NCBI GenBank assembly: GCA_001442985.1
Contig: LDYB01000025.1
Span: 62,001-126,000 of the forward strand
Source: Armatimonadetes bacterium DC
GTDB taxonomy: Bacteria; Armatimonadota; Fimbriimonadia; Fimbriimonadales; GBS-DC
Direction: 5' to 3'
DNA: 64,000 nucleotides
This document shows positions 1 to 64,000 of this stretch, piece after piece. Positions within the stretch are counted from its first letter, which is position 1; each line of letters starts with the position of its first letter. The position numbers were made by a program, and so were the translations under genes. The notes below the pieces were generated by a model. It had not been told where the DNA came from, searched no databases, and saw only the letters and a program-made list of their open reading frames with translations.

Positions 1-351
1 AGTAGAGGCGAACAGGAACTTGGCGCCTTTTTCCAGGGCAAGGTTCAGCGCGTTTTCTGTGCCGTAAGCCCCAACGGTGAGAGTCTCGAAAGGGCGCTGG
101 ATAAAGTCCACCGGGCTGGCAGGGGAGGCGAAATGAAAGACATAGTCCACGCGCCCCTCCACCTGCAGGGGAACACGAATATCGTGGTGGATGAATTGCA
201 CAGGATAATCGCGCTCCAGCGCCTCAATATTGCGACGCTGACCCGTAATGAGGTTGTCCACCACGACGACCTCCCATCCTTCGTGAACCAGTCTCTCGGT
301 GAGATGGGAGCCGATAAATCCTGCACCACCTGTAACAACTGCTCTTGGCAT
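1..351 (-). CDS. NAD-dependent epimerase/dehydratase (UDP-glucuronate decarboxylase-like), 3' part missing
   Basis: This is the N-terminal 117 residues of an extended short-chain dehydrogenase; the rest lies beyond the left edge. It begins MPRAVVTGGAGFIGSHLTE, so the GGxGFIG NAD-binding loop is intact. It is followed by VVVVDNL (acidic end of strand 2, NAD ribose binding) and HFASPASPVDF. The last motif is typical of UDP-glucuronate decarboxylase/dTDP-glucose dehydratase relatives (family knowledge). It is last in the minus-strand operon behind the GT2 gene, 13 nt downstream, which fits nucleotide-sugar supply for surface polysaccharide. Exact substrate cannot be decided from the fragment. 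Confidence 0.85.
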   Translation of the reverse strand, partial: MPRAVVTGGAGFIGSHLTERLVHEGWEVVVVDNLITGQRRNIEALERDYPVQFIHHDIRVPLQVEGRVDYVFHFASPASPVDFIQRPFETLTVGAYGTENALNLALEKGAKFLFAST

Positions 352-364
352 AGGCAAGCTCCTG

Positions 365-1324
365 TTACTCTGCAGACTTGTAGTAACATACCAGACGATC
401 TCGCGCGAACCAGCGCCGATAAATGGCTCCGGGAATGCTTTTCAAAAAGTGCCACCACACGCCTGGCGCCTCGCGGCTAACCGCGAACGCCTCGCGCCAC
501 CGACGCGCCTTGAGGTGGTCCGCGAATTCGGGATAAAGGGAGAGCATCACTTTCCTGTGAAATACTGCTTCCAGCAGGCGTAAAATGCGCGGGTCCCGCT
601 GGGCTTCAGGCAGACTTTTAAGATACTCCAGCGACAAGCGGTTTTGCTCAATCGCCTTGCGCCGTGAATAGGTGCTGGTAATGGAGCCAGGGCGCACCCG
701 GTAGTAATACATCGGCTCAGGCAGCACTGCAAAACGCGCTCCCTTAATCAGAATCTCCATGTAAAAGGCGTAGTCCTGCGATTTTCGTATCTGGGGCACG
801 AAACGAATGCCGTGTTGCTGCACGAAAGCATGCCGAATCACCGGTTGCCCACCTGCATGGTAGCGAATTGCTTCATAGAGGGTGTAGTATCGAGGGCGGG
901 AGGGGTTTTTCCCAAAAGTCGACCAGAAGACTTGTAACAACTTTCCGTTTGGGGCAACTTCCTGAAGCAAATCCACCACCATATCGGCGTGGAACTCTTC
1001 TGCGAACTGCACCAATCGTTCCAACCGCTGGGGGGCGATCCAGTCATCGGAGTCGACCATCGCGAGCCACTCGCCTGTGGCGTTTTCCAGCGCCCGGTTG
1101 CGGGTGTAGCCTGCTCCCATGTTTTGTTCGTTGCAGAACAGGCGAATGCGCGGGTCGTCCAGATACCGCTCGATCACGGCGACGGTGCCGTCGGTGGAAG
1201 CGTCGTCGACCAGAATCAGCTCCCAATCCTCAAGAGTCTGCGCCAGCACCGATTCGATGCACTGGGCAATATAAGGCTCCACATTGTAGGTTGGCGTAAT
1301 GATGGAGACCTTAGGCATGCTCAT
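365..1324 (-). CDS. Family 2 glycosyltransferase
   Basis: A 319-aa GT-A type enzyme. The N-terminus KVSIITPTYNVEPYIAQCIE is the classic GT2 opening. VDDAST follows, and the DxD-type metal/nucleotide-sugar motif is VDSDDW near residue 95. No membrane segment is obvious, so it probably acts at the cytoplasmic face on a lipid-linked or nascent glycan. Its start overlaps the end of the carrier-protein gene by 14 nt, indicating translational coupling. Two starts (MSMPK at 1324, MPK at 1318) are possible. The C-terminal third is arginine-rich and not recognisable. Acceptor unknown. Confidence 0.9.
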   Translation of the reverse strand: MSMPKVSIITPTYNVEPYIAQCIESVLAQTLEDWELILVDDASTDGTVAVIERYLDDPRIRLFCNEQNMGAGYTRNRALENATGEWLAMVDSDDWIAPQRLERLVQFAEEFHADMVVDLLQEVAPNGKLLQVFWSTFGKNPSRPRYYTLYEAIRYHAGGQPVIRHAFVQQHGIRFVPQIRKSQDYAFYMEILIKGARFAVLPEPMYYYRVRPGSITSTYSRRKAIEQNRLSLEYLKSLPEAQRDPRILRLLEAVFHRKVMLSLYPEFADHLKARRWREAFAVSREAPGVWWHFLKSIPGAIYRRWFARDRLVCYYKSAE

Positions 1325-1829
1325 GACCCTCCTCGTGGGGGTGGGGCACGACTTCCACCAGAATTGTACCTTCCTGAACGATTTCTCCTTCGCGGGCGTT
1401 GAGTTGTTGCACCACGCCGTCGAAGGGGGCGCGGAGCGCCTGCTCGGTCTTCATCGCTTCCAGAATCAGCAGGCGGTCGCCTGCCCGAACAGTCTGCCCA
1501 ACCTGCACAAAAACGCGCGTAATCAGCCCTGGCATTGGCGCGGTGAGGGAGCCTTCCGCCGCTGTGTGAGCGGGCACAGACGCCGCGCGGGGGCGGGGAA
1601 AGCGGTACAGGCTTCCACGCCACATCAACTGAACCTCGTCCGCCGTAATCCAGCAAGGGATTCGCCACACCGTGCTGGAAGGGCGCAGAATCAGTATGGA
1701 GCCTTCGGCGCGTGCCTCTTCAACCTCCAGGATGGAACCCTCAGGCAGGGTCAGTTTCCAGCCCTTGCCGAGCGGCTGGAGTGTGAACTCCAGCGGCTGC
1801 CCACGCCATTCATAGTGCCGCTTATGCAT
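1311..1829 (-). CDS. Biotin/lipoyl-attachment carrier protein (BCCP-like)
   Basis: A 172-aa protein whose last ~75 residues form a biotinyl domain. APMPGLITRVFVQVGQTVRAG is followed by the biotinylation site EAMKTEQALRAPFDG (AMK lysine) and VVQQLNAREGEIV. The N-terminal ~90 residues (MHKRHYEWRGQPLEFTLQPL...) look like the beta-rich leader of acyl-CoA carboxylase carrier subunits. The start at 1829 overlaps the galU stop by 8 nt; an upstream extension in this frame would run deep into galU. No carboxylase or transcarboxylase gene is nearby, so its partner must be encoded elsewhere. Placement inside a sugar operon is unexplained. Confidence 0.85.
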   Translation of the reverse strand: MHKRHYEWRGQPLEFTLQPLGKGWKLTLPEGSILEVEEARAEGSILILRPSSTVWRIPCWITADEVQLMWRGSLYRFPRPRAASVPAHTAAEGSLTAPMPGLITRVFVQVGQTVRAGDRLLILEAMKTEQALRAPFDGVVQQLNAREGEIVQEGTILVEVVPHPHEEGHEHA

Positions 1830-2721
1830 GCCGCTTGCCTCCTCGCTCTGCCAGCACACAAAAGGCGTGGCGGTACTCTTCGGGCGTGCCGAAATCGAGG
1901 CACTCGCCTTCCACATGAAGCAGGTAGGCGGGCATCTGTGTCGTCAACCGCTGCTGGGCATCCACGAGGTACCATTCGCGTCCCCACTGGCGGTACTCTT
2001 CCGCGAGCTGTGCTTGAACTTCCCAGAACAGACTCGGAAACGCATAGAGACCATAGTGGGCAAAAAACTGGTCAGCAGGCAGACCGGGCGTGTGAAGCGA
2101 CTGCTGAGCGACTTCCGGAGAGGGCTTTTCCACTACGGTTTCCAGCTCGTACAGGCGTGGGTGTTCCGTGGGGCGTCCCTTGAGAATGCCGTACAGGGAA
2201 ACCTTGGGCAGGGGAACGGTATGGACAGCGTAGAGAGGGCACTGCAGCTGGGTATACGCTTCTATGAGCTGTGCCGCAGGCAACGCTTCGCCGTTCTGGA
2301 GTGGGATATGGTCGCCCAGCGCCACCAGCACAGGCTCACCCCCTGCAAACTCGCGGGCGCACCAGATGGCGTGCCCTAATCCGTGCAGCTCCGCCTGCGG
2401 GATCAGGGTGATACGCTCTGCAACGCGCCGAACCGCCTCAAACGCTTGCTGCATAGCGGGGCGTCGTTCGCGTGCGGCTGCGTATAAAGCGCCCCCACCC
2501 TCTAAAAACTGTTCATAGAGCGGATGCGTTTCGGGCGAGACCACCACCCCGATTTGCTCGATGCCTGCGCTGAGCAACGACTCGGCAATCAGTTGAAGCC
2601 CCGTGACGAGCCTGCCGTCCGCCAGCACGAACGGCATCAACCCCTTTGGCAACACCACACTCACAGGGTACAGGCGCGTGCCTAACCCCGCCATCGGCAC
2701 GATGGCTTTCGTCAGAGCCAT
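1822..2721 (-). CDS. galU: UTP-glucose-1-phosphate uridylyltransferase-like nucleotidyltransferase
   Basis: A 299-aa sugar-nucleotide pyrophosphorylase. The N-terminus ALTKAIVPMAGLGTRLYPVS carries the nucleotide-binding GxGTR loop, followed by LPKGLMPF with the conserved lysine (K-x-M) of GalU enzymes. EKPSPE about two-thirds along matches the VEKP motif. It should make UDP-glucose (or a related NDP-sugar) in the cytoplasm and feed the glycosyltransferase and epimerase downstream. Length fits GalU (about 290-300 aa). No clear ribosome site precedes ATG 2721; it may be read from the promoter of the small gene 46 nt upstream. The symbol rests on family resemblance. Confidence 0.8.
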   Translation of the reverse strand: MALTKAIVPMAGLGTRLYPVSVVLPKGLMPFVLADGRLVTGLQLIAESLLSAGIEQIGVVVSPETHPLYEQFLEGGGALYAAARERRPAMQQAFEAVRRVAERITLIPQAELHGLGHAIWCAREFAGGEPVLVALGDHIPLQNGEALPAAQLIEAYTQLQCPLYAVHTVPLPKVSLYGILKGRPTEHPRLYELETVVEKPSPEVAQQSLHTPGLPADQFFAHYGLYAFPSLFWEVQAQLAEEYRQWGREWYLVDAQQRLTTQMPAYLLHVEGECLDFGTPEEYRHAFCVLAERGGKRHA

Positions 2722-2767
2722 ATTTCAAGCAAGCAAGGGGGTAAGCGCCGCTCACCCCCCAGCGACC

Positions 2768-2911
2768 TCAGTGCCCGTCGCAGCACGATTTGCCAGAACT
2801 TTTGACTACCGCCGCAGAAGCGCTGGAAGAAGAGCTCGCGCCCACCAAAATTGCGGCGGCGCCCGCGCCAATCAGTGCTGCCAGAGCCAGAATCAACCCA
2901 ATCTTGCTCAT
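2768..2911 (-). CDS. Small membrane-anchored peptide with C-terminal CCDGH
   Basis: A 47-aa reading frame with all signals of a real gene. A TATAAT box on the minus strand lies at 2930-2935, a GGAGGT ribosome site at 2917-2922 is 5 nt from ATG 2911, and the frame ends at TGA 2768. The protein is MSKIGLILALAALIGAGAAA..., one hydrophobic glycine/alanine-rich segment (residues 4-24), a poly-serine linker, and the tail KSSGKSCCDGH. The vicinal cysteines plus terminal His suggest metal or thiol chemistry on the outer face of the membrane (inference). No family recognised. It lies directly upstream of galU on the same strand. Confidence 0.7.
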   Translation of the reverse strand: MSKIGLILALAALIGAGAAAILVGASSSSSASAAVVKSSGKSCCDGH

Positions 2912-2929
2912 TGTTGACCTCCAATAAGG

Positions 2930-2935
2930 ATTATA
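2930..2935 (-). promoter_or_regulatory. -10 box TATAAT for small peptide/galU operon
   Basis: On the minus strand the sequence reads GGGGTATAATCC, 18 nt before ATG 2911. It overlaps the stop codon (2931-2933) of the upstream gene on the same strand. It belongs to the GGTAYAMT family seen throughout the window. Confidence 0.6.
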
Positions 2936-3851
2936 CCCCAAAGCCCGGTTGATTCAGCGCTTCAATTACTGCCTCTACAAAGGGCGCAATTGCGTTCGCC
3001 CAGTCGGCAGGGGCGCGCCCGATCACGGTGATAGGTTTGATATCCAGCGCCGTCGCGGTGAAGATGTAGGCATCGGGCTGTTCGGCGGCGCGGATGGTCA
3101 ACAGTGGCATGCCAATCTCCTGAGCGAACTGGGTAATCAGCCGATCTTTCTCGGCGGTCTGCTCGTTGGCGACATGGGCATTATGCAGGTTCAGGTTAAT
3201 CGGCAGCAGCACCACGCCGTCGCTGTTAAAATCGTACCGGAAGAGCAGCACCGCATCCACGGCGGAACGGGCAATCTGGGGTAGCATGTTGGCGCGGTAG
3301 CCCGTAACAAAGCCGAACGGAACCTGATGGTGGCACTCGATGGGGTAGCGCTCGGCGAGCAGGTCCAGCGCTTCGCGGAGTAAGCGCTCATGAAAGCTCT
3401 GGATCAGGCGCCCCTGCGCGATATAGTTGCGCTGGCGTCGCTCGGCAACCCATGCCAGGGGTGCCCGGATGGCAACATTCAGATAAGCAATCGGCGTGCT
3501 GAGCTCCAGCCGAATGCCCATGTTTTCACCCTGCATGTGGATGCCAGCGGGTCCTTCAAACACCTCCAGCCAGAGGATTTCGCACTCGCGATAGCACTGG
3601 CGCAGGGCTTCACTGAGCTGCGGCTCGGTTTCAATCACCATCAGCGGGCGCTTCTCCATGTCGCTTCGCAGGCTCAGCACCCCGAAACACGGCTTGTTAA
3701 ACTCTGGCACGAACATACTCGGACGATACAGGTTGTGAAACAGAAAGCGACGCGCTGGGCGTAAGAGCAACTCCATATCTTCTTCCACTTTTAACACTTC
3801 TACAAGACACTTATGAATCGGCGCAGTCAATAATCGGTTCGGCTGATACAT
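2931..3851 (-). CDS. DUF2726-like protein with eroded nuclease motif
   Basis: A 306-aa cytoplasmic protein. The first ~170 residues are not recognised. From about residue 175 it resembles DUF2726, a PD-(D/E)xK nuclease-like fold. It shows HHQVPFGFV, then SAVDAVLLFRYDF, then LLPINLNLHNAH, then EKDRLITQFAQEIGMPLLTI. In active members the middle motif usually reads IELDxxxH; here it is INLNLHNAH, so acidic residues are replaced by asparagine while the histidine and the Kd..a..GiPll segment remain. It may therefore be a non-catalytic nucleic-acid binder. Start 3851 has GAGGAGGT five nt upstream. It is divergent from pilB. Family assignment is by eye. Confidence 0.45.
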   Translation of the reverse strand: MYQPNRLLTAPIHKCLVEVLKVEEDMELLLRPARRFLFHNLYRPSMFVPEFNKPCFGVLSLRSDMEKRPLMVIETEPQLSEALRQCYRECEILWLEVFEGPAGIHMQGENMGIRLELSTPIAYLNVAIRAPLAWVAERRQRNYIAQGRLIQSFHERLLREALDLLAERYPIECHHQVPFGFVTGYRANMLPQIARSAVDAVLLFRYDFNSDGVVLLPINLNLHNAHVANEQTAEKDRLITQFAQEIGMPLLTIRAAEQPDAYIFTATALDIKPITVIGRAPADWANAIAPFVEAVIEALNQPGFGV

Positions 3852-3947
3852 TCATGACCTCCTCTATAGCGAATTGTGTTTTCAAGCGCATCCCAAGCCA
3901 CTGATTAGATTCGCCATCCATGCCGATAATTCCTGCCAGGAGGCACT

Positions 3948-5645
3948 ATGTACGGCACGAAGCGATTGGGCGAATGGTTGGTACAGATGGGGTTGATTAC
4001 CCCCCAGCAGCTGCAGGAAGCGCTGGAGATTCAGCGCACCACAGGCAAGCGACTGGGCGAGACACTGATCGAGCTGGGCTACCTGACCCGCGAGGATTAT
4101 TATAAAGCGCAGGCGGCGCAGTATGATGCGCCCTATGAGCCGCTGGACGACGCAACAATAGAGCAGGCGCGCGCGCTCCGCCACCTGATTGGCGTGGAGC
4201 TCGCCTCGCGCCACTTCGTGATCCCCCTGCGCAAACAGGGCAACACGCTGGTCGTCGCGATGGCGGACCCTAACAACATTGAGGCGATAGACCTGCTGCG
4301 CCAGACCACAGGCATGAATCTGGAGATTCACTATGCCCCTCCAGAGCGCATTTTGCACGCAATCGCCCAGATTTACGGCGTTCAGGAAGAAATTTTCCAT
4401 ACCGAGACCGCAACGGAGGAACTCTGGGAGGCGGACATAGGGGACCTCTCCCAGATTCAGGAGACGATTCACCAGCCGCCCATTATTCGTCTGGTGAACA
4501 CGATTCTGTTTGAGGCGGTGGAGAAGGGCGCCAGCGATGTCCATTTTGAGCCGATGGAGAACCGCCTGCAGGTGCGGTATCGGATTGATGGCGTGCTGTA
4601 TCCTGTGCGCACGATTCCGCGCAGTTTACAGGCGTCGGTGCTGGCGCGTGTGAAGCTGATGGGCGAGATGGATATTGCTGACCGTCGACGCCCGCAGGAT
4701 GGACGCTTCACCGTGCGCTTTGGCGAGAGCAAAATTGATGCGCGCGTTTCCTCACTTCCCACCGTGTTTGGCGAGCGGATTGTGGTGCGCCTGCTGGATC
4801 GCTCCAAATCGTTGATGACGCTGGAGCAGCTCGGCATGCCCACTGAAGTGCAACAGAACCTGACAGCGCTCGCCGCGCGCCCGTGGGGGATGATTTTAGT
4901 AACGGGTCCCACAGGCGCAGGCAAAAGCACGACACTCTATGCGCTGTTGCAACACCTGCGTTCCGATAGGCGAAACATCTTGACCTGCGAAGACCCTGTG
5001 GAATACACGCTGGAAGGCATCGGGCAGTCGCAGGTCAACGAGCGAGCGGGGCTGACCTTTGCGAATCAGCTGCGGGCGATTCTGCGTCAGGACCCCGATG
5101 TGGTGCTGGTGGGCGAGATTCGCGACACGGAAACCGCCGAGATTGCCTGCCGCGCGGCGATGACGGGGCATCTGGTGCTGGCAACCCTGCACACCAACGA
5201 CGCCACCAGCGCACCCGCCCGCCTGATGGATATGGGCATCCCACCATTTCTGATTAACTCCGCGCTGACAGGCGTGCTGGCACAACGACTGGTGCGCCGA
5301 CTTTGCCCCCACTGCAAGCAGAGCATGACGGTGGAAACAGGCGCTTTCTGCTCGCGCTGGGGCCATCAGCGGCTTCAGGTGTGGGAACCCAGAGGGTGCC
5401 CGGAGTGCAATCAGATTGGCTATCGGGGGCGTGTGGGGCTTTATGAACTCTTCGTGGTGAACGATGAGGCTCGCCGATTAATCGCCCAGCACGCGGATAG
5501 CGAGCGGCTTCGCGCTGCCTGTGCCGAGACCCTCTTCCCGATGGAAGAAGACGCCCGTCAGAAAGTGCTGGCAGGGATTACCAGCCTCGAAGAGGTGCTG
5601 GCGCAGCTGCCTCATCCCCCTGGAATCCAGCAGCCTGCGGCGTAA
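3948..5645 (+). CDS. pilB: Type IV pilus assembly / type II secretion ATPase PilB/GspE
   Basis: A 565-aa hexameric extension ATPase. Residues 1-140 form the GspE/MshE N-domain (RLGEWLVQMGLITPQQLQEAL), a fold that can bind c-di-GMP in some homologues (family knowledge). Walker A is GPTGAGKST (residues 320-328), the Asp box LTCEDPVEYTLEG, Walker B DPDVVLVGEIRD, and the His box follows. Near residue 450-495 are CPHC and CPEC pairs, the zinc-binding C-module of PilB/GspE. AGGAGG lies 5 nt before ATG 3948. PilC and other pilus genes are not adjacent; pilT is at 12835 and a pseudopilin at 16207. Confidence 0.93.
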   Translation: MYGTKRLGEWLVQMGLITPQQLQEALEIQRTTGKRLGETLIELGYLTREDYYKAQAAQYDAPYEPLDDATIEQARALRHLIGVELASRHFVIPLRKQGNTLVVAMADPNNIEAIDLLRQTTGMNLEIHYAPPERILHAIAQIYGVQEEIFHTETATEELWEADIGDLSQIQETIHQPPIIRLVNTILFEAVEKGASDVHFEPMENRLQVRYRIDGVLYPVRTIPRSLQASVLARVKLMGEMDIADRRRPQDGRFTVRFGESKIDARVSSLPTVFGERIVVRLLDRSKSLMTLEQLGMPTEVQQNLTALAARPWGMILVTGPTGAGKSTTLYALLQHLRSDRRNILTCEDPVEYTLEGIGQSQVNERAGLTFANQLRAILRQDPDVVLVGEIRDTETAEIACRAAMTGHLVLATLHTNDATSAPARLMDMGIPPFLINSALTGVLAQRLVRRLCPHCKQSMTVETGAFCSRWGHQRLQVWEPRGCPECNQIGYRGRVGLYELFVVNDEARRLIAQHADSERLRAACAETLFPMEEDARQKVLAGITSLEEVLAQLPHPPGIQQPAA

Positions 5646-5654
5646 ACCACGAAA

Positions 5655-5684
5655 CGGGGACAGCGCGATCATGCCCTGTCCCCG
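5655..5684 (+). terminator. Hairpin after pilB
   Basis: A perfect 9-bp stem, CGGGGACAG (5655-5663) with CTGTCCCCG (5676-5684), starts 10 nt after the pilB stop. No strong T-run follows, so termination efficiency is uncertain. Confidence 0.5.
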
Positions 5685-5967
5685 CCGACTCCCTTTCCCA
5701 TAAAGGCAGTTTTCTCTAACTCCTTTCCGTTTGCAACCGTTCCGCTCCGCTCTATTCTAAGGCTGAAAAGGCTCTCCCTTCATGTCATCACTGCCACATG
5801 GGAACTACAGCAACTTTTGTGCCAAACGGGTGAGGAGCAGCGAGGAACTGGGATGTTCGTGGGCTTCTGACTCGGGGACTTCTGAAACGCGAATATCCCC
5901 AAATCCCTTGTCTCCTGGGATGAAAAAGTAGCTCTTCTATTGGGCAGCTTGCCAGAGCGGTCCGTTT

Positions 5968-6100
5968 ATAGGGGCTCTTCAGGAAAACGAGCGGGCAAGT
6001 TGCACTAATGCTTACGCCAGATGACTGAAGCCGTTCCTGTAAAACAAAGCCGGCTCGCCTCGGCTACAACTCGCGCGCTCCAGCGGACCTTTTGTACCTG
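5968..6100 (+). repeat. Dispersed nested-palindrome repeat, degenerate copy A
   Basis: Related to the copies at 48842 and 55555. The leader with AGGAAAACGAGCGGGCAAG is recognisable, followed by CTGAAGCCGTTCCTGTAAAA and the inner hairpin AGCCGGCTCGCCTCGGCT (about 6048-6065). The right half is decayed; a remnant like CCAGCGGACCTTTTGT is seen near 6085. This looks like an old, partly eroded insertion. Confidence 0.6.
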
Positions 6101-6187
6101 TGCAATTATGCCCTTGCCGCGATGACCGAGAGTCACAACGATGCATATCTGCCCTAAGCGACAGACGCCCCCGATGCGCCGATAGGG

Positions 6188-6193
6188 TATAAT
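6188..6193 (+). promoter_or_regulatory. -10 box TATAAT of ABC transporter operon
   Basis: Reads ATAGGGTATAATCTCC, 43 nt upstream of ATG 6237. GG directly precedes the box as in other promoters here; no good -35 is visible. The 5' leader of about 37 nt carries GAGGAGGT at 6223-6230. Confidence 0.6.
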
Positions 6194-6236
6194 CTCCGCC
6201 GAGCGTTTTTCGCATTCATAACGAGGAGGTCTTTTG

Positions 6237-7166
6237 ATGAGCGAGTACGCGATCAAAATAAACAATCTGACCAAACGGTATTCGGGGCTGTGGAGCCAGC
6301 AGCCTGTGGATGCCGTGAAGAATCTGAACTTAGAGGTCCATCGAGGCGAGATTTTCGGCTTTCTGGGACCGAACGGCGCAGGGAAGACGACCACCATCAA
6401 GGTGCTGCTGGGCATCATCTACCCCACCAGCGGCGAGGCGTATGTGCTGGGACGCCCCGCGGGCGACCCCCAGAACCACTATAAAATCAGCTACCTGCCC
6501 GAAAACCCCTACTTTTATGACTATATGACAGGGCGCGAGATTTTGCACTTCTACGCGCGCCTGTTCGGAATTCCGGAGCCTGAGCGCTCCAGGCGCGTGG
6601 ACGCGCTGCTGGATCGGGTGGGGCTGTCTCGCGCGGCGAACCAGCCGTTGCGCACCTACTCCAAAGGCATGCTCCAGCGAATCGGCTTGGCGCAGTGCTT
6701 AATCAACGACCCCGAACTGCTGATTCTGGACGAGCCAACCGCGGGGCTGGACCCGATTGCGCACATCGATATCCGCGACCTGATTCTGGAGCTGCGCTCG
6801 CAGGGCAAGACGCTGTTTATCAGCTCGCACCAGCTCTCGGATGTAGAGATTGTGTGCGACCGCGTGGCAATTCTCAACAAGGGCGAACTGGTGCGCATGG
6901 GCAAGCTGGAAGACCTGCTGTCGGGCGGGCATGTGGAGATGATTGCCGAGAAGGTTCCCGAAACCGTGCTGGAACCGATTCGCCAGCTGGGCGGGCGCCC
7001 CAGCCTGCATGACGGGCGCCTGATCGTGGAGCAACCCGACGACGGCAGTATTGACCGCGTGATTGACCTCGTGCGGGCGCACGGCGGGCACATTATCAGC
7101 GTGAAGCCGTACCGCCGCACGCTGGAAGACCTCTTCGTAGAGACCATTCAGGGAGGGCGACGATGA
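6237..7166 (+). CDS. ABC transporter ATP-binding protein (ABC-2 type exporter)
   Basis: A 309-aa ABC ATPase with a full motif set. Walker A is GPNGAGKT, the Q-loop region YLPENPYFYDYMTGRE, the signature YSKGMLQRIGLAQ, Walker B LLILDEPTAGLDP and the switch histidine ISSHQ. The C-terminal ~80 residues (VEMIAEKVPETVLEPI...) form the accessory domain common in CcmA/NatA-type exporters. ATG 6237 is preferred because GAGGAGGT sits 6 nt upstream; a TTG three bases earlier is too close. Its stop overlaps the next start (ATGA), so ATPase and permease are coupled. Substrate unknown. Confidence 0.92.
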   Translation: MSEYAIKINNLTKRYSGLWSQQPVDAVKNLNLEVHRGEIFGFLGPNGAGKTTTIKVLLGIIYPTSGEAYVLGRPAGDPQNHYKISYLPENPYFYDYMTGREILHFYARLFGIPEPERSRRVDALLDRVGLSRAANQPLRTYSKGMLQRIGLAQCLINDPELLILDEPTAGLDPIAHIDIRDLILELRSQGKTLFISSHQLSDVEIVCDRVAILNKGELVRMGKLEDLLSGGHVEMIAEKVPETVLEPIRQLGGRPSLHDGRLIVEQPDDGSIDRVIDLVRAHGGHIISVKPYRRTLEDLFVETIQGGRR

Positions 7167-7942
7167 ACGCAACGCTGGCAATCGCAGGCGCGACTTTTGG
7201 GGAAGCCATCCGCAAACGAATTTTGATGGTGATTCTGCTGGCGGCGCTGGTGATTATTCTCATCAGCCCCGCCTTTGAGCCGTTCGCAGGGCGCGGACAG
7301 CGCACGCTGATTCTGAGCTTCGGCTTCGGGATTATCCAGCTCGCAGGCACTTTTATTGCGATTATTATGTGTACCGGGCTGATTCCCACCGAGATTGAGC
7401 GGCGTACCATCTACACGATACTCTCCAAACCCGTTCAGCGCTGGAATTTCGTGGTGGGCAAGTATCTGGGCGCGGTGAGCACGCTCGCCTTCGTCTATGT
7501 GATGATGGGCATGGTGTTCATGATTGTGTCCCGCATCTCGCTCGGCGAGTTTGACCCCAAAATCGCGCAAGGGCTGATTATGTTCTTCTTCCAGAGCTCT
7601 CTGCTGGCGGCGGTAACGCTCTTCTTCTCCACCTTCGTCTCGCCGCTGGTGAACTACTTCCTATCGGGCGGCGTGTTTCTGATGGGCAACCTGATGAGCT
7701 CGTTTCTGGAGACCATCCAGCGCAACCCCGAAGTAACGCCCCTGACCCGAATCCCCATCCAGATTCTCACGGTCATCCTGCCTAACTTCGCGAACTTCAA
7801 CATTCAGAACCCCATTATCAATCCCGAACAGGTGCTGACCGATGAGTTTGCTTATCTGGTTCAAACGGTGCTGTATGCGATTGTGTATATCGTGCTGCTG
7901 CTGGTCGCCAGCGTACTGGTTTTCAATCAGCGCGAGATGTAG
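7163..7942 (+). CDS. ABC-2 type transporter permease
   Basis: A 259-aa integral membrane protein with about six hydrophobic segments (for example residues 15-35, 50-75, 100-125, 135-160, 165-185 and the end). It starts at ATGA overlapping the ATPase stop. The cytoplasmic N-terminus ATFGEAIRKRILMVILLAALV and the segment FLSGGVFLMGNLMSSFLE match the NatB/ABC2_membrane style. Together with the ATPase it should form a homodimeric or heteromeric exporter. The cargo cannot be read from sequence. Confidence 0.85.
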   Translation: MNATLAIAGATFGEAIRKRILMVILLAALVIILISPAFEPFAGRGQRTLILSFGFGIIQLAGTFIAIIMCTGLIPTEIERRTIYTILSKPVQRWNFVVGKYLGAVSTLAFVYVMMGMVFMIVSRISLGEFDPKIAQGLIMFFFQSSLLAAVTLFFSTFVSPLVNYFLSGGVFLMGNLMSSFLETIQRNPEVTPLTRIPIQILTVILPNFANFNIQNPIINPEQVLTDEFAYLVQTVLYAIVYIVLLLVASVLVFNQREM

Positions 7943-7954
7943 GAGGCAAGCCCT

Positions 7955-9160
7955 ATGCGACGCAAAAGTTCTGGACTCTGGCTGGCTTTGCTGGTGATTT
8001 TTCTGATTCAGGCGGGGCTGCAGTGGCGGATTCATCCCCTGTGGGCAAAGAATTACGCGCCGAAACAGACCACGCCCGTCGGGCTATCGCCGGAGCAGCT
8101 GCTGGTGGCAATCGCGGGGTTCCGCGAGTTTATGGCGGGCATCCTCTGGGTGCGCGCCGACGGCTTCTTCCACTCTGGCAACTACGATGCGGTGCTGCCC
8201 GTACTCCGACTGGTGACATGGTTAGACCCCCACAATCTGGATGTGTACGCCACCGGCGCGTGGCATATGGGCTATAACTTCACCGACGAAGCCCAGCGCT
8301 CCGACCGACGCTATATCCCCCTCGCGCTCAAGTTCCTTGAGGAGGGCATCGAGAACAACCCGAATGTGTGGGACCTCTACTTTGAGATGGGCTGGATGTA
8401 TTATCACAAAATCCAGGACCCTGTGAGCGCGGTCTACTGGCTCAAAAAGGCGGACGAATTCCCCGACATGATTCCTGCCCGACGCCACATCCTGGCGCAT
8501 GCGCAATTCAAAGCGGGGATGTTCAACGATGCCGTGCAGACCTGGGGCAGGCTGCTGGCGGATGCGGAGAAAACCCGCAATCAGGACTGGGAGTCGCGCA
8601 ATCTCTACGATGTGCGTCAAAACAACTTCCACGACACGATGCTCGATATCTTCCGGCGCTACGGTCCTGAGCCGACCACCCAGCCGCCGCTGGATATGAA
8701 GTTTGACGCGACGGTCAAGGTGGTGCGCCCGCGCGTGATTCTGGTGGAGGGCACGCTGAACATCCCCACCATCGGGGCGCGCGTGACGGTCATCCTGCGC
8801 GACAAAGGCAGGAAACTGGACTACACCCCCAAAGCGCTCAAGACCTTCACTTTTGAGGTAGATCCAACCCTGACCTATATGCAGGACTCGATCGCGGTGC
8901 GTGAGACGCGCTTCCGCCGCGAGATCGACATGAGCAAAGACCCGAAGATGTATCCGTTTAAAGCGCAAGAGTATGAGGTGGAGTTCATCTTTGACCCGCG
9001 CTATGCCTCTCCGCACATTCAGGATCGCATCGGGAGCGACGGCTACGGGATGACCGACGCCCGCTATCTGGACACGAGCGACCCCTCCGTGCGGATGCTT
9101 CGCAAGGTCGTTACCCTCACGCGCGACGAGATTCTGATGCTGGGCAAGCGAGACCGATGA
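7955..9160 (+). CDS. Membrane-anchored TPR-like protein
   Basis: A 401-aa protein with an N-terminal signal anchor (SSGLWLALLVIFLIQAGLQ). Residues ~45-230 are helical and TPR-like (LRLVTWLDPHNLDVYATGAW, EEGIENNPNVWDLYFEMG, KKADEFPDM). The C-terminal ~170 residues contain a beta-rich domain (VRPRVILVEGTLNIPTIGARV). Start ATG 7955 has AGGAGG 8 nt upstream, 12 nt after the permease. It may be an extracytoplasmic partner of the exporter (inference). No named family recognised beyond TPR. Confidence 0.7.
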   Translation: MRRKSSGLWLALLVIFLIQAGLQWRIHPLWAKNYAPKQTTPVGLSPEQLLVAIAGFREFMAGILWVRADGFFHSGNYDAVLPVLRLVTWLDPHNLDVYATGAWHMGYNFTDEAQRSDRRYIPLALKFLEEGIENNPNVWDLYFEMGWMYYHKIQDPVSAVYWLKKADEFPDMIPARRHILAHAQFKAGMFNDAVQTWGRLLADAEKTRNQDWESRNLYDVRQNNFHDTMLDIFRRYGPEPTTQPPLDMKFDATVKVVRPRVILVEGTLNIPTIGARVTVILRDKGRKLDYTPKALKTFTFEVDPTLTYMQDSIAVRETRFRREIDMSKDPKMYPFKAQEYEVEFIFDPRYASPHIQDRIGSDGYGMTDARYLDTSDPSVRMLRKVVTLTRDEILMLGKRDR

Positions 9161-10053
9161 ACTTTCCGCTGCTGGGGCAGGAGGCGTTGACCGACCCGGG
9201 CGCCCGCTTGCGACGCCTGTGGGAGGTGCGCAATATCGTGGTGATGCCGGGGGTGTTTAATGCCCTGCTGGCGCGGCTGGTGCAGTTTGAAGGCTTTGAG
9301 GCGCTCTACATTTCAGGCGCGGGCGTGACCAATACCCTGATGGGGCTGCCTGACCATGCGTTTATCAGCCTGCCTGAGATGGCGCAGGTGTGTGGCTATA
9401 TCACACGCGCGGTGAGCATCCCTGCTGTCGCCGACGCCGACACGGGCTACGGCGAGGCGCTGCAGGTCGCCTATGCGGTGCGCACGCTGGAGCGCGCCGG
9501 GCTGGCAGGCATTCATCTGGAGGATCAGGTCAGCCCCAAGCGATGTGGTCATCTGGAGGGGAAAGAGGTCATCCCCAAAGAGGCGATGGTCGCCAAGATT
9601 CGGGCGGCGGTGAACGCACGGGAGAACCCCAACTTTGTGATTATTGCCCGCACCGACGCGCGTGCTGTGGAGGGGCTGCAGGCGGCGATAGACCGCGCAA
9701 AAGCCTATCTGGAAGCGGGCGCGGACGCCATCTTCCCCGAAGCGCTCCAGACCCCCGACGAGTTTGAAGCGTTCGCACGCGCCATCCCCGCCCCCCTGAT
9801 GGCGAACATGACCGAGTTCGGCAAGACGCCCTATCTCACCGTGAACGAGTTCGCACAGCTCGGCTATAAGATGGTGATTTTCCCCATGACCTGCCTTCGG
9901 GTCATGATGAAAGCCGCGGAGCGCACGCTGGAGACGCTCAAACAGTGTGGCACCCAAACGCCCCTGTTAGACCAGATGCAGACCCGTGCGGAACTCTACG
10001 AACTGCTGGAGTATGACCGCTACCTGAGCTATGATAAGGAACTGGGGGAGTGA
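9157..10053 (+). CDS. Isocitrate lyase/PEP mutase family enzyme (methylisocitrate lyase-like)
   Basis: A 298-aa TIM-barrel enzyme. The family signature KRCGH is present in EDQVSPKRCGH, along with the Mg-binding DADTGYGE and FVIIARTDAR. The KRCGH cysteine acts as the catalytic base in 2-methylisocitrate lyase (PrpB) and isocitrate lyase, while PEP mutases usually lack it, so a lyase is favoured (family knowledge). The start overlaps the TPR gene by 4 nt. No methylcitrate synthase or dehydratase is nearby, so pathway assignment stays open. Confidence 0.85.
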   Translation: MNFPLLGQEALTDPGARLRRLWEVRNIVVMPGVFNALLARLVQFEGFEALYISGAGVTNTLMGLPDHAFISLPEMAQVCGYITRAVSIPAVADADTGYGEALQVAYAVRTLERAGLAGIHLEDQVSPKRCGHLEGKEVIPKEAMVAKIRAAVNARENPNFVIIARTDARAVEGLQAAIDRAKAYLEAGADAIFPEALQTPDEFEAFARAIPAPLMANMTEFGKTPYLTVNEFAQLGYKMVIFPMTCLRVMMKAAERTLETLKQCGTQTPLLDQMQTRAELYELLEYDRYLSYDKELGE

Positions 10054-11227
10054 GAGCATCGCCAAGTTCTATGTGGCAGAGAAACTGCATCGCGTAACAC
10101 CTGCCTATCCCGATGACAGCCTGTTGCGCGGCGCGGAGCTGCTCGCACAGAGCGGCATCGGGGTGCTGCCTGTCCTGCAGGAGGGGGTCCCGATAGGGGT
10201 TCTCACCGAAGCGGGTTTGCGCGAGGCGTTGCAGGCAGGGGCGCAGTGGAGCGACCCGCTGGGGGAATGGGCGTCTGATGCTTTTGTGCGCGTGCCGATT
10301 GACGCGAGCGTGGAAGAGGCGCTGCCGCACCTGCTGGAGACCGATTTGCCCGCAATTGGCGTGGACGAGTGGGGACGCTATGTGGGAGTGGTCAGCGCAG
10401 CAGGGCTGATGGCGCGCCCCGTCAGCATGCCGCAGGTGGGCATGATTGGAGGGATGGCAACCCCGCTGGGCGTGTACCTCACGAACGGGGTTGTCTCCGC
10501 AGGTTCCAGCAATCTGGGGCTGGCGCTCACGGGCGCGTTACTGTTCCTGCTCTACGCCGCCGCGACATGGATTGTGATTGGCGGTGCGCAACTGGCACAG
10601 GCACGGTACGGTATCCCCCTGTATAGCTACTACAACTCGCCCTTCGCAGGCGTGTGGACTCTGACTTCCGATGTGCTGGGGCTGGTGCTGCGGGGTTCTA
10701 TTTTCGTGGTGTTCCTGCTCCTGATGCGGGCGTTGCCAATCGCGGGCACGCACGCGGCAGAGCATATGGTGGTGCATGCGATTGAGCGGGGCGAGCCGCT
10801 GGTGCTGGAGGTGGTACGCCGTATGCCGCGCGTGCATCCCCGCTGTGGCACGAACCTGGTCGCGGGCGTGGTGTTGTTTCTGGGGTTGAGCAAGGTCTTC
10901 ACATGGGGTTCACCCCCCGATTCGGAAGCGCGCGATCTGGCGCTGCTGATGGCGCTGCTGTTCACACTGATGTTCTGGCGCACTTTTGGCGCGTTTCTGC
11001 AGTGGGCGGCGACCACCAAGCCCCCTACCGACAAACAGATTCTGGGCGCGATTCGCTCGGCGGAGATGCTTCTCCAAAAGGCGCGCCCCTATAGTGGCAT
11101 GACGCCCTCGCCGATTATGCGCCTGTGGAACAGTGGACTGATTCAGATTCTGGCGGGCGCCTGGGGGGCGACTTTGCTGTTTCTGTTGCTGGAACGCTGG
11201 CTGGGCATTACACTCCTGCTGGGATAA
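10031..11227 (+). CDS. CBS domain - DUF1385 (YqhQ-like) membrane protein fusion
   Basis: A 398-aa protein. Residues ~10-130 form a CBS pair (TPAYPDDSLLRGAELLAQSGIGVLPVL...; VPIDASVEEALPHLLETDLPAIGV). After GMIGGMATPLGVY comes a polytopic DUF1385 domain. Its hallmark is AGTHAAEHMVVHAIERGEP followed by HPRCGTN, with four or five membrane segments. CBS pairs usually bind adenosyl ligands and gate enzymes or channels, so this membrane protein may be nucleotide-regulated (inference). It overlaps the previous gene by 23 nt. The exact start is uncertain because the first 12 residues have no ribosome site. Confidence 0.75.
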   Translation: MIRNWGSESIAKFYVAEKLHRVTPAYPDDSLLRGAELLAQSGIGVLPVLQEGVPIGVLTEAGLREALQAGAQWSDPLGEWASDAFVRVPIDASVEEALPHLLETDLPAIGVDEWGRYVGVVSAAGLMARPVSMPQVGMIGGMATPLGVYLTNGVVSAGSSNLGLALTGALLFLLYAAATWIVIGGAQLAQARYGIPLYSYYNSPFAGVWTLTSDVLGLVLRGSIFVVFLLLMRALPIAGTHAAEHMVVHAIERGEPLVLEVVRRMPRVHPRCGTNLVAGVVLFLGLSKVFTWGSPPDSEARDLALLMALLFTLMFWRTFGAFLQWAATTKPPTDKQILGAIRSAEMLLQKARPYSGMTPSPIMRLWNSGLIQILAGAWGATLLFLLLERWLGITLLLG

Positions 11228-11230
11228 AGG

Positions 11231-11275
11231 TGTGCGAGAGGAGGCGCCTCCCCTCGCACAGAGGGAGACTTTTTT
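11231..11275. terminator. Bidirectional terminator
   Basis: A long stem GTGCGAGaGGAGGC/GCCTCCcCTCGCAC (11232-11259) followed by TTTTTT (11270-11275) lies between two convergent genes. It serves the plus-strand operon best and also the minus-strand hydrolase gene. Confidence 0.75.
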
Positions 11276-12572
11276 ACGGTTGCGCGCCAATAATGCGCAG
11301 CTGGGTGGTGAGGGTATAGGTTTGCCCGTCCTGTTCGAACACGAGCTCTGCGTAGCCGACGGCGTGTCCCTGTCGTGGGCGCGCCAGAAAACCCCGCCAG
11401 CCGTCGGGTGTGCGCTCCATCGGGCGCCATGTCCATTTCGAGTCGCGGAAGTCATGATTCAGGCTGGTGGTGAACCAGAGTCGCGCCTCTTTTGCAGGCG
11501 GAGTGCTGAAGGCGGTGATTTCCAGCCCCTCAGGGGTTTCTTTCAGTTCCCAGCGCATGGTGGGGAGGCGCTTGCCCTGCGCCAGCGTCCGAATAAAAGC
11601 GGACATGGTGGCGTACACGCGCGGGCGGTCTTCCAGCCCGTGTCCACTGTTGGGCACATAAAGCACCCATTTGGGTTCGGGCAAGCCATCCCAGTAGAGG
11701 TTCAGCGCGTCCTGTGCCCAGTAGCGGTCGTTCGTGCCGTTGATGATGAGTTTGGGCATGGTGTAGCGCTCGCGATAGCTGTAAGGGTCTTCCAGTTCCA
11801 CCAGTTTGCGTCCTGCGGGGGTGTTCAACTGCTGCAGCATGCCCCCCGCCACATAGTCGCCAATCTCTTCGCTGGGCACGCCTTTGTAAAACTCCAGATG
11901 ATGGGGCACCTGCGCGGGCAAGTTCAGCACATCGATCACCATGGGGGCGATTCCTGCCACACGCTTATCGCGGCTCGCGCCGACCAGCCATGCGGTCCAG
12001 CCGCGCTTGGAGGCGCCCGTCACCATGAACTGCTGGGGAACCTTTTTCCCTTCCTGGCGCAGAAACGCCTGCACGGTGTCCATACACTTCAGCACCGCCT
12101 TCGCCATCGGGAAATGGAGCGGCCAGGTGGGGTCGTTCGTCTGCAGGAACTTCTGCCATGTGTAGACAATCAGGGCGTCTTCTGTCAAGCCGCCGAAAAG
12201 GGGCTGTTTGGGAATGTTATAGAGGATGACGAAGGGAACCCCGGTCTGGGTTGCGAGCAGCGCGCCCAGCGCCTCGTTGCCCGCGCTGGGGTTGCCTCCC
12301 GTGTTCAAAAGCGCCGCGAAGTGGGGAAAACGCGGGTTGTCGGGGTAGAAAATCTGTACCGAGTGATCCCAGTCGATACCCTGCCATGTTTGCGAGATCA
12401 TGAAGAGGGTATAAACGGTGGTGTTGCCGACGCGTTTGGCGTCGCGCTTTTCCCAGCGGTAAGCGGGTTCAGGGCGTTGAAAGTAGTCGTCCAGCGGGGT
12501 CTGCGCCAGTGCAGTGGTGCCCCACAGCAAAACCCCTATCAGCACTGTCCAGAAACCGTATCGGCTTCGCAT
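11274..12572 (-). CDS. PhoPQ-activated pathogenicity-related (PqaA-type) alpha/beta hydrolase
   Basis: A 432-aa secreted protein. The signal peptide SRYGFWTVLIGVLLWGTTALA is followed by TPLDDYFQRPEPAYRW, which is typical of the PqaA family (Pfam PhoPQ_related). QTWQGIDWDHSVQIFYPD and VTGASKRGWTAWLVGASRDK (nucleophile elbow GxSKxG) follow. LIINGTNDRYWAQDALNLYWDGL and GHGLED supply the acid/His region. ATG 12572 is chosen because the signal peptide starts there and a -10 box lies 6 nt upstream. Substrate is unknown; related proteins are described as peptidase- or esterase-like. Confidence 0.85.
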   Translation of the reverse strand: MRSRYGFWTVLIGVLLWGTTALAQTPLDDYFQRPEPAYRWEKRDAKRVGNTTVYTLFMISQTWQGIDWDHSVQIFYPDNPRFPHFAALLNTGGNPSAGNEALGALLATQTGVPFVILYNIPKQPLFGGLTEDALIVYTWQKFLQTNDPTWPLHFPMAKAVLKCMDTVQAFLRQEGKKVPQQFMVTGASKRGWTAWLVGASRDKRVAGIAPMVIDVLNLPAQVPHHLEFYKGVPSEEIGDYVAGGMLQQLNTPAGRKLVELEDPYSYRERYTMPKLIINGTNDRYWAQDALNLYWDGLPEPKWVLYVPNSGHGLEDRPRVYATMSAFIRTLAQGKRLPTMRWELKETPEGLEITAFSTPPAKEARLWFTTSLNHDFRDSKWTWRPMERTPDGWRGFLARPRQGHAVGYAELVFEQDGQTYTLTTQLRIIGAQP

Positions 12573-12578
12573 ACAATT

Positions 12579-12584
12579 GTTGTA
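12579..12584 (-). promoter_or_regulatory. Leaderless-type -10 box (TACAAC) of PqaA-like gene
   Basis: The minus strand reads CAGGTACAACAATTGTATG: GG, box, 6 nt, then ATG 12572. Transcription should begin at or next to the start codon. It lies back-to-back with the plus-strand box at 12595. Confidence 0.55.
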
Positions 12585-12594
12585 CCTGATGGGG

Positions 12595-12600
12595 TATAAT
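12595..12600 (+). promoter_or_regulatory. -10 box TATAAT for structured leader/pilT
   Basis: Reads GGGGTATAATAGG. It would start a leader of about 225 nt ahead of pilT that contains the candidate structured RNA. Confidence 0.6.
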
Positions 12601-12794
12601 AGGATTCCTGCCGTGCGCGTGATGCCCGCGGTGGATCGAACCGTCGACTCTATGAGCTGGAGGGACGGGGTGTGGCTGAGTGGCAGCGTCGGGCAACCGA
12701 CGAATCGCGAGGCAGCCTCTGACCTCCAAAAAGATACCGAGGGGTTCGCAACCCCAACGGCACACGGCACGGCGGGGTTTCTGGCAGGAATCCC
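12601..12794 (+). ncRNA. Candidate structured RNA (riboswitch-sized) in the pilT leader
   Basis: About 190 nt with a multibranch layout. The closing inverted repeat is GGATTCCTGCC (12602-12612) with GGCAGGAATCC (12783-12793). Inside are CGGT/ACCG around a 7-nt loop (12629-12643), TGGAGG (12658-12663) pairing with CCTCCA (12723-12728) and enclosing CGTCGG-GCAA-CCGACG (12687-12702), and GGGGTT-CGC-AACCCC (12741-12755). GCCGTG (12610-12615) could instead pair with CACGGC (12768-12773), competing with the closing stem. No known riboswitch consensus fits. Caveat: if transcription starts 6-7 nt after the TATAAT box, only half of the outer stem is transcribed. Confidence 0.45.
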
Positions 12795-12834
12795 GCGTGC
12801 GCCTTCGAATCTATCCCCCTGAGGAGGCTTGAAG

Positions 12835-13938
12835 ATGCTGAAACTGGCAAGTGCCGACGAGCTTTTGAACATCTGCTATGAGCGGGATGCGTCGGACATT
12901 CATATTGTGCCCAACGAACCCCCCACCCTGCGCCTGCACGGGCGACTGGTACGACTCGAAGAGTTTGGTGAACTCAGCCCTGCTGATACCGAGCGCCTGT
13001 TCCGTGAAGTGGCTCCGCCCCGTGCCATCCATGAACTGGAGCGTGTGCGTACCGCCGACTTCGCCTACGCTCACCCAAAAGCCCGATTCCGCGTCGCCGC
13101 TTACTACGAGAAAGGAAGCATCGCCATCAACTTCCGTCTCATCCCCTACCGATTGCGCTCCTTTGAAGAGATTGGGTTGCCAGACCATATCAAACGCCTA
13201 CTCCATCTACCGCGCGGGCTGATTCTGGTAACGGGTCCCACTGGCTCGGGAAAAACGACCACCCTCGCAACGATGCTGGACTACATCAACACCCATCGCG
13301 AGACGCACATCGTGACCATCGAAGACCCGATTGAGTATTACCATGAGCCGAAAAAATCGGTGGTCAGCCAGCGTGAGGTGGGCGTCGATGTGCCCAGTTT
13401 CGAAGAGGGCGTGGTGCGCGCCCTGCGCATGGACCCCGATGTGATTCTGGTGGGCGAAATGCGCGATCTGAAGACCATTCAGGCAGCCATCACAGCCGCC
13501 GAAACGGGGCACCTGGTCTTCTCAACAGTTCACACCACGGGCGCCGCGCGAACGGTGGAGCGTATCGTCGATGTGTTCCCCACTGACCAGCAGGAGCAGA
13601 TTCGCGTCCAGCTCAGCACGAACCTCGTGGCGGTGATTTCCCAGTTGCTGCTGCCGCGTGCGGATCGCCCAGGGCGCGTCGCCGCGTTTGAGATTATGAT
13701 TGTAACGCCCGCGATTGGACACATGATTCGCGACCGCAAGATTCATAGCATCGAGTCTGCCATCCAGACAGGGCAGCAGCTGGGCATGATCTCGCTGGAC
13801 AACCACCTGCTGTTTCTGTATCAGCACAAGATTATCTCGCGCGAGGAGATGTATCGCGTGGCGCAAAACCCCGAAGAGATTGCGGCGCGCCTCGGCGAAC
13901 AACTGCCCGAAACCGCGCTGGCGCGACAGATTATCTGA
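12835..13938 (+). CDS. pilT: Type IV pilus retraction ATPase PilT
   Basis: A 367-aa PilT/GspE-family ATPase lacking the long N-domain of PilB, as expected for PilT. It shows ELLNICYERDASDIHIVPN, Walker A GPTGSGKTT near residue 130, the Asp box IVTIEDPIEYYHEP, Walker B DPDVILVGEMRD and the His box GHLVFSTVHTTGA. The PilT C-terminal signature appears as AFEIMIVTPAIGHMIRD. ATG 12835 has GAGGAGG 7 nt upstream; the in-frame TTG at 12829 is too close. It powers pilus depolymerisation and twitching. Its leader contains the structured RNA candidate. Confidence 0.92.
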   Translation: MLKLASADELLNICYERDASDIHIVPNEPPTLRLHGRLVRLEEFGELSPADTERLFREVAPPRAIHELERVRTADFAYAHPKARFRVAAYYEKGSIAINFRLIPYRLRSFEEIGLPDHIKRLLHLPRGLILVTGPTGSGKTTTLATMLDYINTHRETHIVTIEDPIEYYHEPKKSVVSQREVGVDVPSFEEGVVRALRMDPDVILVGEMRDLKTIQAAITAAETGHLVFSTVHTTGAARTVERIVDVFPTDQQEQIRVQLSTNLVAVISQLLLPRADRPGRVAAFEIMIVTPAIGHMIRDRKIHSIESAIQTGQQLGMISLDNHLLFLYQHKIISREEMYRVAQNPEEIAARLGEQLPETALARQII

Positions 13939-13941
13939 GCC

Positions 13942-14733
13942 ATGCGTTTCAAAGAGAAGGTGGTCTGGATTACGGGCGCCTCGTCGGGGATTGGCGAGGC
14001 GCTGGCGTATGCTTTCAGCCGCGAGGGCGCTCACCTCGTGCTGACCGCCCGCCGCACCGACCGCCTGGAACAGGTCAAAAACGCCTGTCAGGGACCGGGC
14101 AAAATCCTGCTCCTGCCCTTCGATGTGACTCAGTTAGACCTGCACCCGACGATGGTGGGCGCGGTGATTGAGCATTTCGGGCAGATTGATATTCTGGTGA
14201 ATAACGCGGGCGTCTCCCAGCGCTCCAAAGTGATAGAGACCGACTTCAGCGTGGATCGCCGCATTATGGAGCTGAACTACTTCAGCGTCATCTCGCTCAC
14301 CAGGCATGTGTTGCCGTATATGCTCCAGCGGGGGCAGGGGCATATTGTGGTCATCAGCAGCCTGCTGGGCAAATTCAGCACGCCGTTGCGCTCGGCGTAC
14401 TGCGCCTCCAAGCACGCCCTGCACGGCTACTTTGACGCCCTGCGTGCCGAGGTTGCCGACCAGGGGATTTTCGTCACGCTCATCTGTCCGGGCTGGGTGC
14501 GCACGGAGGTCTCCCAGCACGCTCTGCGCGGCGACGGCAGCGAGCATGGGCAGATAGACCCCTCTATCGCGAAGGGGATGGACCCCCATCGGTGCGCCGA
14601 GCGAATCCTGAAGGCAGTTCACAAGCGCAAGGAAGAGGTCGCGATTGCAGGACCCGAAGGGATCGCACTGTGGCTCAAGCGCTTTGCCCCTGGATTGCTT
14701 TCCAAACTGGTTCGGCGGGTGCGGGTAACATAG
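13942..14733 (+). CDS. Short-chain dehydrogenase/reductase (DHRS7-like)
   Basis: A 263-aa classical SDR. TGASSGIGEALAYAF is the cofactor loop and LTARRTDRLEQV suggests NADP (Arg after strand 2). NNAGVSQRS is the structural motif, and catalytic Ser-Tyr-Lys is seen as VISSLLGK and YCASKHALHGY. CPGWVRTEVS closes the site. It starts 3 nt after pilT, so it is probably co-transcribed. A hydrophobic C-terminal half-segment (EGIALWLKRFAPGLLSKLV) suggests peripheral membrane binding. Substrate unknown. Confidence 0.88.
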   Translation: MRFKEKVVWITGASSGIGEALAYAFSREGAHLVLTARRTDRLEQVKNACQGPGKILLLPFDVTQLDLHPTMVGAVIEHFGQIDILVNNAGVSQRSKVIETDFSVDRRIMELNYFSVISLTRHVLPYMLQRGQGHIVVISSLLGKFSTPLRSAYCASKHALHGYFDALRAEVADQGIFVTLICPGWVRTEVSQHALRGDGSEHGQIDPSIAKGMDPHRCAERILKAVHKRKEEVAIAGPEGIALWLKRFAPGLLSKLVRRVRVT

Positions 14734-14992
14734 GTTTTGGAAAATGCGTTCGTGCAAGAAACGATCTGTTGCGAAATTCGTCATATTTTGCAGGAATTTC
14801 AGGAGACGAGGCGAATAACCTCTGCGAAGGAGGGCATTATGCCTGATGTATTGTTTGCGGTACGAGCGCACTGCGTCCCTGCAAGCGTGAGTGCATGCCG
14901 TTTGATTGGGGGGGGGGCGTAATGCGTGATTTGTCTAACCCGCGAACATACCAGGCGTATAGACTGCGAACGGAACAGAGGAGGTAAGACCC
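14734..14992. other. Intergenic region with a ten-G run
   Basis: 259 bp between the SDR and a secreted-protein gene. It contains an uninterrupted G10 tract at 14908-14917, a possible -10 (TATAGA, 14958-14963) and AGGAGGT just before ATG 14993. A 61-codon frame (14737-14922) begins with TTG and lacks a ribosome site, so I do not count it as a gene. Confidence 0.4.
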
Positions 14993-16159
14993 ATGAGAGG
15001 GCTGCTGGTTTTCCTGATAGTAGGCGTGTGCGGATTGTACGCACAGCAAGCCGAGCGCCTCTTTGGGCTGCCGTATGGCGAATGCAACGACTGCATCGCA
15101 ATGAACCTGCATGAAGGCGCGGGCGTGGGATGGTTTGCGGTGAACCCCAGCGGAACGCGCTTTTACCTGCGCGATGGAGAAGGTAGAATCCACATCCTTG
15201 ACCGGACGGGAAAGCCGATTGCCCGGTTCACTTCTCCTGTTCCTGTCGGGATTGCGGGGGTTGCTGACGACGGCTCTATTGTGGTCGTGGGAGAGTGCCA
15301 ACCCATTTCGCGCCGTGACAAAGAAAGCATCCCGCGCCCAATCTGGGTCATCGAGCCGAATGGCAGCATAGATGAAAAACGCACCGAGGGCTTCAACCGC
15401 GCTCTGGAACGATTTCGTACAGAGCAAAATCGGGGCGCAGATTGCTTCCCGATGATTGCTTTCCTGACCCAGAACCGTTTGGGGCTTCTTGTTTCGGCTC
15501 CTGTATCGTTTTCAGCAGACGGGGAGGCACGCCTCGATCAGCAGACGGGTTTGCTGATTCTCAAGGCAGATGGAAGCTGGGAAGGGTTGTATCCGGCAAT
15601 TGCCGCCTCCAAAAGAGGAAGCATCCTTGAAGACCCCCGCTTACGAAGCCTTGAAGCGCAACAGGAGTGGATTCGACGCACGCTCAACCCTCAGACACAA
15701 GCGTCTTACAAGATAGTGGATGAGACAGGTGATGAATACAAACGCGACAGAGCGCCTGTCTATCCAGCCGAAATGCAGGCTCAGCATGTGTCATTAGGAG
15801 GCACTCGGCTGGCTTCGTACACCCTCCAGATTGGCAAGGCAGGCGTTCTGCTAATAGAGCCGGGCGCACGGATGGATGAGAGGGGGCGGTTGTATCTCCC
15901 GGGCGCGAAAACCGAGCGTGCCCTGCGCCCGCTTCGCCTGAACCAGTCTGATGAGCTGGAACTGCTGGACGGCTATGTCGTCGCCCGTTTCCTCCCGGAT
16001 GGTCGGTTCGAAGGGATTGTTGCCGAAATCGCTATCCCCACTTACCACTGTCACCCACGACAGTTGTGGGATATCGATAGCGTGGGCAATCTTTACTTCC
16101 TCAAGTTCACCGAAACGGGCGTAGAGGTGTGGATGGTTCCCGCTCCTGCCTCTAAGTAG
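14993..16159 (+). CDS. Secreted protein of unknown function (propeller-like repeats)
   Basis: A 388-aa protein with a signal peptide (RGLLVFLIVGVCGLYA, cleavage near QQ). The mature N-terminus has a CxxC-like pair in GECNDCIAMN. Segments such as GEGRIHILDRTGKPIARF and DDGSIVVVGE look like beta-propeller blades. The end GNLYFLKFTETGVEVWMV is almost repeated at the end of the gene at 17644 ([18 protein letters not shown]), so the two are distant paralogues. Strong AGGAGGT before ATG 14993. No named family recognised. Confidence 0.7.
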   Translation: MRGLLVFLIVGVCGLYAQQAERLFGLPYGECNDCIAMNLHEGAGVGWFAVNPSGTRFYLRDGEGRIHILDRTGKPIARFTSPVPVGIAGVADDGSIVVVGECQPISRRDKESIPRPIWVIEPNGSIDEKRTEGFNRALERFRTEQNRGADCFPMIAFLTQNRLGLLVSAPVSFSADGEARLDQQTGLLILKADGSWEGLYPAIAASKRGSILEDPRLRSLEAQQEWIRRTLNPQTQASYKIVDETGDEYKRDRAPVYPAEMQAQHVSLGGTRLASYTLQIGKAGVLLIEPGARMDERGRLYLPGAKTERALRPLRLNQSDELELLDGYVVARFLPDGRFEGIVAEIAIPTYHCHPRQLWDIDSVGNLYFLKFTETGVEVWMVPAPASK

Positions 16160-16206
16160 AGTGGAGGCGTTCCATATGCGACCACCACTTTCTCAATCAG
16201 GGGGTT

Positions 16207-16908
16207 GTGATTGTGAGAAGCGTACGCCTTAGAGGCATAACACTTCTTGAGGTGTTAATTGTCATCGCCATTCTGGCTCTTCTTGCTGGGATTGTATGGG
16301 CGGTGATCCAGCCGGCGCGTGATAGAGCGTTACAGGCGACTTGCGCCAGCAAAATGCGCCAGATATGGGTTGCCCTTGAGAACTATCGGCAAGACTACCG
16401 CGGCATAGATCCCCCTGCTGCTTCTAATCCTATGGAAGCAGGGCTTCCTGCCACCTCTGATTCAAGGCGCTGGTTTCAAGCCTCCTACACTCGGCGCTTT
16501 CCAGGGGGGTTCCACTGCCCAACGCACAAGGTTCCACCTGAAATCCTTACCCTGCGTGAGCACGGGCTGCAATATGAGTGTTATTTCCCGTGCCTCGACG
16601 AGTCTGGAAGAGTTTGGGCCTGCCCTTCGGATAACTGTGCCCAATACTATTTCGGCTATTCATCGCGCGATGACATCGTAGATGAGGCGGAGTATCGCCA
16701 TCTACAACGCGAAGACGCACTGTTTCGTGTGTTAGGTCCGAACTTTGAACTGCTCTACGACGAACATCACAATCCGCATACAGACCGCATGCCGCATCAT
16801 CGCCTGTTGCACCTGTTTGTGCATCTGGATGGGCACCTGTCGCGGAAGGTTATACCGCCGTTCGTGGATTACCGTGCCAATCTTTACTCAGAGCTGATAG
16901 GGGATTAG
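16207..16908 (+). CDS. Type IV pilin-like/pseudopilin (prepilin N-methylation motif)
   Basis: A 233-aa protein with a class III signal, RLRGITLLEVLIVIAILALL. Cleavage would be after G, leaving ITLLE with Glu at +5 and a long hydrophobic helix. This is the mark of type II secretion pseudopilins and type IV pilins processed by PilD. The C-terminal domain contains several cysteines (FHCPTHK, YECYFPC, WACPSDNC) that may form disulfides or bind metal. Start is GTG 16207 (or GTG 16213); both keep the signal intact. It is flanked by secreted proteins of unknown function, suggesting a dedicated secretion or display unit. Confidence 0.8.
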   Translation: MIVRSVRLRGITLLEVLIVIAILALLAGIVWAVIQPARDRALQATCASKMRQIWVALENYRQDYRGIDPPAASNPMEAGLPATSDSRRWFQASYTRRFPGGFHCPTHKVPPEILTLREHGLQYECYFPCLDESGRVWACPSDNCAQYYFGYSSRDDIVDEAEYRHLQREDALFRVLGPNFELLYDEHHNPHTDRMPHHRLLHLFVHLDGHLSRKVIPPFVDYRANLYSELIGD

Positions 16909-16911
16909 AGG

Positions 16912-17607
16912 ATGCACAGGAAGCGGTGGGCAGGCGTGGCAGCTTTAGTGGGATTGTTGGCGTTAGGGCTGGCGTGGTGGATCAGGCAGCCACCGCCCCC
17001 TGAAGTGGTCGCTCAGCGCGTTATGGAGGCAATTCATAAGGGGGACTATCAGACGCTTCATGCCTTCACCTGTGTTGAAGAGCGAGAGCGCGTCTCCGAG
17101 CAACAGCTCCAGGCGGTGCTGGATGCCATGCATCGCCACTTTCCTATGCTCAAGCAAGTTTCAGGGAATCCTGTACCGTACCGTCCAAAGCTGAAAGCGC
17201 CCACGCCGATGGTGCCGGTACAGTACTGCTACTCATTTTTCTACAAGCGTGCGCAGGGAGACACGCAACTGGTGGCATGTTCTTTTGAAGAGAGCGAGTT
17301 GCTGTGGGAAAAGGCTTACCGTGGCGGATTGCCTGAGCCGTATGTGGAGCTGCATGTTTGTGTCGCCACCAGCGCGCAGGGACGCCACCGATGCGCTCTG
17401 GTCGTTCAGGCGCTGGTGATATGTATGCTTCAGCTCAGTGTGTACCAGCAGCGTTCCGAGCCAGAAATCCGCGCCCTGCTCGACGAAATCTTCATACGCA
17501 ACGGGGTTCGAGTGGCTCAGTTCGACACGGCTTCTGGGCAGATGCGACGACTGGATGCGATTCGGATTTTTCGTAAACCTGACGGTAAGATAGGGTATAC
17601 ATGGTAA
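16912..17607 (+). CDS. Membrane-anchored protein, DUF4878-like
   Basis: A 231-aa protein with an N-terminal anchor (GVAALVGLLALGLAWWI) and an extracytoplasmic domain. PPEVVAQRVMEAIHKGDYQTL resembles the opening helix of small NTF2-fold lipoproteins (DUF4878 style), but this is only a by-eye likeness. It starts 3 nt after the pseudopilin stop and is probably co-translated. No catalytic motif is visible. Confidence 0.6.
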   Translation: MHRKRWAGVAALVGLLALGLAWWIRQPPPPEVVAQRVMEAIHKGDYQTLHAFTCVEERERVSEQQLQAVLDAMHRHFPMLKQVSGNPVPYRPKLKAPTPMVPVQYCYSFFYKRAQGDTQLVACSFEESELLWEKAYRGGLPEPYVELHVCVATSAQGRHRCALVVQALVICMLQLSVYQQRSEPEIRALLDEIFIRNGVRVAQFDTASGQMRRLDAIRIFRKPDGKIGYTW

Positions 17608-17643
17608 GGCTGAACCATAGCGGAACAGGGCGAGGCGTGTCTG

Positions 17644-18513
17644 ATGAATAGACAAGTCTTGAGGCTGAAGTGGCTTGTTGGTGTGCTGGCAGCGAGCGTT
17701 GCGCTCCTTGCAGGGTGGCTATTCAGCGCTGAATCGCCCCAAACACCCCCCGCAGACTTCCAGAAGCTGTCCCAGCACAATGTGCTGTTCGTGATTCCCT
17801 ACGGCAACGCGGAGAACCAGATATACCTTTCCAGCGGCGCGATAGATGCGGCGTTGAGCGAAACATTCCGCAGGCAGCTCTATTCCCTGCTGGAAGAACG
17901 CGATGATATTGAGCTGTTCGGAACCAAGGTAGAAGTAGACGCGCAGGGCACGGTCTATCTGCCGATGCTCTTGCGCCTGCGCGAAGGCGAGGACTACGAA
18001 AGAACCCTGCTTGCTAAACTCTCCCCGCGCGGCACGATGGAACTGGTGGATGATCCTCCGGGGCGCGCTGTGCGTTCCCACGATGGGAGCGTGGTCTATG
18101 TGAAGTTCCAGCCGCTGGAGGACGCCGATCCGCGCGACTACTCGTGGCTGTCGGCGTATATTTTCATGCGTGCTGATGGAACCGAAGTCGCGCGTTTTCG
18201 GGTGCCGCCGTGTGCGAACGAGAACTCGTTGATTACGCGGGAGCCTGTGCTGGTGCGTCCTGACCGTCTGGCGATAGTCTCGTTTGAGAAGGTCGCGCCT
18301 GATAAACCGAACCGTGCCAGGAGCTTGCCGCATTTCTGTCATGGGTACAAGCGTTTGATGGTGGTGACGCCCGAAGGGAAGATTGTGTACGAGGATTGGG
18401 TGCAGGGTCCGCCGATGACAGAGGCGTGGTGCGTCACGGACGGTCGCGGGAACCTGTATTATTTGAACTTTACGGATGCGGGGGTGGAGGTGAAGAAGGT
18501 CAGAGTGCCGTAA
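17644..18513 (+). CDS. Membrane-anchored/secreted protein of unknown function
   Basis: A 289-aa protein with an N-terminal hydrophobic segment ([17 protein letters not shown]). It has a beta-rich extracytoplasmic domain whose C-terminus ([19 protein letters not shown]) parallels the protein at 14993. [17 protein letters not shown] precedes it. It is last in the four-gene run 14993-18513. Function unknown; the shared tail suggests that both bookend proteins do related jobs. Confidence 0.65.
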
Positions 18514-18590
18514 GAGCAGTCATGCTGAGACTACGACCGCTACCCAATCTCGCTGATAGTGAGGAGGATCAGGATATCAGCAGAAGCAGG

Positions 18591-18596
18591 TACAAT
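18591..18596 (+). promoter_or_regulatory. -10 box TACAAT of mntA-hepT
   Basis: Reads CAGGTACAATATTC, 18 nt before ATG 18615, with AAGAGGT as a short ribosome site in between. Confidence 0.55.
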
Positions 18597-18614
18597 ATTC
18601 AAGAGGTCTTTGGA

Positions 18615-18926
18615 ATGAAGGATCTTCCGTTTGCGATAGACAGGAGACGGCTTCAAGCTTTCTGCCGAAAAAATCGCATTCGACGGCTGGCGGTGTTCGG
18701 TTCCGCACTTCGCGACGATTTTCGCCCAGAAAGCGATATTGATTTGCTGGTAGAGTTCGAGCAAGGCTATGTGCCTAGCTTGCTTCAGATGGCTCGGCTT
18801 GAGCGTGAGCTATCCGCTATTTTCGGCGGGCGCAAAATAGACTTGCGCACTGCTGAAGACTTGAGCCGCTATTTTCGTGATGCAGTACGCCGGATGGCGA
18901 AGGTGATTTACCATGCGCGCAGGTAA
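18615..18926 (+). CDS. mntA: MntA-type minimal nucleotidyltransferase (antitoxin)
   Basis: A 103-aa minimal nucleotidyltransferase. The signature [21 protein letters not shown] holds the GS (residues 29-30) and DID (41-43) catalytic pair. In the HEPN/MNT (type VII) toxin-antitoxin systems such proteins transfer AMP to the HepT toxin tyrosine and silence it (family knowledge). A longer in-frame opening upstream is unlikely because the promoter and ribosome site lie just before ATG 18615. It overlaps hepT by 14 nt, which is typical of this pair. Confidence 0.88.
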
Positions 18927-19266
18927 ACCACGAGATAAAATACGCCTCTACCATATGCTGGAGGCAGCTGAAGATGCGCTTACCTTCGTTGCAGGGCGTA
19001 CCCGAAAGGATTTAGATACTGACCGAATGCTTACATTTGCACTCGTCAGATGTATCGAGATTATCGGTGAGGCAGCAAGTCGGATCACGAACGAGTTTCG
19101 TGAAAAGCACCCAGAATTGCCTTGGCGTGATATTATCGGCATGAGGAACCGACTAATTCATGCGTATTACGATGTTAACTTGGACATCCTGTGGCAAACG
19201 GTTGAGCAAGATCTGCCTCTTCTTGTTAATCAGTTGAGAAATCTTATTGAGGCAACAGAAGAGTAG
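18913..19266 (+). CDS. hepT: HepT-type HEPN RNase toxin (DUF86)
   Basis: A 117-aa HEPN protein. The RNase motif R-x4-H appears at residues 78-83 in [11 protein letters not shown], with the adjacent tyrosines Y85/Y86 that serve as AMPylation targets in characterised HepT. The rest is all-helical. It overlaps mntA by 14 nt and ends 10 nt before the convergent purH. Expected role: ribonuclease toxin held inactive by MntA, possibly in phage defence or plasmid stability (family knowledge). Confidence 0.88.
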
Positions 19267-19276
19267 AACTCCCACA

Positions 19277-20839
19277 TTAGTGCCTGAAGTGCCGAATCCC
19301 CGTAAACACCATCGCAATTCCCAGCTCGTTGGCGGCGGCGATTACTTCGGGGTCGCGTTTGGAGCCGCCGGGCTGGATGATGGCGCGGATGCCCGCTCGC
19401 CCTGCCAGCTCCACGCTGTCGGGGAAGGGGAAGAAGGCGTCGGATGCCAGCACCGCGCCCTGCGCATGGGAGTGCGCCTGCTCCAGCGCAATCCGCACCG
19501 CGCCCACGCGATTCATCTGCCCCGCGCCCACGCCCCACACCTGCTTCTTGTGGGCAACCACAATCGCGTTGGACTTCACATGCTTGACCACGCGCCACGC
19601 GAAGTGTAAATCCGCCCACTCCTCTTCGGAGGGGATGCGCTCGGTAACCACCTGCAGCTGGTCGGGGTTCCAGTCAATTGCATCGCGTTCGGTGTAGAGC
19701 AGTCCCCCCGCTAAGCTGCGCACGGTAAAGGTCCCCTGAAACGCCTGAGTCGGCAACAGGTCGCCGGTTTCCAGCAGGCGCACGCTCTGCCCCCAGCCTT
19801 TGCGTTCCTGAAACTGTTGCACCGCTTCAGGGTCAAACGCGGGCGCAATCACCACCTCGAAGAAGTTGCCAGGGGTGGTGATGGCTTCGGCAGCCTCGCG
19901 GTCAATCGGGCGGTTGGCGGCGACGATTCCGCCGTAGGCGGAAACAGGGTCTGCCTCGCGGGCACGCAGGAAGGCTTCCGTGATATGCGAGCCTATCGCG
20001 ACGCCGCAGGGGTTCGTGTGCTTGATAATCGCGCAGGCAGGCTCTTCAAACTCGCGCACCAGCTCCAGCGCGGCTTCGGCGTCCAGCAGGTTGTTGTAGG
20101 AAAGCTCCTTGCCCCAAATCTGGCGTGCGGTCGCAATCGTGCTGGGGGGCGCGAAGGGTTCAGTGTAAAACGCCGCGCGCTGGTGGGGGTTCTCCCCGTA
20201 GCGCAGGGTCTGCAGGCGCCGATAGGTGAGGGTCAGCGTTTCGGGCAGGTCGCCTTCGGGGTCGTACTGGCGGAACCAGTTCGCAATCAGCGCGTCGTAT
20301 TCGGCGACATGGGCGAACGCGCGGCTGGCTAACAGGGCGCGCTCTTCGCGGCTCAGCCCCCCAGACTGGAGCCGCTGTAGCACCCATTCGTAATCGTGGG
20401 GACGCACCACCACCGCCACATGCTCAAAATTCTTCGCCGCGGCGCGAATCAGAGTCGGTCCGCCGATATCGATCTGCTCAATCAGTTCCGCCTCGCTGGC
20501 GCCTGCGCGTAATGCCTGCTCGAACGGGTAGAGATTCACCACCACCAGCGCAATCGGGCTAATCTGAAGTTGCTCCAGCGTCTGGCGGTGGGTTTCGAGG
20601 CTCAGGTTCGCCAGCAAGCCTGCGTGGATACGGGGGTGCAGGGTTTTGACGCGCCCCTCTAAGATTTCAGGGAAGCCTGTGTAGTCGGAGACTTCGCGCA
20701 CGGGCAGTCCCCACTCGCGCAGGGCGCGTGCGGTGCCGCCAGTGGAGAGGAGTTCAAAGCCAAGCGCGTGCAGTCCACGAGCGAAAGGCTCCAGTCCGCT
20801 TTTGTCGGAGACGCTCATCAGGGCGATGCGTGTGTCCAC
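19277..20839 (-). CDS. purH: Bifunctional AICAR transformylase/IMP cyclohydrolase
   Basis: A 520-aa two-domain enzyme for the last two steps of IMP synthesis. The N-terminal MGS-like cyclohydrolase domain shows SVSDKSGLEPFARGL, LLSTGGTAR and GFPEILEGRVKTLHP. The C-terminal transformylase domain shows RYGENPHQ, KHTNPCG, SAYGGIVAANRPID and the closing IIQPGGSKRDPEVI. Length matches PurH. The start is GTG 20839, 6 nt after a TACAAT box, so the mRNA is probably leaderless. It lies 27 nt downstream of the sigma-54-type regulator on the same strand. Confidence 0.95.
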   Translation of the reverse strand: MDTRIALMSVSDKSGLEPFARGLHALGFELLSTGGTARALREWGLPVREVSDYTGFPEILEGRVKTLHPRIHAGLLANLSLETHRQTLEQLQISPIALVVVNLYPFEQALRAGASEAELIEQIDIGGPTLIRAAAKNFEHVAVVVRPHDYEWVLQRLQSGGLSREERALLASRAFAHVAEYDALIANWFRQYDPEGDLPETLTLTYRRLQTLRYGENPHQRAAFYTEPFAPPSTIATARQIWGKELSYNNLLDAEAALELVREFEEPACAIIKHTNPCGVAIGSHITEAFLRAREADPVSAYGGIVAANRPIDREAAEAITTPGNFFEVVIAPAFDPEAVQQFQERKGWGQSVRLLETGDLLPTQAFQGTFTVRSLAGGLLYTERDAIDWNPDQLQVVTERIPSEEEWADLHFAWRVVKHVKSNAIVVAHKKQVWGVGAGQMNRVGAVRIALEQAHSHAQGAVLASDAFFPFPDSVELAGRAGIRAIIQPGGSKRDPEVIAAANELGIAMVFTGIRHFRH

Positions 20840-20845
20840 GCCCGA

Positions 20846-20851
20846 ATTGTA
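20846..20851 (-). promoter_or_regulatory. Leaderless -10 box (TACAAT) of purH
   Basis: The minus strand reads ACGGGTACAATTCGGGCGTG: box, 6 nt, GTG start. It overlaps the end of the upstream regulator reading region and gives purH its own promoter. Confidence 0.65.
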
Positions 20852-20866
20852 CCCGTTTCTGTGCCC

Positions 20867-22045
20867 TTATTTACCGGTTGTGGTGTGGAAGTGGGGCGGG
20901 AGGTGTTCGGGCAGCAGGGTGTCGGCGTCGGGCGGGGCGAGCGCGACAGCCGCTTCAATCGTGTTCTCCAGCTCGCGCACATTGCCTTTCCAGCAATGGC
21001 GCTGCAGGAGCGCAATTGTTTCGGGGCTGAGCCGTTCGAGGGCGCGCCCGTTCTCGGCGGCATACTTTTTCATGAAGTATTCCGCCAGCAGGGGGATGTC
21101 TTCGGGGCGCTCGCGCAACGGGGGCAGGTGGATATGCACCACATTGAGGCGGTAGTAGAGGTCTTCACGGAAGTTGCGTGCGGCGACCTCCTGCTCCAGA
21201 TCGCGGTTGGTGGCAGTAATCAGGCGCACATCGATCGGGATGCTCTCGTTGCTGCCCAGTCGCTGGATTTCGCGTTCCTGAATTACGCGCAGTAGTTTTG
21301 CCTGCACCATGAGGGGCACTTCGCCGATTTCGTCCAGAAAGAGCGTCCCGCCGTTCGCCGCTTCAAACTTGCCGATGCGGTCGGTTTCGGCGCCCGTGTA
21401 CGCGCCTTTGACCGCCCCGAACAGTTCCACCTCGATCAGCGTTTCGGGGATGGCGGCGCAGGAAACGGGCACGAACGGACCGCTGGCGCGGTCGCTCTTT
21501 TCGTGGAGCATACGGGCAATCAGCTCCTTGCCTGTGCCGCTTTCGCCCGTAATCAGCACCGTAGCGCGGGTTTTCGCCACGCGCTCCACAATTTCCAGCA
21601 CCGCTTTGACCGCAGGGCTTTGCCCGATAAAAACGGTTTTGGCGGTGGGGGCTGTTTTCGGCTTCGCGCGGGGTTGGGGTTTCCTGGACTCCTCCAGCGC
21701 GTGGCGCACCACCTTGAAGAGCGAGTCCATATCCAGCGGCTTGGTGAGGAACTCAAACGCGCCGCTGCGGATTGCTTCCACTGCCATCGGGATGGTGCCG
21801 AAGGCGGTCATCATCACCACTGGCAGATCGGGGTACTTGGCGCGCAGCTTTTTGAGCAGTTCCAACCCCGTTGGACCGGGCATCACCACATCGCTCAGCA
21901 CGAGGTCAGGCTGAAACTCATCCACAAGGCGCAGCGCTTGATGCGCATTCTCCGCCACGCTCACTTCGTAGCCGTTTTTCTCGAAGGCGCGCGCCAGCAC
22001 ACGCCGAATATTCTGCTCGTCGTCCACAATCAAAATTTTTGCCAT
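20867..22045 (-). CDS. Sigma-54-dependent response regulator lacking the Fis DNA-binding domain
   Basis: A 392-aa NtrC-family protein. The receiver domain (1-120) has the acidic pocket VDDE and phospho-acceptor Asp52 in LVLSDVVMPG. The AAA+ domain has Walker A GESGTGKE (167-174), the sigma-54 contact loop GAYTGA (214-219) and Walker B GGTLFLDEIGE (232-242). The protein ends shortly after WKGNVRELENTIE with PEHLPPHFHTTTGK, so the ~45-residue Fis helix-turn-helix is absent. Such activators (for example FlgR of Helicobacter) can work from solution (family knowledge). Co-transcribed 38 nt after the histidine kinase. Confidence 0.9.
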   Translation of the reverse strand: MAKILIVDDEQNIRRVLARAFEKNGYEVSVAENAHQALRLVDEFQPDLVLSDVVMPGPTGLELLKKLRAKYPDLPVVMMTAFGTIPMAVEAIRSGAFEFLTKPLDMDSLFKVVRHALEESRKPQPRAKPKTAPTAKTVFIGQSPAVKAVLEIVERVAKTRATVLITGESGTGKELIARMLHEKSDRASGPFVPVSCAAIPETLIEVELFGAVKGAYTGAETDRIGKFEAANGGTLFLDEIGEVPLMVQAKLLRVIQEREIQRLGSNESIPIDVRLITATNRDLEQEVAARNFREDLYYRLNVVHIHLPPLRERPEDIPLLAEYFMKKYAAENGRALERLSPETIALLQRHCWKGNVRELENTIEAAVALAPPDADTLLPEHLPPHFHTTTGK

Positions 22046-22083
22046 CGTTTCGCTTCACCTGCCCGTCCGGTAGCAAGTGCTTT

Positions 22084-24582
22084 TCACTCCTCTGAAGCAA
22101 GTATATCTATTTTCGGCAACCAAAGGGTGAAGATGGAGCCTCCTTCGGGGGGGCACTCCACCGTTACACGCCCATGGTGTCCTTCCACAATCTTTTGGAC
22201 GATGCTTAACCCCAGTCCGGTTCCCCGCGTACGGGTGGTAAAAAAGGGTGTGAAGATGCGTTCTCTCTGTTCGAGTGGGATTCCAGGACCCGTATCTTTC
22301 ACCTGAATGCCCACTTCGTACTCGGTTTCGACGGTGCGAATGGTGATAGTGCCGCCGTCGGGCATCGCCTGAATGGCGTTCTGGATCAGGTTGCGGAGTG
22401 CTTGCTCGATGCGGGCGGGGTCAATATCGAGGGTCAACTCCGGAGGTACTTCGCTGATGAACTGATAGGCGCCCTCTTTTTGCATAGGGGCGAAAGCGCG
22501 CAGGGAGCGTTCCACAATCGGGCGTAGTGCCGCATGCTGGCGCTCGATACGAAACGGGCGCGCGAACTCCAGAAACTCGTCTGCCAGCACGGCAAGGCGC
22601 TGCACCTCTTCCTGAATGACCTCCACATACATGCTGAGGTGGTCGGGCAGGCTCTCGCGTGCGAGCAAATCCACGGCGCCCTTGAGCGCGGTGAGGGGGT
22701 TGCGAATCTCATGCGCAATCGTGGCGGTCAGCTGCCCGACAGTAGCGAGGCGTTCCATCTCGCTCAGGCGCGCCTCCATGCGCACATAATCGGTGATGTC
22801 TTCAAACACGCACACCGCGCCCTGAATCGTCTGCTTGCCGACCACCAGCGGCGTAATCGTGAAATTGAGAATGCGCAGTCCGTGCGCGTTGTGCATCCGC
22901 ACCTTGTAAAGCGAGCGCGCTCCTGCGCCTTGAAGCACCTGTTCAATCGCTTCTGCCACCAGCGTCCGCTTTTCCGATTCGATCCCCATCTCTTCCAGCG
23001 CTTTTCTGTAGGGCGTGTTCTGAATGTTTCGGGCGAGAAGCCCCGTAATCTCCTCCGCCTTACGGTTCCATGTGGAGATGCGCCCTTCGATATCGAGCGT
23101 GAACATGCCCGACCCCAGGCTACTCAGGATGTTATTCCGAAACGCGGCGAGGCTCTGGTTCTCGCGATAGCGGTTCTCCATCTCGCGGTAGAGTCGCGCG
23201 TTCTCTATCGCAATCCCGACCTGATTGACAAACGCTTCCAGCAGTTCCACCTGCTCCGGGGTGAAGGGCTGACCTTTATCTTCGTTATCCACCAGCAGCA
23301 CGCCGATGCACTTCCCATGCACAATAATAGGGAGGACGCAGTAGCGGTTTGCGCCGATGGCGCGTCCGAAGCCGCGCAGGAGCGCGTTTTCCTGGCGGGC
23401 ATCCTGCACAATCAGCGCGACGCGCTTTTTCGCCACTGTGCCCACCACCCCGTGCCCCTTGGTGAACCCGCGGCGCGGAAACATCTCGGCGTGATAACCA
23501 ATCAGCAGGCGCGGCTCGTAAGTGTGGGAGTCCCCTTTGCGCAAAAAGAGCGCGATTCTCGAAAAGCCCACCACCTCCGTAATCTGGCGGGCGACAATCT
23601 CGAAAAGTGTATCCAGGTTCAGCTCCGCGGTGATGACCTGAGTGAGGTTCACCAGCGTGGTGAGCCGCTGAATGTTGCGGTGGAGTTGCTCATACAGGCG
23701 GGCGTTTTCGATAGCCAGCGCGACCTGATACGCGAAGATAGTAAACATGCGCAGGTCTTCGATTTCAAACGGGGGATTGGGATGCAGGCGACGCAGGGTC
23801 ATCACGCCGAAGACCTGATTTTCGCGATTGCGCAGGGGCACGCAGATAGAGGCGCTGATTTCAGGGCGTGTGGGGACCCCCTTCAGGCTGGGTTCCCGAC
23901 TGGGGTCTGTAATCAGCACAGGCTCGCCGCTTTGCGCCACTTTGCCCGCAATCCCTTCGCCCAGAGGCACAGACACTTCCTGGGCGAGATGGTCGGGCAA
24001 GCCGTAGTGGGCGGCGATGCGGAGCGTTTGCGTCTCGGGGTCTAACAGCATCAGGGAGCATGCCTGGGCTTCCATCGCCTGCGCGGCGCGGCGGGTGGCG
24101 TTCCACAGGAACCACTCCAGCTGCCCCTCGCCGAGCGTGAGCGCGTTCTCATAGAGGCTCGCCACTGCCGCCAGTCGGCGCTCCGAGAGCCGGCGCAGGT
24201 TGCCAATTTCCCGGTGGAATCGCTCATGTTGACCCAGCAAGCGCGTCAGGTGGCAGACCACCTCCCAGACGGCTTCGCTCTGACGCTCTGGTGAGACTTG
24301 AAGCACATAATACAGTTCCGGGACAGGCAAATCCACAACACGCCAAGCCTGCCCGTCAATTAGCTGCCAGTCAGTCGCGTCATACTGGAGCGCTGACGGG
24401 AGTGGAGCCGGGCGTGGGGAGGAGGGTGCATGCGTTAGCGTTACGGGCGCCCCCTGGGGGCGTTTGACAACCAGCGCGTTCCACGCGCCCGTCTGCGCCG
24501 CAACCGCGCGGATTAACTGAGTCAGCGCCTCGGTTCCTACGCCCCCCGATGCACTCTGCAAAATTGCTGCCACCCAATCCAT
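22084..24582 (-). CDS. GAF-GAF-PAS sensor histidine kinase
   Basis: About 832 aa, no clear membrane segment, so probably a cytoplasmic sensor. Order: N-terminal region, GAF 1 (GLPDHLAQEVSVPLGEGIAGK), GAF 2 (SRIALFLRKGDSHTYEPRLL...HGVVGTVAKK), PAS (ILSSLGSGMFTLDIEGRISTW), HisKA with phospho-His in TIAHEIRNPLTALKG (about residue 624), and HATPase with NLIQNAIQAM, DTGPGIPLEQR and GTGLGLSIV. ATG 24582 is preferred since an AATAAT box lies 9 nt upstream; GTG 24603 is the alternative. It should phosphorylate Asp52 of the regulator encoded next. Confidence 0.9.
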   Translation of the reverse strand: MDWVAAILQSASGGVGTEALTQLIRAVAAQTGAWNALVVKRPQGAPVTLTHAPSSPRPAPLPSALQYDATDWQLIDGQAWRVVDLPVPELYYVLQVSPERQSEAVWEVVCHLTRLLGQHERFHREIGNLRRLSERRLAAVASLYENALTLGEGQLEWFLWNATRRAAQAMEAQACSLMLLDPETQTLRIAAHYGLPDHLAQEVSVPLGEGIAGKVAQSGEPVLITDPSREPSLKGVPTRPEISASICVPLRNRENQVFGVMTLRRLHPNPPFEIEDLRMFTIFAYQVALAIENARLYEQLHRNIQRLTTLVNLTQVITAELNLDTLFEIVARQITEVVGFSRIALFLRKGDSHTYEPRLLIGYHAEMFPRRGFTKGHGVVGTVAKKRVALIVQDARQENALLRGFGRAIGANRYCVLPIIVHGKCIGVLLVDNEDKGQPFTPEQVELLEAFVNQVGIAIENARLYREMENRYRENQSLAAFRNNILSSLGSGMFTLDIEGRISTWNRKAEEITGLLARNIQNTPYRKALEEMGIESEKRTLVAEAIEQVLQGAGARSLYKVRMHNAHGLRILNFTITPLVVGKQTIQGAVCVFEDITDYVRMEARLSEMERLATVGQLTATIAHEIRNPLTALKGAVDLLARESLPDHLSMYVEVIQEEVQRLAVLADEFLEFARPFRIERQHAALRPIVERSLRAFAPMQKEGAYQFISEVPPELTLDIDPARIEQALRNLIQNAIQAMPDGGTITIRTVETEYEVGIQVKDTGPGIPLEQRERIFTPFFTTRTRGTGLGLSIVQKIVEGHHGRVTVECPPEGGSIFTLWLPKIDILASEE

Positions 24583-24610
24583 CAGCAGGGAATTATTCCG
24601 CACTCCGCGC

Positions 24611-24636
24611 GCACTTCCTGCAGGAATCGGAAGTGC
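24611..24636. promoter_or_regulatory. Inverted repeat between divergent genes (candidate operator)
   Basis: GCACTTCC (24611-24618) and GGAAGTGC (24629-24636) form a perfect 8-bp dyad, and a second palindrome TTCCTGCAGGAA (24615-24626) is nested inside. It lies between the divergent kinase and oxidoreductase genes, within 45 nt of the oxidoreductase start. Confidence 0.4.
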
Positions 24637-24679
24637 CCCTGCGAATGGGATAGAGCATTTTGACGCAGGAGGCGAACCG

Positions 24680-25675
24680 ATGAGTCAGGTACGATTGGGC
24701 TTGATTGGGAGTGGTGGTATGGCACGCCACCATATTAATGTGCTTCAAGGAGTTTCCGAAGCGGCGTTAGTGGCAATTACCGAGCCGAGCGAAGAGCAGC
24801 GCCAGCGCACCCTCGAGCGGTTCCCCCAGCTGCAGGGCGTGCCGTTCTACAGCGATCACCGCGAAATGCTGGAGAAAGAGTCGCTGGACGGGGTGCTGAT
24901 TGTCTCCCCGCACACGCTCCACTTCCAGCAGGCGATGGATGCGCTGGATAAAGGACTGCATGTGATGATTGAGAAGCCGATGGTCTGCACCGTGGAGCAT
25001 GCCCGCACGCTGGTGCGCCGGTTCCGCGAGACGGGCAAAATCGGGCTGGTCGCCTATCAGCGCCACTACATTCCCATCTATCGGTATGTGTATGAGGGCA
25101 TCCGGCGTGGTGAGATAGGGCAGCCCTACTTCGTGCAAGCCATCAACTTGCAGAACTGGATGCGAGCAACGGCTGGCTCGTGGCGTCAGGACCCGGCGCT
25201 TTCGGGCGGTGGTCAGCTGAACGACACAGGCTCCCACCTGGTGGACTTCCTGATGTGGATTATGGAGGCGCCCGCCGTGCGCGTCAGCGCGTACATCAAC
25301 TACTATGACCGCCCTGTGGATATTGATTCCGCGCTGGCGTTCCAGTATGCCAACGGCGCCATTGGCAATTTGTCTATCGTCGGCAGCACGACCGTCGGCT
25401 GGCACGAGGAGATTACCGTTGTGGGTTCGGAGGGCACTTATCTGATTCGCCATGACCGACTGGAACTCTGTGATGCGCAGGGGCATCGCTACCCTGTGGA
25501 GAACCTGCCCCCCAGCTCCCAGCCTGTGATTAACTTTGTGAACGCGATATTGGGGCGCGAAGAAGTGCAGTCGCGTCCTGAAGATGGCTTGCGCGTGATT
25601 GCGTTCACGGAGGCAGCGTGGGAGTCGGCGCGGCGGGGCGGCGCGCCTGTGGAGATTGCACAGCTGGAGGGGTAG
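24680..25675 (+). CDS. Gfo/Idh/MocA family oxidoreductase
   Basis: A 331-aa NAD(P)-dependent dehydrogenase. The Rossmann start VRLGLIGSGGMARHHINVLQ, the EKP catalytic-lysine motif in HVMIEKPMVCTVEHAR and the C-terminal beta-sheet domain with GGGQLNDTGSHLVDFLMW (catalytic Asp/His region) are all present. Members act on sugars, inositols or related polyols. GGAGG lies upstream of ATG 24680. It stands alone and is followed by a strong hairpin, so it is probably monocistronic. Substrate cannot be inferred. Confidence 0.9.
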   Translation: MSQVRLGLIGSGGMARHHINVLQGVSEAALVAITEPSEEQRQRTLERFPQLQGVPFYSDHREMLEKESLDGVLIVSPHTLHFQQAMDALDKGLHVMIEKPMVCTVEHARTLVRRFRETGKIGLVAYQRHYIPIYRYVYEGIRRGEIGQPYFVQAINLQNWMRATAGSWRQDPALSGGGQLNDTGSHLVDFLMWIMEAPAVRVSAYINYYDRPVDIDSALAFQYANGAIGNLSIVGSTTVGWHEEITVVGSEGTYLIRHDRLELCDAQGHRYPVENLPPSSQPVINFVNAILGREEVQSRPEDGLRVIAFTEAAWESARRGGAPVEIAQLEG

Positions 25676-25736
25676 ACTCGGCGTTCATACCGCGTGCCCA
25701 CACGCAAACGCCCCCTGTCCCAGGCAAAACTCTGGC

Positions 25737-25767
25737 TTGGCTCCCCCGCGCCTGCAGGGGGAGCCAA
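25737..25767 (+). terminator. Hairpin after Gfo/Idh/MocA gene
   Basis: An 11-bp perfect stem, TTGGCTCCCCC (25737-25747) and GGGGGAGCCAA (25757-25767), without a T-run. It separates the oxidoreductase from the next promoter at 25785. Confidence 0.55.
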
Positions 25768-25784
25768 AGGCTCAAAGGAGACGG

Positions 25785-25790
25785 TACAAT
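25785..25790 (+). promoter_or_regulatory. Leaderless -10 box (TACAAT)
   Basis: Reads ACGGTACAATATTTATATG: GG, box, 6 nt, ATG 25797. There is no Shine-Dalgarno between box and start, so a leaderless mRNA is expected. Confidence 0.65.
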
Positions 25791-25796
25791 ATTTAT

Positions 25797-26657
25797 ATGC
25801 ACGCCCCAACCCCGCAGGAGACGCTGGCACTGTACGAGCAGATGGCGCAAACCTATCGCGCTGAAGAACGATGGGAAGCGCTCTACCAGACGATTCCGTC
25901 CATCATCGATCTCCTGCGCTGGTTCCCGGAGATTGCCGAGGACGCGCCACAGAAGGCGAATGAGTACGAAGCGGAACTCACCGAGGTGGAGCAAAGAATA
26001 CTCAGTCAGCTATTCGAGAAGGAACCGCTAATCGAGACCAAGCTATCTCTTCTGGACTCTCAGGTCTCTGTCCTGTTCGAACACGATTCCAGCGCTGAAG
26101 CGATAAAGTCCGCCATACGCAAGCACCTGATAATGGGGCGGTCTCTCTCTGAACGCCTGAATGACCTGAGCTATGTGGTGCGCTTTGAGGATGCGGACAT
26201 GGCGCTCCAGCTCTGGGAAGCGCATCTCAGGGCGGCATGGTGTTACGCCGCTGTGTTCCATTCTGGTGTGTATCGCCCGCCTTTTTCGGTGGTAACCTGT
26301 CGCGTTCCCGAATGGCTGATTGAGTTCTGGTATGAGGCGCGCCCTGCACAACGCGAGCGAATTGTGGAGGGACTGCTGCTGATTAGCAACCTGGTGGAAC
26401 GCTTCGACAGGTGGATTGCTCTGGAGGACTGCACAGAATGGCTGGCTGATGTGCGGCGATGGCTGCTCTGGCGCGGGCAGTGGCGCGCTGCCAGGCGCCT
26501 GAGCCGCCTCGCAGGGCATATCCAGAAGCGTCAGGAGTGGTGGAGTCAGCAGGCGGAGGGCGAAAGCACACTGTGGCTTCTGCCCGTGATAGAGTCTCCT
26601 TCGGACGACCGCGAGCCGACGCCGTCGCCTGATGTGTCGGTCCGCAGAGAGGAGTGA
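25797..26657 (+). CDS. Helical protein of unknown function
   Basis: A 286-aa protein, mostly helical and rich in Trp, Glu and Arg, with no signal peptide or clear membrane segment. Repeated W..AL / RW..W patterns (EERWEALYQTIPSIIDLLRWF; RWIALEDCTEWLADVRRWLLW) suggest a helical-repeat scaffold. The start at 25797 is decided by the -10 box 6 nt upstream; the open frame extends further back but would cross the hairpin. Convergent with the MntA-HepT fusion. I do not recognise a family. Confidence 0.65.
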   Translation: MHAPTPQETLALYEQMAQTYRAEERWEALYQTIPSIIDLLRWFPEIAEDAPQKANEYEAELTEVEQRILSQLFEKEPLIETKLSLLDSQVSVLFEHDSSAEAIKSAIRKHLIMGRSLSERLNDLSYVVRFEDADMALQLWEAHLRAAWCYAAVFHSGVYRPPFSVVTCRVPEWLIEFWYEARPAQRERIVEGLLLISNLVERFDRWIALEDCTEWLADVRRWLLWRGQWRAARRLSRLAGHIQKRQEWWSQQAEGESTLWLLPVIESPSDDREPTPSPDVSVRREE

Positions 26658-26687
26658 AGCAGGGCGTTTTGGGATGGAGAAAGACGC

Positions 26688-27548
26688 CTAATCGGGAGAA
26701 GAACGATTATTCTCCACCCACTCCACCAGCGCCTCCGCAAAGTCGCGGAAGAGGGCGGGCGCACGGCGGGTGTACTGTGCAACGCGATTCAGGTCTACTT
26801 GAAGGTACTCATGCACCAGCACATTGCGGAACCCCCCCATACCCCGCAGCCGCCTGTAGAGCGCGGCGGAAATCACCGCGCGCTCCCGAAGCGCCGCCAG
26901 CGAGTCCTCATAGGTCTCTGGAACCTCGCCGAAATGGCGTGTGAGGATATGCTGCGCCGCCTGCAGGATAAGCGAAATCCCCGCCAGCAGCCCGCCTCCC
27001 ACTGTCCAGCGCAGGCTCAGGTTGGTCGCCAGCGCGTCGCCTGAGACATGCGCGTACTTGTCCAGCTCCTCCGCAACACGCCGCAGGGTCAGCGCCGTCT
27101 GCAAAAGAAACTCGCGGTCAACAGCCATGGGTTTTCGCAGCGCTTCCAGCGCATATTGGCGCAGCTGTGTTCTCATTTCGACGCAAAGGTTCAAGACTCC
27201 TGCCTCGTACTGCGCGGCGGCGCGCGGCTCGCGGGCGAAAATGCACCTGCCCGTGCGCAGGATTGCTTCCTGCAGCCAGTACGGCGCCGCGGGAAGCTCC
27301 ACGATATCGAGGCGGTCTGTGCCCAGCAGCGACGACAGGTCTGCGTAAAGCGCGGTGAAAGAGTAGCCCCTGCCAGGCAACACCGCGAGGTCTACATCGT
27401 TCGCTTTGTCAGTGTTCTGCAGAGCGGAGCCAAACAGATACGCCAGCTGAATAGGATGGCGTGCAAGCACCTCAGGCAGTCGCGCCAGACGCTGGCGTAC
27501 ATCCGCCCTGAGCGGCGGCAGGTGGGCGTATTTCTCACGCACTGCCAT
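26688..27548 (-). CDS. Single-chain MntA-HepT fusion (nucleotidyltransferase + HEPN RNase)
   Basis: A 286-aa protein joining the two halves of a type VII toxin-antitoxin pair. Residues ~30-110 are a minimal nucleotidyltransferase (YLFGSALQNTDKANDVDLAVL; GS at 40-41, D51/D53). Residues ~125-275 are a HEPN/DUF86-like helical domain with the RNase motif R241-x4-H246 in FRNVLVHEYLQVD, including Tyr248, the position AMPylated in HepT. Thus antitoxin precedes toxin on one chain. A TATACT box 6 nt before ATG 27548 predicts a leaderless mRNA. A RNA-independent role, e.g. as a self-limiting RNase, is possible. Confidence 0.8.
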   Translation of the reverse strand: MAVREKYAHLPPLRADVRQRLARLPEVLARHPIQLAYLFGSALQNTDKANDVDLAVLPGRGYSFTALYADLSSLLGTDRLDIVELPAAPYWLQEAILRTGRCIFAREPRAAAQYEAGVLNLCVEMRTQLRQYALEALRKPMAVDREFLLQTALTLRRVAEELDKYAHVSGDALATNLSLRWTVGGGLLAGISLILQAAQHILTRHFGEVPETYEDSLAALRERAVISAALYRRLRGMGGFRNVLVHEYLQVDLNRVAQYTRRAPALFRDFAEALVEWVENNRSSPD

Positions 27549-27554
27549 AGCCGA

Positions 27555-27560
27555 AGTATA
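27555..27560 (-). promoter_or_regulatory. Leaderless -10 box (TATACT) of MntA-HepT fusion
   Basis: The minus strand reads AAGGTATACTTCGGCTATG: box, 6 nt, ATG 27548, with no ribosome site between. Confidence 0.65.
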
Positions 27561-27584
27561 CCTTAGCCACGAAAGCGGGTTTTG

Positions 27585-29381
27585 CTATGCACCCTGCACC
27601 AGCGCCTCGAACCGCTCCACATCCTGCCGAATCACTTCGAGGCTGTTGCGCCAGAAGTCGGGTTTGCGGATGTCGAAACCGAACTGTTCGGCGAGGGTGG
27701 GCGCGTCCGCCATGCCTGTGGAGCTGAGCAGGTCGTCGTAGCGGGCACGGAAGCCGTCAGGGTCGTCCAGGTAGAGCGCGTACAGCCCCAGCCCGAACAG
27801 CAACCCGAACATGTAGGGATAGTTGTAAAACGCGCTTCCGTAGTAGTGCGGCTTGGCGCACCACATGTAAGGATGCAGAGATTGCGGGTCTAACCCGTCG
27901 CCATAGGTTTGCTCCTGCGCCTCGCGCATGAGGGCGCAGAGCTCGGAGACGCTCAGTTCGCGCTCGTTGCGGCGCTCGAACACCGCTTTTTCAAACAGGA
28001 AGCGGCTGGTGATGTCCACCACCACCTGACAGTTGCCCTGCAGCGAGGCTTCAAGGATGGCAATCTGCTCCTCAGGGGTGGCGTTTTGCAGGGCGGCGTT
28101 GCGCACAATCGTCTCGCAGAAGATGCTGGCGGTCTCCGCGAGCGTCATCGGGGTGAATCGCTGGAGATAGGTGCGATTGGCGAGGCAGAGGTTGTGATAG
28201 GCGTGCCCCAGCTCGTGCGCGAGCGTGCTGAGACCGTTGAACGAGGGCTTGTAGTTGGTGAGGATGCGCGATTCGTCCTTGCGCAGGCGCATGCAGAAGG
28301 CGCCGTCGCGCTTGCCGGGCATCGGCGGCGCATCAATCCAGTTTTCCTCGAAGGCGCGGCGGGCGAAGTCGCTCATCTTCTGCGAATAGGTGGCGAACTG
28401 CTCGATGATAAACTGCTTCGCCTCGTCGTATTCCCAGCGTTTGGCGTCTTTGCCGACGGGGGCGAACAGGTCGTACCATGCACAGCGCTCGATGCCGAGG
28501 GCGCGGGCTTTCGCGTGCAGATAGCGTCGGAAATGAGGGAACGATTCGTGGGCGGCGGTCATCATGGCGTCCAGCACCGCCTCGTCGATGGCGTTGCGGA
28601 AGAGCGAGGCTTCCAGCGGGTCGCGCCACTTGCGGCGGCGGGTGAGCAGGTTGGTCTCGCCCTTGATGCTGTTGAGTGCGCTGGCGATGGGCATTGCGTG
28701 GCGCTCCCATGCCTGCAGCTCGGCGTGGTAGGCGGCGGCGCGCACGGAGCGGTCGGGGTCTACCGCCAGGTTGCGCACCATGCTCATCGGGAGCGTCTGC
28801 CGTTCGCCTTTGAGTTCCAGCTCCACCATAATTTGTGAGCTGAGGTTGCCGTAAAACTTGCTCCAGGCGTTGCTGCCGGTGAGGCTCATCTCGGTGGCGA
28901 GCGACTCTTCGGCAGGCGACATCATGTGTTCGGCATAGACTTTCGCGCGGCGGAGCCAGTAGGCGTGCTGGCGTGCCATCTCCGAGCGCTCGATGAGCGC
29001 CTCCACATCCTGCGAGCCAGCCCATGCGGTCAGGCGTGTGCTGAGCTTGGCAAGGCGCACCTCCTCGCGCTCCATCTCGCTCATGCGCATCTGGGCGTAC
29101 TCATCGCGCGAGTCGGTGGCAATAAAACTGTAAATATACGCCTCGATCGTGTGCCCGAACTCCATCAAAGCGTTATACTGCGGGATGACCGCCTCAAAAA
29201 TCGCAACGGCTGTGTTCACATCAAGGGGCTGGTCGGTGCGGTCGATGCGGGCGTTTTCGAACAGTCCTTCCAGCTCATCGATGGCACGCACAAAGCTGCG
29301 GAAATCGCGCTCAAATTCTGGTGAGTCTAAACTCGGATAGACAACGCTCATATCCCAACGCGGCAGGTTCTTTGTTTCCAT
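27585..29381 (-). CDS. pepF: M3 family oligoendopeptidase F
   Basis: A 598-aa cytoplasmic zinc peptidase. The gluzincin motif HELGH (389-393) in STLAHELGHAYHN and the downstream ETASIFCETIV (third zinc ligand Glu) are present. The N-terminal helical region PRWDMSVVYPSLDSPEF is typical of PepF. It degrades short peptides. ATG 29381 has GAGGAGG (29387-29393) 5 nt upstream and a TACAAT box at 29403-29408, so this mRNA has a short leader. It is divergent from the TPR gene, and the two promoters share a 53-bp gap. Confidence 0.93.
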   Translation of the reverse strand: METKNLPRWDMSVVYPSLDSPEFERDFRSFVRAIDELEGLFENARIDRTDQPLDVNTAVAIFEAVIPQYNALMEFGHTIEAYIYSFIATDSRDEYAQMRMSEMEREEVRLAKLSTRLTAWAGSQDVEALIERSEMARQHAYWLRRAKVYAEHMMSPAEESLATEMSLTGSNAWSKFYGNLSSQIMVELELKGERQTLPMSMVRNLAVDPDRSVRAAAYHAELQAWERHAMPIASALNSIKGETNLLTRRRKWRDPLEASLFRNAIDEAVLDAMMTAAHESFPHFRRYLHAKARALGIERCAWYDLFAPVGKDAKRWEYDEAKQFIIEQFATYSQKMSDFARRAFEENWIDAPPMPGKRDGAFCMRLRKDESRILTNYKPSFNGLSTLAHELGHAYHNLCLANRTYLQRFTPMTLAETASIFCETIVRNAALQNATPEEQIAILEASLQGNCQVVVDITSRFLFEKAVFERRNERELSVSELCALMREAQEQTYGDGLDPQSLHPYMWCAKPHYYGSAFYNYPYMFGLLFGLGLYALYLDDPDGFRARYDDLLSSTGMADAPTLAEQFGFDIRKPDFWRNSLEVIRQDVERFEALVQGA

Positions 29382-29402
29382 AGTTGCCTCCTCGCAGGGG
29401 CA

Positions 29403-29408
29403 ATTGTA
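29403..29408 (-). promoter_or_regulatory. -10 box (TACAAT) of pepF
   Basis: The minus strand reads CAGGTACAATTGCCCC, 21 nt before ATG 29381, with a GAGGAGG ribosome site between. Confidence 0.6.
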
Positions 29409-29422
29409 CCTGAAGGCTCAGG

Positions 29423-29428
29423 TATACT
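29423..29428 (+). promoter_or_regulatory. Leaderless -10 box (TATACT) of TPR gene
   Basis: Reads CAGGTATACTTCTTGCGTGATG. The box is 6 nt from GTG 29435 and 9 nt from ATG 29438; either start would be essentially leaderless. Confidence 0.6.
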
Positions 29429-29437
29429 TCTTGCGTG

Positions 29438-31918
29438 ATGAGACGGCTGTGGCTGTGGATGCTGGCGTGGGGCTTGATGCTTGGCTTCGTGTGGGCGCAG
29501 AACACCCTGACTCCTGATCTCCAGAAACAGTTTGACCGTGCGGTGCAGCTGGCGCGCGCGGGCAAGTTGAAAGAGGCGGAGCCGATTCTCCGCTCGATTT
29601 TGCACAAGCGCCCGCAGTTTGTGCCGGCGCACATCAATCTGGGGCTGGTCTACCGCCTGCAGAACCAGTACGACAAGGCGGCGTATCACTTCCGCACGGC
29701 AGCGAAACTGAACCCCAAAGACCCCCTGCCGCTGCTGGAGCTGACGCGCATGGCGCTGGACAGGGGCAAGCTGGACGATGCGGAGGGTTATCTGCGCACA
29801 CTTCGCCAGCGCCATCCGAATCACCCGGAGGTTGCGGTGCTGTCGGGTTCACTGGCGATGTTGCGTGGGCAGTGGAAAGAGGCGCAAGCCGAGTTCCAGA
29901 AAGCGTTTCGCACACGCCCCAACGATTTCCGAATCGTTTACAATCTGGGGGTGATTGCCTATCAACTGGAGAACTTCCCGGAGGCACAACGCTACATGGA
30001 GCGCACGGTGCAGCTCAAGCCCGACTACACCACCGCATGGAAATCGCTGGGGATGGTGTACGAGGCGTTAAACCGCCCTGCCGACGCCATTCGTGCCTAC
30101 ACGGAAGCCCTGAAGCGCGAACCCGATGACCTGCCCACACGCCTCAAACGCGCCATGCTCTATCAGCGCGAAAACCGCACCGACGAGGCGCTTCAGGACT
30201 ACCTGCACCTAACAAAGGTCTACCCGCGCAACCCTGAGGCGCTGATGGGCGCAGGCATGCTGCTGATGCGTCAGGAAAAATGGGAGTCGGCAAAGCACTA
30301 TCTCGGCAGAGCCATTCAGCTGTTCCGGAGCAACGAGCCTATCTACTGGGATATTCTGACCGAGATTGCCATTTGCGAGCTGCGCCTCAAGAACTACGGC
30401 AAGGCACGCGAGTATTTCGGCGAGATTTTGAAACTCTTCCCCAAGAATCAGCGGGCGTATGAGGGGCAGTATGAGGTGCTTCAGGCGCAGGGCGAAAACG
30501 ATCAGGAGATTCTGCCTTTTCTGCGCCGCTGGGAAGAGAACCTTCCCGATGACTACCGCCCGACGATGCTGATTGCCGCCATTTACGAGCGCGGTCAGCA
30601 GTTTGAGCTGGCGAATGCTGAGTATCAGAAACTGCTTCAGAAGCACCCGAAGAACTCCGACCTGCGCCGCGAGTATGCACGGTTCCTGAGTCGAAATGGG
30701 CGCGAGACCGAAGCGCTTCAGATTTACGACGCGCTGCTGAGCGAATCGCCCAGCGAGGTCTCCGCGCTGCTGGGCAAAGCACGAATCATGGAGCGCCAGC
30801 AGAAGTTTCAGGAGGCGCTCGCGCTCTATCAGCAGGTGTTGAGTCGCGACCCCACCAACGAGATTGCGCTGCTGGGCGCCGCCGCGATGCACCGCAAGCT
30901 GAACCAGATTGACGAGGCGGCACAAATCTATCGCCAGATGGCGCTGGGCGAGACTCTCAACATGCTGGCGCTCTCCAACATGATAGAAATGCTCCGCGCG
31001 GCGAACCGCCCTGACGACCTGATTGCGTTCCTCAAAGAGGTGGTCGCCAAACATGGGGTGGAGCATCTGCCGCTGCTGGCGACCGAGCTGGCACGGTTGC
31101 ATCGCGTCGAGGAGGCGGTTCAGGCGTACCGCGAGGCGATTGCGAAAGACCCCCATGACCCCCGTCTCTATCGCGGACTGGGCGCCCTGCTGGAGCAACT
31201 CCAGCGTTACGACGAGGCGCTTCAGGCATATCAGCACGCGCTCCAGCTTGACCCCAAAAACGCATGGACCGTCGGGCATCTGGCACAGGTGTTGATCAAT
31301 CAGGAGAAATACGCCGAGGCGTGGGAGGTGTTGCGCAACGGGTTGCTTGCCAACCCCGACGAGATTACGCTGTACGGGATGATAGAACGCCTCACCGAAA
31401 AGCTGGGGCGTCAGGCGGAATATGAGTCGCTATTGCAGGGGCTGGCAAGCAAGTCAACGCCTGCACAGGAACCCGTGAAAGCCTATGCCGAGTGGATGCG
31501 CCGACAGGGACGCCTGAATGAAGCCATCGCCTTTGTGGAGACGCGCCACAAAGCAGAGCCTGAGAATGCGCCCCTCCTGCAAACGCTCGTTAACCTTTAC
31601 ACCGCCGCCAAACGCTACCCTGAGGCGCTGGAGGCGTATGCCAGACTGGCGCAGGTGCAGCCGAAGGATGTGTTCAGCCTGCGCAGCTGGGCAACGCTGG
31701 CGGATCAGCACGGCACGCTGGAACAGCGCATCCGTGCCTATGAAGCACTCTACAAAGCCGTGCCCGACGAAATCACGACAGGGCTGAAACTGGCGCGGCT
31801 CTATCAGCAGAACGGACAGCGCCAGAAGGCGATTGACCTGCTCTCGGAAATGCAATCGGACTTTCCCAAAAACGAAGATATTCAGCGCCTGCTGAACGAG
31901 ATAATCGCAAGCCGATGA
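29438..31918 (+). CDS. Secreted/periplasmic TPR-repeat protein
   Basis: An 826-aa protein with a signal peptide (RRLWLWMLAWGLMLGFVWA, cleavage before QN). It is built from about 20 tandem TPR units, for example AVQLARAGKLKEAEPILRSI, YDKAAYHFRTAAKLNPKDP and RYDEALQAYQHALQLDPKNA. TPR arrays scaffold protein complexes; a periplasmic one of this size suggests envelope assembly or polysaccharide export (inference). GTG 29435 is an alternative start. Its stop overlaps the DUF2993 gene by 4 nt. Confidence 0.85.
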   Translation: MRRLWLWMLAWGLMLGFVWAQNTLTPDLQKQFDRAVQLARAGKLKEAEPILRSILHKRPQFVPAHINLGLVYRLQNQYDKAAYHFRTAAKLNPKDPLPLLELTRMALDRGKLDDAEGYLRTLRQRHPNHPEVAVLSGSLAMLRGQWKEAQAEFQKAFRTRPNDFRIVYNLGVIAYQLENFPEAQRYMERTVQLKPDYTTAWKSLGMVYEALNRPADAIRAYTEALKREPDDLPTRLKRAMLYQRENRTDEALQDYLHLTKVYPRNPEALMGAGMLLMRQEKWESAKHYLGRAIQLFRSNEPIYWDILTEIAICELRLKNYGKAREYFGEILKLFPKNQRAYEGQYEVLQAQGENDQEILPFLRRWEENLPDDYRPTMLIAAIYERGQQFELANAEYQKLLQKHPKNSDLRREYARFLSRNGRETEALQIYDALLSESPSEVSALLGKARIMERQQKFQEALALYQQVLSRDPTNEIALLGAAAMHRKLNQIDEAAQIYRQMALGETLNMLALSNMIEMLRAANRPDDLIAFLKEVVAKHGVEHLPLLATELARLHRVEEAVQAYREAIAKDPHDPRLYRGLGALLEQLQRYDEALQAYQHALQLDPKNAWTVGHLAQVLINQEKYAEAWEVLRNGLLANPDEITLYGMIERLTEKLGRQAEYESLLQGLASKSTPAQEPVKAYAEWMRRQGRLNEAIAFVETRHKAEPENAPLLQTLVNLYTAAKRYPEALEAYARLAQVQPKDVFSLRSWATLADQHGTLEQRIRAYEALYKAVPDEITTGLKLARLYQQNGQRQKAIDLLSEMQSDFPKNEDIQRLLNEIIASR

Positions 31919-32715
31919 AGCGCGAGTGGGTGGCGGTGGTCGCAATCCTGCTGACGCTGGGGCGTGGCGCCCTGCGCGAGATTGAAAAAACCGCCGCCCG
32001 CGAAATTCAGCAACGCATCGGGGGCAAAATCTCCGTGCGGATTGAGCTGGATGGCGCACGCGGGCTGACCGAAGGCAAAATCAAACGGCTCACTGTGCGG
32101 GCGCAGGGGTTCACCCTGGATGGCTTCCCGTTCACGCTGGAGCCAGAACGCCCGAAGTCGGGACATATCAGGCGGTTTGTGATGTACCTGCAGGACGCGC
32201 GCCTGCGCGGGCTACGCGCCGAAACCGCCTGGGCGGAGATTCCCGATATCTACTACGACCGCCAGCTGGCTCTCAGCCGCCGAATCTTTCGGCTCAGCGA
32301 TACAGGCGTCGGTCCCGCCGAGATTGTGGTTACTCAGAACGATTTAGCCGACTATATCCGTCGCAAGTATGCCCCCTACATCCGTGAGGTGAGGGTGAAC
32401 ATCACGCCGACACAAACGCTGGTGGAGGGGGTAACAGTTCTGCTCACGAGCGAGGTGCGTTTTCGGGCGACGGGTGTTCTCAAACCCCGCGAGGGGCGCT
32501 ACTTAGACTTAGCCGAGGCGCAAATTGAGATTGAAGGCGCCGAACTGCCCCCGCAGGCGGTAGAGCTTCTGCGTCAGTGGTTGAACCCGATTATTGACCT
32601 GGAACGCGACCTGGGCATTTACGACGGGCTGTATGTGGACTCTGTCGTGAGCGAAGCGGGACGCATGCGCGCCGTGGGCAAAGCGTGGATTCCTGCGCCG
32701 AAGCGGGGCGAGTAG
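31915..32715 (+). CDS. DUF2993 family protein (LmeA-like)
   Basis: A 266-aa protein with a short hydrophobic N-terminus (EWVAVVAILLTLGRGAL) that could be a signal peptide. The body follows DUF2993: REIEKTAAREIQQRIGGKIS, VTQNDLADYIRRKYAP, then VLLTSEVRFRATGVL and NPIIDLERDLGI. The actinobacterial member LmeA is a periplasmic mannosyltransferase helper (family knowledge); the role here is unproven. It overlaps the TPR gene by 4 nt and is followed within 2 nt by a membrane glycosyltransferase, so all three are probably one unit. Confidence 0.75.
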   Translation: MKREWVAVVAILLTLGRGALREIEKTAAREIQQRIGGKISVRIELDGARGLTEGKIKRLTVRAQGFTLDGFPFTLEPERPKSGHIRRFVMYLQDARLRGLRAETAWAEIPDIYYDRQLALSRRIFRLSDTGVGPAEIVVTQNDLADYIRRKYAPYIREVRVNITPTQTLVEGVTVLLTSEVRFRATGVLKPREGRYLDLAEAQIEIEGAELPPQAVELLRQWLNPIIDLERDLGIYDGLYVDSVVSEAGRMRAVGKAWIPAPKRGE

Positions 32716-32717
32716 CC

Positions 32718-33935
32718 ATGCGCTGGGCATTCTGGTTCTGGGTGGCGGTGGCAGCCTTACGAATCGGCTATGCGCTGATTGCCCCCTCGGTAGACCCCTT
32801 TTTGCGCCGCGACCCCCTGCACGGCGACGCGGCGGTGCATGACCAGATGGCGTGGACTTTAGTGCAGGAAGGGCGCCTGGTGTTTGTGAAAGGGTTGCAA
32901 ACCGCGCCTGCCTATATCTGGCTGATGGCAGGAGTGTACGCTGTGGTGGGACATGCGCCGCAGGCAGTGCGCCTCGTGAACGGCGTTCTGGCGCTGGTGA
33001 TGTTGTGGGGGCTATGGCGACTGGCGCATCGCTGGCTGGGCGAACGCGGCGCCTGCTGGGCGACGGGGCTGGCGGCACTCCATCCGCACCTGCTGATGAT
33101 TTCAGGCTGGCTCTACACGGAGAATCTGGCATTACCGTTGCTGGTGTGGGCGCTGGAGCGGGCGAGCGCGGAGCGCACCCTGCGGAACGGGCTAATCGCG
33201 GGTGTGCTGCTGGGGTTGCTTGCGCTGACGCGGGCGAACTTTTTGCCGTTTCTGGGGCTGGTGGCGTTGTGGTGGGCGATGGCAGCGCCGCGGGCGGGTC
33301 AAAAGTGGAATCGCCTGCCTGCGCTGGGGATGGCGCTCAGCGGGATGCTGGTGGTCGCGCCCTATGTGGGCTATCTCTACGGGCGCTATGGGCACATTAT
33401 TCCCGTGGGGTTGGGCGGCTACACTTTCCTGTGGGCGAATAACCCTGAGGCGGATGGGGGCTTCCGCGCCGATTTTCTGGAGTTGCGCATGCAGGTGGGT
33501 GGACGCGAGGTGGTGGTGCGCGAGTGGATTGCCTCGCCCGACCCTGTGGAGCGCGACCGCAAAGCGCTCCAGCTGGCGCTGCAATGGATTCGGGAGAACC
33601 CGATGGACTTTCTGCGCCTGCTGTGGCTGAAGACGCGCCTGAGCCTCTCGGCGTTCGGGCTTCAGGAGTCAGGGAATCGGGCGCTGCTGCGGGCGCTTGC
33701 GCTGGCGGACGGGGTTTACTGGCTCTATCTGGCGCTGGCGCATCTGGGGCTATTCTGGGGCTGGCGCTCGCGCTGGCGTGAATGGGGACTTGTCGTCGTG
33801 CTGGAAGCGTGGGTATGGCTCACCATATGGCTCTATGCAGGGGGCAGCCGCCCGCTGCTGCCCATCCAGCCGTTCTGGCTCATCTTTTTCGTAAGAGCCG
33901 TTCAGGAGATAAGAAAGCGACTCCTTGCGGTTTGA
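32718..33935 (+). CDS. Polytopic membrane glycosyltransferase (GT39/ArnT-like, PMT_2 type)
   Basis: A 405-aa GT-C enzyme with about ten hydrophobic segments. The first periplasmic loop has RRDPLHGDAAVHDQMAWTL, where the Asp in the DPLHGDA context matches the catalytic acidic residue placement in this class. PPGxP-like and ALTRANFLPF motifs also fit dolichol/undecaprenyl-phosphate sugar users. It should transfer a lipid-linked sugar to a periplasmic acceptor. ATG 32718 follows the previous stop by 2 nt. The last third is short, so the soluble C-terminal domain of ArnT is absent. Confidence 0.8.
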   Translation: MRWAFWFWVAVAALRIGYALIAPSVDPFLRRDPLHGDAAVHDQMAWTLVQEGRLVFVKGLQTAPAYIWLMAGVYAVVGHAPQAVRLVNGVLALVMLWGLWRLAHRWLGERGACWATGLAALHPHLLMISGWLYTENLALPLLVWALERASAERTLRNGLIAGVLLGLLALTRANFLPFLGLVALWWAMAAPRAGQKWNRLPALGMALSGMLVVAPYVGYLYGRYGHIIPVGLGGYTFLWANNPEADGGFRADFLELRMQVGGREVVVREWIASPDPVERDRKALQLALQWIRENPMDFLRLLWLKTRLSLSAFGLQESGNRALLRALALADGVYWLYLALAHLGLFWGWRSRWREWGLVVVLEAWVWLTIWLYAGGSRPLLPIQPFWLIFFVRAVQEIRKRLLAV

Positions 33936-33941
33936 GCGAAG

Positions 33942-33966
33942 GGTGGCGGCTCCACTGCGGTTTTTT
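33942..33966 (+). terminator. Weak terminator
   Basis: A small stem, GTGG (33943-33946) with CCAC (33952-33955), followed by TTTTTT (33961-33966) in the 30-bp gap between convergent glycosyltransferase genes. Confidence 0.3.
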
Positions 33967-35060
33967 CAGAGATCGCCTCTCAAAAGGCTGAGATACTGCT
34001 CCACCACATGTGACTCTTCGAACTGTTTCAGCCAATCGGGGGGCACAGGCTTGCCGCCACTCGATAGCACTTCCAGAATCGCGTTCGCCAGCGCGTCCAC
34101 ATCGCCGACGGGAACGAGATGCCCGTAGCGCCCGTTGCCCAGAATTTCGCGCGGTCCGCTGGGGCAATCGGTGCTAACGACGGGGCAGCCGCACGCAAGC
34201 GCTTCTATCAACACCGTGGGCAGCCCTTCCCAGCGTGAAGACAACACAAACACGGACGCCCGACGCATGAAGGCATAGGGGTTCTGCACAAAGCCGGGCA
34301 TCTGCACCACACTTTGAAGCCCCAGTCGCACTATTTTGGCTTCCAGAAGCGGGAGGTCTTCCCCCTCGCCGAGGATGAGCAGGCGCGCGGGGCGAACCTG
34401 TGCTACCCTGTGAAAAGCATCCAGCAAAATATCAAACCCTTTCTGGCGTGTCAGCCTGCCGACTGCCAGCACAACGGGAACGCTGAGGTCTTCCAGCCAG
34501 GGGTGTGCTGTCGGCTCTTCGCGCAGGCGATAGAGCAGGGGTGTAATGACGGGGTTATAGACCACACGAATCTGCTCGATTGGAATGCCGGTGTAGCGGG
34601 CGAGGTCCTGTGCCACCCCGTGTGAGACGGCGACAATCGCGTCCGACATGGGATAGAACCAGCGCATCAGCGTCGGCATCCATCGGGCGATGGGGTTGGG
34701 GTCGTCTTGCTGGGAGAGGGTGAGCGTGTTATGCTCGGTCAGCACGACTCGTACAGGCGCGCGCGTCAGCCATCGCGCCAGCAGCGCGCCGAGGTTGTGA
34801 TAGAGCATAAATGCCAGAATCGCGTCGGGTCGCTCCTGACGCAGGTGGAGCGCGAAACGGGGGATTGCGCTTAGCGTGCGGGGCGCACGGAGATCTATCA
34901 CGCGCACGCTGGGGGGCAAATCTTTCAGGTAGGGACCTTCTGCCTGCGAGAGCGCCATCTGCACCCTATGTCCGCGCTCGGTGAAGGCGCGGGCGAGGTT
35001 CACTGCCACACGCTCTACGCCACCGCCACGCAGGTGGGGCATAAAAAACACAATCCGCAT
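33966..35060 (-). CDS. Family 4 glycosyltransferase
   Basis: A 364-aa GT-B enzyme. The N-terminus RIVFFMPHLRGGGVERVAVN is the usual GT4 opening. The donor domain contains VLAVGRLTRQKGFDILLDAF, LLILGEGEDLPLLEAKI and the E-x7-E motif SSRWEGLPTVLIEALACGCPVV. Cytoplasmic or membrane-associated, it probably uses a nucleotide sugar for surface glycan synthesis. ATG 35060 is chosen from the TATACT box 7 nt upstream. It is convergent with the GT39 gene. Confidence 0.92.
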   Translation of the reverse strand: MRIVFFMPHLRGGGVERVAVNLARAFTERGHRVQMALSQAEGPYLKDLPPSVRVIDLRAPRTLSAIPRFALHLRQERPDAILAFMLYHNLGALLARWLTRAPVRVVLTEHNTLTLSQQDDPNPIARWMPTLMRWFYPMSDAIVAVSHGVAQDLARYTGIPIEQIRVVYNPVITPLLYRLREEPTAHPWLEDLSVPVVLAVGRLTRQKGFDILLDAFHRVAQVRPARLLILGEGEDLPLLEAKIVRLGLQSVVQMPGFVQNPYAFMRRASVFVLSSRWEGLPTVLIEALACGCPVVSTDCPSGPREILGNGRYGHLVPVGDVDALANAILEVLSSGGKPVPPDWLKQFEESHVVEQYLSLLRGDL

Positions 35061-35067
35061 CGCTGGG

Positions 35068-35073
35068 AGTATA
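35068..35073 (-). promoter_or_regulatory. Leaderless -10 box (TATACT) of GT4 gene
   Basis: The minus strand reads AAGGGTATACTCCCAGCGATG: box, 7 nt, ATG 35060. No ribosome site is present. Confidence 0.65.
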
Positions 35074-35120
35074 CCCTTGCAGGCAGGAGCCTGCGCACAT
35101 ACGGCGAACAAATCCCCCCG

Positions 35121-35513
35121 ATGCGACCGCCCCTCAGCGACTGGATTGTGTTTCTGCCTGCGCCCGCGTGGCAGGAGACCTGCCACTTCTACGAGGCGAT
35201 TTTGGGGCTGTCCTGCGTGCTGGATCAGGGGGACTGCCGAATCTATCGGGTGGCAGGTTCAGGCTATGTGGGCTTCTGTCAGCGCGGGGAGGCACCCCAA
35301 CCCACCGAGCGCGTGATTCTGACGCTGGTCACGGAAGCCGTGGACGAATGGCATGCGCATCTGCAGGCGCATGGCGTCGCGATCCTCAAGCCGCCCACCT
35401 ACAACGAGAAGTATCGCATCTATCACCTGTTTGCGCAGGACCCCAACGGCTATTTGATAGAGATTCAACGGTTCGAAGACCCACGCTGGGGCGCCTCTTC
35501 GGGTACACTTTAG
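35121..35513 (+). CDS. VOC/glyoxalase-fold protein
   Basis: A 130-aa protein of one vicinal-oxygen-chelate module pair. DWIVFLPAPAWQETCHFYEAI begins the first beta-alpha-beta unit. The end HLFAQDPNGYLIEIQRF is the conserved VOC strand with the metal-ligand Glu (IEIQ). It could be a metal enzyme or a resistance-type binding protein. It starts at ATG 35121, 60 bp from the divergent GT4 start; the longer open frame would overlap that gene. Its end carries the alanine dehydrogenase promoter. Confidence 0.8.
   Translation: MRPPLSDWIVFLPAPAWQETCHFYEAILGLSCVLDQGDCRIYRVAGSGYVGFCQRGEAPQPTERVILTLVTEAVDEWHAHLQAHGVAILKPPTYNEKYRIYHLFAQDPNGYLIEIQRFEDPRWGASSGTL
35504..35509 (+). promoter_or_regulatory. -10 box (TACACT) of alanine dehydrogenase
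   Basis: Reads CGGGTACACTTTAGGCGCAATG; the box lies inside the last codons of the VOC gene, 9 nt before ATG 35519, giving an almost leaderless mRNA. Confidence 0.5.
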
Positions 35514-35518
35514 GCGCA

Positions 35519-36631
35519 ATGGTAATTGGCGTTCCGAAGGAGATTAAGCCGGACGAGTATCGCGTGGCGATGACGCCCGCAGGCGTGGAGATTCTCGTCC
35601 AGCACGGGCATACGGTACTGGTTGAGCGTGGCGCAGGCGACGGCACGGGCATTTCTGATGAAGAATATGCTCAGGCAGGGGCAAAGCTGATGGACTCCGC
35701 TGAGGCGGTGTGGCGCGAGGCGGAGCTGATCGTGAAGGTCAAAGAGCCGCTGCCTTCGGAATATCCGCTGGTGCGCCCCGATCAGGTAATCTTCACCTTC
35801 TTTCACTTTGCGGCGAGCGAGTCGCTGACGCGGGCGATGGTGGAGAGCGGCGCGGTGTGTATCGCCTACGAGACGATTCAGACCGCCGATGGGAACCATC
35901 CGGTGTTGTTGCCCATGAGCGAGATTGCGGGGCGCATGGCGGTGCAGGTCGGCGCGTGGTGTCTGGAGCGTCCGATGGGCGGGCGCGGCGTGCTGCTGTC
36001 GGGCGCGCCGGGGGTGTTGCCCGGGGTTGTGGTGGTGATTGGCGCGGGGGTGGTGGGCGCGAACGCCGCCCGAATCGCGGCAGGCTTTGGGGCGCATGTG
36101 ATTATTCTGGACATCAATGTGGGGCGGCTGCGCGCGCTGGAGGAGACCCTGCCCGCGAATGTGGATACGCTCTACTCTAACCCTGCGAACCTGCGCGAAG
36201 CGATTCGGATGGCAGATATCGTGGTGGGCGCGGTGTATGTCACGGGCGGGCGCACGCCCATTCTCATCAGGCGCGAGATGCTCCCCACCATGAAAACGGG
36301 CGCGGTGCTGGTGGATGTGTCGGTGGATCAGGGCGGGCTGGCGGAGACCACACGCCCCACCACCCATCGCGAGCCGACCTATGTGGTGGACGGCGTGGTG
36401 CATTACGCTGTGAGCAACATGCCGGGCGCGGTGGCGCGCACCTCTACCTACGCGCTGACTAACATCACCACGCCCTATGTGTTGCGTCTGGCGGACAAAG
36501 GCTGGCAGGAAGCGTGCCGACAGGACCCCGCGCTGCGTCTGGGGCTGAATGTGGTGCAGGGCAAAGTCACGCTCCAGCCGATTGCCGAGCAGTTTGGCTA
36601 CGCTTATGTGCCGCCCGAGGCGGTGCTATAG
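35519..36631 (+). CDS. ald: Alanine dehydrogenase
   Basis: A 370-aa enzyme. The N-terminal domain VIGVPKEIKPDEYRVAMTP carries the substrate arginine, and IVKVKEPLPSEYPLVRPDQ has the catalytic lysine region. The NAD domain shows GVVVVIGAGVVGANAARIAAGFGA. VSVDQGG and VDGVVHYAVSNMPGAVARTSTYAL are family hallmarks. It converts L-alanine to pyruvate with NAD+. Length matches Ald (about 370 aa). The stop overlaps the convergent DUF1992 gene by 6 nt. Confidence 0.94.
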   Translation: MVIGVPKEIKPDEYRVAMTPAGVEILVQHGHTVLVERGAGDGTGISDEEYAQAGAKLMDSAEAVWREAELIVKVKEPLPSEYPLVRPDQVIFTFFHFAASESLTRAMVESGAVCIAYETIQTADGNHPVLLPMSEIAGRMAVQVGAWCLERPMGGRGVLLSGAPGVLPGVVVVIGAGVVGANAARIAAGFGAHVIILDINVGRLRALEETLPANVDTLYSNPANLREAIRMADIVVGAVYVTGGRTPILIRREMLPTMKTGAVLVDVSVDQGGLAETTRPTTHREPTYVVDGVVHYAVSNMPGAVARTSTYALTNITTPYVLRLADKGWQEACRQDPALRLGLNVVQGKVTLQPIAEQFGYAYVPPEAVL

Positions 36632-37105
36632 GCTTTCGTTCCAGGGGAACTGCTCGCAGAACCGGGCGTATTCGCGTTCCAGCCCGTAGGGGATGAGGGG
36701 CATGGCGGTGCTGGGCGCGGTGCAGTTGTACGCCAGTATCAGGCTATTGACGCGCTTCATTTTGCCCTCGATTCGCGCCCAGGTTTCGGCGTGCCATATC
36801 TGAAATCGCTCGTGTCCCATCGTGAGGATGCGGGGGTATTCGCGTTCGGCGATGCGCCAGAGCTGGGCGCACTCGTCGCGCAGGCGTTCAATCTCGCGGG
36901 CGCGCTCCATCCAGTCGGGTAGCACGCCAGCCGACTTCATCAGGCGAATCGCGGGGCGCATTTCAGGGGGAACAAACCATTCCTCATCCATCGGCAGGGG
37001 CTTGCCCGCGCCGGGCAGGTTATCGAACGCGCCCTCTTCCATTGCCTCTTCGATCTTGCGCTCGGCGATAATCTCAATCACCCGCTGGATATCGGGGATA
37101 TGCAT
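36626..37105 (-). CDS. DUF1992 (DNAJC28-like conserved region) protein
   Basis: A 159-aa protein. The N-terminal motif IAERKIEEAMEEGAFDNLPG followed by GKPLPMDE is the DUF1992 signature shared with eukaryotic DnaJ homologue subfamily C member 28. No J domain is present. The remainder is helical. It follows nuoE by 12 nt on the same strand. Function is not established in bacteria. Confidence 0.8.
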   Translation of the reverse strand: MHIPDIQRVIEIIAERKIEEAMEEGAFDNLPGAGKPLPMDEEWFVPPEMRPAIRLMKSAGVLPDWMERAREIERLRDECAQLWRIAEREYPRILTMGHERFQIWHAETWARIEGKMKRVNSLILAYNCTAPSTAMPLIPYGLEREYARFCEQFPWNESL

Positions 37106-37117
37106 CGCGCGCCCCCA

Positions 37118-37741
37118 TCAGCTGTTTTGGATTGCCTCGCGTTCCGCCTCGCTGAGATGGAGCTGCACTTCGGCGTCCGCCAGTTGCACGACGGTGTGTT
37201 CCTCGCGCTGGCGCAGTTCCTCAAGGAGCGCGTCGATTTTTTCGGGGGTGAGCCGTCGGCAGTAGATGTCGCCCACCTGCATCACGGGCGCGTCGCCGCA
37301 GTTGTTGAGGCACTCCACCTCGGTGAGGGTGAACATGCCGTCGGGTGTCGTTTCGCCCAGCTGAATGCCCAGCTTCTGCTGGAGGTATTCCAGAATCCGA
37401 TAGCCCCCGCACAACATGCAGGTGAGGTTCGTGCAGACCTCCAGCATATATTTGCCGACGGGGGTTTTGTTATACATCGTGTAGAAAGTGGCGACGCCTT
37501 CCACTTCGGCATAGGAGCGTCCCAGCCGATAGGCGACTTCGGCAATCGCTTCGGGGGTGAGATGACCGCCGTATTCGCGCTGGGCAATCCAGAGCGCCGG
37601 GAGCATCGCCGATTTGCGGTCAGGGTAGTGGGTGATGATGGCTTCCAGCTCTTTGACGGCACGCTCCGAGAAGCGCAGTTGCAGCTCTTCGGGCAAAGGC
37701 GGGCGCGGACGCTCCGTAATCCGAATGATTGCGCTGTCCAT
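37118..37741 (-). CDS. nuoE: NADH-quinone oxidoreductase subunit E-like 2Fe-2S protein
   Basis: A 207-aa thioredoxin-fold ferredoxin. The four 2Fe-2S ligands appear as CTNLTC and ECLNNCGDAP. The upstream helices (MLPALWIAQREYGGHLTPEA, EVEGVATFYTMYNKTPVG) match NuoE. In complex I it relays electrons from NuoF, but no nuoF or nuoG is nearby. It may serve complex I encoded elsewhere, or a formate dehydrogenase or hydrogenase. ATG 37741 is supported by a TATAAT box 7 nt upstream. The C-terminus has ~35 extra acidic residues. Confidence 0.88.
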   Translation of the reverse strand: MDSAIIRITERPRPPLPEELQLRFSERAVKELEAIITHYPDRKSAMLPALWIAQREYGGHLTPEAIAEVAYRLGRSYAEVEGVATFYTMYNKTPVGKYMLEVCTNLTCMLCGGYRILEYLQQKLGIQLGETTPDGMFTLTEVECLNNCGDAPVMQVGDIYCRRLTPEKIDALLEELRQREEHTVVQLADAEVQLHLSEAEREAIQNS

Positions 37742-37748
37742 CGGCGAA

Positions 37749-37754
37749 ATTATA
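37749..37754 (-). promoter_or_regulatory. Leaderless -10 box (TATAAT) of nuoE
   Basis: The minus strand reads AAGGTATAATTTCGCCGATG: box, 7 nt, ATG 37741. It lies between the portal-like gene and nuoE. Confidence 0.65.
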
Positions 37755-37761
37755 CCTTGCC

Positions 37762-38832
37762 TTACGATTCGTCCCACACAAAACGGGGTTCGGGCGCGTT
37801 CGGCATGTTGATTTGAATCAGGGGGCGGATGACCTGCTCTTGCATCACGCGCTCGGCTAAGTCGGCGCGGAGGGCGCGCAGCTGGGTCTGCAACACTTTG
37901 AGATGCACCTGCCCCAGCGCAAGGCTCCCCACGCGCTGACCCTCGTCGGTGGTGAGCGTCTCGCCCAGAATTGCTTTGGCTATCTCGGCGTTATGATAGG
38001 TGATGGCTTGCGCGTAGCTGTCGGCGCCGCCCTGCTTGTAGTCCAGCGCTTCCACTTTGACATCTTCAGGCACCACGATTGCGGTCTCCTGTTGCACGCG
38101 GTCCAGCGCTTTCAGCAGCGCGTCCTGCTGGGCGGGGGGCAGGGTGCGTTTGTAAGAGCCGATGAGCGTGGGGGAGGCGTACTTGGCTAAGAAAAGCTCC
38201 CACATCTGCAGGATTCGCTGCTTGGCGCGCCAGTGAGGATAGACAGCCTTGAGGTCGCTCTCACCGACAGGCGATTCGTAGCGGGCGTTGTAGGCGTAAA
38301 GAATAAATTTCTCGCGCGGAAGGCTCAGCGTTTCGCCCGCAGGCGTATGAAGCAACAGGGCGCGAATGTTGCGATAGGCGTCCACCTCAAACGAGAAGAG
38401 GCTGGGGTCTTTGGATTTGAACCCTGCGAGCAGATAGTAGCCCCTGTAGGGGGGCGTGTCGGCGCGGGTGTAGAGTTTCTCCAGCACGGCGTAGCCTTTG
38501 GCAAGCGCGTCTAAAGTGCGCCAGAGCAGGCTGAACACGCCGCCGCGCATGTGCTGCAGGTTGTATAACACAAATTGCTGTGCCTCGCGGGCGAGCGCGC
38601 TCTCGTCGGCGGGTTCCACGCGCCAGCCGACGCTGAGGATGCCCAGCTTTTTGAGGTTGATGCAGGCGCGTACATGGGCGTCGTTCAGAATCTGGTCATA
38701 GAGGGTGAATCCGTGCTTGCCCAGCAGCTCATCGAACTCGGAAGGACTGCGTTCGCCGCGCGTGTTAATCTCCACGGGCGCCTGCTCCTGCTCCCAGCGG
38801 ATTTGGGGACGCTTCCGAAATAGCCACCGCAT
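37762..38832 (-). CDS. Orphan Mu-like phage portal protein (DUF935)
   Basis: A 356-aa protein resembling the Mu gp29-type portal family. It has DELLGKHGFTLYDQILNDAH, VRACINLKKLGILSVGWRVEP, a central NARYESPVGESDLKAVYPHW, and the C-terminal AILGETLTTDEGQRVGSLA with HLKVLQTQLRALRADLAERV and RPLIQINMPN. Portals form the dodecameric DNA gate of phage heads. No terminase, capsid or tail genes flank it. ATG 38832 has GGAGG 8 nt upstream. It could be a domesticated remnant or part of a scattered gene-transfer system. Codon use looks like its neighbours by eye. Confidence 0.75.
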   Translation of the reverse strand: MRWLFRKRPQIRWEQEQAPVEINTRGERSPSEFDELLGKHGFTLYDQILNDAHVRACINLKKLGILSVGWRVEPADESALAREAQQFVLYNLQHMRGGVFSLLWRTLDALAKGYAVLEKLYTRADTPPYRGYYLLAGFKSKDPSLFSFEVDAYRNIRALLLHTPAGETLSLPREKFILYAYNARYESPVGESDLKAVYPHWRAKQRILQMWELFLAKYASPTLIGSYKRTLPPAQQDALLKALDRVQQETAIVVPEDVKVEALDYKQGGADSYAQAITYHNAEIAKAILGETLTTDEGQRVGSLALGQVHLKVLQTQLRALRADLAERVMQEQVIRPLIQINMPNAPEPRFVWDES

Positions 38833-38889
38833 CGGTTTTGCCTCCATGCGGAGAGGGTCAGCGAGAGCAAAGGCGGGCAACCCGTCAGG

Positions 38890-38895
38890 TACAAT
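38890..38895 (+). promoter_or_regulatory. -10 box (TACAAT) of Ig-like protein gene
   Basis: Reads CAGGTACAATTACCCCTCGATG: box, 9 nt, ATG 38905; no ribosome site, so nearly leaderless. Confidence 0.6.
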
Positions 38896-38904
38896 TACCC
38901 CTCG

Positions 38905-40404
38905 ATGGCGGTTCGTGTGCGTTTAGGTCAGGAGGAGGTGCAGGTAGAACCGGGCGGTTCGGCGCAGGTGATTGCCTACATCCGCAACGAGGGCGACCAG
39001 CCCGACCATGTGGCGCTGGAGGTGGAGGGCATCGCCACCGAGTGGTGCGCCATTCCGATTCCGTCGTTTCAGGTGGCGCCGGGCGAGGAGGTGCAGGAGC
39101 GGATTCTGATTCATCCGCCGCGTAGCACCGAGAGCCGCGCGGGAACCTATCCGTTGCTGGTGCGGGCGCGTTCGCTGGAGAACGGCGATAGCGGGGTGGC
39201 GCAGGCAAACCTGGTCATCCGCCCGTACAGCATGTTCGCCCTGGAAATTCACCCCAAGCGCGGGGTTGCCTCGCCGTTATACAAGCAGGTGTCTTACGAA
39301 CTCGCGCTCAGCAACTACGGCAACACGGAGCAGACGGTACAGATTCACGCCTCTGACCCCGAAGACGCGCTGGCGTTTGAGCTGGAGCGCGAGCGTGTGG
39401 CGCTGGCGCCCGGCGAGACCAAAGAGATTCTGCTCCATGTCCAGCCCCGACGCCTGCCCGTCCTGACCAATCCGACCCTGTTCAGTTTCACCGTGACGGC
39501 TCGCAGTGTGGAAGACCCTCTGCGTGCGTCATCGGCGCAGGCGCATCTGGAGCGACGAGGGCTGTTGAGTCCGCTTACACTGGGGTTCCTGCTGGTGCTG
39601 GCGCTGATAGGGGCGCTCTGGTATTACACGCGCCCCCTGCCTGTGAGAATTGAGTCGTTTATTGCGGAACCGACCCAGATTACAGCGGGCGAAACGACCA
39701 CCCTGCGCTGGGAGGTGGAAAACGCCGAGAGCCTCGTGATTGAGCCGGGCGTCGGCGAGGTGAACCCGAACCTGCGCTCGGTGCAGGTCAAGCCAGAGGC
39801 GACCACCACCTACCGGTTGATTGCTCGCAACCGCTACGGCGAGGTGATCCGCGAGGCGGTGGTGATTGTGCAGAATGCGCCTCCTGCGCCAGCGCCCGTG
39901 ATTCGCGAATTTGTGGCGGAGCCGCCCAAAGTCAAGCGCGGCGACGCGGTCTATCTCCGCTGGAAGGTGGAAAACGCCACCGAGCTGATCCTCAGCCCGC
40001 CGGGGCAGAAGTTAGACCCCGCGACCCCGGGCTTTGAGCATCGCCCTACGCGCACGACGGAATATGTGCTGATTGCCCGGAATGCCGAGGGCAAACTCGC
40101 CGAGAAGCGCCTCAAGGTGGAGGTGGTCTCGCAGGCGCAGATTGTCAGCTTCACCGCCACACCAGAAGAGATTAAGGCAGGGGAGAGTGTCGTGCTACGC
40201 TGGGAGATTCTGAACGCGGTGCGCGCCGAAATTGATAACGGCGTGGGGCGGGTCTCGGCGCAACAGGGTGAAATCACCCTCACTCCCACCCAGACCACCA
40301 CCTACACCCTCACCGCCCTCGATTCGGAGGGTTTGCCTGCGCAGGCGACCGTGACGGTGAAAGTTCTCCCGTCGGAGGCGCCCCCACCCTCCGACGGGCA
40401 GTAG
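38905..40404 (+). CDS. Ig-like domain protein with central transmembrane helix
   Basis: A 499-aa protein of unusual topology. Residues 1-~215 form two Ig-like/NEW3-type domains (VEPGGSAQVIAYIRNEGDQ; YELALSNYGNTEQTVQIHAS) with no signal peptide. A single transmembrane helix follows (PLTLGFLLVLALIGALWYY, about 225-245). Three more Ig-like repeats then follow, each with a ...AGETTTLRWEVENAESL... core (about 250-335, 340-420, 425-490). By the positive-inside pattern the N-terminal pair would be cytoplasmic and the three repeats outside. Function unknown; probably binding or mechanical linkage. Convergent with the HhH gene. Confidence 0.75.
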   Translation: MAVRVRLGQEEVQVEPGGSAQVIAYIRNEGDQPDHVALEVEGIATEWCAIPIPSFQVAPGEEVQERILIHPPRSTESRAGTYPLLVRARSLENGDSGVAQANLVIRPYSMFALEIHPKRGVASPLYKQVSYELALSNYGNTEQTVQIHASDPEDALAFELERERVALAPGETKEILLHVQPRRLPVLTNPTLFSFTVTARSVEDPLRASSAQAHLERRGLLSPLTLGFLLVLALIGALWYYTRPLPVRIESFIAEPTQITAGETTTLRWEVENAESLVIEPGVGEVNPNLRSVQVKPEATTTYRLIARNRYGEVIREAVVIVQNAPPAPAPVIREFVAEPPKVKRGDAVYLRWKVENATELILSPPGQKLDPATPGFEHRPTRTTEYVLIARNAEGKLAEKRLKVEVVSQAQIVSFTATPEEIKAGESVVLRWEILNAVRAEIDNGVGRVSAQQGEITLTPTQTTTYTLTALDSEGLPAQATVTVKVLPSEAPPPSDGQ

Positions 40405-40413
40405 CCCTATGCC

Positions 40414-41343
40414 TTAGCGGCGCCATGTGAACGAGCGCGACGGCGATTGCGGACGCGCCACGCCCGTCCCCGATTTGGTGCCGTTCCCCTGCGCCGACTC
40501 TTTTGCCAGCTGGCGCAGGTAGTCTTTCAGGTAGTCCAGCTGACGCACCTCCACAATCGCCAGATACTGGACGCCCTGATTGAACCGCACGCCGCTGACC
40601 CGATTGCGCCGACACAGCTTGGACAGTTTGCCCGCGATCACCCAGTCGGCGGTGTCGTTGGTAATCTCATCGGTCAGCATGGGACCGATGCGCCGAATCC
40701 ATGTATCCACGGGCTGGAGGTAGTGGTAGTCGCCGGGGTCTATAGTCGGCTCCAGATCGTAGAGCGCCACCATATCGCGTAGCACCAGCGCGCCGACTTT
40801 GGGACCGATGCCCTTGATGTCGGTGATGGTGTTATAAATGGGTTCCACGCGCCCTGTGCGCACAATATCACGCTGGATGGTCGTCCAGATGTTGCCGATA
40901 CCATCTTCAGCATAGATGCGCTGGGCGTAGCCCGTCAGTCCTTCGATCAGCCCGCGATTGAGCTGCTCGTTGACCTTGCGCTGGTTTTCCTTGCAGACTG
41001 CTTCGAACGCGCTCCAGAGGCGCTGCGGCGCGTCGTCCGACTCCAGAAACGCGGCGAAGTTTTCTTTCTTGCCTTCCAGCACGCGCTCCAGCGCCTGTAA
41101 AGCGAACCCCGAATACTCCAGTCGGTCGTTGCCCCGCTTGGCGAAAGCATAATAGCCCAGCATTGCACGGAACGCATAATACGGGTCTGCCAGCGCCTCC
41201 CGCACATCCTGCGCCTGAGACGAAGCAATCCGCATCGCGCGCGCCAGCTGGGGATACAGCACTTCCTTCTGGAAGCGCTCCGCCTTCTCGCCCGCGAGAC
41301 GATTCAAGATACGCTCAACCTCATAGGGTGTAAACATACTCAT
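40414..41343 (-). CDS. HhH-GPD-fold (DNA glycosylase-like) protein
   Basis: A 309-aa protein. The first ~165 residues are helical and not recognised. Then ITDIKGIGPKVGALVLRDM is a helix-hairpin-helix with the lysine position used by Nth-type lyases. YLQPVDTWIRRIG follows, equivalent to the VDTHVxRVxxRLG segment with its catalytic Asp (here His is replaced by Trp). No iron-sulfur cysteine cluster is seen. So it may be a base-excision glycosylase variant or a DNA-binding derivative. GGAGGT lies upstream of ATG 41343; a second ATG is at 41337. Confidence 0.6.
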   Translation of the reverse strand: MSMFTPYEVERILNRLAGEKAERFQKEVLYPQLARAMRIASSQAQDVREALADPYYAFRAMLGYYAFAKRGNDRLEYSGFALQALERVLEGKKENFAAFLESDDAPQRLWSAFEAVCKENQRKVNEQLNRGLIEGLTGYAQRIYAEDGIGNIWTTIQRDIVRTGRVEPIYNTITDIKGIGPKVGALVLRDMVALYDLEPTIDPGDYHYLQPVDTWIRRIGPMLTDEITNDTADWVIAGKLSKLCRRNRVSGVRFNQGVQYLAIVEVRQLDYLKDYLRQLAKESAQGNGTKSGTGVARPQSPSRSFTWRR

Positions 41344-41433
41344 TTTTCTTGCACCTCCGCATTAGATTTTCACTGCCAGAGCCTCCATGCTCCTGTTTCG
41401 TATCGTTTTTTTGATAAAGAATAAGACGGCTGA

Positions 41434-41492
41434 ACCCTCGCGAGGTTGCTCCTGAAGCCCCTGCGCAGGGGCTTCCGTACTTAATTATACGG
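41434..41492. other. Cluster of three hairpins upstream of HhH gene
   Basis: In sequence: AACCCTCGCGAGGTT (41434-41448), a perfect 22-bp palindrome centred on CTGCGCAG (41454-41475), and CCGTA/TACGG around an 8-nt loop (41475-41492). On the minus strand the last contains a TATAAT (41484-41489), so the other two would lie in the 5' leader of the HhH gene; alternatively they end transcription of the FG-GAP gene. Confidence 0.45.
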
Positions 41493-41534
41493 AATTTGAG
41501 TCGAAAACTTCACCCGTGGTTCCTGTTTCGCCCA

Positions 41535-43094
41535 CTAACAACCCGCGCCGAAATGGAACAGCACTCGCAGCAGGTCGCCGTCATCGACGGTTCCGTCCAG
41601 ATTCAGGTCTTCCGAGAGCGCGCTGCCGCTTTGGCCGAACGCGAACAATACGCGCAGGAGGTCGCTATCGTCCACACAGCCGCTGCCATCCACATCGCCT
41701 GGCTGCCGATGATAAAACACGATATTCCCACGGTTCTCCCAGTCCGTAACGCCCATCTCGAGGCGCGTGGAGTATTCGTACTCCACAGTCAGGCTCTGGG
41801 CGGGGCTGTCGCGCAACGAAATCCATCCGTTGGTGAGGTTATAGCAATACTCTGCAGGGGACAGCGTGCGTCCATCCACACGCACCTGAAGAATCCGCTC
41901 GATGGGTTGACGCCCCAGATAGTGCAGCTTCTGTCCCGCTGAGGCAGTGTAGGTGGCTTGCACAAGCCCGTCGCGGTTCAAATCGCCGAAACAGATGGCT
42001 TCCACCACCAGCTGGACTGCCGAACTCCAGATGGGCGTGGCGGACAGCCCTGTGCCCGTGTTGAGAAACAGGCGCACATTTCCCCACCATTTGCCTGCAG
42101 CGAGGTCGAGATGCCCGTCGCCGTTCACATCTGCCAGCGCGACGCCCGAAACATAGCCATCATAATAGCGCCAGTGAGGCGTCGATTCGAAAACCCCTGT
42201 GCCCAGATTGCGATACAGCTTGTAGTAGCCTGACCCGCCCGTCAGCTGGTTGTTGTCGCTCATAATCAGGTCAAGGAAGCCGTCGCCCGTAACATCGCCC
42301 AGCGCGAGCGTGTTCGCAAACTGGCGGTTGTTGTCCGTGCTAACCCAGTCGGGAGTGGTGCTGATAATGCCATTCTGATTGCGAAAAATCAGGTTGCCCT
42401 CGCGTGCGGCAGCGACGAGGTCCAGGTCGCCGTCGCGGTCTATATCGCCGAACTGCATGTGCGCCACATCTCGTATGCCCGTTACCTGCCAGCTGGGGGT
42501 TGTTTCCAGCATGCCGTTGCGGTTGAAAAAGATGTAATGGCGGGTTTGTCCGCTGCCGTAGGGCCAGAACCCGCCGATAGCCAGATCCAGGTCGCCATCG
42601 GTGTCGGGGTCGCCCAGCGCAGGATACCAGCCATAAAAGGAGACCGCCGACGCCCAGCTGGGCGTTGGGGAGAGCGTACCGCCCTGATTCAGGTAGAGCT
42701 TCACGCCAGGACCGCCCTGCGGCAACAGCACCGCCACCACGACATCGAGCCAGCCGTCGGCATTGATGTCGCCCACAGCGAGATGCCCGTGATAGCCCAC
42801 ATCGCTCGATTCCCAGCCGGGTGTGGTTGCCAGCGTGCCGTTGGTGTTGTAGTAGACGGCGACTCGCTCGCGGCGCATATCGTTGCCGTTGGAGACCACA
42901 AAATCGAGCCAGCCATCATTATTGAGGTCGGCGAAGACGCCGCCCGTTGCGTAGCGTCGGTCTGCCGAGCGCCACTCTGGAGACGGGCGGTAGGGCATCT
43001 GTGTCCAGCCCGCGGTTGCCAGCGTTGCGACCAGCCAACCGCTCAGGATTCGCAAAGCGTAAACTCGCCCCTGCTTGAGCCTATTCGCGCACAT
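41535..43094 (-). CDS. Secreted FG-GAP/VCBS repeat protein with dockerin-like C-terminus
   Basis: A 519-aa extracellular protein. The signal peptide ALRILSGWLVATLATAGW is followed by about seven FG-GAP/VCBS-type calcium repeats (FADLNNDGWLDFVVSNG, GDINADGWLDVVVAVL, GDIDRDGDLDLVAAA, ADVNGDGHLDLAAGK), which fold as a beta-propeller. The last ~50 residues are a duplicated EF-hand-like dockerin module, GDVDGSGCVDDSDLL...DGTVDDGDLLRVLFHF, ending in GAGC. GGAGA 8 nt before ATG 43094 supports this start. It probably adheres to glycans or cell surfaces. Divergent from another dockerin-tailed gene. Confidence 0.85.
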   Translation of the reverse strand: MCANRLKQGRVYALRILSGWLVATLATAGWTQMPYRPSPEWRSADRRYATGGVFADLNNDGWLDFVVSNGNDMRRERVAVYYNTNGTLATTPGWESSDVGYHGHLAVGDINADGWLDVVVAVLLPQGGPGVKLYLNQGGTLSPTPSWASAVSFYGWYPALGDPDTDGDLDLAIGGFWPYGSGQTRHYIFFNRNGMLETTPSWQVTGIRDVAHMQFGDIDRDGDLDLVAAAREGNLIFRNQNGIISTTPDWVSTDNNRQFANTLALGDVTGDGFLDLIMSDNNQLTGGSGYYKLYRNLGTGVFESTPHWRYYDGYVSGVALADVNGDGHLDLAAGKWWGNVRLFLNTGTGLSATPIWSSAVQLVVEAICFGDLNRDGLVQATYTASAGQKLHYLGRQPIERILQVRVDGRTLSPAEYCYNLTNGWISLRDSPAQSLTVEYEYSTRLEMGVTDWENRGNIVFYHRQPGDVDGSGCVDDSDLLRVLFAFGQSGSALSEDLNLDGTVDDGDLLRVLFHFGAGC

Positions 43095-43191
43095 ACCTAT
43101 CTCTCCGTGAATCAGGTAAAGCATCATGGCGCAAATTCCTGCAGGAGTGTGCAATCAGAAGCCGAACTGGCAGTACATGGGGGCTGCGCAG

Positions 43192-45015
43192 ATGGAACGG
43201 CGTTTGAAAGGATTTTTGACCTGCAGCGCGCTGACAATACTGCTGGGCGGATGGGCGCAGTGTGAGATTCAGCACTTCGAGGGATACGCGACGGGGCTGA
43301 ACGGCTCGGTTCTGTTTCGCCAGCCCAGCTTTTCGGGTAGCACGAGCGGGTTTCTGGCGTATACGGGCGCGTGCGGCGGCGGTCCAAACTGCGCCCAGAT
43401 TAGCACCGAGCGCAATCATACCCCGTTGGGCGATAGCGCACTGAAGGTCGTCTGGCAGTTCAACGGCAATCCCCGAGCGTGGCTGCGTCTAACAACCTTC
43501 AACACGCTGTATTACGCGAACCCGACGATCAGCTTTCGGCGTCGGCTGAGCCTGTGGCTCTATGTCCCTGCCAGCACGCCTGACTTTTACCTGACGCTTG
43601 GGGTGCGCGAAACGCGCCCGAAAGCCGCTTGCGGGGCGAACGGCGGCGCAACGGGCGGGATTGAGTGGGTCGGCGCAACGCAGGGCAACGCGAGTAGCCC
43701 CCCTGTCGGGAAGCGAATTAGCCAGAAAGAGCAGTGGGTGCAGGTGATATTTGACATCCCGAATGAGCCTGTGTTGCCTTTTGCGGGGGACGCCAACGGC
43801 GTGCTGGATGGAAGTTCGGGCGTGCTGGAACATCTTGCCTTCACGCCCGTAGACCCCAGCGACACGCGCCCCTACACAGTCTATATTGACGATATCCGCG
43901 TCCTCCCCAGCGCAAGCGACCCCGTAGACCCGCCGTGGATTTTCGGACTTCATGAGCCAGGCGGCGAGTTCGCCGCTGTGGCAGAGGGCAAACGCATCTG
44001 GATTTTGTTCACCGAGGAGCTGGGAGCAGACCCGAACAATCACACGGGGCGCGATTATCGCCCCTATGTGAACGCGGGGCACGGCGTGATTGTGCGCCTG
44101 AACTACGGCTACCATCCGAACGGCACGCTGCCCCCCTCATCGCAGTACGCGAACTTTGCCCAGCGCGTGGCGAACTTCGTGCGCAACTCCTATGGCGCGC
44201 ATATCTGGATTATCGGCAACGAGCCGAACCTGCCCGTGGAGTGGCCCGGCGGTCAACAGGGCGAACCCATCACCGTAGAGCGGTATGTGCAGGTGTTTCG
44301 CATGTGTCGCGACGCCATCCGCTCGATTCCGGGGCATGAAAACGACTGGGTCTGTGCCGCGCCCGTCGGCACCTATGCGCCCCCCTTCCCCGAATACGGG
44401 ATTCCAGGTTTTCTCGATTACTGGGCGCAGATGCTAACAGCTATTGGCGCGGAGCAGGACGGGATTATCCTGCACGCCTACACGCACGGGAGCGACCCCA
44501 ATAACATCTTCAGCGAGGCGCGCATGCAACCGCCCTATGACCATGTGTACCTCCATTTTCGTGTATATCGCAACCTGCTGAGCCGCGTGCCGCCCTCCCT
44601 GCGCCATCTGCCCGCCTTCATCACGGAAACCAATCAGGGCGAACCATGGACCGACACCAACAACGGCTGGATTAAAAACGCTTATCTGGAGATTCACAAC
44701 TGGAATCAGAACCCTGCGAACCAGACCATCTGGGGCGTGTGTCTTTACCGCTGGCCGCGAATTGACCCTTACTATATTGAGGGCAAGTGGAACACGATTC
44801 AGGACTGGCGCGAGGCGATGCGCAACGACTACCGCTGGCGGCGCGACGCAACGGGCGATACCGACGGCGACGGCTGTGTGAACGACGCCGACCTGCTTCA
44901 GGTACTGTTTCAGTTTGGGCAGACGGGCTACAACCGCTGCGACCTGAACTGGGATGGCACAATCGATGACGCCGACCTGCTTCAGGTGCTGTTCGCTTTC
45001 GGGCAGGGGTGCTGA
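43192..45015 (+). CDS. Secreted glycoside hydrolase-like protein with dockerin-like C-terminus
   Basis: A 607-aa secreted protein. After the signal sequence (GFLTCSALTILLGGWAQ) comes a ~220-aa jelly-roll-like domain. It is followed by a TIM-barrel-like region with clan GH-A marks: HIWIIGNEPNLPVEW (acid/base Glu after Asn) and LPAFITETNQGEPW (candidate nucleophile Glu), plus LHAYTHGSDPN between. The last ~50 residues are the dockerin-like pair DGDGCVNDADLLQVLF...DGTIDDADLLQVLFAF ending GQGC. Family number cannot be fixed by eye. ATG 43177 is an alternative start. Confidence 0.8.
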   Translation: MERRLKGFLTCSALTILLGGWAQCEIQHFEGYATGLNGSVLFRQPSFSGSTSGFLAYTGACGGGPNCAQISTERNHTPLGDSALKVVWQFNGNPRAWLRLTTFNTLYYANPTISFRRRLSLWLYVPASTPDFYLTLGVRETRPKAACGANGGATGGIEWVGATQGNASSPPVGKRISQKEQWVQVIFDIPNEPVLPFAGDANGVLDGSSGVLEHLAFTPVDPSDTRPYTVYIDDIRVLPSASDPVDPPWIFGLHEPGGEFAAVAEGKRIWILFTEELGADPNNHTGRDYRPYVNAGHGVIVRLNYGYHPNGTLPPSSQYANFAQRVANFVRNSYGAHIWIIGNEPNLPVEWPGGQQGEPITVERYVQVFRMCRDAIRSIPGHENDWVCAAPVGTYAPPFPEYGIPGFLDYWAQMLTAIGAEQDGIILHAYTHGSDPNNIFSEARMQPPYDHVYLHFRVYRNLLSRVPPSLRHLPAFITETNQGEPWTDTNNGWIKNAYLEIHNWNQNPANQTIWGVCLYRWPRIDPYYIEGKWNTIQDWREAMRNDYRWRRDATGDTDGDGCVNDADLLQVLFQFGQTGYNRCDLNWDGTIDDADLLQVLFAFGQGC

Positions 45016-45043
45016 CTGCCCAGCTGCGCCGTCGTGCCTCAGG

Positions 45044-45049
45044 TACAAT
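45044..45049 (+). promoter_or_regulatory. Leaderless -10 box (TACAAT) of kdsA
   Basis: Reads CAGGTACAATTCCGCTATG: box, 6 nt, ATG 45056. No ribosome site. A model example of the window's leaderless promoters. Confidence 0.7.
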
Positions 45050-45055
45050 TCCGCT

Positions 45056-45892
45056 ATGCAAGTGGTGCGTGTGGGCGACCTCACGGTCGGCGACGGGCGA
45101 CTAACGCTGATTGCAGGTCCGTGTGTGATTGAGAGTCTGGAACTTTGTCGTGAGGTGGCGGGCGCGCTTTCGGAACTGTGTCGCCAGCGGGGTGTTCCCT
45201 ACATTTTCAAAGCCTCTTTTGACAAGGCGAACCGCACCGCGCACGACTCGTTTCGGGGCATAGGGCTGGACGCTGGCTTGAAGGTGTTAGCCCAGATTCG
45301 TGAAGAGTTCGGCGTGCCTGTTACGACCGATGTGCATGAGAGCTGGCAGGCGGAACCCGTGGCGCAGGTGGTGGATTTACTTCAGGTACCCGCATTTCTC
45401 TGTCGCCAGACCGACCTGCTAATAGCATGCGCCCGCACGGGCAAGCCCGTGAATGTCAAAAAGGGTCAGTTTCTGGCGCCGTGGGACGCCCGCAATATTG
45501 TGGAGAAACTGCAGGCTTTTGGCGCTCAGGGCATTTTGCTCACAGAACGCGGCACCTCCTTCGGCTATAACACGCTGATTGTGGACATGGCGGGTCTACC
45601 GATAATGCGTGGGTTTGGCGTGCCGGTGGTGTTTGACGCCACCCATAGCGTGCAGCGTCCGGGAGGGGCAGGCAAAGCCTCTGGCGGTGATAGAGCCTCG
45701 ATTGCGCCGCTGGCACGCGCCGCCGTCGCGGTGGGCATCGACGCCCTCTTTATGGAGGTGCATCCGAACCCTGAAAAAGCGCTCTCCGACGCCGCCACGC
45801 AGTACCCCCTCTCGCAAATCGCGCCCCTGCTGGACGAGCTGCTTGCCCTGCACGCCGTGCGCCAGCGGTTTGCAGAAGTTGGGGTAAAATAG
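45056..45892 (+). CDS. kdsA: 3-deoxy-8-phosphooctulonate synthase (KDO-8-P synthase)
   Basis: A 278-aa aldolase. LIAGPCVIES, YIFKASFDKANRTAHDSFRG and the metal/PEP-binding LTERGTSFGYNTLIVDM and FDATHSVQRPGG are all KdsA signatures. It condenses PEP with arabinose-5-phosphate to make Kdo-8-P for lipopolysaccharide core, in the cytoplasm. Its presence with waaA at 52051 indicates an outer membrane with Kdo. The start is set by the TACAAT box 6 nt upstream. The Cys in AGPC is a position used to separate metal-dependent from metal-independent types, but I cannot class it safely. Confidence 0.94.
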   Translation: MQVVRVGDLTVGDGRLTLIAGPCVIESLELCREVAGALSELCRQRGVPYIFKASFDKANRTAHDSFRGIGLDAGLKVLAQIREEFGVPVTTDVHESWQAEPVAQVVDLLQVPAFLCRQTDLLIACARTGKPVNVKKGQFLAPWDARNIVEKLQAFGAQGILLTERGTSFGYNTLIVDMAGLPIMRGFGVPVVFDATHSVQRPGGAGKASGGDRASIAPLARAAVAVGIDALFMEVHPNPEKALSDAATQYPLSQIAPLLDELLALHAVRQRFAEVGVK

Positions 45893-45929
45893 TATCAACC
45901 TGGCTGTTTTGTTAGAGGCGAGAGCAACG

Positions 45930-46535
45930 ATGGCAAAGCAATCGGAGCGACGAAAAGTTCGGCGCGAGCAGATTCTGCACGGCGCCGCGAAAGTGTTTTC
46001 GAGAAAAGGATTCCATGCCAGCACCGTCGACGAGATTGCCAAAGAGCTGGGACTGACCAAGGCCAGCATCTACTACTATGTCTCCGATAAAAGCGATCTG
46101 CTGTACCAGCTCTATAAGCGGGCGATGGAGGTGCTGCTGGAGTCGCAGGCAGAGATTCTTGCGCGCCCTGACCCCCCTGACCAGAAACTCCGGGCGATGA
46201 TTGAAGAGTATGTGCGTATCGTTGGCGGCGCCACGGCGATGTATAGCGTGGTGGTGCTTCGCGAGCATCACGCGCTCCCGCCCCGCAAGCGCAAAGAGAT
46301 TATCAGCATGCGCGACCAGTACGAGCAGGGCTTCCGTGAATGCATCCAGCAGGGAATCGAGCAGGGCATTTTTGAACCCACCGATGTGAAGATGGCGTCG
46401 TATGTGATTCTGGGCGCGCTGAACTGGATTCCCAGCTGGTACAACCCGCGCGGCAGCCTCAGCAAAGAGGAGATTGGGCGCATGTTCGCAGACCAGCTCG
46501 TGCGCGGCTTACTGCGCACCCCGCAAAACCCATGA
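45930..46535 (+). CDS. TetR family transcriptional regulator
   Basis: A 201-aa repressor. The N-terminal HTH is ILHGAAKVFSRKGFHASTVDEI...GLTKASIYYYVSDKSDLLYQ, the standard TetR pattern. The C-terminal ligand domain LLESQAEILARPDPPDQKL... resembles the FadR/KstR2-type fatty-acyl regulators. ATG 45930 follows GAGGCGAGAG and a TAAAAT box (45885-45890) that overlaps the end of kdsA. Its stop overlaps gcvT by 4 nt, so it is likely co-expressed with, and may regulate, gcvT and the alcohol dehydrogenase. Confidence 0.88.
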   Translation: MAKQSERRKVRREQILHGAAKVFSRKGFHASTVDEIAKELGLTKASIYYYVSDKSDLLYQLYKRAMEVLLESQAEILARPDPPDQKLRAMIEEYVRIVGGATAMYSVVVLREHHALPPRKRKEIISMRDQYEQGFRECIQQGIEQGIFEPTDVKMASYVILGALNWIPSWYNPRGSLSKEEIGRMFADQLVRGLLRTPQNP

Positions 46536-47608
46536 AACGCACCGCACTCTACGAGGCTCACCGGCGCACGGGCGCCCGCATGGTGGAGTTCGCTGGCTGG
46601 GAGATGCCTGTGCAGTATCGCGGCATTATTGAAGAGACACGCGCCGTGCGTCAGGCGTGGGGCATCTTCGATGTGAGCCATATGGCACGCGCCCATTTTC
46701 GGGGCGAAGCCGCTGCCCAGTTCCTGAGCCGACTGGTGCCCTCGGACCTCAGCAAGGTCGCGCCCGGCACAGGGCAATATACCGTGCTGACCAACGAACG
46801 GGGCGGCGTGGTGGATGATGTTATCGTCTATCACCTTGCGCCTGACCACTGGCTGATGGTATTCAACGCCGCCAACCGCGAGAAAGACCTCGCATGGTTC
46901 CAGCGCTGGCAGGCAGAGTTCACCAACCCGCCTACGATTGACGACCAGACCGAGCAGACGGTGATGATTGCGGTTCAGGGACCCGAAGCGGCTGCCCGTC
47001 TGAGCGCCCACATGAACCCGGCGCTCGCTGAAGTGCCCCGGTTTGGGACGCTCGCGTTTGAGTGGGAGGGTATGCCACTGTTTGCCGCGCGCACGGGCTA
47101 CACAGGCGAAGACGGTTTTGAGCTGATTGCCCCTGCCGAATATGGCGAGCGCCTCTGGGACGCCCTGCTCGCATGGGGTGCCACGCCCTGTGGGTTAGGC
47201 GCACGCGATGTGTTGCGCGTGGAAGCGGGGCTACACCTGTACGGACACGAACTGACGGACGACACAAACCCCATCGAGGCGGGACTGGGCTGGCTGGTCA
47301 GCGAACGCACCGACTATATCGGCGCGGAACCCATCCTGCAGGCGAAGCAGGCGGTACCCACCCGCAAACTGATGGGGATTGTGCTTCAGGAGCGTGGCGT
47401 GCCGCGCGAGGGCTATCCCGTGCTGGTGGACGGGCAGGGGGTGGGGCAGCTCACCAGCGGCGTCTATTCGCCCACGCTGGAGCAGGGGATTGGCATGGCG
47501 TATCTGCCCGCCGCGCTGGCAAAAGCAGGAACCCCCTGCGCGGTGGAGATTCGGGGGCGCGCCATCCCCGCGCTTATCACCACGCGCCGATTCCTCAAGC
47601 GCTCGTAG
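46532..47608 (+). CDS. gcvT: Aminomethyltransferase (glycine cleavage system T protein)
   Basis: A 358-aa folate enzyme. Opening KRTALYEAHRRTGARMVEFAGW and WGIFDVSHM are typical GcvT. The folate-binding region GQYTVLTNERGGVVDDVIVYHL, then FAARTGYTGEDGFELIAP and GLGARDVLRVEAGLHLYGHEL, follow through to the C-terminal barrel. It transfers the aminomethyl C1 unit from GcvH to tetrahydrofolate. gcvH and gcvP are not nearby. It overlaps the TetR gene by 4 nt, an unusual partner. Confidence 0.93.
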   Translation: MKRTALYEAHRRTGARMVEFAGWEMPVQYRGIIEETRAVRQAWGIFDVSHMARAHFRGEAAAQFLSRLVPSDLSKVAPGTGQYTVLTNERGGVVDDVIVYHLAPDHWLMVFNAANREKDLAWFQRWQAEFTNPPTIDDQTEQTVMIAVQGPEAAARLSAHMNPALAEVPRFGTLAFEWEGMPLFAARTGYTGEDGFELIAPAEYGERLWDALLAWGATPCGLGARDVLRVEAGLHLYGHELTDDTNPIEAGLGWLVSERTDYIGAEPILQAKQAVPTRKLMGIVLQERGVPREGYPVLVDGQGVGQLTSGVYSPTLEQGIGMAYLPAALAKAGTPCAVEIRGRAIPALITTRRFLKRS

Positions 47609-47671
47609 CCAGAGCTTCCCAACAGGAATCAGGCACTCCGCGCCGAACTCTTGCGGTGGAGGATGCCAGCG

Positions 47672-48823
47672 ATGGAAAACGCTTTCTTCGGATTCGAAAT
47701 GCCCACCCGACTCCTGTTTGGCGTGGGCGCGGTCGGTAATCTTGGCTTCGAGTTCAGCATCCATGAATGGGGTAGCGCGCTGATTATCACCGATGCAGGT
47801 GTCGCCAAAGCGGGCTTGATAGAGCCTGTGGAGAGCCAGTTGCGTGGGCAGGGCGTTCGCTACGAGGTCTATTCAGGCGTTGTGCCGAACCCCACCATCG
47901 AGAGCATCGAGGCGGCGGTACCGATGGCGCGCGATAAAGATGTGGTGATCGCCGTTGGGGGCGGCAGCGTGATGGACACGGCGAAACTGGTGAACGCCAT
48001 CCGCACCTTCGGGGGCGGCGTGCGCGATTATGAGGGAACCGATACCGTGCCCGGCGTCTGCAAACCCCTGATTGCTATCCCCACCACGGCGGGCACGGGC
48101 AGCGAGGTTACTTTTATCGCGATGTTCACCGACACGGAGCGCCGCCAGAAGATGCCCGTGCTAAGCCGCTATCTGGCGCCCCATCTGGCGATTGTGGACC
48201 CCGAAATGAGCCGACGCCTGCCCCCCGCCGCCACCGCCCAGACAGGCGCGGACGCCCTTACCCACGCCATCGAAGCAATTGTCGACCTGCAGGCGAACCC
48301 CTTTTCCGACATGCTGGCGTTCGAGGCGATACGGCTTATCTTCAAGTACCTGCCGCGCGCGGTGGAGGATGGGGAGAACGACCTCGAGGCGCGGGCGGGT
48401 ATGGCGTTCGCCGCCACGATTGCAGGCGCCGCCTTCAACAACAGCATGGTGGGACTGGCGCACGCGATTGCCCACGCGCTGGGCGGACTGTATGACCTGC
48501 CGCACGGACTCTGTTGCGCCCTTGCGCTCCCCGTTGTGATGCAATACAACCTCCCCCATCGCCACGAACGCTTCGAGCAGATTGCCAATGTGCTGGGCAT
48601 GCCGATTGCCGAAGATAGCGTGCTGAAAGTGCGCCAGCTGCTGACCGAGGTGGGAATCCCTGCGCACCTGATCGATGTGGGGATTGAGGTCAGCGAGGAT
48701 GATCTGGAAACTCTAACCGACCTCACCTTCGCCGATGGTTCTATTCTATTCAACCCCGTGCAGCCGTCGCGCGAAGAGGTCAAACACCTGCTACGCCATA
48801 TCGCGACCTATATTCCCGAATAA
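47672..48823 (+). CDS. Iron-containing alcohol dehydrogenase
   Basis: A 383-aa group III dehydrogenase. VVIAVGGGSVMDTAKL is the NAD-binding GGGSxxD motif. IAIPTTAGTGSEVT, DALTHAIEAI and MVGLAHAIAHALGGLYDLPHG hold the metal ligands (Asp and three His). Members reduce aldehydes or oxidise alcohols or diols. GGTGGAGG (47655-47662) is 9 nt before ATG 47672; upstream in-frame starts overlap the ribosome site. It is 63 nt after gcvT, probably in the same transcription unit as the TetR gene. Confidence 0.92.
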   Translation: MENAFFGFEMPTRLLFGVGAVGNLGFEFSIHEWGSALIITDAGVAKAGLIEPVESQLRGQGVRYEVYSGVVPNPTIESIEAAVPMARDKDVVIAVGGGSVMDTAKLVNAIRTFGGGVRDYEGTDTVPGVCKPLIAIPTTAGTGSEVTFIAMFTDTERRQKMPVLSRYLAPHLAIVDPEMSRRLPPAATAQTGADALTHAIEAIVDLQANPFSDMLAFEAIRLIFKYLPRAVEDGENDLEARAGMAFAATIAGAAFNNSMVGLAHAIAHALGGLYDLPHGLCCALALPVVMQYNLPHRHERFEQIANVLGMPIAEDSVLKVRQLLTEVGIPAHLIDVGIEVSEDDLETLTDLTFADGSILFNPVQPSREEVKHLLRHIATYIPE

Positions 48824-48841
48824 GCCTGAACGGGCCTGTGA

Positions 48842-49065
48842 GAGGCTGTTTAGGAAGATAAGCAAGCAACGGGGGCGCAGGGCGTTTATGACTGACGGCT
48901 GAAGCCGTTCCTATAAGACGAAGCCGACCTGCGTCGGCTAATTCAGCCAGCGGAGGCTGGCTTTGTTTATTAGGAACGGCTTTAGCCGTCGCTCTTTTGG
49001 GGGCATCGTGGGTTCCAGAAGGTATCTTTGCGACGGAGCAGGTTCACCCGTCTGGATTCAAGCAC
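48842..49065 (+). repeat. Dispersed nested-palindrome repeat, copy B
   Basis: Most intact copy. A ~50-nt leader (48842-48893) is followed by outer arm GACGGCTGAAGCCGTTCCTA (48894-48913). Next come hairpin 1 AGCCGACCTGCGTCGGCT (48922-48939) and hairpin 2 AGCCAGCGGAGGCTGGCT (48945-48962). The opposite outer arm is TAGGAACGGCTTTAGCCGTC (48971-48990), 19 of 20 bases complementary to the first. A tail follows whose last 30 nt (49036-49065) are identical to 55890-55919 in copy C. The 304-bp gap 48824-49127 contains nothing else I can identify. Confidence 0.85.
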
Positions 49066-49127
49066 GGGATTCCTCTACAGTCGCTGAGAAGCAGGATTCA
49101 CACCAGAGAGGCTGAATCCTGCTCTTT

Positions 49128-50768
49128 ATGTTCAAGAGGGAGATTTGGGGCATACCCACAGGGATGTGGCTTGTGGGCGTGGTGTATCTCGCGCTCACCG
49201 CTCTATTGCGTTCATACTATGTAGATTATGAGAGCCTGCGCCAGATTGCGGCTGTAGCCGAGGGGTTCCGCCGTGATTCGTTGGGTTTCTGGAGCGGGCA
49301 CGCGCCGCTGGGAATGTTGCTTTTCTGGGCGTTGACCAAGCCGTTCGCGCTGGTGTTCCCCCTGCTGGAGAGCGCGCAGGTGCTGGGCGCGGTTGCCATC
49401 ACACTGACGGGGCTGATCCTCTACCGCATTTTCCGGATGGTGGGCTTGAGTGGGGGCTTGAGCGGCTGGCTCACCGGGCTGTTTTATTTCTCCAATGTCG
49501 TGCTGAATGCGGCGACGATGTTCAGTTTTGCCGCGATTGCCCTGTTTTTGATGGCGTGGTGGGCAAAGACCGCACTTCACACGCTGGCACCCCGTGAAGC
49601 GGACCCTGTTAGCCTCACCCGACTGGGGGTAGTGGGCGGACTGCTGTGCGGGATTAACCTTTTTGCGCTTTTCCCTGCGATTGCTGTCGGGGTGGCTGCC
49701 ACACGGCGCGGGCGTGCAGGGGGCTACTGGGCGGGGTTATGGGGCGTTATGCTGGTCGTTTACCTTGCGGTCTATTTTGCGGTGTTGCCGAACCCCGTGA
49801 TGGCGTATGGCGTGGAGCGCCCCAAGCCTTCGTTTGTGGAATGGATCGCGACAGGGGGTGTGGGAAGTGCAATCACGATACCCCGGTTTTCAGGACTCTA
49901 CTGGCAGGCGACAGGCGAGCAAGCGCAGAACGCCCTGCTGGCGTTGGGTCGCCCCTTCCGCGTGCGGGATGTGTATCAATACTATGCCGCGGGAACTTTC
50001 GTCACGCTGCTGAAAGGCGCGTTTCTGGCGCTGGGGCTGCTGACACTGATTTTGCTGATCGTTGTCGCGACCACAGGCGAGCGCATCATCAGCGATCGGC
50101 TGGTGAGCCTTACACGCCAGATTGGGGGCTATTCGCTGGCGCTCTCGCTGATAGCACTTATTCTCTGGAAAGGCGACTATCAGCCTCTGTATTTGTGGAC
50201 GCTCTTCTGGGCGCTGATGGGGCTGGGGGGCTGGCTTGCCAGTTATGTGGAAGAGGATGTGCAGCGCGTCGTGTATGGGTTTGCGCCCCTCGTGCTGGTG
50301 ATGGTGCTGTTTGGCTTGATCAAGCAGAGCGGGTTGCGCTCCGCCGAGATAGACGGCGAGCGTCAGGAGGCGGAAGCGGTGCGTGAGGTGCTCACAGAAA
50401 GCACGACGGCGGTCGCCGCCACGCGCATCGCTGAGTGGCTCCGCTACTATGCGGCGGGACGCGCGCGCGTGGTCGCCACCGAATACTGGCTCCAGCCCGA
50501 CGCCGATTTTCGTCAACTGCTCCAGTCGGCGCAGCAGAACCAGCAACGCCTGATTGTGTGGCAGTACGCGCTGGACCCCGAGATTTATCGGAAGGCGAAC
50601 CTGCCTGTCAAAATTACATGGCTGGAGGCGCTGGAGAAAGCCAAAGCGGAGTTTGACAAAGGCGAAGGCGGACGCCTGCGGGGCTACGCCCGAATTGTGA
50701 TTTACCCGACGCTGATTGACCAGTGGGTGGGCGAGGTGCATACCTACGGCGAAGCGCCCAAGAGGTAG
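49128..50768 (+). CDS. Polytopic membrane protein, possible GT-C glycosyltransferase
   Basis: A 546-aa protein with about ten membrane segments in residues 15-405 and a soluble C-terminal ~130 residues (EAVREVLTESTTAVAATRI...). The first loop, YYVDYESLRQIAAVAEGFRRD, with acidic residues just after the first helix, resembles membrane glycosyltransferases of the PMT/GT-C kind. The proof motifs are missing, so function is open. Start 49128 lacks a clear ribosome site; ATG 49164 is an alternative. It lies just downstream of repeat copy B and upstream of the sigma factor, whose promoter overlaps its stop. Confidence 0.6.
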   Translation: MFKREIWGIPTGMWLVGVVYLALTALLRSYYVDYESLRQIAAVAEGFRRDSLGFWSGHAPLGMLLFWALTKPFALVFPLLESAQVLGAVAITLTGLILYRIFRMVGLSGGLSGWLTGLFYFSNVVLNAATMFSFAAIALFLMAWWAKTALHTLAPREADPVSLTRLGVVGGLLCGINLFALFPAIAVGVAATRRGRAGGYWAGLWGVMLVVYLAVYFAVLPNPVMAYGVERPKPSFVEWIATGGVGSAITIPRFSGLYWQATGEQAQNALLALGRPFRVRDVYQYYAAGTFVTLLKGAFLALGLLTLILLIVVATTGERIISDRLVSLTRQIGGYSLALSLIALILWKGDYQPLYLWTLFWALMGLGGWLASYVEEDVQRVVYGFAPLVLVMVLFGLIKQSGLRSAEIDGERQEAEAVREVLTESTTAVAATRIAEWLRYYAAGRARVVATEYWLQPDADFRQLLQSAQQNQQRLIVWQYALDPEIYRKANLPVKITWLEALEKAKAEFDKGEGGRLRGYARIVIYPTLIDQWVGEVHTYGEAPKR

Positions 50769-50771
50769 AAT
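50766..50771 (+). promoter_or_regulatory. Leaderless -10 box (TAGAAT) of sigma factor gene
   Basis: Reads GAGGTAGAATCATGCTATG: box, 6 nt, ATG 50778. The first three bases of the box are the stop codon of the upstream gene. Confidence 0.55.
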
Positions 50772-50777
50772 CATGCT

Positions 50778-51365
50778 ATGACCGATGATTCGGTATTGAT
50801 TGAACGCGCCAAAGCAGGCGACACGGAAGCATTTGACCGCCTGTGGCTCCGCCATCGAGATAAGGTGTTTCGTGCGCTCCTGAAAACATGCGGGGGGCAC
50901 ACCGAAACCACGCAGGATGTGCTTCAGGACGCCCTGCTCAGCGCGTTCCGTGCGCTCCAGAACTTTCGCGGCGACGCCAGCTTCGCCACCTGGCTCTATA
51001 CGATTGCACGACGCCTCTGCATCCGCGCCCGCAAAGATTTAGACCGCTTCTACTCGCTGGACGACCCCCTCAACAGCGAAGAGGGGAAGGAAATCCTGCG
51101 GGAGCTGATTGACAAGCATGCGCAGGACCCCGAAGCGATTGTAATTGAGAACGAGCTGCGCGAGCGCGTCCAGCAGGCAGTCGCCGAACTGCCCGATTCC
51201 CTGCGCCCTGTGCTGATTATGCGCGATGTGGAGGGGCTTTCCACAGAAGAGACGGCACGGCGTCTGGGGCTGACCGTTCCTGCGGTGAAGGCGCGGCTTC
51301 ATCGGGCGCGGGAGATGCTCCGCCAGAAGCTGGAGGCGTACCTGCGCGAATCGGAGCAGGTATAA
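50778..51365 (+). CDS. RNA polymerase ECF-type sigma factor
   Basis: A 195-aa sigma-70 family protein with regions 2 and 4 only. Region 2: VFRALLKTCGGHTETTQDVLQDALLSAF, then FRGDASFATWLYTIARRLC. Region 4.2: EGLSTEETARRLGLTVPAVKARLHRAREML. A ~40-residue acidic linker separates them (LNSEEGKEILRELIDKHAQDPE). No anti-sigma gene follows; instead a DUF374 acyltransferase and waaA do, hinting at envelope-stress control (inference). Its own mRNA appears leaderless. Confidence 0.9.
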   Translation: MTDDSVLIERAKAGDTEAFDRLWLRHRDKVFRALLKTCGGHTETTQDVLQDALLSAFRALQNFRGDASFATWLYTIARRLCIRARKDLDRFYSLDDPLNSEEGKEILRELIDKHAQDPEAIVIENELRERVQQAVAELPDSLRPVLIMRDVEGLSTEETARRLGLTVPAVKARLHRAREMLRQKLEAYLRESEQV

Positions 51366-51366
51366 T
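51361..51366 (+). promoter_or_regulatory. Leaderless -10 box (TATAAT) of DUF374 gene
   Basis: Reads GCAGGTATAATCGGAACCGTG: box, 7 nt, GTG 51374. It overlaps the last codons and stop of the sigma factor gene. Confidence 0.65.
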
Positions 51367-51373
51367 CGGAACC

Positions 51374-52054
51374 GTGTCGGAGACGCCTTCAGCAGCGACT
51401 TTGCGGCGTGCGAAACGGCTGGGCTGGCTGGGCTACACACTGGCGCGCGTAATTGGGCGCACTGTGCGCCTCTATGTGGAAGGCTGGGAGCCGATTGAGC
51501 GCCACCTGCAGGAGGGCACGGGCGCGGTGATGGTCTCGTGGCACGGGCGCACGCTGATCCCCGCGAACTTCATGCGGGGGCGGGGCATCTGGGCGCTGAT
51601 TTCGCTTTCGCGCGACGGCGAAGTGCAGGCGGAGATTTTCCGTCGCTTCGGGTTCAACATTTTGCGAGGCTCCACCAGTCGGGGAGGGGTGCGGGCGGCG
51701 CTGGAAGCGGCGCGCGAGGTGAAACGGGGCGGCGTGCTGGCGTTCACGCCTGACGGACCGCGCGGTCCCAGCCGTAAGTTCCAGCCGGGTGCCCTGCTGA
51801 TTGCGCAGAAAGCGGGCGCGCCGATCTATCCGGCAGGCGTCAGCGCGTACCCACGCATCCTGCTGCCCACATGGGACAGCTATCTCATCCCGTTACCGTT
51901 CGCACGCGGCGCGTTTCTGATAGGGGAGCCTGTGTGGGTTCCCGAAGATGCCGACAAGGACGCCTTCGCGCGGCTCGCCGAGCAGATAGAAGACGCCATT
52001 AATACCCTCGAGGCACGCGCCGAACAGATTGTACGGGGAGGGCGCCCCCGATGA
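51374..52054 (+). CDS. DUF374 lysophospholipid acyltransferase-like protein
   Basis: A 226-aa protein. Motifs of the family: VSWHGRTLIPANF (HX-type acyltransferase site), LISLSRDGEVQAEIFRRFGF, ILRGSTSRGGVRAAL and FTPDGPRGPSRKFQPGAL. DUF374 proteins resemble the LpxL/LpxM and PlsC acyltransferases and are commonly found beside waaA, suggesting lipid A acylation (family knowledge). Start is GTG 51374. It overlaps waaA by 4 nt, so the two are translationally coupled. Confidence 0.88.
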   Translation: MSETPSAATLRRAKRLGWLGYTLARVIGRTVRLYVEGWEPIERHLQEGTGAVMVSWHGRTLIPANFMRGRGIWALISLSRDGEVQAEIFRRFGFNILRGSTSRGGVRAALEAAREVKRGGVLAFTPDGPRGPSRKFQPGALLIAQKAGAPIYPAGVSAYPRILLPTWDSYLIPLPFARGAFLIGEPVWVPEDADKDAFARLAEQIEDAINTLEARAEQIVRGGRPR

Positions 52055-53382
52055 TACGGCTGGTGTATAACCTGATTCTGTTCCTGCTGACGCCCCTGTG
52101 GGCAGTTTATATCGCGTGGCGCGTTCTCGCAGGCTCATGGCGTGAGCGGTGGTGGGAGCGCTTTGGTTTTGTTGCTGTTCCGCCCCCAAAAGACAAGCGC
52201 CGAATCTGGGTGCATTGCGTGTCGGTAGGTGAGACGCTGGCGGCGCTCCCCGTGCTGAAAGCCATGCGCGCCGCCCTGCCCAACGCCGAAATTGTGCTGA
52301 CCACCACCACGCCCACGGGGCAACGCACAGCGCACGACTCGGCACGCGAGTGGGTGGACTATATCGCCTACTTTCCGCTCGATTTTCCCTTTGCAGTACG
52401 CCGTGCGCTGAGCCGAATCCAGCCCGACCTGCTCACGCTGTTTGAAACGGAGCTCTGGCTGAATCTGCTGGCGGAGCAACATCGGCGGGAAGGGTTTACG
52501 CTGGTGCTAAACGGGCGGCTGAGCGACCGCAGCTTCCGTCGCGCCCAGAGGGTGCGCCCTTTTTACCGTCAAATGCTGGAATGGGTGGATTTTGTATGTG
52601 CCCAGTCGCCGCTGGACGCCGCGCGCTTTGTGGCGCTGGGCATCTCGCCCGCGCGCGTGGAGGTGTGCGGCAACACCAAGTTTGATCAGGCACTGGAAGC
52701 GACGGATGTAGACCCTGCAGAGTGGCGTCGGCGGCTCTCGTTGCCCCCCGAAGCGCCCGTGATTGTGGTGGGTAGCACCCGCACGCCCGAAGAGGAGCGG
52801 CTGGTCGCCGAAGCGTACCGCGCCGTGCAGAGCCAGATGCCCGACACCTGTCTGGTGATTGCCCCGCGCCATCTGGAGCGCGTGCCTGAGCTAAACACGC
52901 TGTTGCAAAGTTATGGCTGGAACCCCTCTCTTCGCAGTCGGCTCCCGTTACCTGAGGGCGAGTATGCGCAGGTTGTGGTGGTGGACACCTTCGGCGAGCT
53001 GGCGCGCCTGTATGCGGTGGGCGATGTGGCGGTCGTGGGCGGCGCGTTCGCCCCACTTGGCGGTCAGAACCTGTTCCAGCCTCTCGCACACGGCAAGCCC
53101 GTCTTTTTCGGACCCCACACCCACAACTTCCGCGATATTGCCCAGATGGCAAAAGAGGCAGGCGTCGGCTTTGAGGTTGCTGATGCGCACGCGCTGGCGC
53201 AGGGCATTCTGGAACTGCTCCAGAACCCCCAGCGCCGCGCCGAGATTGAACAAAAGGCGCGCGAGCTCATTCACACCCACCAGGGCGCAACCCAGCGCAC
53301 GCTGGAACACCTCCTGCGCTGGTGGAACCACGCCCAGCAAGCCCACCAACTCGCGCTCGGAATCCGTCCTCGAAAACTCTAA
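52051..53382 (+). CDS. waaA: 3-deoxy-D-manno-octulosonic-acid (Kdo) transferase
   Basis: A 443-aa GT30 enzyme. An N-terminal membrane anchor (LVYNLILFLLTPLWAVYIAW) is followed by IWVHCVSVGETLAALPVLKA, TTTTPTGQRTA and FPLDFPFAVRRALSRIQPDL. The C-terminal donor domain shows VVGSTRTPEEERLVAEAY, VIAPRHLERV and VGGAFAPLGGQNLFQPLAHGKPV. It attaches Kdo to lipid A precursors at the inner face of the inner membrane. It completes, with kdsA, good evidence for Kdo-type lipopolysaccharide. The start overlaps the DUF374 stop. Confidence 0.94.
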   Translation: MIRLVYNLILFLLTPLWAVYIAWRVLAGSWRERWWERFGFVAVPPPKDKRRIWVHCVSVGETLAALPVLKAMRAALPNAEIVLTTTTPTGQRTAHDSAREWVDYIAYFPLDFPFAVRRALSRIQPDLLTLFETELWLNLLAEQHRREGFTLVLNGRLSDRSFRRAQRVRPFYRQMLEWVDFVCAQSPLDAARFVALGISPARVEVCGNTKFDQALEATDVDPAEWRRRLSLPPEAPVIVVGSTRTPEEERLVAEAYRAVQSQMPDTCLVIAPRHLERVPELNTLLQSYGWNPSLRSRLPLPEGEYAQVVVVDTFGELARLYAVGDVAVVGGAFAPLGGQNLFQPLAHGKPVFFGPHTHNFRDIAQMAKEAGVGFEVADAHALAQGILELLQNPQRRAEIEQKARELIHTHQGATQRTLEHLLRWWNHAQQAHQLALGIRPRKL

Positions 53383-53387
53383 ACGGG

Positions 53388-53393
53388 TACAAT
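53388..53393 (+). promoter_or_regulatory. -10 box (TACAAT) of TIGR00300 gene
   Basis: Reads ACGGGTACAATTCCCC directly after the waaA stop, 24 nt before ATG 53418, with GAGGT in the short leader. Confidence 0.6.
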
Positions 53394-53417
53394 TCCCCAC
53401 ACGAGGTGCAACCGACG

Positions 53418-54656
53418 ATGGTGTCCGAAATGATTCGTCTGGAAGGGCATGTGATCGACTCGCTGGTGCTTTCCAAAGTGCTGGATATTCTCTCTTCCTA
53501 CGAAGGGGTTCGCTACGAGATACGCCACGCGAAAATCGGGCACACGCGCGAAGAGACCAGCGAGTTTGAGATTCTGGTTCAGGCGGAAAGCGAAGACCTG
53601 CTGGAGCGCGTGCTGGAGGAGGTGCAACTGCACGGGGCACAGTTTTCTCACCGAAACGCCCATCTGGAGCCTGCCCCCAAAGATGGCGTGTTCCCCGAAG
53701 ATTTCTATTCCACCACCAATCTGGAGACCTATGTGCGCGTGCATAATCGCTGGATTCCAGTGGAGAATATCGAGATGGATTGCGGGGTGCGGGTGTGGAA
53801 GGAGGGCGACCACTGGCGTGCGGCGACCGTGCCGATGGCGCGGGTCAAAGCGGGCGATTTAATCGTGGTGGGGCATGAGGGCATCCGCGTGACGCCTCCA
53901 GAGCGCCGCGATCCCACCAGCGTGTTCGCCTTTATGGGGAGCGATGTGTCTTCTGAAAAGCCCAAAGAGCGGGCGGTGCGCGGCGTTGCCGAAGAGGTGC
54001 GCAAAGCCAAAGCGCGGGGCGAAAAGGTGCTGTTCGTGGGCGGTCCCGCGATTATCCACACGGGCGCAGGACCCTATCTGGAGCAACTGTTGCGCAACGG
54101 CTGGATCGATGTGCTGTTTGCGGGGAACGCGCTCGCCGCGCATGATATCGAGGCGGCGCTTTACGGCACTTCGCTGGGCGTCTCGCTGGAGCTGGGCGCA
54201 CCCGTGCGACACGGACACCAGCACCACATCCGCGCCATCAACCGCATCCGCCTGCTGGGCGGCATCCGTCAGGCGGTGGAGCAGGGCGTGCTGACGCGCG
54301 GCGTGATGTATACCTGCGTCAAGTACGGCATCCCCTTCGTGCTGGCGGGTAGCATCCGCGACGACGGTCCCCTGCCCGAAGTGATTACCGATGTGCTGGA
54401 CGCGCAGGACGCGATGCGCGCCCATATCCCCGGCGTCGGGGTCGCGATTATGGTCGCCACAACACTCCACTCCGTCGCCACGGGCAATATGCTCCCTGCC
54501 AGCGTGCGCGTGTTTTGCGTGGACAACGACGCCGATACCGTCATCAAACTCACCGACCGCGGCACGCATCAGACCTTCCCGATTGTTACCGACTGCCACT
54601 TCTTCATGAAGGAGCTGGCGCTCCAGTTGATCGAGCCGTTTCGGGGCAAGGGCTAA
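53418..54656 (+). CDS. TIGR00300/LOR-SDH domain protein (ornithine cyclodeaminase-like)
   Basis: A 412-aa protein. The N-terminus IRLEGHVIDSLVLSKVLDIL and the DFYSTTN motif match the LOR/SDH conserved region. The Rossmann-like C-terminal domain includes VLFVGGPAIIHTGAGPYLEQL, NALAAHDIEAALYGTSLGVSL and GHQHHIRAINRIR. Related proteins are archaeal-type ornithine cyclodeaminase and the C-terminal domain of cyanobacterial ArgZ/AgrE arginine-metabolism enzymes (family knowledge). It likely acts on ornithine or a related amino acid with NAD. It follows waaA but has its own promoter. Confidence 0.85.
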   Translation: MVSEMIRLEGHVIDSLVLSKVLDILSSYEGVRYEIRHAKIGHTREETSEFEILVQAESEDLLERVLEEVQLHGAQFSHRNAHLEPAPKDGVFPEDFYSTTNLETYVRVHNRWIPVENIEMDCGVRVWKEGDHWRAATVPMARVKAGDLIVVGHEGIRVTPPERRDPTSVFAFMGSDVSSEKPKERAVRGVAEEVRKAKARGEKVLFVGGPAIIHTGAGPYLEQLLRNGWIDVLFAGNALAAHDIEAALYGTSLGVSLELGAPVRHGHQHHIRAINRIRLLGGIRQAVEQGVLTRGVMYTCVKYGIPFVLAGSIRDDGPLPEVITDVLDAQDAMRAHIPGVGVAIMVATTLHSVATGNMLPASVRVFCVDNDADTVIKLTDRGTHQTFPIVTDCHFFMKELALQLIEPFRGKG

Positions 54657-54658
54657 GG

Positions 54659-54664
54659 TATCCT
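54659..54664 (+). promoter_or_regulatory. Weak leaderless -10 box (TATCCT) of methyltransferase gene
   Basis: Reads AAGGTATCCTTACTGCCGATG: GG, box, 8 nt, ATG 54673, no ribosome site. It overlaps the stop of the preceding gene. Confidence 0.45.
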
Positions 54665-54672
54665 TACTGCCG

Positions 54673-55542
54673 ATGTGGCGCGGACGCATCTACTTCGGCG
54701 ATAACCTGCAGGTACTGAAAACCCTGCCCTCCGAATCGGTGGATTTGATTTATATTGACCCGCCCTTCAACACGGGCAAAGAACAACGCTACACGGCTCT
54801 GCGCACGGTGCGCTCTGAGTCGGGCGATCGGGTGGGTTTCGGGGGCAGGCGGTATCAGACGCTCACGCTCGGCTCACGGAGTTTCGTGGACATTTTTGAC
54901 GACTATCTCGCCTTTCTGGAGCCGCGCCTGCAGGAAGCGTATCGCGTGCTGGCGCCGCACGGCAGCCTCTACTTCCATATTGACTACCGCGAAGTCCATT
55001 ACTGCAAGGTTCTGCTGGACGCCATTTTCGGGCGTGAGTGCTTCCTGAACGAGATTATCTGGGCATACGACTATGGTGGTCGCCCGCGCCGCAAGTGGCC
55101 TCCCAAACACGATAATATTTTGCTCTATGTGAAAGACCCGAAGCGCTACATTTTCAACGCTGATGAGATAGACCGCATTCCCTACATGGCACCCGGGCTG
55201 GTGGGCGCGGAGAAGGCGCAACGGGGCAAGCTGCCCACCGATGTGTGGTGGCACACGATTGTGCCCACCACCAGCAAGGAGCGTGTGGGCTACCCGACTC
55301 AGAAGCCGTTGGGCATTTTGCGTCGTATTCTTCGCGCCTCCTCGCGCCCTGGGGATCTGGTGCTGGACTTTTTCGCGGGCAGCGGCACCACAGGCGTCGC
55401 CGCGCTGGAACTGGGCAGGCGGTTTATTCTGGTGGACAACAACCCCGAAGCGATTGAGGTGATGAAGCGTCGCTTTCACGGCTGGGATGGAATCGAGTGG
55501 GTGGGGGTGGAGGCTGACACGGAAGCCCTTAGCCTGTTTTGA
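54673..55542 (+). CDS. Solitary beta-class DNA methyltransferase (N6-adenine or N4-cytosine)
   Basis: A 289-aa enzyme. The catalytic motif IYIDPPFNTGK comes first and the AdoMet motif VLDFFAGSGTTGVAALELGR last, with the target region between them: this order defines the beta class. DPPF is compatible with N6-adenine or N4-cytosine methylation. YPTQKPLGILRRIL is the usual pre-motif I segment. No restriction endonuclease gene is adjacent, so it may be an orphan, regulatory methylase. It is directly followed by repeat copy C. Confidence 0.9.
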   Translation: MWRGRIYFGDNLQVLKTLPSESVDLIYIDPPFNTGKEQRYTALRTVRSESGDRVGFGGRRYQTLTLGSRSFVDIFDDYLAFLEPRLQEAYRVLAPHGSLYFHIDYREVHYCKVLLDAIFGRECFLNEIIWAYDYGGRPRRKWPPKHDNILLYVKDPKRYIFNADEIDRIPYMAPGLVGAEKAQRGKLPTDVWWHTIVPTTSKERVGYPTQKPLGILRRILRASSRPGDLVLDFFAGSGTTGVAALELGRRFILVDNNPEAIEVMKRRFHGWDGIEWVGVEADTEALSLF

Positions 55543-55554
55543 CGGCTTATGCAA

Positions 55555-55919
55555 GAGGCTGCCAGAAAAACGAGCAAGCAACAGGCTCGTAAGGCGACTG
55601 TGCCCCGACGGCTAAAGCTGCTCTGTTGCAAGGATACTTCTGGAACCCACGATGCCCCCGAAAGAGCGACGGCTAAAGCCGTTCCTATGAGACGAAGCCG
55701 ACCTGCGTCGGCTCAGCCCCCCAACCCCCCGTAAACAGGGGGCTATAGCCAGCGGAGGCTGGCTTTGTTTATTAGGAACGGCTTCAGCCGTCAGGGCACA
55801 GGTTCCAAGACGGCACGCCTGTCAAAAAGCCTCCCCCGAAGACCTGGAGGCAGGGGTCTCGGAACGCTCACGCCCCTATCCTTGCAACAGAGCAGGTTCA
55901 CCCGTCTGGATTCAAGCAC
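55555..55919 (+). repeat. Dispersed nested-palindrome repeat, copy C (expanded)
   Basis: Core as in copy B: GACGGCTAAAGCCGTTCCTA (55668-55687) with TAGGAACGGCTTCAGCCGTC (55773-55792), 19 of 20 complementary. The two inner hairpins are now separated by an insert with its own stem. An additional perfect 18-bp inverted repeat, CTGCTCTGTTGCAAGGAT (55618-55635) and ATCCTTGCAACAGAGCAG (55878-55895), encloses the core. The left flank 55618-55687, reversed, matches the right flank of copy B, so this copy carries the tail on both sides in inverted orientation. Confidence 0.85.
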
Positions 55920-56014
55920 AAAATTCATAGACAGTCTCTTAGAATGTCCTCTTTTCGCCCCCGAAAAGAGGCCGATTAGCACAAAAGCCCTATCCCACTA
56001 CGCGCCAAGTGGTG

Positions 56015-56020
56015 TATAAT
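56015..56020 (+). promoter_or_regulatory. -10 box (TATAAT) of lectin gene
   Basis: Reads GGTGTATAATGGGAACC, 59 nt before ATG 56080; the leader carries AAGGAGGT (56065-56072) 7 nt before the start. Confidence 0.6.
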
Positions 56021-56079
56021 GGGAACCAGGAGAGAAACGCCTCTCTTTGCACAACGCTTTTATGAAGGAGGTCAACACG

Positions 56080-56778
56080 ATGCTGAGGGTACGACAGAAC
56101 AAAGCGAGCATCGCGCTGAGGGCGCGACTGAGCGGTGTGCTGTTGATAGGATTGCTAACGCTGTTAGCATCAATCGCGCAGCCAGTGTACTGGGAAGGAA
56201 ACGGGCACTACTACGAAATTGTTCTCAGCAGCAACATAGCATGGAATAATGCTCGTATTCAGGCAGAACAGCGGACCTATCAGTGTCGTCGTGGGTATCT
56301 GGCGACGATTACCTCTCAAGCAGAGCAAGACTTTATCTGGAACCTGCTCCGCGCGAATCACAGTTGTGGTAGTGTCTCGTCGCAGTTTTACCTCGGCGGA
56401 TACGAGGACCCTGCAGGAACTGGAAACTGGTACTGGGTCACTGGGGAGCCGATGAGTTTTACTTACTGGCAGCCAGGCGAACCGAACAATCGGGGATATG
56501 AAACAGTGATTGCGCTTGGGCTTTATTGCTCAGGGCACTGGAATAATGTTCCACCCGGTGGGTCATGGGGGGCGCGTGGCTACATCGTTGAGTACGGTGA
56601 AGCCAGCGCAGGCGGCGATGTGGATCAAAATGGTTGCGTGGACGATGCCGACCTGCTTGCTGTTTTGTTCGCGTTTGGACAGAGCGGCTCTGGCTTGCCT
56701 GAAGATGTGAATTGCGACGGCACCGTGGACGACGCCGACCTGTTGACTGTGCTGTTTAACTTCGGCAGTGGGTGTTAG
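56080..56778 (+). CDS. Secreted C-type lectin-like protein with dockerin-like C-terminus
   Basis: A 232-aa protein. The signal peptide LSGVLLIGLLTLLASIAQ leads into a C-type lectin domain (about 45-175): GHYYEIVLSSNIAWNNARIQ, GYLATITSQAEQDFIWNLL and the sugar-specificity style motif WQPGEPNN. A closing YCSGHWNNVPPG follows. EPN is associated with mannose-type sugars in animal lectins (family knowledge). The tail GGDVDQNGCVDDADLL...NCDGTVDDADLLTVLFNF ends GSGC, as in the proteins at 41535 and 43192. The start is fixed by AAGGAGGT. No terminator was seen downstream. Confidence 0.88.
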   Translation: MLRVRQNKASIALRARLSGVLLIGLLTLLASIAQPVYWEGNGHYYEIVLSSNIAWNNARIQAEQRTYQCRRGYLATITSQAEQDFIWNLLRANHSCGSVSSQFYLGGYEDPAGTGNWYWVTGEPMSFTYWQPGEPNNRGYETVIALGLYCSGHWNNVPPGGSWGARGYIVEYGEASAGGDVDQNGCVDDADLLAVLFAFGQSGSGLPEDVNCDGTVDDADLLTVLFNFGSGC

Positions 56779-56920
56779 TGGGCACCTCGGCTGTCCCAAC
56801 CTTTCGCCTGCCTATGAACGGGTCGGCAGGGGCGAGGCATGCCTTGAAGGGTTCAGACTGGCTGCTGTATCGTTGCTGGAAAGCTAACGGGTAGTTAGAA
56901 GCTCCTCTCCTCACGCATTC
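56779..56920. other. Short intergenic stretch before MerR promoter
   Basis: About 140 bp without a recognisable gene. CTAAC/GTTAG around GGGTA (56884-56898) is a minor hairpin; I see nothing else. Confidence 0.3.
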
Positions 56921-56952
56921 TTGACTCTCCACTCGACTGGAGGGTGTATACT
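56921..56952 (+). promoter_or_regulatory. MerR-type promoter/operator (20-bp spacer with dyad)
   Basis: -35 TTGACT (56921-56926) and -10 TATACT (56947-56952) are separated by a 20-bp spacer. This is the overlong spacing typical of MerR-activated promoters. Inside is the dyad ACTCTCCA (56924-56931) - ctcgac - TGGAGGGT (56938-56945), 7 of 8 symmetric. It closely resembles the general layout of ZntR/PbrR/MerR metal operators (family knowledge). The regulator's own start ATG 56962 is 9 nt after the -10. Confidence 0.8.
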
Positions 56953-56961
56953 ATCCCTACC

Positions 56962-57618
56962 ATGGAGCGACTCTGGCAGATTGGGGAGCTGGCGAAGTGT
57001 GCGGGGGTCAAGGTCTCCACCCTGCGCTATTACGACGCCTGCGGGGTGTTGCGTCCCGCGAGGCGTGCCGAGTCGGGTTATCGCCTCTATGCGCCAGAGC
57101 AGCTGGAGCAGTTGAGGTTCATTCAGCAGGCGAAGCAGTTGGGTTTGAGCCTGCGACAGGTGCGCCGCGTTTTGGAGCTGAGCGAGTCAGGCGAGCTCCC
57201 ATGCGAGCAAGTTGCGCCCCTGTTGCGCCGCATGGTCGCCCGCCTGAATGAGCGGATTGAGCTCCTGCGCCGACGGCGCGAGGCTTTGCTCCACGCGCTG
57301 AGCCTGCAGGAGCCTGAGAAAGGCTCAGCGCGCCCCTGCTGCCTGTTGTACGCCGCCATGGAATACCTGAGGAGGGAGGATACGATGGCACGCACAATTG
57401 AAGTGTTCACGGCGGGCTGTCCGCTGTGCGACGAGACGATCCAGCGAGTGAAAAACGCCGTAGCTTCCTGTGGCTGCACTGTCATCACGCGCACGCCTGA
57501 CAGCGCCGAAGCCCAGCAGTATGGCATTCGCGCAGTGCCGGCGATAGTGGTGGATGGGCAGCTGGTCTTTACGGGAGTGCCCACTCAAGAGCAAGCGAAC
57601 GCGCTTCTGACTCGCTGA
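56962..57618 (+). CDS. MerR family regulator fused to a thioredoxin-like domain
   Basis: A 218-aa protein. Residues 1-70 are a MerR HTH (WQIGELAKCAGVKVSTLRYY, GYRLYAPEQLEQLRFIQQA). A dimerisation helix to ~115 follows with Cys81 (ELPCEQVAPLL), where metal-sensing MerR proteins keep a ligand, and Cys126-Cys127 in the sensor loop. Residues ~145-218 are a thioredoxin/glutaredoxin-like domain, FTAGCPLCDETI (CPLC 153-156), Cys170 and Cys172, and cis-Pro AVPAIVVDG. It probably senses a soft metal or redox state and controls its own promoter. An in-frame internal start exists at 57385. Confidence 0.85.
   Translation: MERLWQIGELAKCAGVKVSTLRYYDACGVLRPARRAESGYRLYAPEQLEQLRFIQQAKQLGLSLRQVRRVLELSESGELPCEQVAPLLRRMVARLNERIELLRRRREALLHALSLQEPEKGSARPCCLLYAAMEYLRREDTMARTIEVFTAGCPLCDETIQRVKNAVASCGCTVITRTPDSAEAQQYGIRAVPAIVVDGQLVFTGVPTQEQANALLTR
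57385..57618 (+). CDS. Possible separately translated thioredoxin-like domain (internal start)
   Basis: Inside the MerR fusion, ATG 57385 (Met142 of the fusion) is preceded 5-6 nt upstream by a strong GGAGGGAGG (57371-57379). This would give a 77-aa free domain ARTIEVFTAGCPLCDETIQ... ending in AVPAIVVDGQLVFTGVP. The ribosome site is better than that of the MerR start, which is nearly leaderless. So one gene may make both a tethered sensor and a soluble redox protein (inference). Confidence 0.55.
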   Translation: MARTIEVFTAGCPLCDETIQRVKNAVASCGCTVITRTPDSAEAQQYGIRAVPAIVVDGQLVFTGVPTQEQANALLTR

Positions 57619-57624
57619 GAGGTT

Positions 57625-57663
57625 AGCCCCCCTCCCGAACACGGGAAGGGGGGCTGAGTTTTT
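57625..57663. terminator. Terminator between convergent MerR fusion and metalloprotease genes
   Basis: Stem AGCCCCCC-TCCCG / CGGGA-A-GGGGGGCT (57625-57637 and 57642-57655) with one bulged base, followed by TTTTT (57659-57663). It suits the plus-strand gene and its arms also serve the minus-strand gene. Confidence 0.8.
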
Positions 57664-60600
57664 ACGGCGCAGGCTGCCCAATGCCCAGAATCTCGGCGAG
57701 CGAGGGCACGCGGATTTCGGGCATGCCCAGCAGATACTGGGCGTTCAGCGCCTTGTCGATGAGGTCTATCGCTTCGGTGTAGTGGGCGCGGGTGTAGGTA
57801 TCTTTCGCGGTGGTCAGGCGTTTCGCCAGCAGACTGCGCAGCTCCCGAAGCTGATAGCGCGCCAGCATTTTGGCATCGTCGGGCACGGGCTGGTTTTTGA
57901 CAAGCATATCCACCAGCAGTTGCAGGTGATGGCGCTGGAGCTGCCGCCGCAGGGTGGGCACGCTCCCGTTACCCTTGATCGCCTCGTCCCAGATGACGCC
58001 ATAGAGGGTCTCAAACAGTTCGGCGAGGGTGAACGGGTCGTTGACCGCCTTGAACTCGTTGTTGGCGACTCGGCGCAGGGTGTCCGCCGCGAGGAGCCGA
58101 CTGAGCGTGAGCCGCTGGATGTTGCTCAGGAAGTCGCGCACGGGCGAGTCGGCAGGGATCGCCCCGCCCGAGAAGCCGTCGTAGGGGTTCGGCGCGAGTT
58201 TCTCGTAGTAGCCTTTGGGGAAGTTGAACGCCGTCGGCGCAAAGATGTAAGTCGCCAGCAGGTTCAGGGCGCGTCGCTGTTCTGCGCCGCTGAGCGGCTT
58301 GAGCGGCGGCTGGGCGTTCGGGTCGTTGGGGAAGTTGCGCCGCAGCTGGAGCGCGCCGATAAAGCGGGTGAGCTGAATTGCCGCGTTGCTATACGACGCC
58401 AGCGAGCCAAAGAACAGGCGCGTGAACTCGTAGTACGGCTCGTTCGGACGCGGGAAGCGCGTTGGCAGCAGGCGCACCAGCTCGTCGGTATCTTTCAGCA
58501 CCAGCTCCCAGTACGCCAGCGGGTCGCGGCTGAGGTCAAACCGCGTGACATACGGGTCAAAGCGGTCGGCATAATCGTCGGTCTCGAAAGCGAGTTCGGG
58601 TTCGGTATTGCGCTGGGCAATCTTTGCCAGATGCACGCGCTCCGCTTCGGGCGTTGGCGCATCGGGGAACTCGCGATAGCCGTATTCAATCGCCCAGTAG
58701 TCGTAGGGTCCAATCGTGGGGTTCCAGTAGACCGTGTTGGGAGCATGGAGCGCCATCTGGTTGAAGGGGTCATACTCCATCACGCTGGCGACGGTACCGC
58801 GCTGGCGCACTTTCTCACCGTCTTTGAGGTCTTCCAGCGTGTTCAAGCGGCTGGCGACGAAGTTGTGGCGCAGCCCCAGAATATGCCCCATCTCGTGCAT
58901 GGTTACCGAGCGGATATAGGATTTAACAAACTCGTCTTCGCTGATGCGCGTGCCGCCGCGCAGGGGCGCCAGCAGACTCGCCATAAGATACCCCTGCCAT
59001 GCGCGATGGAGCGTGTCCTGCACCATCGTGCAGATGCGTGGGTCGTGCAACAGGTGGGCATTGCATTCGCGTTGTTCTGCTTCACGGAACGCCGCCAGCG
59101 GGTCAATCCGATACAGGAACTGGGCGCGGGTGATTCGCGCCATGTTGCCGTCGATGGTGATGCTCGCGTTCAGAATCTGCCCCGTGAGCGGGTTGGCGCG
59201 GAAGAGCGCAACCGCGTAGCCGTTATCGGGGGAGGAGACCCAGCGCACGACATTGTAGCGCATGTCGGCATGGTCCCAGTCGGCGTCGTCGGGCATCTGC
59301 TTGACCACAATCGCGTCCTTGATGCCTATCTTCTCAAACGCCTTGTTCCACTCCAGAATGCCCTCGCGCACCGCGTCGCGATATTCATGAGGGATGGCGT
59401 TATCCAGCCAGAACACGATAGGCTGCTTGGGCGGCGAGAGGGGCGCGTTCGGGTCGGCTTTCTCCAGGTGCCAGCGCAAAATGTAGCGCTTCGTCTGGTC
59501 GGGCACCTCGTTGTTCATGTCCAGAAACTCGGTGGTGAAGTAGCCGACACGCGGGTCATAGTAGCGCGGGCGATAGCCGTTATCCACAGGCAGCTCCCAG
59601 AGGTTGTAGTTGACGGTTATCGGGAGACTGCGCGGGTCAGCCAGATTCGCGCCGCCCAGCAAGCCACCCAGCAGTCCAGCCAGACCGCCCCCACGCGACG
59701 GGCTACCGGTGAAGTGATACGCCGTCTGCACAAACAGGTTGTTGGGGAACACCTTGACCTGATTGTAGACGGTCTTCTCGCGGTCAATTGAGTAGTTGCC
59801 GCCCGCCGCGGCGCTCGCCAGTTGCTGAATCTGAATCAGGTCCGAGCGGAACAGGTTGGACACATCAATCAGAAACTTCTTGCCGTCTTTGTCTTTCGCC
59901 TCGATTTTGAACGCCTCCAGATAGGCGTCGGCGAAAGAGCGTTCCACCGAGCGTCCAATTGGCGTGTTCGGGTTCGCGCGGAAGCCGATATTGGGCACAA
60001 CCAGCAGAATCTGCTCGTCGCGCTTGACGAACTTGAAGAGGATGTCGCTGACAGGGCGTCCTGGCGCGAGAATAATGGACGGCAGCCCTTCGCTGACCGT
60101 CGCCTGCAGGAAGTAGAGCTTCTCCAGCTGGTCTTCGCGCACCTCGAGGTAGAGGGTGTCTTTGCCTGCCTCTTTCTTGCGGTAGAGCGTGAAGAGCCCC
60201 TCCATCTTCTCGAAGTCTTTGGTGACCTCTTCGATGGTCTTCTCCTTCTTTTTGCTCTCTTCCTTCTTCTCGGTCTGGTCGGTCTTTTGTTCAGCCTGTT
60301 CGTTCTTCGTGTCGGCGGGTTTCTGTTCGGTGGGTTGCTGGTCTACTTTGGGGGTTCCGTTCTCGCCTTCGGGGAGTGGCGAGCCCTCGATTCGCTCGAA
60401 TTCGAGCGTGGCGCTGGCAGGCGCCGAAACGCCCCCCTGACCGAACTCCATGCCCGAAACGCTCGCCTTGCCGTAGACCACATCGCCCGTGCGCACCTCT
60501 ACAAGCGCGTCTACCTCGGCGGTGAGCTTGCTGTCGCCCTCCGCTTTATACGCGCTCTGGATTCGGGCGACGCGAATCCCCTTCCATGCCTCAAAGCCTT

Positions 60601-61120
60601 TCAGGGTGTATTCGACTCGTGCGGGCGCCGTACCGAGTCTGGAGTTTTCTTCGAAAGCATAGCTCCACTTCTCGCCAGCGCCAACGGGCTGAGCGGGGTA
60701 GATGAACGAGAAAACCTGACTCAAATGACGCTGATCGCCTTCTGCCTCTTCTTCGCGGGTGGTTTCGCGAGCAATCAGTTCGCCGTTGGGCTTGATGGTG
60801 ATGGTCGTCTTAATGGAAAGCGCCTCGGGTGGGGTGGGCGCCTTCTGCCCGTTGAAACTCATTTCGTAGGACTCTACCGAAGACTCCTGCTTGATGTTGC
60901 CTTCAGGCGAGACTTCCAGAACCTTCTGGACGCTAACCGTCGTAACCTCAAGGTTGAAGGTTTGTCCTGCGGCTTCGATGGAAAGCGTTCCAGCGAGGCG
61001 ATAGCGCATCGTTTGTCCGGGCTTTGCCTTATATTGGAGCAGTACCTTCTCTTGTGCGGAGACGCCTGCAATCAGCAAAGCTGCCAGCACCCACAGCCAT
61101 ACTCTGCGTGTTTTAATCAT
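57662..61120 (-). CDS. Large secreted zinc metalloprotease (DUF5117/DUF4953 type)
   Basis: A 1152-aa protein. The signal peptide RVWLWVLAALLIAGVSA is followed by a ~230-aa beta domain and a Lys/Glu/Gln-rich linker (about 255-305: KPADTKNEQAEQKTDQTEKK...). Then comes the DUF5117-like region with FTLYRKKEAGKDTLYLEV and the catalytic DUF4953 domain with the metzincin-style HEMGHILGLRHNF. ATG 61120 has GGAGGG just upstream; ATG 61132 would be almost leaderless from a TATACT box at 61138-61143. It is probably periplasmic or extracellular. Followed by a terminator. Confidence 0.88.
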   Translation of the reverse strand: MIKTRRVWLWVLAALLIAGVSAQEKVLLQYKAKPGQTMRYRLAGTLSIEAAGQTFNLEVTTVSVQKVLEVSPEGNIKQESSVESYEMSFNGQKAPTPPEALSIKTTITIKPNGELIARETTREEEAEGDQRHLSQVFSFIYPAQPVGAGEKWSYAFEENSRLGTAPARVEYTLKGFEAWKGIRVARIQSAYKAEGDSKLTAEVDALVEVRTGDVVYGKASVSGMEFGQGGVSAPASATLEFERIEGSPLPEGENGTPKVDQQPTEQKPADTKNEQAEQKTDQTEKKEESKKKEKTIEEVTKDFEKMEGLFTLYRKKEAGKDTLYLEVREDQLEKLYFLQATVSEGLPSIILAPGRPVSDILFKFVKRDEQILLVVPNIGFRANPNTPIGRSVERSFADAYLEAFKIEAKDKDGKKFLIDVSNLFRSDLIQIQQLASAAAGGNYSIDREKTVYNQVKVFPNNLFVQTAYHFTGSPSRGGGLAGLLGGLLGGANLADPRSLPITVNYNLWELPVDNGYRPRYYDPRVGYFTTEFLDMNNEVPDQTKRYILRWHLEKADPNAPLSPPKQPIVFWLDNAIPHEYRDAVREGILEWNKAFEKIGIKDAIVVKQMPDDADWDHADMRYNVVRWVSSPDNGYAVALFRANPLTGQILNASITIDGNMARITRAQFLYRIDPLAAFREAEQRECNAHLLHDPRICTMVQDTLHRAWQGYLMASLLAPLRGGTRISEDEFVKSYIRSVTMHEMGHILGLRHNFVASRLNTLEDLKDGEKVRQRGTVASVMEYDPFNQMALHAPNTVYWNPTIGPYDYWAIEYGYREFPDAPTPEAERVHLAKIAQRNTEPELAFETDDYADRFDPYVTRFDLSRDPLAYWELVLKDTDELVRLLPTRFPRPNEPYYEFTRLFFGSLASYSNAAIQLTRFIGALQLRRNFPNDPNAQPPLKPLSGAEQRRALNLLATYIFAPTAFNFPKGYYEKLAPNPYDGFSGGAIPADSPVRDFLSNIQRLTLSRLLAADTLRRVANNEFKAVNDPFTLAELFETLYGVIWDEAIKGNGSVPTLRRQLQRHHLQLLVDMLVKNQPVPDDAKMLARYQLRELRSLLAKRLTTAKDTYTRAHYTEAIDLIDKALNAQYLLGMPEIRVPSLAEILGIGQPAP

Positions 61121-61137
61121 AGTTCCCTCCATACGCG

Positions 61138-61148
61138 AGTATAGTATA
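61138..61148 (-). promoter_or_regulatory. Overlapping -10 boxes (TATACT twice) of metalloprotease gene
   Basis: The minus strand reads CGGTATACTATACTCGCG; two TATACT boxes overlap by one base (61138-61143 and 61143-61148). Using one or the other would move the transcript start by 5 nt and change which ATG (61132 or 61120) is leaderless. Confidence 0.5.
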
Positions 61149-61165
61149 CCGAAGCGGTACGGGGT

Positions 61166-63064
61166 TCAGTTCCCCAGTTTCTGGTGGAAGGGGTTGCCCC
61201 GTGCGCCGCTGGGTTTACGCACGAGCGTGTCGCCGCTGTCTTCCAGCAGGGTGAGCCATCTGGGGGCAAACGGCGCCTGCAGGGTGAGGGTCTGCTCTGC
61301 TTCAGTGAGGTAGACGATGTGTTGGGCTTCCACGCCACGCTCACCCATCAGTCGAAGGGGGAGGCGCAGGCGATAGGGGCGTGAAGTACCCGACTGGCGC
61401 AGGCGCACCACCACCTCCCAGCGGTCACCAACAGCCTTCACTTCCAGTGGGGTTATCTCCAGAGCAGGAAATTCGGCGCGGAAAATCCACTGGTCGAAGA
61501 ACCAGCGATAGTCTTTTTGCGTCACCTCGTTGACCGCCTGCAGGAAGTGTTCCCACTCGCTGGCTTGCCCCGCGCGGTTGCGAATGAAGCGACGCATCGC
61601 CTCCAGCATCGTGTCGTGCCCCAGCTCGTTTTCGAGCATTTTCAGCACATACGCGCCGCGCATGTAGCCCGCGATTGCCATCACATCGTCGCGCGCCACA
61701 TTTGCCAAGCCGATGGGTACTGTACGCCCGTTGATGGACTGCGCCCCCACCTGCATCGTGCCATCGGCGCCCTCCTGGAACAGCACCGAGTCGGTATATT
61801 GCGTCAGCGACTCGTTCCAGATGGAGTTGATGTAGGTGTTCGGCACGATACCGCCCCACCATGTGTGCGCCAGCTCATGCGAGCATGCCCACAGCGTGAT
61901 GGCGGGGTCCAGAAAGGTGAACGAGTACGCCTCCAGCCCCGAAAAGCCAAACTGGGGCGTCTCCACCACATAGAAGTGGCTATAGGGGTAGGGGGTGAGA
62001 ATCGATTCGAAGTAATCCATCGCCTGTGCGGTTTTGCGGGCAATCTGTTCGGCGCGGGCACGGTCAACCCTGAGCTGATAGACCCGAATTAGCCGATTGG
62101 AGTGTTGTGAGCGCACCTCCGCGCCCACCTGAAACGGTCCCGCCACCATCGAGAAGAAACACACAGGCAGGTCGTTCTGATAGGTGAAGACCGATTCTGA
62201 GTCGGTACGGGTCTCTTTCTGCAGTTCGCCCTGACCAATTGCAATCCAGTCGGGGGGCGTGTGAACGGTAACGCGATGGCGAGCGGGCAGGCGCCCGATA
62301 TGGGGGTACCAGTAGGAGCAGAGCAGGGCGTACTGCTCGCCAACCCGATCGTTGGGGAGGTACCAGATAGTCCCTTCATACTCGATCTCAACGGTGAAGG
62401 CGTCAGGCAGCGGTTTGCTGTCCTGAATCCAGAGCAGACCGCCCACCCGCCCCGCCCAGAGCGTGTCGGGCAGGCGACTGTCTGGGCTGAATCGGGTTAT
62501 CAGGGGGATGGGCGCCCCGTTGAACTTCACACTCTTGACCCGATAGGGAGCGTTCAGGCGCATCAGCAGCGCCTTCTCGTCTGGGGCAACCCGCTTTACC
62601 GAGAAGCGATTGCGAAGACGCACAGAGCGCGCCTTCGGCTCCAGCCAGAGTTCGATATCGTGAAACTCAATCCGAAACGGCACCGCCACCGATTCAGGCA
62701 CTTCGGGCGCGAGTTTGAGACCATTCGGGGTTTGCACAATCGGATGGGCGCGGTCGCAGAGCTCTTCCACCAGCTGGAATTTTGAAAACAGCAACCACCA
62801 TTCGCCCGGTTTGCCATAGCCTTTCGGGGCGGGCAACAGGTCGGCGGACCAGTTGGGCAGGCGGTCATCCCCCGTGAGCCAGATGTGCCAGTGAATCACT
62901 TCGGGCGTTTCGCCAAGCGCCCGAAGGGCGCGCACATCGTTCGTCGCGATGATGCGGCGCACTTCGGCAAGCAGGCTTTCGGGATCGGTATGCGTTTGCG
63001 GGCGGTTCGCCGTGAGGGTCAGCCCCAGCGTGAGCAATAGCAACAGAAAACCCGTCCAGCGCAT
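61166..63064 (-). CDS. M1 family-like metallopeptidase
   Basis: A 632-aa secreted gluzincin. Signal peptide MRWTGFLLLLLTLGLTLTA. The N-terminal beta domain carries FSVKRVAPDEKALLMRL and a saddle region. The exopeptidase-type loop GLEAYSF appears where GAMEN is usual, then HELAHTWWGG and NSIWNESLTQY give the HExxH and third-ligand Glu, with 17 rather than 18 residues between. TGY-like substrate Tyr not clearly seen. The -10 box TATAAT (63073-63078) is 8 nt before ATG 63064 and 5 nt before GTG 63067. It is 45 nt upstream of the other metalloprotease on the same strand. Confidence 0.82.
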   Translation of the reverse strand: MRWTGFLLLLLTLGLTLTANRPQTHTDPESLLAEVRRIIATNDVRALRALGETPEVIHWHIWLTGDDRLPNWSADLLPAPKGYGKPGEWWLLFSKFQLVEELCDRAHPIVQTPNGLKLAPEVPESVAVPFRIEFHDIELWLEPKARSVRLRNRFSVKRVAPDEKALLMRLNAPYRVKSVKFNGAPIPLITRFSPDSRLPDTLWAGRVGGLLWIQDSKPLPDAFTVEIEYEGTIWYLPNDRVGEQYALLCSYWYPHIGRLPARHRVTVHTPPDWIAIGQGELQKETRTDSESVFTYQNDLPVCFFSMVAGPFQVGAEVRSQHSNRLIRVYQLRVDRARAEQIARKTAQAMDYFESILTPYPYSHFYVVETPQFGFSGLEAYSFTFLDPAITLWACSHELAHTWWGGIVPNTYINSIWNESLTQYTDSVLFQEGADGTMQVGAQSINGRTVPIGLANVARDDVMAIAGYMRGAYVLKMLENELGHDTMLEAMRRFIRNRAGQASEWEHFLQAVNEVTQKDYRWFFDQWIFRAEFPALEITPLEVKAVGDRWEVVVRLRQSGTSRPYRLRLPLRLMGERGVEAQHIVYLTEAEQTLTLQAPFAPRWLTLLEDSGDTLVRKPSGARGNPFHQKLGN

Positions 63065-63072
63065 CACGGGGG

Positions 63073-63078
63073 ATTATA
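63073..63078 (-). promoter_or_regulatory. Leaderless -10 box (TATAAT) of M1-like peptidase
   Basis: The minus strand reads ATGGTATAATCCCCCGTGATG; the box is followed at once by GTG/ATG start choices and no ribosome site. Confidence 0.6.
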
Positions 63079-63174
63079 CCATCTGTACCCGTAAAAATCA
63101 CAGAAAAAGCGGGAGCCATGCCCGGAGGGGGACGATGTTAACGATTCGCTAATGGTACAGCGTATTGGGTGGGT

Positions 63175-63180
63175 TATACT
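63175..63180 (+). promoter_or_regulatory. -10 box (TATACT) of HAF-repeat gene
   Basis: Reads GGGTTATACTTTCTCTGG; ATG 63202 is 21 nt downstream with GGAGGT (63187-63192) in the leader. Confidence 0.55.
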
Positions 63181-63201
63181 TTCTCTGGAGGTCCGATGGT
63201 C

Positions 63202-64000
63202 ATGAAAAAAGCAATGGGAGTCTTTGTGCTTGGGCTGAGTCTGCATGGCTGGCTGTATGGTCAGTCGCTTACCTTGCTTGGCTCTTACGGCACGCCCTAC
63301 GCGGAGGCGCATGGCGTCTCCGACGACGGCACGGTTGTGGTCGGGTGGGCAGGCATCAGTAGCCCCCATATCGCTTTTCGCTGGACGCCCAGCACGGGGA
63401 TGGTGAGTATCGGCTCACTGGCTTCGGGGCGCGATACGGAAGCGTGGGGGCTGTCGGCGAATGGTCAGGTGATTGTGGGGTACGGGTTCATCAGCGGCTC
63501 CATTTATCGCGGGTTCCGCTGGGAAAACGGCACTTTCACCCAGATTGGCACCTTCGGCGGGAACACCAGCTGGGCATGGGACGCCGACTATGACGGCTCG
63601 GTGATTGTGGGGGCGGCTCAGCTCAGCAACGGGTTCAATCGCGCCTTTCGGTGGGAGAACGGCACGATGGAGAATCTGGGCACGCTGCCGGGCGGCATCC
63701 GCAGTGTGGCGCGCGCCGTCTCGCACGATGGGAATGTGGTTGTCGGCTGGTCGGGCGATGGAAGCGGCATCCACCACGCCTTCCGCTGGACGCCAGCAGG
63801 GATGGTAGAGATTCACAACCCTGCTTGGGGTCAGAGCGAGGCGCTCGGCGTGTCGGGCGACGGCAATGTGGTGGTCGGCGCATGGGGCGACGCGAGCTTC
63901 ACGCCCGCGCGACCCTTCCGCTGGACCGAATCCACCGGCATGGTGGACCTGGGCACGCTGGGCGGTCAGTGGGGTGAAGCCTGGGACGCGAACTACGACG
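63202..64000 (+). CDS. Secreted HAF-repeat protein, 3' part missing
   Basis: The first 266 residues of a protein that continues past the window end. Signal peptide KKAMGVFVLGLSLHGWLYG. Then five or more tandem repeats of about 45 residues follow the HAF/COG5563 pattern: SDDGTVVVGWAG..AFRWT..GMVSIGSL, SANGQVIVGYG..GFRWENG, SHDGNVVVGWSG..AFRWTPAGM, SGDGNVVVGAWG..PFRWT..GMVDLGTLGG. Such repeats form beta-propellers in extracellular proteins. GGAGGT is 9 nt before ATG 63202; ATG 63196 is too close. Whether it ends in a dockerin-like or anchor tail cannot be seen. Confidence 0.85.
   Translation, partial: MKKAMGVFVLGLSLHGWLYGQSLTLLGSYGTPYAEAHGVSDDGTVVVGWAGISSPHIAFRWTPSTGMVSIGSLASGRDTEAWGLSANGQVIVGYGFISGSIYRGFRWENGTFTQIGTFGGNTSWAWDADYDGSVIVGAAQLSNGFNRAFRWENGTMENLGTLPGGIRSVARAVSHDGNVVVGWSGDGSGIHHAFRWTPAGMVEIHNPAWGQSEALGVSGDGNVVVGAWGDASFTPARPFRWTESTGMVDLGTLGGQWGEAWDANYD

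Follow-up and report, generated by a model that had tools for sequence, protein, structure and literature searches.

A MerR-thioredoxin fusion gene with a strong internal ribosome-binding site, a candidate self-activated metal-response unit

A single uninterrupted open reading frame of 218 codons (positions 56962 to 57618, plus strand) encodes a 218-residue protein in which a MerR-type regulator (residues 1 to 141) is fused to a thioredoxin-like domain (residues 142 to 218). We estimate at roughly 60% the probability that this gene is a self-activated metal-response unit resembling TipAL/TipAS, in which one gene gives rise to two products and the thioredoxin is the effector. All positions refer to the window, namely, the whole stretch of 64,000 nucleotides analyzed (C25:62001-126000), taken from the 2.85-Mb draft genome G000.

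The domain assignment is based on Pfam matches that exceeded their cut-offs for MerR_1 (residues 7 to 72, E value of 3.9e-18), MerR-DNA-bind (residues 48 to 111, 1.5e-11), and Thioredoxin_3 (residues 145 to 216, 1.7e-15; PF13192, 57.3 bits versus a cut-off of 24.8). The helix-turn-helix (HTH) and the dimerization helix of the MerR family are represented by PF13411, PF00376, and PF09278, all above cut-off. The first-pass annotation, which had been made from the sequence alone, had described this HTH, helix, and thioredoxin domain as joined in one frame, which the reading frame and the domain matches bear out; Cys81, Cys126, Cys127, the C153-P-L-C156 motif, and cis-Pro193 are all located where it had placed them. 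It had further proposed to check whether a stop or a shift of frame separates the two domains and whether the same domain order occurs elsewhere. There is no interruption in 56962 to 57618, and relatives do include two-gene versions. The survey, which covered this phylum, identified 10 fused genes in 9 genomes from 6 families (G000, G009, G034, G036, G097, G025, G130 with two genes, G201, and G164); the homologue in G009 is 76% identical. That a sequencing or assembly error merged two genes is extremely improbable: the genome is a draft and the plasmid relatives are two genes, but the same fused frame is present in nine assemblies made independently of each other, of which G034 and G036 consist of a single contig each, and is thus not a local base error. 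An AlphaFold model of the fused protein had a pTM of 0.40, so that the placement of the two domains is undefined, and a structure search with the fused protein retrieved MerR-family folds only. Scanning the contigs of the genome with the single fused protein returned just two distant MerR genes. A search of a literature library for MerR-thioredoxin fusions found nothing relevant, which is weak evidence that the fusion is new to the literature. In G218 (L097:5463-6137), another protein with a MerR-type HTH, distinct from those above and about 260 amino acids long, also ends in a thioredoxin-like domain and is possibly an unrelated fusion of this kind.

Comparison with known regulators supports the earlier reading of the MerR half as a metal sensor. 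Cys81 (codon 57202 to 57204) is equivalent to Cys79 of ZntR and Cys82 of MerR; the residue that selects +2 ions is Cys79 in ZntR, Cys77 in CadR, and Cys82 in MerR (PMC9909328). The Cys126-Cys127 pair (codons 57337 to 57342) is equivalent to the last cysteine of the metal loop. In the alignment of eight fused homologues, C81, C126, C153, C156, and P193 are invariant, and the middle metal-loop cysteine of MerR and ZntR is missing from the fused protein. Metal-sensing MerR proteins are recognized by at least two of three metal-binding cysteines (PMC1526738), and Cys81 and Cys126 provide two. The metal-specific equivalog cut-offs were all missed by far, with ZntR being the nearest (88.5 versus 168 bits), followed by CadR-PbrR (79.5 versus 151), MerR (74.9 versus 151), and CueR (71.6 versus 147). 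The most likely inducer would be a divalent, thiophilic metal.

The thioredoxin part has its own ATG (Met142) and forms a reading frame of 77 amino acids (57385 to 57618, plus strand) with the motifs CPLC (residues 153 to 156) and CGC (residues 170 to 172) and cis-Pro193. It thus combines the domain match, CxxC motif, and cis-proline of the Thioredoxin_3 fold, and CPLC and the cis-proline would be compatible with oxidoreductase activity. The best NCBIfam match of the domain was the MTH895/ArsE family (TIGR00412), whose score of 51 bits is under the cut-off of 62; the domain resembles this family in size, position of the CxxC motif, and cis-proline but differs in its additional CGC thiol pair and its fusion to a regulator. 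Between G000 and G009, the thioredoxin evolves about three times more slowly than the MerR half, as judged by dN. In the fused relative of G201 (L092:5574-5804), the first cysteine of the active site is replaced by tyrosine (YPLC), and its thioredoxin may therefore not act as a dithiol redoxin.

The gene is preceded by a MerR-type promoter (56921 to 56952, plus strand) with the -35 box TTGACT (56921 to 56926) and the -10 box TATACT (56947 to 56952) separated by a 20-bp spacer; spacers of 19 to 20 bp are typical of MerR-regulated promoters (PMC1526738). Inside the spacer is an operator-like palindrome (ACTCTCCACTCGACTGGAGGGT, 56924 to 56945) in which 9 of 11 pairs match, the arrangement expected for the MerR family, and none of 2,000 shuffles gave a palindrome as good. 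It is identical to the ZntR consensus of PMC1526738 at 16 of 22 positions, and the corresponding site in G009, a perfect 22-bp palindrome, at 18 of 22. Downstream, a hairpin followed by TTTTT (57622 to 57665, plus strand; fold of -39.2 kcal/mol, z of -5.8) is a likely terminator, common to the fused gene and a convergent Met-zincin gene ending at 57662. Standard repeat and sigma-70/terminator scans, owing to the spacings and lengths they allow, did not pick up the operator, the promoter, or the hairpin. The fused gene stands alone, and a genome-wide search allowing up to 3 mismatches found no second -35/operator site, by which a wider regulon of this operator was rejected. A lone gene with a single genomic operator site means that the fused protein most likely regulates just itself. 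The upstream gene (56047 to 56778) encodes a C-type lectin-like domain, then apparently two dockerin-like repeats (DxNxDGxVDDADLL). A mer operon in this genome was also considered and rejected: no MerT was found by a search that does detect MerT in G143, G204, and G034, and the best MerA-like protein scored below the cut-off, lacks the C-terminal Cys pair, and looks like an ordinary dihydrolipoamide dehydrogenase.

Protein and promoter thus resemble the ZntR/CadR/MerR branch in (i) the HTH and dimerization helix, (ii) the cysteines at the +2-ion position and at the end of the loop, and (iii) a 20-bp-spacer promoter with a ZntR-like palindrome. The differences are the absent middle cysteine, scores far under the metal-specific cut-offs, the C-terminal thioredoxin, and a regulator that appears to control itself alone.

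An indication of a second product is found at the domain boundary, where an internal Shine-Dalgarno (SD) sequence (AGGAGGGAGG, 57370 to 57379, plus strand) lies 5 bases ahead of the thioredoxin ATG (SD and ATG together, 57370 to 57387). The anti-SD duplex at Met142 (57385) has an energy of -12.6 kcal/mol, compared to -5.2 kcal/mol for the next-best in-frame start of the gene, and ranks in the top 0.34% among all ATGs of the window. Met142 is invariant in 8 of 8 aligned fusions, and the linker ahead of it is not conserved (50% amino acid identity, dN of 0.54). In 7 of the 10 fusions the thioredoxin SD and ATG form the best in-frame start; G130a, G130b, and G097 have a weak SD at the junction, and G097 has lost any recognizable one. 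When synonymous codons were shuffled, the fraction that matched the strength of the junction SD was 0.003 for G000, 0 of 1,000 for G009, and 0.018 for G201; the test was not significant for the other 7 of the 10 fused genes. Synonymous sites of the thioredoxin are saturated between G000 and G009 (dS of ~2.7), and GAGGAGG is identical in both, AGG being otherwise a rare arginine codon in the two genes. On these comparisons, the junction SD of G000 and G009 is kept by selection. The first ATG of the fused gene has no SD and is located 9 bases downstream of the -10 box, from which we infer that the fusion is read from a near-leaderless mRNA. The strong internal ribosome-binding site suggests that the thioredoxin is produced as a free protein as well.

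Our preferred reading can be summarized as follows. The full-length product would be a MerR-family sensor with a C-terminal thioredoxin, in which a thiophilic divalent metal would be bound by Cys81 from one protomer together with Cys126, and perhaps also Cys127, from its partner. The metal-bound sensor would twist the 20-bp-spacer promoter and switch on its own gene. Translation from the first, near-leaderless ATG would give the fusion protein, and the probably stronger internal start at Met142 the free 77-residue thioredoxin, which would act as the effector by metal binding or by repair of metal-damaged thiols. The precedent is TipA of Streptomyces, where a MerR-family gene with two alternative starts encodes both TipAL, the regulator, and TipAS, the effector, which predominates (PMC7762955). 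As in TipA, a MerR-family regulator and an effector domain are combined in one gene that would be self-activated, and two start codons would yield a full-length regulator and a free effector. In contrast to TipA, the effector is a thioredoxin and not the drug-binding TipAS, the C-terminal halves are not homologous, and the presumed ligand site is the MerR loop instead of the effector domain. In the Pfam search, the fused protein had no match to the TipAS domain (PF07739) and matched Thioredoxin_3 instead; since the effector domain differs, the gene is not a member of TipA.

The distribution of fused and separate forms bears on how the fusion arose. Adjacent but separate genes were found in G039 (two pairs), G077, G031, G018, and G221, with overlaps of 4 or 17 bases or gaps of 2 to 12 bases. 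In G221, the MerR gene ends with an in-frame TGA four codons upstream of the thioredoxin ATG, which shows one route that could connect the two forms. On the tree of either half, at least five changes of the fused label are needed, although the strongly supported branches by themselves force only one or two changes between fused and separate; fusion, splitting, or both have probably occurred several times. Such an arrangement could also be passive: an ordinary overlapping two-gene operon would have lost its upstream stop, leaving a MerR part that copes with the added domain, a free thioredoxin as the working product, and a tether without function. The short distances of the separate pairs, the TGA of G221, and the poor conservation of the linker agree with this view, which we nevertheless regard as improbable because the fused state occurs in six families and has persisted between G000 and G009, the persistence of a fusion via a short linker being weak evidence of selection. 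Downstream of three MerR-thioredoxin loci, on the same strand, are similar-looking short proteins (130 to 177 amino acids) without Pfam match (L038:5747-6142, L041:6180-6668, and L043:5621-6151), which are possibly a conserved partner of these loci.

Another view, in line with the proposal of the first-pass annotation (a sensor that exchanges thiols with its metal or delivers electrons to its own cysteines), is that the fused protein alone matters: the thioredoxin would act at the sensor, exchanging metal or electrons with Cys81 and Cys126 or resetting the switch, and the internal SD would be a relic of two genes. Since no stop separates the domains, every MerR made carries a thioredoxin, and an action on the cysteines of its own sensor is for this reason possible; the recurrence of the fused state, the loss of a recognizable junction SD in G097, and the two conserved metal-loop cysteines, which would allow a third ligand to be supplied from outside the loop, are also in its favor. 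None of the tests made here supports a thioredoxin acting on its own sensor. We consider it unlikely, however, given the selection on the junction SD in G000 and G009, the many genomes in which the homologous pair works as two genes, the lack of defined docking in the structural model, and the thioredoxin of G007, which has outlived the loss of its MerR half. In G007 (L035:7048-7435), the MerR part breaks off after about 42 codons through a deletion and a frameshift, and the thioredoxin, with SD and ATG intact, is 91% identical and has a low dN. The deletion is flanked by short ATCGA repeats, and a draft-assembly artefact is a possible cause. In G004, about 650 bases, almost the whole gene, have been swapped for about 280 unrelated bases, with the promoter, the first 24 codons, and the neighbors on either side retained; the insert (L051:5788-6066) begins with TATACCAA, ends with TTGGTAT, and is like a small mobile element. 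Such natural losses fit a thioredoxin that has a start of its own.

The regulator-thioredoxin pair, as judged from the loci read, usually takes the form of two adjacent genes in metal-resistance loci, which, like the promoter and the internal SD and ATG, had gone unremarked in the earlier reading. Separate genes for the two proteins are carried by plasmids of cyanobacteria, Paraburkholderia, Burkholderia, Afipia, and Nitrobacter, with the first annotated as a regulator (heavy metal-responsive or MerR-family) and the second as a thioredoxin family protein; in the regions read, merT, merP, merF, ccdA, P-type ATPases, and merA/merB are among their neighbors. These pairs in mer-type loci encode homologous proteins and, in the split loci of the phylum and several plasmids, have the same order and a very short gap; they differ from the fusion in being separate genes, in the metal-transport genes adjoining several of them, and in the thioredoxin coming first in some plasmids. 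Other loci of the phylum place the thioredoxin beside different sensors, namely, an ArsR-type sensor together with MerT in G143 and a CsoR-type repressor in G132, and this change of sensor partners suggests that it serves the metal response as an effector instead of belonging to one sensor. In G143 (L052:424-3015), it is flanked by the ArsR-type regulator on one side and by a fusion of MerT with an HMA domain on the other; a CopZ-type zinc-binding protein and an HMA protein come after this fusion.

This small thioredoxin, on which we found no published study, is widespread, and its partners from three unrelated sensor families connect it with metal sensing. Its fused, overlapping, and separate arrangements are a natural series for the effect of tethering an effector to its own regulator. 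A further, rather improbable reading is that the gene is a minimal one-gene metal-detoxification system that evolved repeatedly, in which the free thioredoxin would be the effector and the tethered copy would strip metal from, or re-reduce, the two-cysteine site and thereby reset the switch. If two products are made, the TipA principle of a self-activated sensor and effector gene with two starts would extend from drugs to metals, and a single self-regulated gene could serve both to detect a toxic metal and to supply the protein that deals with it.
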